Shown: positions 1 through 34,194 of the stretch, one piece after another
Numbering within the stretch: position 1 is the first letter of the stretch
How the letters are laid out: every line of letters begins with the position of its first letter
Origin: Candidatus Woesebacteria bacterium
GTDB lineage: Bacteria > Patescibacteriota > Microgenomatia > UBA1400 > PJMF01
NCBI GenBank assembly: GCA_017992725.1
Contig: JAGOOB010000003.1
Span: 1 to 34,194, forward strand
DNA: 34,194 nucleotides
Direction: 5' to 3'
Notes under the pieces: generated by a model
Told to the model about the DNA's origin: nothing
The model's input: the letters and a program-made list of their open reading frames with translations, nothing else
Databases searched by the model: none
Made by a program: the position numbers and the translations under genes

Positions 1-828
1 ATATAAGACACTATCACTGCCCGATTGTACTGGTAAATGAATAAAACGATCTAATTTATGATTGTTAGCTATTTCTTCGATTAACTGATTGTGAAAATCC
101 CAGGGATTACTACTCATAAAACGCAAGGTTTTGATTTCGTCAAATTGAGAGATGGCTCTAATAAGTTCAACAAAAGGTGGAGTCCCCGAGGGGGTCAGAT
201 ATTGAGATTGGTTACTGGGTAAACTTTCTCTTTTTAAGGCTGAGTGTAGTTCCATTTTACGATTAGCTACCCCAATTTTTTCTAGTCCCCAAGAATTAAC
301 ATTTTGGCCAATTAAAGTAATTTCTTGATAACCTTCTTTTACTAAGCCATTAACTTCTTCCATGATGTCGCTGAATGGCCGCGACTTCTCTCTACCCCGA
401 GCATAAGGGACGATGCAGTAGGTGCAATATGAATTACACCCGACTGAAATAGGGACAAAAGCATGCAACTTGTCTTGGCGTTTAGCTTTTTTTAAAAAAG
501 CCATCTGATTAGTCGGCACAATCTGGTCAATCATTGGTAAGATTTTTTTCAAATGTTCTTGACCATGATGGATCATGCAACCAGAAAAAATAATCTCCGG
601 TTTAGTTAGCTTTTTGTCTTGATAAAATTTGGCCACTTTTAATAAAAAAGCTCTAACTCTTTGTTCTGCTCTTTCGCGGACACTACAAGTCACAACGGCT
701 AATTTATCGCAGTCTTGCCACGAATCACTGGCAATTAACCCCTCTTCTTCAAAAAGAGCAGCCATGCGTTCTGCATCGCTTTTGTTAGCCTGACAACCAT
801 AAGTTTTAATAAAATATTTTTTTGACAT
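1..828 (-). CDS. miaB: tRNA-2-methylthio-N6-dimethylallyladenosine synthase MiaB (3' end cut by window edge)
   Basis: Radical-SAM methylthiotransferase that would add the 2-methylthio group to i6A37 of tRNAs reading UNN codons. The visible 276 residues begin MSKKYFIKTYGCQANKSDAE, the UPF0004 N-terminal domain with its first cluster cysteine in YGCQ. The two other N-terminal cysteines are in VTCSVRE and FSGCMIHH. The radical-SAM triad is in GCNSYCTYCIVPYARG (CxxxCxxC), and the frame is still open at base 1 in HLPVQSGSDS, a typical MiaB segment. The C-terminal TRAM domain lies outside the window. The start is the ATG at 828-826, placed 12 nt after an extended -10 box. The YGCQ-N motif favours MiaB over the paralogues MtaB or RimO, but the missing C-terminus leaves some doubt. 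Confidence 0.88.
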   Translation of the reverse strand, partial: MSKKYFIKTYGCQANKSDAERMAALFEEEGLIASDSWQDCDKLAVVTCSVRERAEQRVRAFLLKVAKFYQDKKLTKPEIIFSGCMIHHGQEHLKKILPMIDQIVPTNQMAFLKKAKRQDKLHAFVPISVGCNSYCTYCIVPYARGREKSRPFSDIMEEVNGLVKEGYQEITLIGQNVNSWGLEKIGVANRKMELHSALKRESLPSNQSQYLTPSGTPPFVELIRAISQFDEIKTLRFMSSNPWDFHNQLIEEIANNHKLDRFIHLPVQSGSDSVLY

Positions 829-840
829 TGAAGTGCTCTT

Positions 841-846
841 ATTCTA
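841..846 (-). promoter_or_regulatory. Extended -10 box of miaB
   Basis: On the minus strand TGTTAGAAT (TGn plus TAGAAT) lies 12 nt upstream of the miaB ATG. No good -35 is seen at 16-18 nt, which fits an extended -10 promoter. The implied 5' leader is only about 5 nt. Confidence 0.45.
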
Positions 847-934
847 ACACCATATTACCTCTCCCCTTCACATTCATTGTAATTAGATTAAAATAGCTAT
901 GTAAAATTTGTTTGGCTTATAGCTCAATCAATTT

Positions 935-1008
935 GGTGCGGTACCAGAGTGGTCCAATGGCGAGGTCTGCAAAACCTCCGTGCGCGGGTTCGAATCCCGC
1001 CCGCACCT
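935..1008 (+). tRNA. tRNA-Cys (GCA)
   Basis: A 74-nt cloverleaf. The acceptor stem GGTGCGG pairs fully with CCGCACC, the anticodon arm is AGGTC-TGCAAAA with anticodon GCA, and the T arm is GCGGG-TTCGAAT-CCCGC. The discriminator base is T, as expected for tRNA-Cys. CCA is not encoded, so it must be added after transcription. It lies 28 nt upstream of the enolase start and is probably in the same transcript. Confidence 0.96.
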
Positions 1009-1036
1009 CGATATTAAAAAAGATAGAAAGGGACTC

Positions 1037-2335
1037 ATGATTATCAAATCAATTAAAGCTCAGGAAATTTTAGATTCCAGAGGTAATCCAACCGTAGCAG
1101 TAAATCTCAAGCTTGAAGATGGCACCGAAGTATTTTCGGCCGTGCCATCGGGAGCATCAACTGGTGCTTATGAAGCTTTAGAATTACGTGATGGCGATGC
1201 GGGTCGTTACTTAGGCAAAGGTGTACTCAAGGCTGTGGCTAATGTCAATGAGGTAATTGCTCCAAAAATAATTGGTCAGCAGGTGACAGAGCAAGAAAAA
1301 ATTGATCAAATAATGCTCGATCTTGATGGTACTCAAGGTAAGCAAAACTTAGGGGCCAATGCCATTTTGGCGGTATCAATGGCTTGTGTCAAAGCAGGAG
1401 CCATCGCTAGCAAAATGCCACTTTACGCTTACATCGCTCAATTATTTGGTAATAGCACTGACAAGTTTATCATGCCTATTCCCATGTCTAACGTACTCAA
1501 CGGTGGCAAGCACGCCATTGGTGGTGCCGACATGCAAGAGTTTATGATTTTCCCTCTAGCAGCTCAAAGCATCGCGGAAGCAGTGCGCTGGAATGCAGAA
1601 ATTTTTCAGCATTTAGGTAAAATTATTGAGAAAAAGGGTTGGCAAAAAACCGTTGGTGATGAAGGTGGTTACGCTCCCTCACTTGGAACTAATGAAGCGC
1701 CTCTACAATTGATTGTTCAAGCAATTGAAATGGCTGGTTATAAGCCTGGTGAAGAAGTGTTTATTGCCTTGGATCCGGCAGCGACCGAGTTTTATAAGGA
1801 TGAGGGAGAAAATAGTTATTACGATCTCAAAACTGAAAATAAGCAACTGAGTAGTAGTGACATGATTAAAAAATATGCAAAATGGGTTGAAGAATATCCA
1901 ATTGTGTCGATTGAAGATGGGTTGGCCGAAGATGATTGGGCTGGTTTTGCGCAATTAACTAAAACTCTGGGTAAAAAAATTCAGATTATGGGTGATGACC
2001 TATTAGTTACTAACCCAGAGCGAATTCAAAAAGCCATCGATCAAAAAGCGGCTAATTCGGCGCTAATTAAACTTAACCAAATTGGTAGCGTCAGTGAAAC
2101 AATCCAAGCAATTAAATTAGCTCGAAGTGCTGGTTGGACTTGTGTGGTTTCCCATCGCAGTGGGGAAACTGAAGACACTTTTATTGCTGACTTTGTAGTT
2201 GGTGCTGGTACCGGTCAAATCAAAACTGGTTCCATGTGTCGCAGTGAACGGATTGCTAAATATAATCGACTAATGATGATTGAACGAGAATTAGGAGATA
2301 AGGCAGTAATGGCTAAATTTCCTTTTCACAAATAG
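1037..2335 (+). CDS. eno: Enolase (phosphopyruvate hydratase)
   Basis: Converts 2-phosphoglycerate to phosphoenolpyruvate in lower glycolysis, in the cytosol. At 432 residues it has the usual family length and all key features: DSRGNPT, substrate loop SGASTG, NGGKHA (His159 in yeast numbering), MQEFM (Glu168), GDEGGYAP (Glu211), ALDPAATEF (Asp246), SIEDGLAEDD (Glu295), MGDDLLVTN (Asp320), LIKLNQIG (Lys345), SHRSGET (His373/Arg374) and IKTGS (Lys396). The ATG at 1037 is chosen because GAAAGGGA lies just upstream and an earlier in-frame start at 980 would fall inside tRNA-Cys. It is followed by a hairpin and then by gpmI, the preceding step of glycolysis. This is the functional member of the two enolase-family genes in the window. 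Confidence 0.97.
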   Translation: MIIKSIKAQEILDSRGNPTVAVNLKLEDGTEVFSAVPSGASTGAYEALELRDGDAGRYLGKGVLKAVANVNEVIAPKIIGQQVTEQEKIDQIMLDLDGTQGKQNLGANAILAVSMACVKAGAIASKMPLYAYIAQLFGNSTDKFIMPIPMSNVLNGGKHAIGGADMQEFMIFPLAAQSIAEAVRWNAEIFQHLGKIIEKKGWQKTVGDEGGYAPSLGTNEAPLQLIVQAIEMAGYKPGEEVFIALDPAATEFYKDEGENSYYDLKTENKQLSSSDMIKKYAKWVEEYPIVSIEDGLAEDDWAGFAQLTKTLGKKIQIMGDDLLVTNPERIQKAIDQKAANSALIKLNQIGSVSETIQAIKLARSAGWTCVVSHRSGETEDTFIADFVVGAGTGQIKTGSMCRSERIAKYNRLMMIERELGDKAVMAKFPFHK

Positions 2336-2346
2336 TTGACTTATAG

Positions 2347-2370
2347 AGAGGGGTGAAAAACCCCTCTTTC
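2347..2370 (+). terminator. Hairpin with weak T-tract between eno and gpmI
   Basis: AGAGGGG (2347-2353) pairs perfectly with CCCCTCT (2361-2367) around a 7-nt loop, followed by TTC TTAAATT. The T-run is short, so this is probably a leaky terminator or an mRNA processing/stability hairpin rather than a strict stop. Confidence 0.55.
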
Positions 2371-2395
2371 TTAAATTAATTATTTTAAAGGAGGT

Positions 2396-3898
2396 ATGTC
2401 TAAAGATTCTCAGAAAAAATTGGCTCTGATCATACTTGATGGTTGGGGTTACTACAAGGATTACCCGGGCAATGCTATTAGTTTAGCCAATACCCCTACT
2501 TGGGACAAAATTTGGGCTGACAGTCCACGAGCACTATTGGCTTGTTCAGGTGAAGCAGTTGGTTTACCAGCTGGCCAGATGGGTAATAGTGAAATCAATC
2601 ACGCGGCCATTGGTTCGGGTCGTGTCATTTATCAAGACTTAGTTAAGCTCAATAAGGCCGTTGACGAAAAAACATTGCATCAAGCTGAAGCGATCAAAGA
2701 AGCTTTTACCAGGGCAAAAAATAATTCATCATCGCTGCATATTATGGGTTTGTTGAGTCCGGGCGGAGTGCATTCTCACGAAAAGCATATTTTCGGACTT
2801 ATTAAAGAAGCGGCGGATTTTGGGGTAAAGAAAATTTATGTTCACGCGATGACTGATGGTCGCGATACAGCTCCAAGAAGTTGTTTAGCCAGTTTTGAGA
2901 AGTTAGCAAAAATTTGCCAAGAAACAGGAGCCGAGTTGGCCAGCATTTCTGGTCGTTACTATGCTATGGATCGTGATCATAATTGGGAGCGCACTGATTT
3001 AGCTTATAGTGCTATCAAAGACCGCCAAGCACCCCAATTTGCCAGTGCCAAAGAAGCCATTGAAGATGCTTACAAAAATAACAAGGGAGATGAATTTATT
3101 GTCCCCTGCACCATTAAAGTCAGAGATGAAGAAGAGGCCAAGGTTAAAAGTGGTGATAGTGTTATTTTTGCTAATTTTCGTAATGACCGACCACGTCAAT
3201 TAACTGAGCGCTTTTTAGAAAAAGGTCCTGAAAACATTTTCTTTGTCACCATGACTCTTTATAGTGATCAGTACCCAGTAGCTGTCGCTTTTGGTCCAGA
3301 AAAGATTGAGCGCACTTTGGGAGAGATATTAGCGGAAAACCACATTAAACAGTTCAGGGTGACTGAAACGGAAAAATTTGCTCATCTTACTTTCTTTTTA
3401 AACTGCAAGCGTGAAGAACCGTATCCTTTGGAAGAGCGCTTTATGTTTGATAGCAATAAGGTTGAGAGTCATGCAGAAAAGCCAGAAATGAAAGCTTTAG
3501 CAATCGCTGATAAAATTGTCGAAACCATGAATCGAGGTGAACATTCTGTCATTTTTGCTAACATTTGTAATGGAGATATGGTGGGTCATACTGGAGATAT
3601 TCAAGCAGCAATTAAGGCCGCTGAAACAGTTGATTTAGCCCTAGCTAAAATTAAAGAAGCAGCTGAAACCAACAACTATTTCTTAATAATCACAGCGGAT
3701 CACGGCAATTGTGAAGAAATGCTCAACGAAAAAGGAGAAGTAGTTACTGAACATAGTATGAATCCTGTACCATTTGTGTTACTCAATGATGGTCAATTAA
3801 ATAGAAATGAAGGGATGATGAAAGATATAGCTCCGACAGTTCTTAAATTATTGGATCTACCTCAACCAAAAGAAATGACTGGACAGAGCTTGGTTTAA
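2396..3898 (+). CDS. gpmI: 2,3-bisphosphoglycerate-independent phosphoglycerate mutase
   Basis: Interconverts 3- and 2-phosphoglycerate using two Mn2+ ions and a phosphoserine intermediate. It has 500 residues, close to the family norm of about 510. Alkaline-phosphatase-fold motifs are in order: ILDGWGYY (metal Asp), GNSEINHAAIGSGR with the nucleophile Ser65, DGRDTAP, GRYYAMDRDHNWERT, NFRNDRPRQLTE, TEKFAHLTFF, NGDMVGHTG and TADHGNCEEM. The usual GNSEVGH reads GNSEINH here, a conservative family variation. Translation starts at an ATG behind a perfect Shine-Dalgarno (AAAGGAGGT), as expected for an internal operon gene. It sits directly behind eno, so two consecutive glycolytic steps are adjacent. 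Confidence 0.97.
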   Translation: MSKDSQKKLALIILDGWGYYKDYPGNAISLANTPTWDKIWADSPRALLACSGEAVGLPAGQMGNSEINHAAIGSGRVIYQDLVKLNKAVDEKTLHQAEAIKEAFTRAKNNSSSLHIMGLLSPGGVHSHEKHIFGLIKEAADFGVKKIYVHAMTDGRDTAPRSCLASFEKLAKICQETGAELASISGRYYAMDRDHNWERTDLAYSAIKDRQAPQFASAKEAIEDAYKNNKGDEFIVPCTIKVRDEEEAKVKSGDSVIFANFRNDRPRQLTERFLEKGPENIFFVTMTLYSDQYPVAVAFGPEKIERTLGEILAENHIKQFRVTETEKFAHLTFFLNCKREEPYPLEERFMFDSNKVESHAEKPEMKALAIADKIVETMNRGEHSVIFANICNGDMVGHTGDIQAAIKAAETVDLALAKIKEAAETNNYFLIITADHGNCEEMLNEKGEVVTEHSMNPVPFVLLNDGQLNRNEGMMKDIAPTVLKLLDLPQPKEMTGQSLV

Positions 3899-3974
3899 AA
3901 TTTTTAATTACTTAATTGTTTTATATGCTACACTATAAGAAAGAGTAATTTTATTAATTCACAAAAAGGATAAT

Positions 3975-4364
3975 ATGTCAGGCTACAGCATCAATTTAGA
4001 AGAGAAAACTTTAAACAATCAGAATTTCCGAGAGGTACTTTACACTGCTGCTCACAGCCAATTAGTAGTGATGTCTATTGCCCCAGGAGATGATATTGGG
4101 ATGGAAACTCATGAGGAACACGATCAATTTATTCGGGTGGAAAAAGGAGTTGGGCAAGCGATCATTGGTGAAAGCACTTATGATTTGTCTGACGGCGTAG
4201 CTATTGTCGTTCCCGCCGGACAAAGACACAATGTGATCAATGCTTCTAATACAGAAACACTACAACTTTACACTGTTTATTCTCCAGCTGAACATCCCGA
4301 GGGTAAAATTCATCCCACTAAACAAGATGCGTTAAACGATCCGGATTATGCGGCTGAGCATTAG
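3975..4364 (+). CDS. Small cupin-domain protein
   Basis: A single-domain cupin of 129 residues. Cupin motif 1 is visible as GMETHEEHDQFIRVEKG, where the two His (HxxxH-like spacing in THEEHDQF) and the following acidic/Gln positions would bind a metal. Motif 2 is PAGQRHNVIN, with its metal His. Similar stand-alone cupins are often annotated as mannose-6-phosphate-isomerase-like, but nothing here fixes a substrate. The start ATG follows AAAAGGATAAT, a usable Shine-Dalgarno. The next gene follows after 25 nt in the same direction. Fold assignment is confident; function is not. Confidence 0.8.
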   Translation: MSGYSINLEEKTLNNQNFREVLYTAAHSQLVVMSIAPGDDIGMETHEEHDQFIRVEKGVGQAIIGESTYDLSDGVAIVVPAGQRHNVINASNTETLQLYTVYSPAEHPEGKIHPTKQDALNDPDYAAEH

Positions 4365-4389
4365 AAAAATATTCAAAAATTAAATACTA

Positions 4390-4788
4390 ATGAGTTCATT
4401 TTATAGAAATGAAATTGGCAAAATGAGGCCGGAAGACCCTGACAGCCCCGAACAGTCTAAGAAACGTCAGGCTTGGTTTACTGCTTTTGAAACCAGATTG
4501 ATAACAAAATTGCCCAAGCACTTACAACAAGAAATTAAGTTTCAGGTTGTTGGTTCAGTAGCTCTGGGTCGAGCTGGTGCCGATAGCGACATTGATGTTG
4601 TCATTCGTTATCGAGGTTCGGAGGAGTTAGTACTACCTCAAGTTAGACAAGCCATTGTTTCTTTACTGGAAGAAATGAAGCAAGCTGGTGAACCAACTTT
4701 TAAAATAGATATTCATGATGTTGATTACCCCCTAATGTTTAGTGAATTAGCACTGTTAGGCAAATCGAAGCGTGAGCCAACAAAATAA
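4390..4788 (+). CDS. Nucleotidyltransferase-fold (MNT/pol-beta type) protein
   Basis: A 132-residue protein with the minimal nucleotidyltransferase signature: GSVALGRAGADSDIDVVI (GS followed by the DxD metal pair) and a third acidic residue in FKIDIHDVD. It therefore keeps a full set of carboxylates and could transfer a nucleotide. Such domains occur as MNT antitoxins paired with HEPN toxins, as tRNA or antibiotic nucleotidyltransferases, and as orphans. No HEPN partner is adjacent: the cupin is upstream and an ABC exporter downstream. There is an amino-terminal extension of about 50 residues rich in charged residues. Start ATG 4390 has no evident Shine-Dalgarno. Substrate unknown. Confidence 0.75.
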   Translation: MSSFYRNEIGKMRPEDPDSPEQSKKRQAWFTAFETRLITKLPKHLQQEIKFQVVGSVALGRAGADSDIDVVIRYRGSEELVLPQVRQAIVSLLEEMKQAGEPTFKIDIHDVDYPLMFSELALLGKSKREPTK

Positions 4789-4872
4789 CTTGGGTTAGAA
4801 AAATAAATGACCGCCACCAGTACCGCGGGGCTTAAAAAATAGACTAAATAGAATAAGATTTTTTTCAGCATA

Positions 4873-4900
4873 TTTACAAAATATTAGTTATTAATATACA
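4873..4900 (+). promoter_or_regulatory. Candidate promoter of the ABC exporter operon
   Basis: TTTACA (4873-4878), 16-nt spacer, TATACA (4895-4900). It lies in the 178-nt gap after the nucleotidyltransferase gene and would give a leader of about 60 nt. A consensus TTGACA at 4916 has no -10 at a suitable distance. The rest of this gap shows no other feature. Confidence 0.4.
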
Positions 4901-4966
4901 CTACAACGGAACCAGTTGACAGAGTTTTGCATTTTCCAGAACCGCTTGGTTTCTTGAAGTATTCAT

Positions 4967-6706
4967 ATGATCAAATTAATAAAATTTCTTAAACCATATA
5001 TTTGGTTAATTCTAGCCCTGATCGTAGTTACCTACTTTCAGGTAATGGCTAATCTCAAATTACCAGAATACATGGCCAAGATTGTTAACGAGGGCATTCT
5101 TTTAAAAAATGTTGATATTATTTATCACCATGGTTGGTTAATGTTGGTTGTAACATTGCTTGGGGCAATTTGTGCTGTCCTAGTTGGTTTTTTGGCCTCT
5201 AGAATTGCTACTGGTTTTGCGCGAGATATTAGACAAGAGGTGTTTACTAAGGTGGAAAGTTTTTCTGTTTCTGAGTTCAATAAGTTTTCTACAGCTTCTC
5301 TGATTACTAGATCGACCAATGATGTCCAACAAATGCAAATGACTCTTACCATGATTTTTCGAATAGTTTTGATGGCTCCAATTATGGCTGTTGGGGCGCT
5401 GCAAAAAGCCCTGGCGACTGCTCCCTCGATAAGTTGGATCATCGCTCTGGCTACTCTATTATTGCTAACCATGATTTTGGCGCTCTTCATTTTTGGTTTG
5501 CCCAAGTTTAAATTAGTTCAAGAGTTAATAGATAAACTCAATCTGGTGACGCGAGAGAACCTATCTGGGTTGAAAGTTATTAGAGCTTTTAATAATGAAT
5601 CCAGAGAGGAAGCTAAATTTGAGAAAACTAATCAAGAATTAACGCGAGCTAATTTGTTTGTCAATAGATTAATGTCTATTCTTCAACCAACGATGAATTT
5701 AGTGCTCAACTTTGCTGTTATTGCTATTGTTTGGTTTGGGGCACACCTAATTGACAGTGGTTCTTTACAAATTGGCGAAATGCTGGCATTTATCCAATAT
5801 ACGATGCAAGTAATCATGTCGTTTTTAATGATTTCAATAGTGTTTATTATGGTGCCAAGAGCCGCAGTATCAGGTAAAAGAATTGTTGAATTGTTGGAAA
5901 CCGAACCGCTGATCAAAGACCCAGAAACCCCAATTAAGCCCAATGCTCAAGGGAAAGGACGCATTGAATTTAGGGATGTGACTTTCACTTACCCCGATGC
6001 TGATTTGCCAGTTTTAACCGCTATTAACTTTACTGCAGAACCTGGTCAAACTACTGCCTTAATTGGCAGTACTGGAAGTGGGAAAACAACTCTGATCAAT
6101 CTTGTCCCGAGATTTTATGATGTCACTGCGGGTCAAATTTTAATAGACGGAGTTGATATTCGAGATTTAAAACTTGAAGATCTCTACCGCCAAATTGGCT
6201 ATGTACCGCAAAAGGGAGTGCTGTTTTCTGGTACAGTGAAAAGCAATATTAGTTTTGGCAATAAACAACTCAGTGATGCTGAAATCAAAGAAGCAGCTGA
6301 GATTGCCCAAGCCACCGAATTCATAAATAAGTTAAATAAAAAATATGACAGCGAGATAGCTCAAGGTGGGGCCAATGTTTCTGGAGGACAAAAGCAAAAA
6401 TTATCAATTGCCAGAGCCATTGCCGTTAAGCCAAAAATTTATATTTTTGATGATTCCTTTTCTGCACTCGACTTTAAGTCAGAAGCTAAACTGCGCCGAC
6501 AGTTATTACAGAAAACCAAAGGTCAAACCACCCTCATAGTCAGCCAACGGATCAGTACCATTATGAATGTTGATAAAATTATTGTTTTAGATCAGGGCAA
6601 AATAGTGGGTCAGGGAACACATCGGGAACTACTTAAAAATAACAGCGTGTATCAAGAAATAGCTTATTCTCAGCTGTCTGATGAGGAACTTAAATTACAA
6701 TCATGA
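4967..6706 (+). CDS. Heterodimeric ABC exporter, subunit with degenerate Walker B and H-loop
   Basis: Type IV ABC half-transporter: an N-terminal six-helix membrane domain (about residues 1-310) followed by a nucleotide-binding domain, 579 residues in all. Motifs are Walker A GSTGSGKTT, Q-loop YVPQKGVLF, an intact signature VSGGQ, Walker B IYIFDDSFSALD where the catalytic Glu is Asp, and H-loop IVSQRIST where the switch His is Gln. These two substitutions are typical of the non-catalytic half of heterodimeric exporters such as BmrC/D, LmrC/D and TM287/288. The next gene overlaps it by 4 nt (ATGA) and supplies the complementary half. The substrate cannot be read from sequence; drugs, lipids or peptides are possible. 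It ends in TGA, showing that TGA is a stop in this genome. Confidence 0.93.
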   Translation: MIKLIKFLKPYIWLILALIVVTYFQVMANLKLPEYMAKIVNEGILLKNVDIIYHHGWLMLVVTLLGAICAVLVGFLASRIATGFARDIRQEVFTKVESFSVSEFNKFSTASLITRSTNDVQQMQMTLTMIFRIVLMAPIMAVGALQKALATAPSISWIIALATLLLLTMILALFIFGLPKFKLVQELIDKLNLVTRENLSGLKVIRAFNNESREEAKFEKTNQELTRANLFVNRLMSILQPTMNLVLNFAVIAIVWFGAHLIDSGSLQIGEMLAFIQYTMQVIMSFLMISIVFIMVPRAAVSGKRIVELLETEPLIKDPETPIKPNAQGKGRIEFRDVTFTYPDADLPVLTAINFTAEPGQTTALIGSTGSGKTTLINLVPRFYDVTAGQILIDGVDIRDLKLEDLYRQIGYVPQKGVLFSGTVKSNISFGNKQLSDAEIKEAAEIAQATEFINKLNKKYDSEIAQGGANVSGGQKQKLSIARAIAVKPKIYIFDDSFSALDFKSEAKLRRQLLQKTKGQTTLIVSQRISTIMNVDKIIVLDQGKIVGQGTHRELLKNNSVYQEIAYSQLSDEELKLQS

Positions 6707-8721
6707 GTCAAAGTCAACACACTACTAAGTATCAATTTCGACCAGTAAGAGGACCTGGTGGTGGTAGAGGTAACATGCTGGCACGCGGTGTTGGTGAAAA
6801 GGCAAAAGATTTTCGAGGGACAGTCAAGCAATTGATTAATTACCTTCGACCCTATTGGTTTAAACTGGCTCTAGTATTAGTTTTTACGATTCTTAGTACT
6901 CTCTTTTCAATAGTTGGTCCCAAGATATTAGGTCGGGCTACCAATCAAATAGTGAGTGACTATGTTGATATTAAGGATTATGAGTTACTAACTAGTACAT
7001 TATCCGTGGACGGTCAATTGCCTACTGGTACCACAGGGGCCGAATTAATTAAACAATTATCACCTCAACAATTAGATAGCATACCCGCCAAAACATTAGA
7101 AAATATACAAACGCTTGATCTTAGCCAGCGCCCCAGTTTTCATTTTGCAGACCTTAGGAACATTATTATGCTCCTTATCGGATTATATGTTCTCAGTGCC
7201 ACTTTTAGTTATATTGAGGGCTGGGTGATGACTGGTGTAACTCAAAAGGTAACTTATCAATTAAGAAAAGACATATCACAAAAGATTAATCGTTTACCAC
7301 TGAAATATTTCGATAAACACACCTATGGCGAGGTATTGAGCCGTGTGACTAATGATGTTGACACAGTCAATCACACTCTCAACCAAAGTATTTCTCAAAT
7401 CATCAGTTCGCTAGTAATGATAGTGGGCGTTGTTGTCATGATGTTGTCTATTAGTTGGCTTTTAACAGTAGTTGCTATTTTGATTTTACCCTTAAGCTTG
7501 ATTCTCATTAGGCAAATTACCAAGCGGTCTCAGCCACAATTTGCCAAACAGCAATTAGTTTTAGGTTATCTCAATGGACACATTGAAGAAATCTATTCAG
7601 GGCACGTGATAGTCAAAGCTTTTAATGGCAGTCGAGATGCTATCAACAAATTTAAGCAAATTAATGCAGATTTATATGATAGTGCTTGGAAGTCCCAGTT
7701 TTTATCAAGTTTATTGCGTCCCCTAATGGTTTTCGTCGGTAATCTGGGATATGTGGGGGTGGCCATTGTTGGGGGCTGGCTGGCTATTAGCGGAAAGTTA
7801 CAGATTGGAGACATCCAAGCTTTTATTCAGTATGTCCAACAGTTTAATCAACCCATTGCTCAAGCAGCTAATATTAGTAATGTGATGCAGTCAATGGTTG
7901 CAGCAGCTGAAAGAGTGTTTGAATTTTTAGCAGTAAAAGAGCAAATTCCAGATGTAGATAATCCAGTGGTACTCTCAACAGTTAAAGGTCAAGTAGAATT
8001 TGATCACGTAGTGTTTGCTTATAATCCAGGCCAAACAGTAATTAAAAACTTGTCTGTTAAAATTAAACCTGGTCATAGAATTGCTATTGTCGGACCAATT
8101 GGGGCTGGAAAAACAACGCTGGTTAATTTGCTGATGAGATTTTATGAAATAGATAGTGGGGCGATTAGAATTGATGGAGTTGATATCAAGCAGATGAGAC
8201 GATCAGATGTGCGCCAAATTTTTGGCATGGTTCTTCAGGATACTTGGTTGTTCAATGGTTCTATTCGCGATAACATCACCTATGGTAATCCTCAGGCCTC
8301 AGAAGAAGAATTGTTAAAGGTATCCCGTGAGGCCCATATCGATCATTTTATCCAATCATTACCCAATGGTTATGATATGGTGATCAATGAGGATGCAAGC
8401 AATATTTCTCAGGGGGAAAAACAACTACTGACTATTGCCAGAGCTATGTTGGCTGGCAACCCGATGCTGATTTTAGACGAAGCGACCAGCTCGGTAGATA
8501 CTAGAACCGAGGTTTTGATCCAAAAAGCTATGGACACGTTAATGAAAGGTAAAACCACCTTTGTTATTGCTCACCGATTGTCAACAATTAGAGATGCTGA
8601 TCTCATTCTAGTTATGAAAGACGGTGATGTAATAGAACAAGGCACTCATCAAGAATTATTAAAATTAAAAGGTTTTTACGCCTCTCTATATAACAGTCAG
8701 TTTACTGATGATTATACTTAA
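6703..8721 (+). CDS. Heterodimeric ABC exporter, catalytic-site subunit with extended N-terminus
   Basis: Partner half-transporter of 672 residues. It begins with a cytosolic Gly/Arg-rich extension (RGPGGGRGN) and has an enlarged extracytoplasmic segment of roughly 85 residues between the first two membrane helices, rich in Thr, Gln and Leu. Nucleotide-binding motifs are Walker A GPIGAGKTT, Q-loop MVLQDTWLF, a degenerate signature ISQGEK instead of LSGGQ, canonical Walker B LILDEATSSVD with the catalytic Glu, and H-loop IAHRLST. Combined with the partner this yields one consensus ATP site (this Walker B plus the partner's SGGQ) and one degenerate site (partner Walker B plus this SQGEK). The ATGA overlap implies translational coupling. 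The end of the gene contains the promoter of the following leader. Confidence 0.93.
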   Translation: MSQSQHTTKYQFRPVRGPGGGRGNMLARGVGEKAKDFRGTVKQLINYLRPYWFKLALVLVFTILSTLFSIVGPKILGRATNQIVSDYVDIKDYELLTSTLSVDGQLPTGTTGAELIKQLSPQQLDSIPAKTLENIQTLDLSQRPSFHFADLRNIIMLLIGLYVLSATFSYIEGWVMTGVTQKVTYQLRKDISQKINRLPLKYFDKHTYGEVLSRVTNDVDTVNHTLNQSISQIISSLVMIVGVVVMMLSISWLLTVVAILILPLSLILIRQITKRSQPQFAKQQLVLGYLNGHIEEIYSGHVIVKAFNGSRDAINKFKQINADLYDSAWKSQFLSSLLRPLMVFVGNLGYVGVAIVGGWLAISGKLQIGDIQAFIQYVQQFNQPIAQAANISNVMQSMVAAAERVFEFLAVKEQIPDVDNPVVLSTVKGQVEFDHVVFAYNPGQTVIKNLSVKIKPGHRIAIVGPIGAGKTTLVNLLMRFYEIDSGAIRIDGVDIKQMRRSDVRQIFGMVLQDTWLFNGSIRDNITYGNPQASEEELLKVSREAHIDHFIQSLPNGYDMVINEDASNISQGEKQLLTIARAMLAGNPMLILDEATSSVDTRTEVLIQKAMDTLMKGKTTFVIAHRLSTIRDADLILVMKDGDVIEQGTHQELLKLKGFYASLYNSQFTDDYT

Positions 8722-8729
8722 GCTATAAT
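8701..8729 (+). promoter_or_regulatory. Promoter of the His/aromatic leader
   Basis: TTTACT (8701-8706), 17-nt spacer, consensus TATAAT (8724-8729). It overlaps the last codons of the exporter gene. The leader-peptide ATG is 7 nt after the -10, so the transcript should start at or one base from the ATG and be leaderless. Confidence 0.7.
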
Positions 8730-8736
8730 CTACGCC

Positions 8737-8814
8737 ATGTTATTAGTCAATAACGCACACCACTACGCTTGGTATCACACCCTTTTCGGGAGGTGGGTGT
8801 TATTGCTGTCGTAA
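8737..8814 (+). CDS. Leader peptide of a ribosome-mediated attenuator (His/Tyr/Trp-rich)
   Basis: A 25-codon ORF ending in TAA, immediately after a consensus -10. Its middle reads NNAHHYAWYHT, with codons CAC CAC TAC GCT TGG TAT CAC at 8758-8778, followed by FGRW. Three His, two Tyr, two Trp and one Phe in 25 residues is the composition expected of an attenuation control peptide for a histidine or aromatic amino-acid gene. The downstream gene is a HisC-like aminotransferase, an enzyme type acting on histidinol phosphate or aromatic amino acids. Position, composition and the overlapping RNA structures support the call. Confidence 0.8.
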   Translation: MLLVNNAHHYAWYHTLFGRWVLLLS

Positions 8815-8848
8815 TTTTATAAAATTAAGCACTAGTCACCAGCCTCCT
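8748..8848 (+). promoter_or_regulatory. Attenuator: mutually exclusive protector and antiterminator stems
   Basis: Segment 1 (8748-8761, overlapping the Asn-Asn-Ala-His-His codons) pairs with segment 2 (8792-8805) over 14 positions with one mismatch and one G-U. The same segment 2, as 8788-8799 (GGGAGGTGGGTG), can instead pair with segment 3 (8837-8848, CACCAGCCTCCT) over 12 positions with one mismatch and two G-U. Segment 3 is also the 5' arm of the terminator. A ribosome stalled at the His/Tyr/Trp codons would hide segment 1, free segment 2, form 2:3 and prevent termination. Pairings are seen in the sequence; the mechanism is inferred from classical attenuators. Confidence 0.75.
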
Positions 8849-8865
8849 TTAGGGAGGCTTTTTTT
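8841..8865 (+). terminator. Intrinsic terminator of the attenuator
   Basis: AGCCTCC (8841-8847) pairs with GGAGGCT (8853-8859), with an additional T-G closing the loop, followed by an uninterrupted T-tract to 8865. It lies between the leader peptide stop and the aminotransferase start 19 nt further on. Confidence 0.9.
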
Positions 8866-8883
8866 GTGCGTGGAAAGGCAAAA

Positions 8884-9753
8884 ATGAATAATATAAAACT
8901 TAGTCAAGCCAAAGCTATGAAGCAGCTCTATGCTTTTACTACTAAACGAGCCATTGATTTATCGTTAAGTGAGAATCCATTGGGGTGTTCTCCTCTAGTG
9001 CTGGCAGCTTCAAGAAATTTAGCAGTCAATATTAATGATTATCCTCTAACTAATGGTTGTTTATTAAAAAAGGCTTTAGCAGACCACTTCACTTTAAGTG
9101 AGAATAATTTTTTTATTGCCAATGGTTCTGAAGCGATTATTAATTACTTAGCAAAAGTGTTTGGCAGAGTTGGTGATGAAGTGTTAGTGCCAGCTTTAAC
9201 ATTTCCTTTATTTGCTATTTCTACCAAGTTGGCTGGCAAAAAGTTGGTGAAGGTAAAAATGACGACCAATCTAGGAATTAATTTAGTAGCGATGAGAAAA
9301 GCTATTTCAGCCAAGACCTGTTTGATTTTTCTTTGCAATCCTAATAATCCAACCGGAGCTGTACTGCCGCAACAAGCTATCTTGGATTTTCTTGATTGCG
9401 TGCCAAAAAGTGTTTTACTGGTAGTTGATGAGGCCAACATTGAATTTGCTGGAGAATCAGTGATCAGTGAGATCAAGAACCGCGACAACTTATTGGTTCT
9501 AAGAACTTTTTCTAAGGGCTTTGGCTTGGCCGGTCTAAGAGTGGGTTTTGCGACAGCTAATAATTTATTTGTTAAAATTTCTGATAGATTGAGCGAGCAG
9601 CAGTTTAAAAAAAGCTTACAAACAAATGATACATCAGTGGTGATGGGTTCTAGTTTTGCCGGTTTCAGTGATGCGTTTTTTAGAATTAGCGTTAGGAGTC
9701 ATAACATCAATCAAAGATTCATACAAAAAATTAGCAGGCCAGCAGTTAACTAA
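8884..9753 (+). CDS. HisC-like PLP aminotransferase, internally shortened
   Basis: Fold-type I aminotransferase of the histidinol-phosphate/aromatic family, 289 residues against about 350 for HisC. Visible are SENPLG (substrate arm), ANGSEAII, CNPNNPTGA, VDEANIEF (the family's usual DEAY Tyr is Asn), the PLP lysine Lys211 in RTFSKGFGLAGLR, and the C-terminal Arg in FFRISVRS. About 65-75 residues normally found between GLRVGF and ANFLxVK are absent: the sequence jumps from GLRVGFAT to ANNLFVKI near base 9556. The frame is preserved. ATG 8884 is preferred because GGAAAGG precedes it; an upstream GTG at 8866 lies at the end of the terminator T-tract. It may be a trimmed active enzyme, a decaying gene, or an assembly deletion. 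Confidence 0.75.
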   Translation: MNNIKLSQAKAMKQLYAFTTKRAIDLSLSENPLGCSPLVLAASRNLAVNINDYPLTNGCLLKKALADHFTLSENNFFIANGSEAIINYLAKVFGRVGDEVLVPALTFPLFAISTKLAGKKLVKVKMTTNLGINLVAMRKAISAKTCLIFLCNPNNPTGAVLPQQAILDFLDCVPKSVLLVVDEANIEFAGESVISEIKNRDNLLVLRTFSKGFGLAGLRVGFATANNLFVKISDRLSEQQFKKSLQTNDTSVVMGSSFAGFSDAFFRISVRSHNINQRFIQKISRPAVN

Positions 9754-9821
9754 TAAAAATAAAACTCTTCCCGTCGAGCTCTTTTACACAGGCTAACAAG
9801 TCGCGTTGAACAACTAGATAC

Positions 9822-9896
9822 TGGTGACCCCATGGGGAATCGAACCCCAGTTGTCGGGATGAAAACCCGATGTCCTAACCGCTAGACGATAGGGCC
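9822..9896 (-). tRNA. tRNA-Glu (TTC), CCA encoded
   Basis: A 75-nt cloverleaf on the minus strand. Acceptor GGCCCTA pairs with TGGGGTC (two G-U), the anticodon loop TTTTCAT sits in a CGGG/CCCG stem with anticodon TTC, and the T arm is GGGG-TTCGATT-CCCC. Discriminator A and CCA are encoded. Its 5' end is only 5 nt after the stop codon of yraN on the same strand, so it may be processed from the rplS-yraN transcript. Confidence 0.95.
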
Positions 9897-9901
9897 AAGT
9901 T

Positions 9902-10333
9902 TTATAACCAACTAATGTTTTTATAGTGTCTAATTGTTAAATTTCGACTTTTTAAGTTTCCTAACAAGGATATGATATCAAATCGCCATGCTTTTGGAAA
10001 CTTTTGTTTAGCCAACCATTGTTTAGCAACAATTTGCATCGACAAGATTTTTTTATAATCAACTGCTTGACTTCCTTCGCCAAATCGATCGCTATTTCTC
10101 CACTTCACTTCCACAAAAACATATTCATCATATTGGAGATCTAGGGCAACAATATCTAATTCATGATTTTTGTAGGCAAGATTTTGCGCCAAAATTTGAT
10201 AATTATTTTTTGTTAAAAATGCACAAGCAATTGATTCAGCAAAACAACCTTGTTTGATGAGTGAATTATTGAGTAACTTTTTCGAAAAGGTTTTTCTCTT
10301 TAACCTTGCTGGCGGCTTTACCGACTTTACCAC
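9902..10333 (-). CDS. yraN: YraN/UPF0102 family endonuclease-like protein
   Basis: Small restriction-endonuclease-fold protein of the UPF0102 family; its cellular role is not established. Recognisable features: [20 protein letters not shown] near the start, HELDIVALD (usually GEIDLIA), the FVEVKWR catalytic-type E-x-[13 protein letters not shown], and a helix ending in AKQWLAKQK. The start is uncertain. No ATG/GTG/TTG lies just before the conserved domain; the nearest in-frame one is the GTG at 10333-10331, giving 143 residues and a 68-nt overlap with the end of rplS. ATGs further up (10363, 10384) would lengthen that overlap. A non-standard start next to the rplS stop is also possible. In many bacteria yraN lies close to rplS. 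Confidence 0.8.
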
Positions 10334-10613
10334 GTAAGTAATATAACTTACTGCGACGCACATTTCCTTGACGTTTAACTTCAATTTTTTTGATACTAGG
10401 CATTGCTACGGGAAAGATTTTTTCTACGCCAATATTGTTAGCAGCAATCTTGCGCACTGTAAAACTTTTATTTAATTCACGGTTTTTAATAGCAATCACT
10501 ATACCTTCAAAAATCTGAATTCGCTTTTTTTCACCTTCGACGATTTCTTGATGGACCCGGACCGAATCACCGATGTTTATATTTTGCTCGTGGTATGTAA
10601 AACTAATTGCCAT
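10266..10613 (-). CDS. rplS: 50S ribosomal protein L19 (bL19)
   Basis: Large-subunit protein at the 30S-50S interface, 115 residues, the normal length. Diagnostic sequences are [48 protein letters not shown], and [16 protein letters not shown] near the C-terminus. Start ATG 10613 (MAISFTY) is preferred over an upstream start at 10643 because a promoter -10 box (10630-10625) lies in between, 11 nt before this ATG. It overlaps the downstream yraN gene. trmD and rpsP, common neighbours of rplS, are not present here. Confidence 0.97.
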
Positions 10614-10624
10614 AATAAGCGGGT

Positions 10625-10654
10625 ATTGTAGCAGAGTTAGCACCGCTTTGGCAA
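10625..10654 (-). promoter_or_regulatory. Promoter of rplS
   Basis: Minus strand TTGCCA (10654-10649), 18-nt spacer, TACAAT (10630-10625). The ATG follows 11 nt after the -10, implying a leader of about 5 nt and no Shine-Dalgarno. Confidence 0.6.
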
Positions 10655-10667
10655 GCAGAAAAGACGT

Positions 10668-12383
10668 TTATTTTTTCTTTTCTGGTGCTTGTTTTAAGAT
10701 GGCTGCTAAGTATTCAATAAAAATAGGATGAGCTGTTAACGGTCTAGATTTGTATTCTGGATGAGCCTGAGTGGCTAAAAAGAAAGGATGATCCTTTTGA
10801 GGCAACTCGATCATTTCCACAAAAAAATTGTCAGGACTAGTTCCAGAAATAACAAAACCATGTTCTTCAAGGATTTGCCGATACTCATTATTAAATTCAA
10901 AACGATGGCGATGTCTTTCTGAAATTAATCCTTTTTTTTCGTCTTTAAATGCGTGATGTTTTTTATAGATTTCATAGGCTAAAGTGCCCTTTTTGAGTAC
11001 ACAATCATATGCGCCCAGTCTCATGCTGGCTTCAGTGCTTTTAATCTTTTGATATTTTTTATCAAAAGGAATAGCGTGGATAATTGGATATTTAGTTTTG
11101 GGATCAACCTCTTCAGTATTAGCTTCTTTTAGACCGACCACATTGCGCGCAAACTCAATCGAAGCCAACTGCATGCCGTAACACAAACCTAAGTAAGGAA
11201 TTTTATTTTCCCGCGCATATTGAATGGCTTTAATCTTACCCTCAACTCCTCTTTTGCCCCAACCGATGGGAACAATAATGCCTTCAGCTTTTTTTAATTT
11301 TGCTAATGAGACTTTATCATTTTTCTCAATTTTTTCGGCATTGATAAAATTGATTTTTACCTCAACTTCATTTTGCCAAGCAGCGTGATCAATGGCTTCT
11401 AAGAGTGAAGTATATGAGTCTTTTAATTCAAAATCACCACTTTTAATGTACTTGGCAACGATGGCAATCGAAATTTGTTTTTTCTTCTGACTATAGATTT
11501 TTTCTACCATCTTTTGCCAATCATTAAGTTGGATTTTTTTATTGGCCAGTTTCAGTTTTTTCAATACTTTTTCGCCGAAATGCTGTTCTTTAAAAATTAA
11601 GGGAATTTCATAAATTGATTTGCAATCAGGATTAGAAATAATTTCTTCTTTCTCCATATTGCAAAAATAAGCTACTTTTTCTTTTCTTTTGTCATCAATA
11701 TAGGTTGCTCCTCGACCCACAATAAAATCAGGTTGAATACTCATAGAATTAAGAGTTTTAACTGATAATTGAGTCGGTTTTGATTTCAGTTCGTTAATGT
11801 GACTAGGATTAGGAAAATAAGTGACATGAATAATAATCAAGTCATCGGGCAAAGACATTTTCATAATCCGATAGGCTTCGTAATAAATGATATTTTGATA
11901 TTCACCAACAGTTCCGCCCAATTCGACCAAACAGATATCATAGCCCTTGCCGGCGGCCTGAATGCGTCTAATAACTTCTTCTGGTACATAAGGAATGGCG
12001 TCAACTGTTATACCTTCGTATTTGAGGTTTTTGGCATTTTCGATCACCGTACTGTAGACCTGACCCATGGTTATAAAGTTTTTATAACCAACCTCCTCAC
12101 CAAGGAATCTTTCATACGATCCTAAATCTAAATCAGCTTCTAAACCATCATCGCAGAGAAACACGTCGCCATGTTCAACTGGATTAATATTGCCAGAATC
12201 TAAATTAAGATAATTTTCACATTTAACATTAGTGACACTGTAACCGTGGGCTTTTAGTACTACACCCAAGGACGCTGCAGTAATGCCCTTGCCCAGTCCA
12301 GACAATACTCCACCGGAAACAAAAACATATTTAGTGGGATGCTTTTGAGCAGCTTGTTGGAGGAATCCGCGAATATCTACCAT
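10668..12383 (-). CDS. pyrG: CTP synthase
   Basis: Makes CTP from UTP, ATP and glutamine: an N-terminal amidoligase domain (about residues 1-285) and a C-terminal class I glutamine amidotransferase domain. Seen are YVFVSGGVLSGLGKGITAAS (P-loop), HGDVFLCDDGLEADLDLG (Mg ligand Asp), KSKPTQLSV (UTP loop), GLCYGMQLA with the nucleophile Cys, and ATQAHPEY with the catalytic His. Two normally invariant segments differ: LDSGNINP in place of DPGTMSP, and TVGEYQN in place of TVGDIES, the loop that contacts the cytosine ring of inhibitory CTP in studied enzymes. Start ATG 12383; a GTG at 12386 directly before it, 8 nt after a consensus -10, is equally possible as a leaderless start. Total 571-572 residues. 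Confidence 0.96.
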   Translation of the reverse strand: MVDIRGFLQQAAQKHPTKYVFVSGGVLSGLGKGITAASLGVVLKAHGYSVTNVKCENYLNLDSGNINPVEHGDVFLCDDGLEADLDLGSYERFLGEEVGYKNFITMGQVYSTVIENAKNLKYEGITVDAIPYVPEEVIRRIQAAGKGYDICLVELGGTVGEYQNIIYYEAYRIMKMSLPDDLIIIHVTYFPNPSHINELKSKPTQLSVKTLNSMSIQPDFIVGRGATYIDDKRKEKVAYFCNMEKEEIISNPDCKSIYEIPLIFKEQHFGEKVLKKLKLANKKIQLNDWQKMVEKIYSQKKKQISIAIVAKYIKSGDFELKDSYTSLLEAIDHAAWQNEVEVKINFINAEKIEKNDKVSLAKLKKAEGIIVPIGWGKRGVEGKIKAIQYARENKIPYLGLCYGMQLASIEFARNVVGLKEANTEEVDPKTKYPIIHAIPFDKKYQKIKSTEASMRLGAYDCVLKKGTLAYEIYKKHHAFKDEKKGLISERHRHRFEFNNEYRQILEEHGFVISGTSPDNFFVEMIELPQKDHPFFLATQAHPEYKSRPLTAHPIFIEYLAAILKQAPEKKK

Positions 12384-12394
12384 CACGGGATTTT

Positions 12395-12423
12395 ATTATA
12401 GATAAATTTTAGCTATTTGAAAA
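12395..12423 (-). promoter_or_regulatory. Promoter of pyrG
   Basis: Minus strand TTTTCA (12423-12418), 17-nt spacer, TATAAT (12400-12395). GTG is 8 nt and ATG 11 nt downstream of the -10. The -35 overlaps that of the divergent cobalamin adenosyltransferase promoter. Confidence 0.55.
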
Positions 12424-12443
12424 GACATAAAACAAATTAGAAT
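12416..12443 (+). promoter_or_regulatory. Promoter of the cobalamin adenosyltransferase gene
   Basis: TTTGAA (12416-12421), 16-nt spacer, TAGAAT (12438-12443), then 8 nt to the ATG at 12452. This predicts a leaderless mRNA. It is back-to-back with the pyrG promoter. Confidence 0.5.
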
Positions 12444-12451
12444 AGTGGTGT

Positions 12452-13021
12452 ATGAAAAAAATTTATAGTAAAACTGGAGATGATGGACAAACCGCACTAA
12501 TTAATGGTGAAAGATTAGCCAAAGACAGCTTGGTTTTTGAAGTTTTAGGTACCTTGGATGAATTTAATGCCAGTTTAGGGGTTTTATTAGCGAATTGGCA
12601 AGAAACATTTTCTCCTAAAACAGGCTTAACACAAACCAAAGATATTGCTTTACAAAAAAGATTTTTATTGGATTTGCAAAAACAGCTTTTTAAATTAGGC
12701 GCTGAAATTGCCAAATCGCCTAGCGTCAAATTGCAAAATAGTTTTTTAGAAAGAATGGAAAAGAATATTGATCAATTACAAAATCAATTAGGTAAAGATT
12801 TCTGGAGCAATTTTGTCCTGCCTGGAGGGAGTCAGTTGGCCGCTCAGGTGGATTTGGCGCGCACCATTTGTCGCAGATTGGAAAGAAGATTGGTGGCTTT
12901 GGACGCCGAGCGGGATTTACGAGATATTCTGATTAAATTTGTAAACCGCACTAGCGATTATTTATATATCTTAAGATCGTATATTAATCACGAACTTAAA
13001 GTCAAAGAAATACCAGTTTAG
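12452..13021 (+). CDS. Cob(I)alamin adenosyltransferase, PduO type
   Basis: Transfers adenosyl from ATP to cob(I)alamin to make adenosylcobalamin. At 189 residues it has the normal length for the PduO/MMAB family. The ATP-binding N-terminus reads YSKTGDDGQTALINGERLAK (family pattern TKxGDxGxTxLxxGxRVxK), followed by LGTLDEFNASLG. Helical-bundle motifs DLARTICRRLERRLVAL and FVNRTSDYLYILRSYIN (family RxxCRRAER and NRLSD) are present. No other cobalamin gene is nearby. In an organism with little biosynthesis it may serve a B12-dependent enzyme such as a class II ribonucleotide reductase using scavenged corrinoid, which is an inference. It has its own leaderless-type promoter and converges on lexA. 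Confidence 0.92.
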   Translation: MKKIYSKTGDDGQTALINGERLAKDSLVFEVLGTLDEFNASLGVLLANWQETFSPKTGLTQTKDIALQKRFLLDLQKQLFKLGAEIAKSPSVKLQNSFLERMEKNIDQLQNQLGKDFWSNFVLPGGSQLAAQVDLARTICRRLERRLVALDAERDLRDILIKFVNRTSDYLYILRSYINHELKVKEIPV

Positions 13022-13026
13022 ACTCT

Positions 13027-13647
13027 TTAGTAGCGAAACTTGCGAATTAAACCTACTACTCGACCCTGAATTTGCACGTTAGTGGCATAAATTGGGCTCA
13101 TGGTGGAGTTGGCTGGTTCTAATCTAATGCGAGTGACTTCTTTATAGAAACGTTTTAAAGTAGCTAGACCGTTATCTAGTAGAGCCACGACAATGTCACC
13201 ATTGTTTACCTCGGGAGTTTCCTCAATCACCACATAGTCGCCATCATCAATATGATCTTCGATCATTGATTTGCCTTTAACCTGCAACACAAAAGCTCTT
13301 TTTTTACCAGAAATCATTTCGGGAGAAACTTTGAAGGTCGCTTCAGGATCTTCGTGGGGTTCAATTGGAGCACCAGCGGCAATGTAACCTAAAAATGGCA
13401 GATCAACACTGTCAGTGATGTTTAAGAAGGTTCTATCAATCAACTCAATACCTCTAACGGCACCTTCATGTTTTCGAATAATTTTTTTACGCTGGAGCGC
13501 TTGTAGGTGTTCGTGAACGGTTGCCAAAGAAGAAACACCAATAGAATCAGCGATTTCTTTTAAGGTTGGTGCATAACCATTTTTTTGAATATATTGAGCA
13601 ATAAAGTCGACAATTTGTCTTTGTCTTTTGTATAAAGTAACTGCCAT
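13027..13647 (-). CDS. lexA: LexA repressor (SOS regulator)
   Basis: Self-cleaving transcriptional repressor, 206 residues. An N-terminal winged helix (YKRQRQIVDFIAQYIQKNGY, APTLKEIADSIGV) is followed by an S24-type protease domain. The autocleavage bond is Ala91-Gly92 in YIAAGAP, the nucleophile Ser127 is in GKSMIEDHI, and the general base Lys165 is in LATLKRF. All functional parts are intact, so a RecA-triggered SOS response is likely. ATG 13647 is chosen because it gives the standard LexA N-terminus; an upstream TTG at 13710 would add 21 residues unlike LexA. No Shine-Dalgarno is seen. The upstream intergenic region holds a pair of direct repeats that may be operator DNA. Confidence 0.95.
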   Translation of the reverse strand: MAVTLYKRQRQIVDFIAQYIQKNGYAPTLKEIADSIGVSSLATVHEHLQALQRKKIIRKHEGAVRGIELIDRTFLNITDSVDLPFLGYIAAGAPIEPHEDPEATFKVSPEMISGKKRAFVLQVKGKSMIEDHIDDGDYVVIEETPEVNNGDIVVALLDNGLATLKRFYKEVTRIRLEPANSTMSPIYATNVQIQGRVVGLIRKFRY

Positions 13648-13727
13648 AGACCCGATACTTTCACTAACTAATAACGAATAATAACCATAAAATAAACGAA
13701 TTTCTCCCAAAACACAACTAGTAAATT

Positions 13728-13745
13728 ATATATCATAATATATCA
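13728..13745. repeat. Two direct repeats ATATATCA, one helical turn apart, upstream of lexA
   Basis: ATATATCA occurs at 13728-13735 and again at 13738-13745, a 10-bp period. On the minus strand they overlap a TATAAT (13730-13725). Placement between lexA and the DedA gene makes them a candidate LexA or other operator, but the sequence is simple A/T and could arise by chance. Confidence 0.3.
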
Positions 13746-13779
13746 AAGATTATTAAAGATCATCAATTAAAAATTGCTA

Positions 13780-13808
13780 CTGACTTATTAAAAAAGTTCG
13801 GCTATACT
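13780..13808 (+). promoter_or_regulatory. Promoter of the DedA-like gene
   Basis: CTGACT (13780-13785), 17-nt spacer, TATACT (13803-13808), then 9 nt to the ATG at 13818. A leaderless or near-leaderless mRNA is predicted. Confidence 0.6.
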
Positions 13809-13817
13809 TTTTAGGTT

Positions 13818-14492
13818 ATGTCAGGAATTACCGACTTTATTTTAAATTTTTTAACTAATTTTGCCAATTCTGTTTCACTTCCCCTCTTTGTGATTGTCGG
13901 TGCGTTAACCGAAGAGGTCCTGGCAGTGATTCCGTCCCCCTTTGTGCCCCTCACTGCCGGTTCTTTAGCCTACAATCAAGGAAAATCTGTTTATTTTATT
14001 CTTTTCTTGGTCTTAATTGGTGCGATTGCTAAGACTTTTTCTACCTCAGTAGTTTTCTGGTTTTCAGACAAATTAGAAGATTTAATTACTAAGGGTAAAC
14101 TCGGTAAAATTTTAGGTTTAGAAGCTAATGAAATTGAACGTTACGGTAAAATTTTTTCGAAAAACAAAAGTAATATATTCATTGTTTTTATTCTTCGGGC
14201 TCTGCCATTTATTCCAACGTTGCCAGTGACAGTGGTTTCTGGTTTGATTAAAGTTAAATATCGGATTTTTGCACTAGGTACTTTTTTGGGGGTGTTAGTG
14301 CGTAATAGTTTTTATCTTTTGGGGGCTTTTTATGGATTGCAAAAATTTCAGAGTTTAGTTGAAGGCGTAGATGCTTTAAGTTCAATTTTTGAAATATTAA
14401 TGATTATTGGTTTTTTGGGTTTTATCTTTTTTCTATTACGCAACAATTGGGAACGCATTTTTATGGCCTTAAAAAAAGGGAAAAAGAAATAA
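13818..14492 (+). CDS. DedA/VTT-domain membrane protein
   Basis: A 224-residue integral membrane protein with several hydrophobic helices and the re-entrant-loop pattern of the DedA (SNARE-associated/VTT) family: an acidic-proline segment EEVLAVIPSPFVPLTAGSLA, then the Arg-containing FILRALPFIPTLPVTVVSGL, with helix-breaking prolines as in family FxGRFxPxxR. DedA proteins affect membrane potential, and some are undecaprenyl-phosphate or phospholipid flippases/scramblases. Which applies here is not visible. The C-terminus is a basic tail (KKGKKK), likely cytosolic. Its stop codon directly abuts the stop codon of the converging enolase-like gene. Confidence 0.78.
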   Translation: MSGITDFILNFLTNFANSVSLPLFVIVGALTEEVLAVIPSPFVPLTAGSLAYNQGKSVYFILFLVLIGAIAKTFSTSVVFWFSDKLEDLITKGKLGKILGLEANEIERYGKIFSKNKSNIFIVFILRALPFIPTLPVTVVSGLIKVKYRIFALGTFLGVLVRNSFYLLGAFYGLQKFQSLVEGVDALSSIFEILMIIGFLGFIFFLLRNNWERIFMALKKGKKK

Positions 14493-15749
14493 TTATTTTT
14501 TACTGTTTAATTCTCGACTAATATCTAACAACCGGTTGTATTTAACGATTCTCTCTCCTCTATTGAGTGGCCCAAATTTGACATAATTAGCGCCAACTCC
14601 CACAGCCAAGTCAACAATTAGAGTTTCTAAAGTTTCACCAGTACTATGACTGATGATTAAATCAAGCTTATGATCTTTAACGGTTTTAATACTTTCCATG
14701 AGCTCACTGATGGTGCCAATTTGGATAGGTTTAAGTACAACCGCATTAGCCATTTCGTCATTTTTAATTTTGTTAATTTCTGAAACTTTGGCCGCAACAT
14801 GACGGCAAGCGGCGATAGTAGTGGTTTGACCAATGTCCCGATTGAGCATTTGCCAAGCTTTTTTATCATTTTCTACAAACGGATCTTCTAGATAAATAAT
14901 TTTATATTTTTCACGCACTTGTTCATAAAATTGAAGCAATTCTTCTTCAGTAAAACCCTGATTAGCATCACGAATTCGATATTTACTGGCTTCAAAAAAG
15001 TGATAAGCAGCTGCTTGTAAACCAAAGAAAACGTCTTGAGCAAAGTTATAGGTGGTGGTTCTAATAGCTTCTACTAATAATTCAAAAGCATCTAAATTTT
15101 TATATAAATTGGGTGTAAAACCACCAGTAAGACCGGTAGCATGAATGGCACCCTTATTAATTAATAAAGTTTCCAACTTTTGTTTAATAACAGCTATCAT
15201 TTCCAGCGATTTTTCTAAAGATAGATGGCTAGCAGGAATCAGGGAAAATTCTTGAAAGTCCAAGTTTTTTCCGCCATGACTACCACCATCAAAAGCGGTG
15301 ACAATACAAGTGGGTAAAACAAATTCTTGAATCAGATTATATTTTTTTTGAATATATTCATAGAGCGGTAAACCAACACTAATTGCACCAGCTTTTAAAA
15401 TGGCTTGAGACACTGCGAGAAGAGCGTTAGCGCCCAAGCGACTTTTATTAGCTGTTCCGTCAAGTTCTAATAAAATTTTGTCTAATTCTCCCTGAGCCGT
15501 GACTTCTTTTTCTATAATTTGGGGAGCAATAATTTGATTAATGTGATTCACTGCCTTAGCAACACCCAAACCTAAAAACCGCTCATCATTGTCTCTCAAA
15601 GCAATCGCATCAAATTGATTTTTATCAGTGTGCGTGGGGACGGTCGTAATCGTTGAAAAACCATTGTCGAGCCACAATAATAATTCAATAGTCGGTATGC
15701 CTCGACTATCAAACACCTCTTTAGCTTGAAGAGCATAAATTTTAGCCAT
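14493..15749 (-). CDS. Enolase paralogue with eroded active site (pseudo-enolase)
   Basis: A 418-residue protein clearly homologous over its whole length to enolase (FDSRGIPT, LDGTANKSRLGANALLAVS, GGSHGG, SHSTGET, RGERIVKYNRLL), but catalytic groups are missing. Compared with yeast enolase numbering, the substrate loop SGAST is PTHTDKN, Glu211 (GDEGG) is Thr208 in GLTGG, metal ligand Asp246 is Gln245, the Asp320 pair is Cys-Arg (315-316), and Arg374 is Ser369. Retained are His158, Glu167, Glu288, Lys340, His368 and Lys391. Loss of two of three Mg ligands makes enolase activity unlikely. It is the last gene of the run with PGM, Nudix and PGI/PMI, 57 nt behind PGI/PMI. The frame is open and full length, so it looks selected, perhaps as a structural, regulatory or moonlighting protein or with new chemistry. 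Confidence 0.85.
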   Translation of the reverse strand: MAKIYALQAKEVFDSRGIPTIELLLWLDNGFSTITTVPTHTDKNQFDAIALRDNDERFLGLGVAKAVNHINQIIAPQIIEKEVTAQGELDKILLELDGTANKSRLGANALLAVSQAILKAGAISVGLPLYEYIQKKYNLIQEFVLPTCIVTAFDGGSHGGKNLDFQEFSLIPASHLSLEKSLEMIAVIKQKLETLLINKGAIHATGLTGGFTPNLYKNLDAFELLVEAIRTTTYNFAQDVFFGLQAAAYHFFEASKYRIRDANQGFTEEELLQFYEQVREKYKIIYLEDPFVENDKKAWQMLNRDIGQTTTIAACRHVAAKVSEINKIKNDEMANAVVLKPIQIGTISELMESIKTVKDHKLDLIISHSTGETLETLIVDLAVGVGANYVKFGPLNRGERIVKYNRLLDISRELNSKK

Positions 15750-15806
15750 AAATTAATATTCTCAGTATATCTAATTTTGTTCTGCTTTGAAAGACTTGTA
15801 AAATTA

Positions 15807-16898
15807 TTATTTTTTTAATTGCTCTTTGAACCAATCAACACTAGGAATTGGGCAAGGATTAATTTTTTCTAAAAAGGCCAAATAAAGATTGGCAAATGTA
15901 GTTAGTGTAATTAATTCAAAAACTTGAGTAATTTTATTATCGCTTTCTAAATTGACCATAATGCTATCAATATCCTTTTTTTCCAAAAGTTTTTGCGTTA
16001 ATTCAATTCGCTTTTGATTTCTTGGGTGATAAAGCTGTGACTGAAAGAATATAAAAAAGTGGTTTAACGAGTTGCTTTTAGGAAAACTTAACCCTTCCAA
16101 AAGATGATGGTTAATTTCTGGAATAATTTTATAATCGGCATAAATTTTGGCGTTTTCGTTAAATTGATTGCAGGCCGTATGCAGCGCTCCCTCTAAGAAT
16201 TCTGCCCCCACCAAAATGGGTCTTCTTTCTAAGCTTAAATAAGCTAGAAGTTTGGCTTGATTGTTTGCTTGATCAATTTCAATTTTTACCTTGTCAGTTA
16301 CTTGATTCACTACGTCGATAATTTCTAGCAATTGTTTTTCTTGAAAATCTAACAGTTTCGCTGCCGATAAAACACAAATAAAAGCCAAGATTGAATAGCC
16401 AATGGCCATTCGTGGTTGTTGTGAAGGATTGTGTTTGGCATTAATAAAAAAACTTGGGTAATTATTGTTTTTGGCAATGTCCGCTAATTTACCTCCTGAA
16501 CTAATCACTGCTATCTTAGCTTTTTTTTCTTCAGCCAGTTTAGCGCACGACAAGATTTCTTCAGTGTCACCCGAATAACTCGATAAAATGACTAAGGTGT
16601 TGTGATCGACAAAATTAGGTAATTGATAATCGCGATTAATATACATTGGTACAGTTAATTGATCTTTGAATAAATGCCACACGACGTCTGCGCCAAGAGC
16701 ACTGCCACCCATGCCAGCAACCACGATATTGGCAATGGATTTGATTTCATTTTCAGCAAACTTAATTTGCTGTCTTTCTTGCCAAACTTGATTGATTTGA
16801 TCAGCTAAACTTTCGGCACTAGCTAAAGCACCATTAGGATCCAGTTTGCTAATGGCGGTGCGATTATCCAAAATAGCAGCATCTTTAACGTCAGTCAT
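15807..16898 (-). CDS. Bifunctional phosphoglucose/phosphomannose isomerase
   Basis: Interconverts glucose-6-P or mannose-6-P with fructose-6-P. The 363-residue SIS-domain protein matches the archaeal-type PGI/PMI family: VVAGMGGSALGADV (first SIS loop), LSSYSGDTEEIL (phosphate-binding Ser/Thr), AVISSGGKLADIA, NPSQQPRMAIGYS, GAEFLEGALHTACNQFNENAK (catalytic Glu) and PEINHHLLEG (catalytic His). The start ATG overlaps the end of the Nudix gene by 8 nt, implying coupling. With the upstream phosphomannomutase/phosphoglucomutase it connects hexose-1-phosphates to fructose-6-P. Confidence 0.92.
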   Translation of the reverse strand: MTDVKDAAILDNRTAISKLDPNGALASAESLADQINQVWQERQQIKFAENEIKSIANIVVAGMGGSALGADVVWHLFKDQLTVPMYINRDYQLPNFVDHNTLVILSSYSGDTEEILSCAKLAEEKKAKIAVISSGGKLADIAKNNNYPSFFINAKHNPSQQPRMAIGYSILAFICVLSAAKLLDFQEKQLLEIIDVVNQVTDKVKIEIDQANNQAKLLAYLSLERRPILVGAEFLEGALHTACNQFNENAKIYADYKIIPEINHHLLEGLSFPKSNSLNHFFIFFQSQLYHPRNQKRIELTQKLLEKKDIDSIMVNLESDNKITQVFELITLTTFANLYLAFLEKINPCPIPSVDWFKEQLKK

Positions 16899-17412
16899 TT
16901 TTTCCTTTTTCTTTAATTAATAAGTCAAGAAAAACTTGAGTATTGGCAAAAGCTAAATTTTGGGGTAGCTGCTGGAGTGGAAAAAAACGCAACTCTGCAG
17001 CATCATCACTGGCTTTTAATTTTTCATCACCAATGGCTACTTCAAAAAACAGATTAATGGTTGGTGATTGTTCAACACCATAAACGTCTGGATAAGAACC
17101 CCAATATTTAACAATTTCACAACTACCCCGAGTTTCCTCATGGAATTCTCTTTTAATGGCTTCTTCAACGGTCTCACCAACATCAACAAAACCACCGACC
17201 GTATCCCAGCTACCGGAATTGGGGGCAATTTTGCGTTTATTCAATAACACCTCCCCCTTCTGATTAAAGGCAACTAGGGCCACTGCCAAAGAAGGATTGG
17301 GGTAAATTTTTAAAGCGCAATTGGCACAATGTAAATGAGTTGTCAACTTAGTGAGTTGCGATTTACAGCGAGGACAATAGTGATAGTTATCAATGAAGTA
17401 GTGATTAGTCAT
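16891..17412 (-). CDS. Nudix hydrolase with N-terminal zinc ribbon
   Basis: A 173-residue pyrophosphohydrolase of the NADH-pyrophosphatase-like layout: a zinc ribbon YCPRCKSQ...HCANCAL (CxxC about 16 residues from CxxC), then a Nudix domain. The Nudix box is GGFVDVGETVEEAIKREFHE followed by ETRG; the EE metal ligands are kept, while the box Gly is displaced one residue by Arg. The substrate is not predictable. Start ATG 17412 (MTNHYFIDN) fits the 5-nt gap after the upstream gene; a longer start at 17454 would overlap that gene. It sits between two sugar-phosphate enzymes, so a nucleotide-sugar substrate is conceivable. Confidence 0.88.
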   Translation of the reverse strand: MTNHYFIDNYHYCPRCKSQLTKLTTHLHCANCALKIYPNPSLAVALVAFNQKGEVLLNKRKIAPNSGSWDTVGGFVDVGETVEEAIKREFHEETRGSCEIVKYWGSYPDVYGVEQSPTINLFFEVAIGDEKLKASDDAAELRFFPLQQLPQNLAFANTQVFLDLLIKEKGKND

Positions 17413-17417
17413 AATTA

Positions 17418-18839
17418 CTAATCTAAAGCGTGAACGTTTGTTCCCTCCTGCCAATTGACTGCTGGATATTGCTTTAAGATATTTCTTATTTCTTTTTTAA
17501 GGGTTTGGTATTGTTCCTTGGTTTTCCCCTCGAATTTAACAGTGACATATGGTCCATTTTGAGACGCACGAATGATAGCCATTTGTTCCGGTAGGTCCAT
17601 ACGAATCCCGTCGATTTTAGTAAATTTAGCTTGTGGCCAATGTTTTTTAAAATCAGCGGTAATCTCTTGATCAATTAATTGAAATTTAATTTCATCAGCT
17701 AAACCTAACTTAATTTCTGGACTACTAATATATTGGACCAACTCACTGACTGCTTCACTTAACTTGATTTTTCTTCTTTCTAAATAACTCAGTAATCGTA
17801 AACAAGCATAAGCAGCGTCATCGTGGCCATAAAAATTATCCATAAAAAAGATGTGACCAGATAATTCTCCACCGAAAGGTGAACGCTCCTCTTTCACTTT
17901 AGCTTTGATAAAAGAATGGCCAGTAAGCCACATCACTCCTTTGCCCTGAGCTTGCTCAATGGTTTCTTGAACTTGACGAGAACAGAGAGTGTTATAAATA
18001 ATTTTACTACCTGGTAGAAAATCTAAAACGTCTTTAGCAAACAACGAGACAATGGTATCCATCCACAAAATTTGGCCATGCTCGTCCACCACTGACATGC
18101 GATCACCGTCCGCATCAAAAGCAAAACCCAGATCGGCTTTAGCCTGAATGACACCTTGAGCTAGCCGTTCAAGCACGCTTTGCTCGGTTGGATCTGGGTG
18201 CCCTAGGGGAAAATTTGCATCTAGCTGACAATTTTGTTCAATCACCTCGCAACCGGCTTGGCGAAAGATGGCCGGATAAAAAATACCACCAGTGGCGTTG
18301 CAAGCATCCACTACGATTTTCCACTTTTTTTGGAGTGAAAAGAGTTTTAATAACTGTTGAGTATAGCTTTTGATAATATCTTGTTCTCTATTTTTTCCCT
18401 TACCTTCAACGAATTTTTTACTTTGAGCAATTTTTTGCAACTCTTCAACTTCTTCACTTACCATGGTATCTGAATAACCAACGCTCATTTTTAAGCCATT
18501 AAATTCTTTAGGATTGTGGGAGGCGGTGATCATTGCTCCCCCCTTGGTTTTAAATTCGTACGAAGAGTAATAGACAATTTGACTCATGCTCAAACCAATA
18601 TCAATGGTATCAATACCAGAATCATTTAAGCCTTTGATAAAGGCTTGACTGTATAGATCACTATTGAGACGATTATCTCTACCCACTGCGCTTTCTTTGA
18701 TTCTTCTTTTACTGAGAAAAGTGCCATAGGCTCTACCCAGCGTATAATAGACATCCTCATTAAGATCTTCATTGATTAAACCTCGAATGTCATAGCCACG
18801 AAAAATGTTGGGGTTGATCTGATCGACAATGTGATACAT
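17418..18839 (-). CDS. Phosphomannomutase/phosphoglucomutase
   Basis: Alpha-D-phosphohexomutase, 473 residues, moving phosphate between C1 and C6 of glucose or mannose. Domain motifs in order: IFRGYDIRG (N-terminal), ITASHNPKEFNG with the phosphoserine, FAFDADGDRMSVVDE (Mg loop DxDGDR), GGELSGHIFF (sugar-binding loop) and a C-terminal phosphate-binding region around RASQNGPYVTVKFEGK. The start ATG has a Shine-Dalgarno-like GAAAGGT 6 nt upstream. It belongs to a co-directional run with the HolA-like gene upstream (30-nt gap) and Nudix downstream (5-nt gap). It supplies precursors for surface polysaccharide or feeds stored glucan into glycolysis. Confidence 0.94.
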   Translation of the reverse strand: MYHIVDQINPNIFRGYDIRGLINEDLNEDVYYTLGRAYGTFLSKRRIKESAVGRDNRLNSDLYSQAFIKGLNDSGIDTIDIGLSMSQIVYYSSYEFKTKGGAMITASHNPKEFNGLKMSVGYSDTMVSEEVEELQKIAQSKKFVEGKGKNREQDIIKSYTQQLLKLFSLQKKWKIVVDACNATGGIFYPAIFRQAGCEVIEQNCQLDANFPLGHPDPTEQSVLERLAQGVIQAKADLGFAFDADGDRMSVVDEHGQILWMDTIVSLFAKDVLDFLPGSKIIYNTLCSRQVQETIEQAQGKGVMWLTGHSFIKAKVKEERSPFGGELSGHIFFMDNFYGHDDAAYACLRLLSYLERRKIKLSEAVSELVQYISSPEIKLGLADEIKFQLIDQEITADFKKHWPQAKFTKIDGIRMDLPEQMAIIRASQNGPYVTVKFEGKTKEQYQTLKKEIRNILKQYPAVNWQEGTNVHALD

Positions 18840-18869
18840 GGTGTTACCTTTCTTCTTTATAAGATTAAT

Positions 18870-19559
18870 CTACAGAGTTATTAAAAGAAGGTCAAGTTCA
18901 CTCGCCAAATCTAGTAAATTGGCTGAATGTTTAATTTTATTATCCAATAGATAGAGTTTTTGGTGAAGATTCAATAATTGTTTTAAGGTAAAATTTTTCT
19001 TTTGTCTGTTTAGTTTATTTTTCACAAAAGGATGCATGGCTAAATCAGCACCCGCGGTAATGGCGATTAAATCGCTTACCCGTTTACTAATCATCACTAG
19101 ACAAAATTCAGCCGAATCTTGATTAATTGCTTCTTGTAAAAGCGCTAATTGTCTTTTTTTAGTTTTAGCTTGTGGACTGAATTGATCTAACAATTGCCAA
19201 AGAGCTTTACTCATCGGAAAGTAATAGATTTGAGCATTAGTCAATTTTTTTAGATTATTTTTAGTTAAAGATTTTTTTTCCCACAAAACGATATCTAAAA
19301 ACTGACTGGCTTGAATAATTTGTTCAAGGTAATCAGTTCTTTTTTTGCTTTGCGGCAGTGAGTGTAACTCTTCAATAATCAAACAGGGTTCTTGACCAAA
19401 AAGATCTTTGGCAAATAAAGCCTGTTCCAAGATTTGAGGAGTAATTTTTTTGGCTGAAAGGGTGTTTAGGTTTTGGTTCTTAGCTTGAGCTGCTTGTTTA
19501 AGCTGAAAAAGTTTTTCCCTGGATTTAACTAAATTGTCGCCGTGAATAATTGTTAGCAT
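18870..19559 (-). CDS. holA: DNA polymerase III delta-subunit-like (HolA-type) protein
   Basis: A 229-residue protein starting LTIIHGDNLVKSREKLFQL, which resembles the family's opening GDDxxxSxxxL, then QALFAKDLFGQEPCLIIEEL and LEQIIQASQFLDIVLWEKKSL, matching the delta-subunit layout in which the clamp-wrench domain carries no Walker motifs. It is shorter than the usual 330-340 residues; the C-terminal part (NLHQKLYLLDNKIKHS...ELDLLLITL) resembles the family's final helical domain. The role would be loading the sliding clamp. Divergence is high, so the call rests on overall pattern. It starts 4 nt after the end of the upstream metalloprotease gene. Confidence 0.6.
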   Translation of the reverse strand: MLTIIHGDNLVKSREKLFQLKQAAQAKNQNLNTLSAKKITPQILEQALFAKDLFGQEPCLIIEELHSLPQSKKRTDYLEQIIQASQFLDIVLWEKKSLTKNNLKKLTNAQIYYFPMSKALWQLLDQFSPQAKTKKRQLALLQEAINQDSAEFCLVMISKRVSDLIAITAGADLAMHPFVKNKLNRQKKNFTLKQLLNLHQKLYLLDNKIKHSANLLDLASELDLLLITL

Positions 19560-19563
19560 CTCA

Positions 19564-20223
19564 TTAATTATATAGCCTTTTCTTTAAAGCATTTTGATGT
19601 TTTTTGTATTCTGGATCGTATTTAGCTACCAACTGCCAAAATTGCCGCGAGTGATTGGGCTCCAAGCGATGAGCTAATTCATGGATGATGACATAATTGA
19701 TAATGGCCGGTGGGTAATGGATCAAGCGCCAATTAAAGTTTAAATTACCTCGACTACTACAACTGCCCCAACGTGATTTTTGTTGGCGGATCGTAATTTT
19801 TTGGTAGTCAATTTTCATTTTTTTAGCCAAAATAGCTGTTTTTTGGGTCAAATATTTAATAGCAGTATTTTTCAGAAAACGCTCAAGTTTGTTTGTGTAT
19901 GGACCAGCACTGAGTTGAGTAATGATAATTTGCTGATTTTGAATGATGATATTGGGTCTTTGCTTAGGATCAATGTTTAACACAATTTGGTATTTATCAC
20001 CAAAAATATATGTTTCATTGTGCTTAATTTTTACCTGAAGTTTAGCGGCTTCGGCTTGCTTTTTAATTATCCAAGCCTCTTGTTGTTTTAGAAACTTGTC
20101 GATTAAAAAATTAGGATAAAGACTAGGTGCGGTAACCAGGACAGTTCCTTGATGATCAATATTAATTCTGATTGCTGTTGTTCGAGAACTTTTTTTTAGT
20201 TGATAACTAAAGTTTAAAGACAC
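19564..20223 (-). CDS. YgjP-type (DUF45/SprT-like) metallopeptidase
   Basis: A 219-residue zinc metalloprotease-like protein. The active-site helix reads VIIHELAHRLEPNHSRQFW (HExxH with a following acidic/His region), preceded by the family hallmark KSRWGSCSSRGNLNFNWRLI. Members are often found with restriction or DNA-repair genes, but the substrate is unknown. The start is a GTG at 20223-20221, 6 nt after a candidate -10 (TAAGCT). It leads the co-directional group with the HolA-like and sugar-phosphate genes. Confidence 0.85.
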   Translation of the reverse strand: MSLNFSYQLKKSSRTTAIRINIDHQGTVLVTAPSLYPNFLIDKFLKQQEAWIIKKQAEAAKLQVKIKHNETYIFGDKYQIVLNIDPKQRPNIIIQNQQIIITQLSAGPYTNKLERFLKNTAIKYLTQKTAILAKKMKIDYQKITIRQQKSRWGSCSSRGNLNFNWRLIHYPPAIINYVIIHELAHRLEPNHSRQFWQLVAKYDPEYKKHQNALKKRLYN

Positions 20224-20229
20224 AGCCTT

Positions 20230-20257
20230 AGCTTAAGAAAAAAAAACTAAAAGTCAA
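20230..20257 (-). promoter_or_regulatory. Candidate promoter of the YgjP-led operon
   Basis: Minus strand TTGACT (20257-20252), 16-nt T-rich spacer, TAAGCT (20235-20230), then 6 nt to the GTG. The -35 is good and the -10 weak. Confidence 0.4.
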
Positions 20258-20349
20258 TGAGAAATTAAATTGACTTTCTCTAATCTAGTGAGATCAGTTA
20301 TAATAATTAGCTGATTTTTAATTAGAATAAAATAGAAATTTAAAATCAA

Positions 20350-20433
20350 GCCGAAGTGGCGGAATGGTAGACGCGCACGGTTTAGGACCGTGTGAGGCAA
20401 CTCGTGGAGGTTCAACTCCTCTCTTCGGCACCA
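20350..20433 (+). tRNA. tRNA-Leu (TAG), CCA encoded
   Basis: An 84-nt class II tRNA. Acceptor GCCGAAG pairs with CTTCGGC, the anticodon arm is CACGG-TTTAGGA-CCGTG with anticodon TAG, and there is a long variable arm (GAGGCAACTC). The T arm is GGAGG-TTCAACT-CCTCT. Discriminator A and CCA are encoded. Its 3' end is the first unit of a 22-nt tandem repeat, and a hairpin terminator lies 90 nt downstream. Confidence 0.96.
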
Positions 20434-20501
20434 GCAACTCCGATTTTTGGTAGCACAAACTTCAATTTTCGGCACCACCAACTCCGATTTTTGGTAGCCA
20501 A
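20414..20501 (+). repeat. Four tandem 22-nt units beginning in the tRNA-Leu 3' end
   Basis: Units start AACT(C/T)C at 20414, 20436, 20458 and 20480, an exact 22-nt period. Unit 1 is the T-loop to CCA part of tRNA-Leu. Units 2 and 4 are nearly identical (AACTCCGATTTTTGGTAGC in both), and unit 3 is closer to unit 1 (TTCGGCACCA shared). Consequently 20424-20454 and 20468-20498 match at 30 of 31 positions, 44 nt apart. This looks like stepwise duplication of the tRNA 3' end. Confidence 0.85.
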
Positions 20502-20516
20502 CTGAGAATTTACCAC

Positions 20517-20590
20517 AAAAAAACCCGCTCAAATTGGCGGGATTTTTTGAGCTCAGAACGTAATCCCGGTGAGGAAGAACCTTCTGAGAT
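20517..20590 (-). ncRNA. Candidate structured small RNA with pseudoknot and terminator
   Basis: A near-consensus promoter on the minus strand is followed at once by a 7-bp hairpin, CTCAGAA (20588-20582) with TTCTGAG (20558-20552). Its 23-nt loop carries CGGGATT (20568-20562), perfectly complementary to AATCCCG (20544-20538) just 3' of the hairpin, giving an H-type pseudoknot. That second strand is also the 5' arm of a terminator, CCCGC (20541-20537) with GCGGG (20528-20524) plus seven T. A third option pairs GCTCAAA (20552-20546) with TTTGAGC (20533-20527). The RNA would be about 74 nt, with no ORF. Identity unknown; no known family is recognised. Confidence 0.5.
20524..20548. terminator. Bidirectional intrinsic terminator
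   Basis: CCCGC (20524-20528) pairs with GCGGG (20537-20541) with an 8-nt loop. On the plus strand it is followed by a run of six T (20543-20548) and would end the tRNA-Leu transcript. On the minus strand it is followed by seven T and would end the candidate small RNA. Confidence 0.8.
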
Positions 20591-20596
20591 GATGTT

Positions 20597-20624
20597 ATTA
20601 TAACAAAAATTATAAGGATGTCAA
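20597..20624 (-). promoter_or_regulatory. Near-consensus promoter of the candidate small RNA
   Basis: Minus strand TTGACA (20624-20619), 16-nt spacer, TATAAT (20602-20597). It is the best promoter match in the window. It lies after the stop of the lysozyme-like gene and points to no protein gene, only to the hairpin-plus-terminator element. Confidence 0.75.
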
Positions 20625-20666
20625 GTCAAGAACGATGAACTAGCGATTTGCAAAATTCCGTTATTT

Positions 20667-21359
20667 TTATTCGTTAGCAAACTCTAAGGCATGAGTGTTA
20701 ATTTTTTCACTACGACCCAAATCTCGGTCATCATAGCGAATTTCAGCCATCCATTGATTGACTGAATCTGCCCAAGAACCATTACTCGAGGGTGTGTATT
20801 TACTCTCAATTAAACTGACTGTGTCTAAGCCTTGATTGATGTAATTTTGTTTCAATTCGCGAGCGGCCCGTTCGAAACCAGCCTCATAGCTATCGAAATC
20901 CAAGGTTCCTTGACTATGTATACCAAAACCTAAGCAATTATGAGGAGCTTGAGGGTTAGTAACACGACAAAGATTTGATTCTTGCATTGCGATTGCGGGC
21001 AATAAACGAAAATCCAGGCCGTGGCGATCGGCAATTTCAACTAGTTTTTGGCCATAATAGTCGTAAGGGGTTAGTGGTGACTGGTGCCGCTCCAAAAAAT
21101 TGGCAATTAATTCTGGTCTGGCATCTTCAGTTTCAACCACACTTTGCACTTGTTGTCCAGTTGTGTCCGCACTAATGATTTGGTGATCTTCCAAAATTTG
21201 ACTTAAAACCAGGGGCTCAGTGGTCAGTGGTTGGCGCTGATAAAGGTAATTATACGCAACACTAGCGATAATAATTAAAGCAGTACTAAAAGAGATCACT
21301 GCTAAACTAGAAAATATTTGAAAAAAAACATTGTTTTTTTTCTCAGTTTTTTGCCTCAT
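20667..21359 (-). CDS. Membrane-anchored lysozyme-like (peptidoglycan hydrolase) protein
   Basis: A 230-residue protein with one N-terminal membrane anchor (about residues 12-38) and an extracytoplasmic C-terminal domain of the glucosaminidase/lytic-transglycosylase-like lysozyme fold. DYYGQKLVEIADRHGLDFRL leads to LLPAIAMQESNLCR, where Glu127 is the probable catalytic acid, then CLGFGIHSQGTLDFDSYEAG and YTPSSNGSWADSVNQWM. This pattern suits trimming of peptidoglycan. Start ATG 21359 (MRQKTEKK) is preferred: an upstream ATG at 21389 lies before the promoter -10 (21376-21371) and would not be on the transcript. It is divergent from a secreted glycosidase-like gene, suggesting joint envelope functions. 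Confidence 0.72.
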   Translation of the reverse strand: MRQKTEKKNNVFFQIFSSLAVISFSTALIIIASVAYNYLYQRQPLTTEPLVLSQILEDHQIISADTTGQQVQSVVETEDARPELIANFLERHQSPLTPYDYYGQKLVEIADRHGLDFRLLPAIAMQESNLCRVTNPQAPHNCLGFGIHSQGTLDFDSYEAGFERAARELKQNYINQGLDTVSLIESKYTPSSNGSWADSVNQWMAEIRYDDRDLGRSEKINTHALEFANE

Positions 21360-21370
21360 GCTATGTTTAG

Positions 21371-21400
21371 ATTTTACTAAGTCTATCATATACTAGTCAA
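21371..21400 (-). promoter_or_regulatory. Promoter of the lysozyme-like gene
   Basis: Minus strand TTGACT (21400-21395), 18-nt spacer, TAAAAT (21376-21371), 11 nt before the ATG. The -35 is one half of the perfect palindrome AGTCAATTGACT (21395-21406), shared with the divergent promoter. Confidence 0.6.
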
Positions 21401-21429
21401 TTGACTTTAACAAGAATTTTTGTTAGAAT
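21401..21429 (+). promoter_or_regulatory. Promoter of the secreted glycosidase-like gene
   Basis: TTGACT (21401-21406), 17-nt spacer, TAGAAT (21424-21429). An ATG directly abuts the -10 (21430) and cannot be used; the next in-frame ATG at 21442 is 12 nt away, matching other genes here. Confidence 0.65.
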
Positions 21430-21441
21430 ATGATAGATAAA

Positions 21442-22425
21442 ATGTTGAAATATCAATCTAAATTGTTATTTATTCTTTTTTTGCTGACTTGCTTCCTTTG
21501 TAGTTTTAAACCAGCGCAAGCGGCTGGTGAGGTAATGGGCATGCACATTCTCCACCCAGAAGAAATCACTCAAGTCAGAAGAATTTATGATGACGAGGTA
21601 TGGCGTTATGTCACCATTCCGTTGACTTTAGCCGATACTCAGGACTGGGGCCGATGGCAGAATTTTTTTTATCAAGCTTATCAACAGCAATTAATTCCCA
21701 TCATTCGCTTAGCTACTCGATATGACTCAACACATGATTATTGGACTATTCCCAATCGGAAAGAGATAGTCACTTTAATTAGTTTTCTATCCAGCCTAAA
21801 TTGGTATCAGCAAGAGAAATTGGTGATTGTTTTTAACGAAGTGAATCATGCTAAAGAATGGGGCGGTAAAATTGATCCCTTAGCCTATACCTACATCTTG
21901 AAATTTACCAGTAATTGGTTACGTAGTGAAAACCAGAATTTTAAAATTTTACCGGCAGCTATGGATCTAGCGGCCGCTGACCGTTTTCCTAGCATGGAAG
22001 CTTTCAATTATTTAGAAACTATGTATCGACTTGATCCGGAAATTTTTAACTACATTGATTATTGGAATTCTCATTCTTATCCAAATCCAGGATTTTCTGC
22101 TTCACCTAGGAATAATGGTCAGAATTCGCTAAAAGGTTTTACTTTTGAATTAAATTACATCAAGGAAAAGACTGGTCGTGATTTACCAGTATTTATTACG
22201 GAAACTGGTTGGGTATCTCATTATCCAACTAATTTTTATTTAAGTGATTATTATGTTTATGCTTTAGAGCACGTTTGGAGCGATGACCGGATTAAGGCGG
22301 TAACCCCCTTTGTGTTGAAAGGTGATCCTGGTCCTTTTGCAACTTTTAGTTTTTTTGATTTTGAAGATAAGCCAACTATCCACACTTTTGCCTTAAAAAG
22401 AGCGCTAAAAAAATTATCGCCTTGA
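21442..22425 (+). CDS. Secreted glycoside-hydrolase-like (TIM-barrel, clan-A type) protein
   Basis: A 327-residue exported protein with a classical signal peptide (KYQSK, hydrophobic LLFILFLLTCFLCSF, PAQAAG with cleavage after AQA). The mature part looks like a (beta/alpha)8 glycosidase: IVFNEVNHAKEW carries a putative acid/base Glu133 after strand 4 (NE motif) and VFITETGWVS a putative nucleophile Glu254 after strand 7 (ETGW). Both are typical of clan GH-A, and the NSHSYP strand in between also fits. Substrate unknown; cell-surface or host polysaccharide are options. The start is set by the promoter position. It is divergent from the lysozyme-like gene, with overlapping promoters. Confidence 0.72.
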   Translation: MLKYQSKLLFILFLLTCFLCSFKPAQAAGEVMGMHILHPEEITQVRRIYDDEVWRYVTIPLTLADTQDWGRWQNFFYQAYQQQLIPIIRLATRYDSTHDYWTIPNRKEIVTLISFLSSLNWYQQEKLVIVFNEVNHAKEWGGKIDPLAYTYILKFTSNWLRSENQNFKILPAAMDLAAADRFPSMEAFNYLETMYRLDPEIFNYIDYWNSHSYPNPGFSASPRNNGQNSLKGFTFELNYIKEKTGRDLPVFITETGWVSHYPTNFYLSDYYVYALEHVWSDDRIKAVTPFVLKGDPGPFATFSFFDFEDKPTIHTFALKRALKKLSP

Positions 22426-22478
22426 TTTGCCTAAGCAATCCTTTAAAATATTAACTAGTTTCTTAAAATTTTTTTGCT

Positions 22479-22549
22479 GCGGGCGTAGTACATCGGTAGT
22501 ATATCTCCCTTCCAAGGAGAAGAGGCCAGTCCGATTCTGGTCGCCCGCT
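22479..22549 (+). tRNA. tRNA-Gly (TCC)
   Basis: A 71-nt cloverleaf. Acceptor GCGGGCG pairs fully with CGCCCGC, the anticodon arm is TCTCC-CTTCCAA-GGAGA with anticodon TCC, and the T arm is CCAG-TCCGATT-CTGG. The discriminator is T, usual for bacterial tRNA-Gly. CCA is not encoded, unlike tRNA-Glu and tRNA-Leu in this window. Confidence 0.95.
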
Positions 22550-22558
22550 CACTCTCCC

Positions 22559-22588
22559 TTGATTAGTGACTGATATTTCTGCTTTAAT
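22559..22588 (+). promoter_or_regulatory. Promoter of the cation exchanger gene
   Basis: TTGATT (22559-22564), 18-nt spacer, TTTAAT (22583-22588), then 7 nt to the ATG at 22596; leaderless type. Confidence 0.5.
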
Positions 22589-22595
22589 GTAATAG

Positions 22596-23558
22596 ATGAT
22601 CGATTTTTTAATTTTTATTTTGGCAATTTTCTTATTGTGGTTGGGAGCCGAATCTGTTACCAAAGCAGCTATTAAGATTGCTAAAACACTGTCCTTGTCA
22701 GAAAGTTTTATTGGTTTGACGATTGTGGCCATTGGTACTAGTTTTCCCGAAATTGTGATTTCTATCACTGGGGCAGTTCAGAATTTGCGTGGCGAAGAAA
22801 CCAGCCAGATTGTGCTTGGAAATGTGATCGGATCAGGTATGGCTAATTTGGCTCTAATTTTGGGGATATTAGGAATTTTTAAAGTGATTAAATTAAAAAA
22901 GAATGAGCTATTACTCGACATGTTGATGCTAGTGTTGTCTACGACGATTCTTTATCTAGTTAGTCTAGATGGCTTAATTACTATTCAAGACGGAGTTTTG
23001 TTAATTCTTTTTTATTTAATTTATTTGTTGTTTTTAAACCGACAAAATTTAAGAAAACAAACCATCTTATTCAAAAAAAAGCAATTTAAAAAGAAAAAGC
23101 TAAAAAAAATAAAATTAGCTCATCTGGTGCAATTGGCCTTAGGTTTAATCATCCTAACTAAGGCTTCGCAAATGGTTTTAGATAGTGGAGTAATTCTTGC
23201 TGAGAAATTAAATATCAACGAGATGTTGGTGGGTATCCTGCTGGTTGGTCTAGGTAGTAGTTTGCCTGAACTTATGGTTTCGCTGAATGCCGCGCTCAAG
23301 GGTTCAATGGCTTTATCTTTAAATAATTTAATTGGCAGTAATATACTTAATGTTTTCTTAGCCTTGGGAGTCAGTAGCACGATCACTACCTGGGAAGTTG
23401 ATCGCCAAGTAGTGCAGTTTGACATACCCTACTTGTTATTTACTTCGATTGTGGCAGTCTTGTTTTTATTAAGTAAAAATAAATTTGAACGTAATGAGTC
23501 TTTATTGATGATAGCCCTCTATACTATTTTTATAGTATTAAAGATATCTGGTTTTTAA
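22596..23558 (+). CDS. Ca2+/cation antiporter (CaCA family, YrbG-like)
   Basis: A 320-residue membrane antiporter with two inverted alpha-repeats. Repeat 1 is GLTIVAIGTSFPEIVIS with GNVIGSGMANLALILG; repeat 2 is GILLVGLGSSLPELMVSL with NNLIGSNILNVFLALG. The GTS(F/L)PE and GN/NxIGSN cores bind Ca2+/Na+ in studied exchangers, and both acidic residues are kept. About ten hydrophobic helices are visible, split by a very basic cytosolic loop (about residues 150-175, many Lys) that is short compared with eukaryotic exchangers. It would extrude Ca2+ in exchange for Na+ or H+. It follows tRNA-Gly but has its own promoter. Confidence 0.93.
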   Translation: MIDFLIFILAIFLLWLGAESVTKAAIKIAKTLSLSESFIGLTIVAIGTSFPEIVISITGAVQNLRGEETSQIVLGNVIGSGMANLALILGILGIFKVIKLKKNELLLDMLMLVLSTTILYLVSLDGLITIQDGVLLILFYLIYLLFLNRQNLRKQTILFKKKQFKKKKLKKIKLAHLVQLALGLIILTKASQMVLDSGVILAEKLNINEMLVGILLVGLGSSLPELMVSLNAALKGSMALSLNNLIGSNILNVFLALGVSSTITTWEVDRQVVQFDIPYLLFTSIVAVLFLLSKNKFERNESLLMIALYTIFIVLKISGF

Positions 23559-23570
23559 CCAATTGCGTAA

Positions 23571-23576
23571 TATAAT
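23571..23576 (+). promoter_or_regulatory. -10 box of the EpmA-like gene
   Basis: Consensus TATAAT, 9 nt before the ATG at 23586. The -35 position (23548-23553, CTGGTT) is weak. Leaderless type. Confidence 0.45.
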
Positions 23577-23585
23577 AACTTCCTA

Positions 23586-24689
23586 ATGCAAAAAAATTGG
23601 CAACGGATGCGTCAAGATCAATTCTTTAGTGACCAGCTTTTGCTTCGTGAGCAAGTGATCAAGGCAATTAGAAAATTTTTTGATCAGGAAAATTTCCATG
23701 AAGTAGAAACACCACTCTTAGTTAGATCTCCTGGCACAGAACCGTACTTAGAAGTTTTTGCCACTCGTTTGGTCGACGAGCAGGATAAGGCTCAGGAAGC
23801 TTATCTGTTAACCAGCCCCGAATATGCGATGAAAAAATTATTGGTAGCTGGTTTAGAAAATATTTACCAGATTTGCAAAAGTTTTCGCAATCATGAGAGT
23901 TTTGGTGATACCCATAATCCAGAATTTACCATTTTGGAATGGTATCGCTCCCAAGCCGATTACCAAAAAATAATGGATGATTTTGCACGATTGATGCTAT
24001 TTATCAGTCAAGAGTTGCAAAGTTATTATCAACAGCAAAAGGGGGATTTTGCTCAAGCGATTTTAGCTAGGTTGCAAGGCGATAGTGTTGAATATTTGGG
24101 GAAAAAATATTATTTAACTATTCCTTACCCCAAAATGACAGTGGCCGAAGCTTTTGCAAAATATTTGGGAATTAATGATCAACAGTTGTTAGATCGAGAT
24201 CAACTTTATCACTTAGCTCAAGACAAGGGTTATCCCCTAACTGCCAAAGACAGTTGGGATGATTTGTTTTATCAACTTTTTCTTAATGAAATTGAGCCAA
24301 ACTTAGCCAAATTAGCTCAGCCGGTGATAATTTATGATTATCCCCTGTCTCAAGCAGCCCTAGCCAAGAAAAAGAAAAATGATCCTCGATTTGCAGAGCG
24401 GTTTGAAGTTTATTTGGCCGGTTTGGAACTGGGTAATGCTTTTAGTGAATTAACTGATTACCGCGAACAAGAGGAGCGACTCAAGGCAGAACTAGTTTTG
24501 AGAAAGAAATTAAAGAAAACCTCTTATCAACTAGATCAGGATTTTATTGAAGCTCTTAAACTAGGTATGCCAGAGTCAGGAGGAATTGCAGTAGGCGTGG
24601 ATCGTTTAATTATGTTTTTTGCTGGGGTGAATGATATTAACCAAGTGCTCTTTTTCCCTGCTCAGGAAATTTTCCAACAAGTAAGTTAA
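23586..24689 (+). CDS. epmA: EpmA/GenX-like EF-P lysine ligase (class II LysRS paralogue)
   Basis: A 367-residue class II aminoacyl-tRNA synthetase core resembling lysyl-tRNA synthetase without its N-terminal anticodon-binding OB domain, the hallmark of EpmA (PoxA/GenX/YjeA). Motif 1 is FHEVETPLLVRSPGTEPYL, motif 2 is IYQICKSFRNHESFGDTHNPEF (Arg and Glu of the ATP site), and motif 3 is GIAVGVDRLIMFFAG. EpmA attaches (R)-beta-lysine to a conserved Lys of EF-P. The efp gene lies 68 nt downstream and carries that Lys. A complete class I LysRS is encoded at 27942, so this protein is not needed for charging tRNA-Lys. No EpmB (lysine 2,3-aminomutase) is seen here. Confidence 0.88.
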   Translation: MQKNWQRMRQDQFFSDQLLLREQVIKAIRKFFDQENFHEVETPLLVRSPGTEPYLEVFATRLVDEQDKAQEAYLLTSPEYAMKKLLVAGLENIYQICKSFRNHESFGDTHNPEFTILEWYRSQADYQKIMDDFARLMLFISQELQSYYQQQKGDFAQAILARLQGDSVEYLGKKYYLTIPYPKMTVAEAFAKYLGINDQQLLDRDQLYHLAQDKGYPLTAKDSWDDLFYQLFLNEIEPNLAKLAQPVIIYDYPLSQAALAKKKKNDPRFAERFEVYLAGLELGNAFSELTDYREQEERLKAELVLRKKLKKTSYQLDQDFIEALKLGMPESGGIAVGVDRLIMFFAGVNDINQVLFFPAQEIFQQVS

Positions 24690-24707
24690 AATTGTAAGGT
24701 TTTTAGC

Positions 24708-24736
24708 TTGACTTAGCGGTGAAATTGAGCTTTAAT
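24708..24736 (+). promoter_or_regulatory. Promoter of efp
   Basis: TTGACT (24708-24713), 17-nt spacer, TTTAAT (24731-24736). Transcription from about 24743 excludes the upstream GTG at 24719 and supports the ATG at 24758 as the start. Confidence 0.6.
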
Positions 24737-24757
24737 AAGCCGATCAAGAAAACTAAT

Positions 24758-25324
24758 ATGTCAACAGTCAAAGCAGGTAACATCAGAAAAGGGACTTACA
24801 TTTTGTATCACCATGCCCCCCACTATGTGTTAAACGTTAAATTTGTTTCGCCCGGTAAAGGTTCAGCCTTTTCTAAAGTCAAAATGCGCGATATGCGCAG
24901 TGGTTCTAATGTTGAATTTAATTTCAAATCTCATGACACTGTTGAGGAATTGGATATTCAAAGTAAAGAGATGCAATTTTTATACAAATCTGGAGATGAA
25001 GTGATTTTTATGGATCCGCAAAGTTATGAACAGGTGCCAGTACCTGCCAAATTATTAGGGAATCAAGTGGAGATGTTGACTTCGGAAATTAAAGTCTATG
25101 TGATTTTTTATGAGGATAAGGCTTTGGGAGTGAGCTTGCCACCCAAGGTTAAACTAAAAGTGGCTAAGGCTGAAGAAGCAGTGGCTGGGGATCGGCAAAC
25201 GGCTGGTAAAAAGCCGGTGGTGATGGAAACTGGTTTAGTAGTTCAAGCGCCTTTATTTATTAAGAAAGGTGATGTTTTGTCGATCGATACTAGTACCGGA
25301 GATTATGTTTCTAGAGTTAATTAA
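24758..25324 (+). CDS. efp: Elongation factor P
   Basis: Rescues ribosomes stalled at polyproline. With start ATG 24758 the protein has 188 residues, the family length, and the conserved PGKG tip puts lysine exactly at position 34 as in E. coli EF-P (KFVSPGKGSAFSKVKMR). This agrees with the promoter in rejecting a GTG start 39 nt upstream. The three-barrel layout is recognisable: N-terminal KOW-like barrel, EFNFKSHDTVEE, MQFLYKSGDEVIFMD, and the C-terminal OB end FIKKGDVLSIDTSTGDYVSR. The acceptor Lys34 plus the adjacent EpmA-like ligase indicate lysyl/beta-lysyl modification. tRNA-Lys follows 44 nt downstream. Confidence 0.96.
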   Translation: MSTVKAGNIRKGTYILYHHAPHYVLNVKFVSPGKGSAFSKVKMRDMRSGSNVEFNFKSHDTVEELDIQSKEMQFLYKSGDEVIFMDPQSYEQVPVPAKLLGNQVEMLTSEIKVYVIFYEDKALGVSLPPKVKLKVAKAEEAVAGDRQTAGKKPVVMETGLVVQAPLFIKKGDVLSIDTSTGDYVSRVN

Positions 25325-25336
25325 AAAAAATTAGTA

Positions 25337-25342
25337 TATAAT
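25337..25342 (+). promoter_or_regulatory. -10 box upstream of tRNA-Lys
   Basis: Consensus TATAAT, 26 nt before the mature tRNA 5' end. No convincing -35 within the end of efp. Confidence 0.4.
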
Positions 25343-25368
25343 AGACAGTTGTTCATTAAGCACAAAAT

Positions 25369-25442
25369 GGGTCCGTAGCTCAGTCGGTTAGAGCGACAGC
25401 CTTTTAAGCTGTGCGTCCCGGGTTCGAGTCCCGGCGGACTCA
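25369..25442 (+). tRNA. tRNA-Lys (TTT)
   Basis: A 74-nt cloverleaf. Acceptor GGGTCCG pairs with CGGACTC (one G-U), the anticodon arm is ACAGC-CTTTTAA-GCTGT with anticodon TTT, and the T arm is CCGGG-TTCGAGT-CCCGG. Discriminator A. CCA is not encoded. A T-rich stretch follows. It lies between an EF-P lysine ligase and a lysyl-tRNA synthetase gene. Confidence 0.96.
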
Positions 25443-25456
25443 CTTTTTTATTTTTC

Positions 25457-25485
25457 TTGCACTCAGCATTCTTTATAGTTATAAT
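25457..25485 (+). promoter_or_regulatory. Promoter of the PilM-like/LytR_C gene
   Basis: TTGCAC (25457-25462), 17-nt spacer, TATAAT (25480-25485), then 7 nt to the ATG at 25493. A strong promoter that should yield a leaderless mRNA. Confidence 0.7.
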
Positions 25486-25492
25486 TTAGGAT

Positions 25493-27298
25493 ATGCCCAC
25501 AGAAATACGTCTTCTCTATATTTTTAGCGACCTTGCTTATATTGCCAAATTAAATCCGACTAAAAAAGCTCATGAATTTGCGATTAGCGACTTTTACCAA
25601 CTAAATGGTCAGTTTCTCGACGAAAATAGCCTCATTGAAAAAAATATTCAGAAATTGGTGGACAAACTCGAGGCTGGTTCTTATCAGCTGATCCTTCCTG
25701 ATTTTTTGTTTACTAACACCATGGTTAATGTGGAAGTAAAAACTGAGGAAGAAGTTAAAGCATATTTAAAAGATCAGTTATTACCAGATTTAAAAATTGA
25801 TACTGAAGACTTTTATTTAGATACCAATATTTTGAGCAATTACGGTGGAGCATTTAAGGTGCAATTAACCGCTTTAGAGAAAGGGATAATTTTACCCTTA
25901 GTCAAAGCGTTAAAAAATAATCAAGAAGTAAGCATCCAAGCCGTTGCTCCACTAAGTTTTAGCATTAAATCCATCATTAGTCTAGAACCCTCAGTTTCAA
26001 TTTTACAAATCAATCGCGAACTCTACTTAGCTCAACATTATATTGGTGTTGATCAGTGTTTTAATACCTCAATCGATAATGCTAATGACTTTGCGGAAAC
26101 AGTAAAAACTCTCAAAGGAGTTGAACCCAGTTTACAGACTTTATATCTATTATCCGATACCTTAGTTGACAATAAAATTAAAGAAGTTTTGGCCGAAACT
26201 TTACCAGTTCAACAATTGGCTGAACCAGCAGAAGCTGGCGATAAAATTCCCCCCTACCTCAAAAAGATTATTGAAGCTGGGGCTAAAACGATGTCTATTC
26301 CAGATTACTTACTACCACAATTTAGTATTGACCAAGATTATGATAAAGAATTAGCTATGCAACAAGAAAAAGAAGATGAGTTTGATTTAGTAACTAATAT
26401 TACAAAACCTGTCGTCATTGGCGAGGAAGAAACAGAAAAAGCTGAAGAAGAAAGTAAACTAGATATGAAAGATCAGGAGTTAAAGAAAAAAGAAGAAGCT
26501 AAACAAGATAGTCAACAACTTACGGATCAAGAACCAACTGAACCAGAAGTTTTACCAAGTCCCAAAAAAATTGATTTAGCTGAAGTGAATAAGCCGAATG
26601 TTCCAGCAAAAGAATTGCGGCCCAAAACGAAAGAGAGTGTAGATAAAGCAAATGAAAAAGAAGAAACAGAAATTAATTTAGCCCAATTTACTAATTTGGC
26701 TGTTGATCCGTCGGTGCTCAATAAAAAAGCAGCCAAAAAATCTAACGACAAGGAGTCAACCATGTCTAATGTCAAACCGGTTATTAAGAATTCCTCAGAA
26801 GGCAGTGGTGTTTTAAAAATGATTATTATTGCTTTGTTAAGTTTTGTTCTGACGGTCGCTTTAGGTGTGGGTATCGGTTATGGTGTTTTACAGTTAACCA
26901 ATAAACAAGAAGTGCCTGAAGTAGATATTAGCGATGAAGCTGCCAAGGTTACTGAGGAACCCGCACCAAGCCCAACACCAGAACCGGTGGTTATTAATAA
27001 AGAAGACTATCAATTGTTAGTCGTTAATGCGACCGCTAAAGCTGGTTATGCAGGTACTATTGCCAACACTTTAGAGGAAGCTGGTTTTGTCGATGTGGTT
27101 GCGGCCAATGCTAAAGGCGAATACGAAGAAGGCAATTATTTATTGTTGAACGATCTAACAGCGGAACAAGAAGCTAGCAGTCAAGCTTTACTTGCTGAAA
27201 TTGAGCAAATAACTGAACTTGATTGGCAACTGGCAGATGGAATAGCCGTTGAAGACGCTGATGGAAATTATCAAGCGGTGTTGGTTTTAGCTCAATAA
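25493..27298 (+). CDS. Membrane protein: PilM-like N-terminal region, acidic linker, TM helix, LytR_C-type domain
   Basis: A 601-residue protein in four parts. Residues 1-290 are a globular region vaguely like PilM/actin-fold pilus assembly proteins (weak resemblance only). Residues about 295-430 are a Glu/Lys-rich, low-complexity linker. A single membrane helix spans about 443-467 (MIIIALLSFVLTVALGVGIG). After a Pro-rich spacer, residues about 503-600 resemble the LytR C-terminal domain (LLVVNATAKAGYAGTIANTL, then EEAGF). Topology would be cytosolic N-domain and external C-domain. An in-frame ATG at 26762 with its own Shine-Dalgarno starts a second potential product containing only the TM and LytR_C parts. 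Function unknown; a bridge between a cytosolic machine and the envelope is plausible. Confidence 0.6.
   Translation: MPTEIRLLYIFSDLAYIAKLNPTKKAHEFAISDFYQLNGQFLDENSLIEKNIQKLVDKLEAGSYQLILPDFLFTNTMVNVEVKTEEEVKAYLKDQLLPDLKIDTEDFYLDTNILSNYGGAFKVQLTALEKGIILPLVKALKNNQEVSIQAVAPLSFSIKSIISLEPSVSILQINRELYLAQHYIGVDQCFNTSIDNANDFAETVKTLKGVEPSLQTLYLLSDTLVDNKIKEVLAETLPVQQLAEPAEAGDKIPPYLKKIIEAGAKTMSIPDYLLPQFSIDQDYDKELAMQQEKEDEFDLVTNITKPVVIGEEETEKAEEESKLDMKDQELKKKEEAKQDSQQLTDQEPTEPEVLPSPKKIDLAEVNKPNVPAKELRPKTKESVDKANEKEETEINLAQFTNLAVDPSVLNKKAAKKSNDKESTMSNVKPVIKNSSEGSGVLKMIIIALLSFVLTVALGVGIGYGVLQLTNKQEVPEVDISDEAAKVTEEPAPSPTPEPVVINKEDYQLLVVNATAKAGYAGTIANTLEEAGFVDVVAANAKGEYEEGNYLLLNDLTAEQEASSQALLAEIEQITELDWQLADGIAVEDADGNYQAVLVLAQ
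26750..26764 (+). promoter_or_regulatory. Internal Shine-Dalgarno and in-frame ATG
   Basis: AAGGAG (26750-26755), 6-nt spacer, ATG (26762-26764), in frame with the surrounding gene at codon 424. It falls between the acidic linker and the membrane helix. A product of 178 residues would result. Confidence 0.5.
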
Positions 27299-27325
27299 TC
27301 TCGACCAAAATCAGCGATTCGGCAC

Positions 27326-27353
27326 TTGCAAAGAATTAGAAAAACTTTATACT
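27326..27353 (+). promoter_or_regulatory. Promoter of greA
   Basis: TTGCAA (27326-27331), 16-nt spacer, TATACT (27348-27353), 11 nt before the ATG at 27365. An in-frame TTG at 27326 lies inside the -35 and is therefore not the start. Confidence 0.6.
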
Positions 27354-27364
27354 TATGGCCTATT

Positions 27365-27850
27365 ATGTCAAAACAAGTTAAAGACAATCAAGACAAGATC
27401 ATTTTAACCGAAGAGGGTCTAGCTGATTTAAAAGCTGAACTTAAGGATTTAAAAGAGGTGCAGATGCCAAAGGTGGTGGAAAGAATTGCTAATGCTCGAG
27501 ATCAGGGAGATCTCAGCGAAAATTCAGACTATTATTCGGCTCTTGATGAACAAGCTATGCTCAATGTGAGAATTGATCAGATTGAGAATGTGATTGATAA
27601 CGCAAAAGTAGTTAAAGAACAGTCTGGTCATTTAGTGACTTTAGGTTCAAAAGTGCAATTACAATCAGAAAGTAGTAATAAAAAATTCACTTACTCTTTA
27701 GTTGGTCAATATGAGTCAAATCCCGAAGATGGCAAGATTTCTATCGAGTCACCAATCGGGAAATCTCTTTTGGGCAAGAAAAAGGGAGATCAGGTGACAG
27801 TTAAAACTCCGGCGGGAGAATTAAAATATTTAATTTTAGACGTTAGTTAA
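27365..27850 (+). CDS. greA: Transcription elongation factor GreA
   Basis: Binds the RNA polymerase secondary channel and stimulates cleavage of backtracked transcripts. With ATG 27365 it has 161 residues, near the standard 158. The N-terminal coiled coil carries the acidic tip in ARDQGDLSENSDYYSALDEQ (family GDLSENAEY), and the C-terminal FKBP-like domain contains VGQYESNPEDGKISIESPIG and LLGKKKGDQVTVKTPAGE. Upstream in-frame codons contain the promoter and are excluded. A strong terminator follows, so it is monocistronic. Confidence 0.96.
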   Translation: MSKQVKDNQDKIILTEEGLADLKAELKDLKEVQMPKVVERIANARDQGDLSENSDYYSALDEQAMLNVRIDQIENVIDNAKVVKEQSGHLVTLGSKVQLQSESSNKKFTYSLVGQYESNPEDGKISIESPIGKSLLGKKKGDQVTVKTPAGELKYLILDVS

Positions 27851-27873
27851 AAGCAACAAATAAAAAAATAAAT

Positions 27874-27897
27874 AACCCCGCCAAGAGCGGGGTTTTT
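27874..27897 (+). terminator. Intrinsic terminator after greA
   Basis: AACCCCGC (27874-27881) pairs with GCGGGGTT (27887-27894) around a 5-nt loop, ending in TTTTT to 27897. Confidence 0.92.
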
Positions 27898-27901
27898 AGT
27901 C

Positions 27902-27930
27902 TAGATAAAGCCAAATTTTCAGGCTAAAAT
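27902..27930 (+). promoter_or_regulatory. Candidate promoter of the lysS-serS-secA operon
   Basis: TAGATA (27902-27907), 17-nt spacer, TAAAAT (27925-27930), 11 nt before the ATG at 27942. The -35 is weak, but the position directly after the greA terminator and the usual -10-to-ATG spacing support it. Confidence 0.45.
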
Positions 27931-27941
27931 ATGAGAGATTT

Positions 27942-29630
27942 ATGAAAAATCAAAATAACGAACAATCACAGCATTGGTTGGATCAGTTAGTGGATGAGAT
28001 TTTATTGTGGCAAAACCAAGAAGGGATCAAGAAACTTCATGTTGATGATATGAAAACTCCCTCTGGCCGAGTGCACACTGGCGCTCTCAGAGGTGTTTTA
28101 TTACATGATTTTGTTGCCAAGGTGCTTCGAGAACATTTATCGAAGCTCAAGCAACCGGCACTCCTTAATAATTTAGCCAATACTTATGTTTTTAATGATA
28201 TGGACCCAATGGATAGTTTACCCAAATATTTAGAGGAAAAAAACTATTCACAACATATGGGTAAACCGCTGTATCAAATTCCTGCTCCAGCTTTAGCTGA
28301 GTGTGGTATCGATTTATCAAAAATCAGTGATCAGGAAAAAGCCGATTTAGCAGCTGCCAAAAACTTTGCTGAGTTTTATGCCAAAGACTTTATTCATGCT
28401 TTTCGAAAATTAGGTTGCAGTCAAGAGATAATCTGGAGTCATGAATTATATGAAAGTGGTCGCATGGACGAATTAATTCGTTTGTCTTTGGATAATGTCG
28501 ATAAATTCCGCAAAATTTATAAAGAAGTAGCTAACTATGATTTGCCGGATCATTGGTATCCTTTTCAAGTCATTTGTCCTCACTGTGGCAAAATTGGTAC
28601 CACTTTGGTTACTGATTGGGACGGTAAAGAAGTCACTTTTATCTGTCGAGAACACGGAGTGAAATGGGCAGAAGGGTGTGGTCATCAGGGTAAAATTAGC
28701 CCTTTTGCTGGTAATGGTAAACTACTTTGGAAAGTAGATTGGCCAGCACACTGGTCCACACTGGGAGTTAGTATTGAAGGGGCTGGCAAAGACCATACTA
28801 GTGCTGGTGGTTCTCGAGATATGGCGGAAGCCATATGTCGGGAAGTTTTTAATTTACCAATTCCCTTTAACATTCCTTACGAGTGGATTTTAATCCGAGG
28901 TAACAAGATGAGTTCTAGTAAGGGAGTGGGCACTTCTGCCCGAGAGTTTACTACTCTATTTCCAGCCAATGTGGGGCGGTTTTTATTTCTCAACAAACAT
29001 TATAGCCAAGTCATTGATTTTGATCCAAACACGACAGCAATTCCAGATTTATTTGATAGTTATGATCAAGCTGCCCGCATTTATTGGGGTCAAGAAGCAG
29101 GAGATCAACGTTTGGCCAGAGCTTTCGTTTTAGCCCAAATTGAAGAGATTCCAGAACCTCATTTTCTAGCTCGTTTCCGTGATTTAGCATTGTGGGTGCA
29201 ATATCCAGAGAAAAATGTGATCGAAGAGGCAGCCAAAGTCAAAGGATCAGCTCTGAACGATTTGGAAATATCGGTCATTAATGAGCGTTTAAGCTATGTT
29301 GAATTATGGTTGAGTAAATATGCTCCAGAAGAGTTTCAGTGGCGGGCTAAAAAAGATCTACCAGCTGCAGCTCAGCAGCTTACTCAAGAACAAAAAAATT
29401 TTTTAACAGAATTAGAAAAACTTATCCAGAGCCAAAATTGGCAGGCCCCAGACTTACAACAGGCAATTTTTGATTTAGCTAAAGCTAGTCTGGGAACAAA
29501 GCAGGGTTTTGCGGCCATTTATTTAGCCTTTTTGGGCAAAAAAGCTGGTCCGAAAGCGGCTTGGTTTTTGCTCAATATTGACCCTCAATTGCGACAGGAA
29601 AGAATCGAAGCTATTAATCAATTAAAATAA
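27942..29630 (+). CDS. lysS: Lysyl-tRNA synthetase, class I
   Basis: Charges tRNA-Lys. This is the class I form (archaeal type), unrelated to the common class II LysRS. It has 562 residues, with the HIGH-like motif in TPSGRVHTGALRG, the KMSKS motif as KMSSSKG (Lys322), a class I LysRS stretch GAGKDHTSAGGSRDMAEAI, YEWILIRGNKM, and zinc-ligand cysteines in VICPHCGKIG and FICREHG. The C-terminal alpha-helix cage (from about residue 350) is the anticodon-binding region. It leads an operon with serS (18-nt gap), a small ORF, secA and mutM. Its presence explains why the LysRS-like protein at 23586 can be dedicated to EF-P. Confidence 0.95.
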   Translation: MKNQNNEQSQHWLDQLVDEILLWQNQEGIKKLHVDDMKTPSGRVHTGALRGVLLHDFVAKVLREHLSKLKQPALLNNLANTYVFNDMDPMDSLPKYLEEKNYSQHMGKPLYQIPAPALAECGIDLSKISDQEKADLAAAKNFAEFYAKDFIHAFRKLGCSQEIIWSHELYESGRMDELIRLSLDNVDKFRKIYKEVANYDLPDHWYPFQVICPHCGKIGTTLVTDWDGKEVTFICREHGVKWAEGCGHQGKISPFAGNGKLLWKVDWPAHWSTLGVSIEGAGKDHTSAGGSRDMAEAICREVFNLPIPFNIPYEWILIRGNKMSSSKGVGTSAREFTTLFPANVGRFLFLNKHYSQVIDFDPNTTAIPDLFDSYDQAARIYWGQEAGDQRLARAFVLAQIEEIPEPHFLARFRDLALWVQYPEKNVIEEAAKVKGSALNDLEISVINERLSYVELWLSKYAPEEFQWRAKKDLPAAAQQLTQEQKNFLTELEKLIQSQNWQAPDLQQAIFDLAKASLGTKQGFAAIYLAFLGKKAGPKAAWFLLNIDPQLRQERIEAINQLK

Positions 29631-29648
29631 CAATTTAAATAAGGAATT

Positions 29649-30902
29649 ATGCTAGATATCAACTTTATTCGTCAACATCCTCAAGAAGTGAAAGATGCTT
29701 GTCTCCACAAGCAACTCGATGCTGCAGTAGTAGATCAACTATTAAGTGTTGATGAAAAAAAACGGGCATTGCAAGTCAAGGTTGATCAAATGCGCCAGCA
29801 AAGTAATCAAAACGCTCAAGAGATAAAAAATCAGATAGCTCAGGGTCAGCAAGCCAGTCAAGAATTAATCCAAAAGGGCAAAAAAATTAAAGATGAACTC
29901 AAAAAAATTGAACCAGACTTAAGTAATTTAGAAAATAAATTTTTAGAGTTAATGTTAGCTATTCCCAATATCCCCAGCGCTGACACACCCATTGGTAGTG
30001 ACGAGACTTTTAATAAAGTAGTCAGAGAAGAAGGTCAAATTCCTCATTTTACTTTTCCGATTTTGGCTCATCAAGAACTAATGGAAAAAGCTAATTGGTT
30101 AGATACTAAACGAGCGGTCAAGGTCGCTGGGTTTAGAGCCTATTTTCTCAAAAATGATGGTTTGCGGTTAGAAAGAGCGCTTTTAAGTTATGCTCTTGAT
30201 TTAATGACCAATTTTGGATTTGAAGTGATGTCAGTACCTACTTTGGTGAAGCCAGAAACGATGGTCGGTACAGGATTTTTCCCTTGGGGCAAAGAAGATC
30301 ATTATTACACTCAAAATGGCCAGATTTTAGCTGGTACTGCTGAAGTGGCGCTCACATCATATTATCAAAATGAGTTACTTAGAGAAAAAGATTTACCAAT
30401 TAAATTGTGCGGAATTTCGCCTTGTTATCGTCGAGAAATCGGTACCCATGGTAAGGATACCAAAGGGATTATTCGCGTCCATCAATTTAATAAAGTGGAA
30501 CAAGTGGTGTTAACGATTGCTGATGAAGAAGAAACCAGAAACTGGCATACCAAAATGTTAAAGTATTCTGAACAATTGCTACAAGATTTAGGTTTACCCT
30601 ATCGAGTGGTGGCCATGTGTACTGGAGATATGGGGGCGGGACAGCGCAAAAAATACGATCTAGAAACATGGTTCCCCAGTCAAAATACTTATCGAGAAAC
30701 CCACAGCGCCAGCTATTTTAATGATTTTCAAGCTCGTCGATTAAATATTCGCTACCAGGCAAAAGATGGCAGTATCAAATATGTTTATACGCTGAATAAT
30801 ACTGTAGCCGCCTCGCCTCGCTTGTTAGCGGCACTGGTAGAAAACTATCAGCAAAAAGATGCTACAATTGAGATTCCAAAAGTTTTAAAAAAATATTTCT
30901 AA
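29649..30902 (+). CDS. serS: Seryl-tRNA synthetase
   Basis: Class II synthetase of 417 residues. The N-terminal long coiled-coil arm (about residues 30-105, Gln/Lys-rich) binds the tRNA variable arm. The catalytic core follows with LAGTAEVALTSYY, motif 2 SPCYRREIGTHGKDTKGIIR, HQFNKVEQV, CTGDMGAGQRKKYDLE and THSASYFNDFQARRLNIRY. Motif 3 is NNTVAASPRLLAALVENYQ, where the usual NGTALAVGR is modified but the Arg is retained. The start ATG is preceded by AAGGAATT, a Shine-Dalgarno, as expected for the second gene of the operon. Confidence 0.97.
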   Translation: MLDINFIRQHPQEVKDACLHKQLDAAVVDQLLSVDEKKRALQVKVDQMRQQSNQNAQEIKNQIAQGQQASQELIQKGKKIKDELKKIEPDLSNLENKFLELMLAIPNIPSADTPIGSDETFNKVVREEGQIPHFTFPILAHQELMEKANWLDTKRAVKVAGFRAYFLKNDGLRLERALLSYALDLMTNFGFEVMSVPTLVKPETMVGTGFFPWGKEDHYYTQNGQILAGTAEVALTSYYQNELLREKDLPIKLCGISPCYRREIGTHGKDTKGIIRVHQFNKVEQVVLTIADEEETRNWHTKMLKYSEQLLQDLGLPYRVVAMCTGDMGAGQRKKYDLETWFPSQNTYRETHSASYFNDFQARRLNIRYQAKDGSIKYVYTLNNTVAASPRLLAALVENYQQKDATIEIPKVLKKYF

Positions 30903-30931
30903 TTGATTAAAGCTTGTCCAGAAAGGTGGGA

Positions 30932-31063
30932 ATGATAAAAGAAATAATTCCTGAAGCGACAGAAGAAACCGTATCTACAGTCAGAGAAACTAGAGTTGCC
31001 GAAGCTAAACATCTATTAAGCGTTGGTGGTCAAGTTTATCGATTTTTAGAAATGAAGTGTTAG
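30932..31063 (+). CDS. Small ORF of 43 residues between serS and secA
   Basis: ATG 30932 to TAG 31063, preceded by GAAAGGTGGGA, a strong purine-rich Shine-Dalgarno-like sequence. The protein begins MIKEIIPEATEETVSTVRE and ends YRFLEMKC. It is charged, probably helical, with no membrane segment and no recognised family. The secA ATG is 4 nt after its stop, so it is well placed for translational coupling with secA. Codon use (for example GAA, AAA, TTA) resembles the neighbours. Real small protein or a translated secA leader are both possible. Confidence 0.55.
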   Translation: MIKEIIPEATEETVSTVRETRVAEAKHLLSVGGQVYRFLEMKC

Positions 31064-31067
31064 CATT

Positions 31068-34000
31068 ATGTTTAAATTTATTAAAACGCTTTTTGACGAA
31101 GAGCAAAAAAAACTCAAGCAATATCAGTTGTTGGTTGATCAAATCAATGAGTTTGAACCAGCCATGCAGGCTAAAAGCGATACCGATTTGGCCAGGCAAA
31201 CTGATAAGTTTAAGGAAATTATTCAAGGGTATAGAGAACAGGTTGACCCTAGTCTTGATCCCCAATCTTCAGCCTACAGTGAAGCAATTCAGTTAAAAGA
31301 GGAAGAAGCCCTCGAGTCTATTTTACCTGAAGCCTATGCTACGGTACGTGAGGTTTCTCGCCGAATAATTGGCATGCGTCATTTTGACGTGCAAATGTTG
31401 GCTGGTGTGGCCATCCATCGAGGCAATATTACTGAACAAAAAACCGGTGAGGGTAAAACTTTAACTGTGACTGCTCCACTCTACCTTAATGCCTTGTTAG
31501 GTCATGGCGTGCATTTAGTGACGGTCAACGATTACTTGTCAGAAATTGGCGTGGGTTGGATGGGTCCAATTTATCACTTTTTGGGATTGAAAACGGCCGT
31601 CATTATTCACGATCATGCGAAATTATATGATCCTCAGATTGATAGCGAGGAACGTGGCGATGAACGTTTAGAGCATTTTGTGGAAATTCGCCGACAAGAA
31701 GCTTATCTAGCCGACATTACCTATGGTACTAATAATGAATTTGGTTTTGATTATCTTCGCGATAACATGGTGACTAATCTAGAACAAATGGTGCAACGGC
31801 GCGATCATACTCATCATTTTGCTATTGTTGATGAGGCTGACTCAATTTTGATTGATGAAGCTCGGACTCCGCTCATTATTTCTGCTCCAGACACAGAGCC
31901 CACTGACAAATATTATAAATTTGCCAAAATGGTGCGCTCTTTGACTAAAGAACAAGATTACAAGTTGGATGAAAAAGCCAAAACAGCTACTCTAACCGAT
32001 TTAGGTGTAAAAAGACTTGAAGCTAAATTAGGTGTCAACAATCTTTATGAAGAAAATTTCGACACCATTCATCATATTGAGAAAGCTCTTCAAGCCCAAT
32101 CCCTTTATCACAAAGACAAGGAATATATTGTCAAGGATAATCAAGTGATTATTGTCGACGAACACACTGGTCGCTTAATGTTTGGTCGTCGTTACAGTGA
32201 TGGGCTCCATCAAGCTATTGAAGCCAAAGAAGGCGTAACTATTCAGCAAGAGTCACGCACTTTAGCTACTATTTCTTTGCAGAATTATTTCAGAATGTAT
32301 CATAAATTGTCTGGTATGACTGGTACAGCTTTGACTGAATCTGAAGAGTTTAATCAAATTTATCATACTGATGTTTTAGCGATTCCCACCAATGTACCTG
32401 TCATTCGCCAAGATCGTCCAGATCAAATTTATAAGAATACAGCAGCAAAATATTCAGCCATTATTAGAGAGGTCGAACGAATTCATGCCACTGGACAGCC
32501 AATTTTGATCGGTACTCGATCAATTGAACATAATCAAATCATTTCTAACTTTTTACGTCGCAAAAAAATTGAACATCAAGTTTTAAACGCCAAAAACCAT
32601 GAGAAAGAAGCATTTATTATTGCTGATGCTGGTAAAGATGGTGCCATTACGGTGGCCACTAACATTGCTGGTCGTGGAGTGGATATTGTTTTGGGTGGTG
32701 CTAAGCCAGAATTAAAGGATTTTCGCAAAAGCCGTTTAACTAAAAAGAAAAGTTCAGTGCCTGTAGCCTTTAAGGATTTAGATTTGCCAAGTTCAATCAA
32801 TCCGGCTAATTATCAGTTAAAAGAATATGCTCAGGCATTAAAAGATTGGCAGCAAGCTCATGAAAAAGTCGTGGCAGTGGGTGGTTTAGCCATTATTGGT
32901 ACTGAGCGTCATGAATCGCGTCGAATAGATAATCAGTTGCGGGGTCGAGCTGGTCGCCAAGGTGATCCAGGTAGTTCTCAATTTTTTGTGTCACTCGATG
33001 ATGAAATCATGCGCATTTTTGGTGGCGAACAAATTGCTAAATTAATGACTTTTCTCAAGATTGAAGAAAGTCAAGCCATTGAAAACAAAATGGTAAGCCG
33101 AGCTATTGAATCAGCCCAAACTAAAGTTGAATCATTCTTTTTTGACCAACGCAAGCGCTTGGTTGATTTTGATGATGTAATGAATAAGCATCGAGAAATC
33201 ATCTATACTAGAAGACGCCGACTGTTAGAAGTAGCAACAGTTAGTATTAATAAAAATAATAGTGATGATCGGTTAGCTAATCCCATTGTTGATTCAACTG
33301 GTGAACAAACCACACTCAAAGAACAAATTTTAGACTATGTTAAACAAGAATTGAGTTCAGCAATTACTAGTCGTTTAGCAGTGGAAAATTCTGATGTAGA
33401 TGTTCACGATTTAATTGTTAAAGATTTTGTAAAAATTATTCCTTTCGATGAAGCTTCTCAGAAAAGATTGGTTAAAAAAATTGCTAACGAAAATGATCCA
33501 GCAGCTTTACTCGATCAATTAATGAAAATTGTGCAGCAAACTTATGAATTAAGAGAAGATAAAATTGGTGAAGCACTGATGCGGGAATTGGAAAAATTTG
33601 TGATTTTATCAACCATTGACGAGAAATGGATGGATCATCTGGATATGATCGACGATTTACGACAGGGAATTTGGTTGCGGGGTGATAAAAATACGGTTTT
33701 ATCTGAATATAAACGAGAAGCTTTTAAAATGTTTGAAGAGCTAATTGGCAATATTCAAAGCACTATTGCTGCCAGAATTTTCCGAATTCAACCAATGGTT
33801 CAACCAAGAGCTATGCCACAAAATATTCAATTAGGTAAAGCTGATTTACAAACAACTAATTTGATGCAAGCCGTGAGTCAAGACCCCAGCCAAGCAAGAG
33901 GTAGCAAGACACAAGCTAAAAAACCAACTGGTAACAATAATGATTTGGCCAGAATTTTAGCTGGAGCCAGTACAAGTTCCCAAGCCACAACTAATCAACC

Positions 34001-34124
34001 ACCGTCGCCCCCGAGTCCGCCAGTTAAAGCTGAAAAAATTGGTCGCAATGATCCTTGCCCGTGTGGTTCTGGTTTAAAGTACAAAAAATGTGGCTTGATT
34101 AACGCTAAAGAACATCGGGCTTAA
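31068..34124 (+). CDS. secA: Preprotein translocase ATPase SecA
   Basis: Motor that pushes unfolded preproteins through SecYEG. It has 1018 residues, long for SecA. Seen are MRHFDVQMLAGVAIHRG, Walker A QKTGEGKTLTVTAP, TYGTNNEFGFDYLRDNM, Walker B IVDEADSILIDEARTPLIIS, QNYFRMYHKLSGMTGTA, nucleotide-binding fold 2 with TNIAGRGVDIVLGG (usually TNMAGRGTD), IGTERHESRRIDNQLRGRAG, the helical wing/scaffold, and a C-terminal zinc motif DPCPCGSGLKYKKCG for SecB/ribosome contact. An insertion of roughly 60 residues after the GRGVDIVLGG motif and a Gln/Ser/Pro-rich linker before the zinc motif account for the length. Last full gene of the lysS-serS operon. Confidence 0.97.
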   Translation: MFKFIKTLFDEEQKKLKQYQLLVDQINEFEPAMQAKSDTDLARQTDKFKEIIQGYREQVDPSLDPQSSAYSEAIQLKEEEALESILPEAYATVREVSRRIIGMRHFDVQMLAGVAIHRGNITEQKTGEGKTLTVTAPLYLNALLGHGVHLVTVNDYLSEIGVGWMGPIYHFLGLKTAVIIHDHAKLYDPQIDSEERGDERLEHFVEIRRQEAYLADITYGTNNEFGFDYLRDNMVTNLEQMVQRRDHTHHFAIVDEADSILIDEARTPLIISAPDTEPTDKYYKFAKMVRSLTKEQDYKLDEKAKTATLTDLGVKRLEAKLGVNNLYEENFDTIHHIEKALQAQSLYHKDKEYIVKDNQVIIVDEHTGRLMFGRRYSDGLHQAIEAKEGVTIQQESRTLATISLQNYFRMYHKLSGMTGTALTESEEFNQIYHTDVLAIPTNVPVIRQDRPDQIYKNTAAKYSAIIREVERIHATGQPILIGTRSIEHNQIISNFLRRKKIEHQVLNAKNHEKEAFIIADAGKDGAITVATNIAGRGVDIVLGGAKPELKDFRKSRLTKKKSSVPVAFKDLDLPSSINPANYQLKEYAQALKDWQQAHEKVVAVGGLAIIGTERHESRRIDNQLRGRAGRQGDPGSSQFFVSLDDEIMRIFGGEQIAKLMTFLKIEESQAIENKMVSRAIESAQTKVESFFFDQRKRLVDFDDVMNKHREIIYTRRRRLLEVATVSINKNNSDDRLANPIVDSTGEQTTLKEQILDYVKQELSSAITSRLAVENSDVDVHDLIVKDFVKIIPFDEASQKRLVKKIANENDPAALLDQLMKIVQQTYELREDKIGEALMRELEKFVILSTIDEKWMDHLDMIDDLRQGIWLRGDKNTVLSEYKREAFKMFEELIGNIQSTIAARIFRIQPMVQPRAMPQNIQLGKADLQTTNLMQAVSQDPSQARGSKTQAKKPTGNNNDLARILAGASTSSQATTNQPPSPPSPPVKAEKIGRNDPCPCGSGLKYKKCGLINAKEHRA

Positions 34125-34131
34125 TTAACTA

Positions 34132-34194
34132 TGCCAGAGTTACCAGAAGTTGAATCTTTACGAAAAAATTTATCCCAAGTGCTACTGCAAAAAA
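34132..34194 (+). CDS. mutM: Formamidopyrimidine-DNA glycosylase MutM, 5' fragment (cut by window edge)
   Basis: Twenty-one codons beginning MPELPEVESLRKNL. The MPELPE start is the signature of Fpg/Nei glycosylases: the Pro after the removed Met is the Schiff-base nucleophile and Glu3 the catalytic acid. Fpg (MutM) is favoured over Nei by the MPELPEVE form. It starts 7 nt after the secA stop without an obvious Shine-Dalgarno. Confidence 0.85.

Follow-up and report, generated by a model that had tools for sequence, protein, structure and literature searches.

One of the two enolase genes in the window, i.e. the whole stretch of 34,194 nucleotides that was analysed, encodes a protein (P0002) with a predicted enolase fold and a degenerate active site. 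The overall explanation favoured here, with a probability of roughly two in three, is that the native enolase turned into a pseudoenzyme and has been retained for a structural or scaffold role, the chemistry being left to another, canonical enolase (P0001).

The ex-enolase gene and its locus

The genes that bear on this explanation are the following:

14493..15749, minus strand: ex-enolase P0002, native Microgenomates enolase lineage, 418 residues, catalytically degenerate
15807..16898, minus strand: PGI/PMI (bact-PGI_C), conserved upstream neighbour of the native enolase locus
16891..17454, minus strand: NUDIX hydrolase, same operon as the ex-enolase
17418..18839, minus strand: phosphoglucomutase/phosphomannomutase (PGM), conserved in the native locus
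18870..19559, minus strand: holA-like gene (DNA polymerase III delta), marker of the ancestral locus across the class
13027..13710, minus strand: lexA-like gene, downstream, marker of the ancestral locus, its identity read from the sequence and not from a family search
13818..14492, plus strand: VTT-domain membrane protein, convergent, abutting the ex-enolase stop codon
1037..2335, plus strand: canonical enolase P0001, 13 of 13 catalytic residues, catalytic replacement
2396..3898, plus strand: gpmI (independent phosphoglycerate mutase), adjoining the canonical enolase rather than the ex-enolase

The plus strand across 14493-15749 contains many stop codons and the intact frame is found on the minus strand only. 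The initial annotation had described an intact 418-residue frame that shares the window with a canonical enolase and follows PGM, Nudix and PGI/PMI genes, and these points are borne out, the strand being minus. Its description of the setting as a sugar-phosphate operon stands for these three genes, but the setting is wider, with ppsA (PEP synthase) and gpmI as ancestral neighbours and ppsA decayed in the family of the window (f1). The class-wide order of the native enolase locus is holA-PGM-PGI-[ppsA]-eno-[gpmI]. The P0002 gene occupies the ancestral slot between PGI and lexA, from which ppsA and gpmI are gone, and the pair formed by the canonical enolase and gpmI is placed 12 kb away. The PGM of the operon slot shares 30-38% identity between the loci L076/L077, L081/L084 and L099/L104, the other operon genes being closer, a pattern that suggests an in-place replacement of PGM too.

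P0002 and P0001 share 37% identity. The Pfam matches of P0002 are full length, with the Enolase_N (PF03952, 2e-39) and Enolase_C (PF00113, 2e-53) architecture present over the whole protein, and the NCBIfam model TIGR01060 scores 357 bits, above its cut-off of 300, so that automatic annotation would call P0002 an (active) enolase. Judged on sequence, the homology to enolase is far above chance. The AlphaFold model has the enolase fold (pLDDT 93.4, pTM 0.92) and is matched to E. coli enolase by Foldseek with a TM score of 0.96. P0002 itself carries no C-terminal tail, and the codon usage of its gene resembles that of the other genes in the window. Full-length orthologues occur in nearly all genomes of the same family, and the named relatives are Microgenomates/'Pacebacteria' MAGs and a closed chromosome, CP011212.1, whose TM6 label is apparently an error. 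The search of viral contigs returned no relative. Membership in NF006223 (PRK08350) was considered and rejected, the match being very weak (70 bits, with a cut-off of 624).

The window is one of 67 contigs in a draft genome, and an assembly or binning artefact could in principle have united the enolases of two organisms. The presence of both enolase genes on one contig in the window genome, G001 and G002, as well as on the closed chromosome CP011212.1, makes such an origin exceedingly improbable.

Active-site residues and selection

The catalytic content of each enolase was scored at 13 positions in yeast numbering. In S. aureus enolase, PEP is bound by Lys343/Lys394, Asp318, Arg372, Ser373 and Ser42, the Mg is held by Asp244, Glu291 and Asp318, and Glu166/Glu207 contact the 2-PG hydroxyl (PMC4667285). 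The S. aureus residue numbers were matched to the yeast ones by motif, the matching being our own. P0002 keeps six of the 13 positions and P0001 keeps all of them. The relevant sites of P0002, all on the minus strand, are:

15621..15635, codons 39-43: THTDK replacing the SGAST phosphate loop, Ser39 to Asp
15120..15134, codons 206-210: GLTGG replacing GDEGG, Glu211 to Thr208
15015..15017, codon 245: Gln replacing the Mg ligand Asp246
14886..14888, codon 288: Glu295 kept (Glu288), sole remaining Mg ligand
14802..14807, codons 315-316: Cys-Arg (Cys315/Arg316) replacing Asp320-Asp321
14730..14732, codon 340: Lys345 kept (Lys340)
14640..14645, codons 369-370: Ser-Thr (Ser369, Thr370) replacing Arg374-Ser375, phosphate binding
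14577..14579, codon 391: Lys396 kept (Lys391)

His159, Glu168 and His373 (His368) are also kept. The Mg-ligand trio Asp246/Glu295/Asp320 thus reads Gln/Glu/Cys, with two of three lost, and the phosphate contacts Ser39/Arg374/Ser375 read Asp/Ser/Thr, with none left. In the pair that contacts the 2-PG hydroxyl, Glu168 is kept and Glu211 is replaced by Thr, whereas Lys345 (the base) and Lys396 are both present. All the losses listed in the initial annotation (SGAST, Glu211, Asp246, the Asp320 pair and Arg374) and its six retentions prove correct by alignment. Since Ser39 and Ser375 are gone as well, all three phosphate contacts are lost, beyond the metal ligands. By its residue content, P0002 is catalytically incompetent. 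The replacements Glu211 to Thr, Asp320 to Cys and Arg374 to Ser are invariant over the ten sequences of the window clade. Most relatives in the window's family have lost Glu211 and Asp321, with the three Mg ligands and the two lysines still in place.

These residues could also be read as an enzyme with a new specificity, in which Lys345, Lys396 and an altered pocket would act on another substrate. The six residues that the window clade retains and the invariance of the three replacements, which leave the pocket partly conserved, are in favour of such an enzyme, and the Mg ligands and lysines of most family relatives leave room for a changed activity there. On the other hand, P0002 is left with one of the three Mg ligands and no phosphate contact, and enolase-superfamily chemistry is, to our knowledge, Mg-dependent. 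The letters at the former active site also vary by clade, and in the independent family f20 the loop and the lysines are lost, which leaves no common new site. A new specificity is therefore rather doubtful, and a structural or scaffold role of P0002, rather than new catalysis, is considered probable.

The ex-enolases of f20 are the most extreme cases: they have lost Glu295 and, by deletion, the GDEGG loop, often carry another residue at Lys345, Lys396 or both positions, and stand beside an intact canonical enolase. The proposal of a class-wide new active site was rejected, as the replaced positions vary from clade to clade and the GDEGG loop is missing altogether in f20. The same family contradicts the proposal that the lysine pair is always kept in ex-enolases; the earlier argument that retained lysines indicate that something still binds holds for P0002 as far as the retention goes, but fails as a general rule.

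Within the genus of the window, dN/dS (Nei-Gojobori) is 0.037-0.055 for the P0002 gene and 0.050-0.061 for the canonical enolase, and pairs from related genera give 0.03-0.07 for the ex-enolase, all approximate values because dS is close to saturation. The two other members of the genus carry intact orthologue frames with 87-89% identity to P0002, and the frame is likewise intact in orthologues over about 20 genera. In one comparison of two f20 genomes, the ex-enolases share 83% identity, against 77% for the active enolases. The loss of catalytic residues while a redundant enzyme is present would also be expected of a pseudogene in early decay. The intact frames, the low dN/dS and the ordinary codon usage make such decay highly improbable. 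Neither of the signs of a pseudogene named in the initial annotation, broken frames in close relatives or relaxed selection, was seen in the relatives examined. As had been proposed from the sequence of the window, this full-length protein is very probably a pseudoenzyme kept under strong purifying selection and not a pseudogene.

Native lineage and recurrent loss of catalysis

In a tree of 70 enolases, all P0002-like proteins of the same family form one clade (support 100/99) beside single-copy enolases from further families in the order, and the canonical lineage is separate from them. The split between the P0002 and canonical lineages is deeper than the family, and 10 weak positions are common to all native enolases and absent from canonical ones. 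Judged by tree and synteny, P0002 is the native, ancestral enolase of the class Microgenomates (Patescibacteria) and not a recent duplicate. The initial annotation had called it a second gene and a paralogue, wording that suggests a duplicate of the true enolase; this is not supported, the catalytic copy being the one from another lineage. A survey of about 1000 CPR genomes described enolase as patchy and partly laterally transferred, and made no mention of inactive copies (PMC7304191).

The active enolases of genus g4 belong to two lineages, one with SGAST..KTG and one with YGASA/GNEGA..KVG, that share 46-47% identity, whereas for the same comparisons the ex-enolases reach 86-89% identity at closest. 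Among 19 genomes of the window's family, the distances between ex-enolases track those between LexA proteins (Mantel rho 0.38, p 0.005), and the active-enolase distances show no correlation with LexA (Mantel rho 0.01, p 0.43). By the partner swap and the Mantel contrast, it is the catalytic enolase that can be exchanged, the inactive one being mostly inherited vertically. The lineage with YGASA/GNEGA/SHRGGE/KVG, in which Ser375 is replaced by Gly, is a third enolase lineage (L182, L184, L185, L186, L194, L195, L198-L201) and, in many genomes of the class, seems to act as the active enolase.

Enolases form dimers or octamers, and active-site-dead paralogues often regulate their active sisters. 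P0002 might accordingly be a regulatory subunit of its own active enolase, in a pseudo/active heterodimer or hetero-octamer, and the two genes are placed about 10-13 kb apart in several genera. Against such a subunit, the active enolase of g4 was swapped while the ex-enolase was conserved, the ex-enolase distances are vertical and the active-enolase distances are not, and the split of the two lineages predates the family. Co-inheritance of the ex-enolase with one active-enolase lineage was not found, in g4 or in the Mantel comparison. The dedicated partnership with the true enolase, which the initial annotation had listed among several possibilities, is disfavoured by the g4 swap, and a regulatory subunit is quite unlikely.

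Residues were scored in 133 proteins of the native lineage, for 121 of which the partner status is known. Native enolases from single-enolase genomes keep 12-13 of the 13 catalytic residues in 38 of 39 cases. A second enolase is present in the same genome for 55 of the 56 degenerate native enolases (11 or fewer of 13). The association is phylogenetically clumped and its Fisher p of 1e-12 does not correct for phylogeny; in an independent-pairs test, the informative pairs were too few for significance to be reached. At least five changes of state are forced by supported branches, and seven occur on the best tree. A further 27 native enolases whose genomes hold a second enolase have remained intact or almost intact, which indicates that the second enolase permits catalytic loss and does not force it.

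The locus L145 (G094/G248, 98% complete) was examined as a genome with a degenerate enolase only, and was rejected because its gpmI (456 residues) runs off the contig edge, ending 17 bases short of the locus end. The canonical enolase precedes gpmI in relatives and is therefore probably in the gap.

Three further observations concern the diversity of these genes. In f20, the ex-enolase genes of L260-L266, L269 and L270 immediately follow an intact ppsA, and most of them precede a ruvA-like gene. In family f26 (L127, L133; also L234, L235, L256), a second, short enolase-like frame of 343-346 residues with AGISA/GAEGA adjoins the native enolase and is convergent with it. In G099, G123, G153 and other f17/f18 genomes, the sole enolase-like match is very divergent and low-scoring (E about 1e-38 to 1e-90).

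PEP synthase, the proposed retained role and known systems

The ppsA genes that adjoin the ex-enolase in the window's family lack the GGxTSHAAI phosphohistidine loop in 14 of 14 cases (one cut by a contig edge), together with nearly all other PpsA motifs searched. The scanned proteins keep the PPDK_N match, and five of six keep PEP-utilizers_C; the mobile domain is deleted or has lost its histidine. These pseudo-PEP-synthase loci include L084:6097-7998, L085:6015-7961, L087:6061-7995, L090:5818-7986 and L093:5664-7961. A model of one of them is good per residue (pLDDT 85.6), with uncertain domain packing (pTM 0.46). In one unsaturated pair, dN/dS is 0.12 for the pseudo-PpsA versus 0.065 for the ex-enolase; by this comparison, the pseudo-PpsA evolves faster than the ex-enolase, yet is constrained. 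The gpmI of the ex-enolase operon in this family retains most motifs. In G041:C1, near 190753-191997, a partial ppsA match lies inside an open frame of 24,859 residues, which may reflect masked sequence or else be a frame of very great length.

The ppsA search returned no match in the window genome, its genus and several other genera, and the degenerate enolases of G161 and G308 (L293, L295) have no ppsA beside them either. Family f20 keeps an intact PpsA ahead of its dead enolase. Pyruvate kinase is matched in all 18 genomes of the window's family that were searched (full length in 17) and was not found in three single-copy relatives (G038, G039, G050).

Several ex-enolases of sister genera carry disordered C-terminal tails of 56-242 residues, rich in Pro/Thr/Ser/Glu/Gln/Ala/Asn. 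Among the native enolases examined, tails of at least 30 residues are nearly confined to the window's family. Long disordered tails would be expected of scaffolds or tethers. The tails of L104, L028, L029 and L038 (about 190-240 residues) share a conserved short motif, ID.TL.EIG, near the end; the motif is restricted to ex-enolases from a single sub-clade and is missing from all other neighbourhood proteins examined.

The proposed course of events starts with a native Microgenomates enolase that would have had a second, non-catalytic role in a protein assembly, plausibly with PEP synthase, its usual neighbour, as the two genes are adjacent across most of the class. Once the chemistry had passed to another enolase, and in the window's family also to pyruvate kinase, the active site would be freed from selection; the release of the active sites would be explained by a metabolic change in which pyruvate kinase replaced PpsA and another enolase came in. 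Selection on the folded body for the second role would persist and leave a pseudoenzyme scaffold. In the window's family, PEP synthase would likewise have become a pseudoenzyme, afterwards lost in the window clade, and sister genera would have added the long tails to the ex-enolase. As retention after the loss of chemistry is repeated, its simplest common cause would be a non-catalytic role that the native enolase already had. It is tentatively proposed that this selected role, probably exercised in a complex with PEP synthase, is separable from catalysis, that the ex-enolase was kept after the takeover, and that PEP synthase followed in one family, leaving a 'ghost' glycolytic pair of two inactive neighbours. 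The assembly is deduced from gene adjacency and co-decay, both of which a shared pathway explains too.

A more specific possibility is that the ex-enolase was, and elsewhere still is, a dedicated subunit or regulator of PEP synthase, the window clade holding a left-over with a derived use. The class-wide adjacency of ppsA and eno, kept in f20 with a dead enolase and an intact PpsA, and the adjacency of the pair in the window's family though both are dead, are consistent with this subunit. The adjacency also mirrors the shared pathway, and the missing ppsA in the window genome and genus, and beside the enolases of G161 and G308, speaks against the subunit. The window clade being devoid of ppsA, the link to PpsA cannot be the whole role. 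A dedicated PEP synthase subunit is possible and remains less probable than the broader scaffold role.

For a glycolytic enzyme, a moonlighting role is difficult to establish, since it is hidden behind the catalytic one. In these bacteria, evolution seems to have separated the two roles repeatedly, the chemistry passing to a different gene and the original protein body staying under selection. The ex-enolases are retained in small genomes (about 0.5-1.8 Mb) from which useless genes would be expected to disappear, and they constitute a natural separation-of-function set for finding the non-catalytic role of enolase. They also score above the cut-off of the curated enolase model and will enter annotations and models as active enolases, so that errors can arise in enolase copy counts and in the metabolic reconstruction of these uncultured bacteria.

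Relative to enolase (phosphopyruvate hydratase, TIGR01060), P0002 is alike in full-length homology and fold and sits in the ancestral slot of a working enolase in related families, but it differs at seven of 13 catalytic positions (two Mg ligands, Glu211 and all phosphate contacts among them). The uncharacterised enolase-like family NF006223 shares with P0002 an unassigned function. Moonlighting enolases, such as that of E. coli with RNase E (PDB 5ohg/2fym) and the dimeric S. aureus enzyme (PMC4667285), have a known or proposed non-catalytic role, as is proposed for the ex-enolase; they are single genes with intact active sites, whereas here the presumed second role resides in a separate, inactive protein. 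The literature that was searched contained no description of a Microgenomates pseudo-enolase or of an inactive enolase lineage in Patescibacteria. Pseudoenzyme paralogues in general have lost catalytic residues and kept fold and selection, as the ex-enolase has. Pseudoenzymes and moonlighting enolases are thus known kinds, and what is new here is that the native copy is the dead one and the active enzyme exchangeable, that the loss recurs within one class, and that the operon neighbour PpsA decayed alongside in the family of the window.
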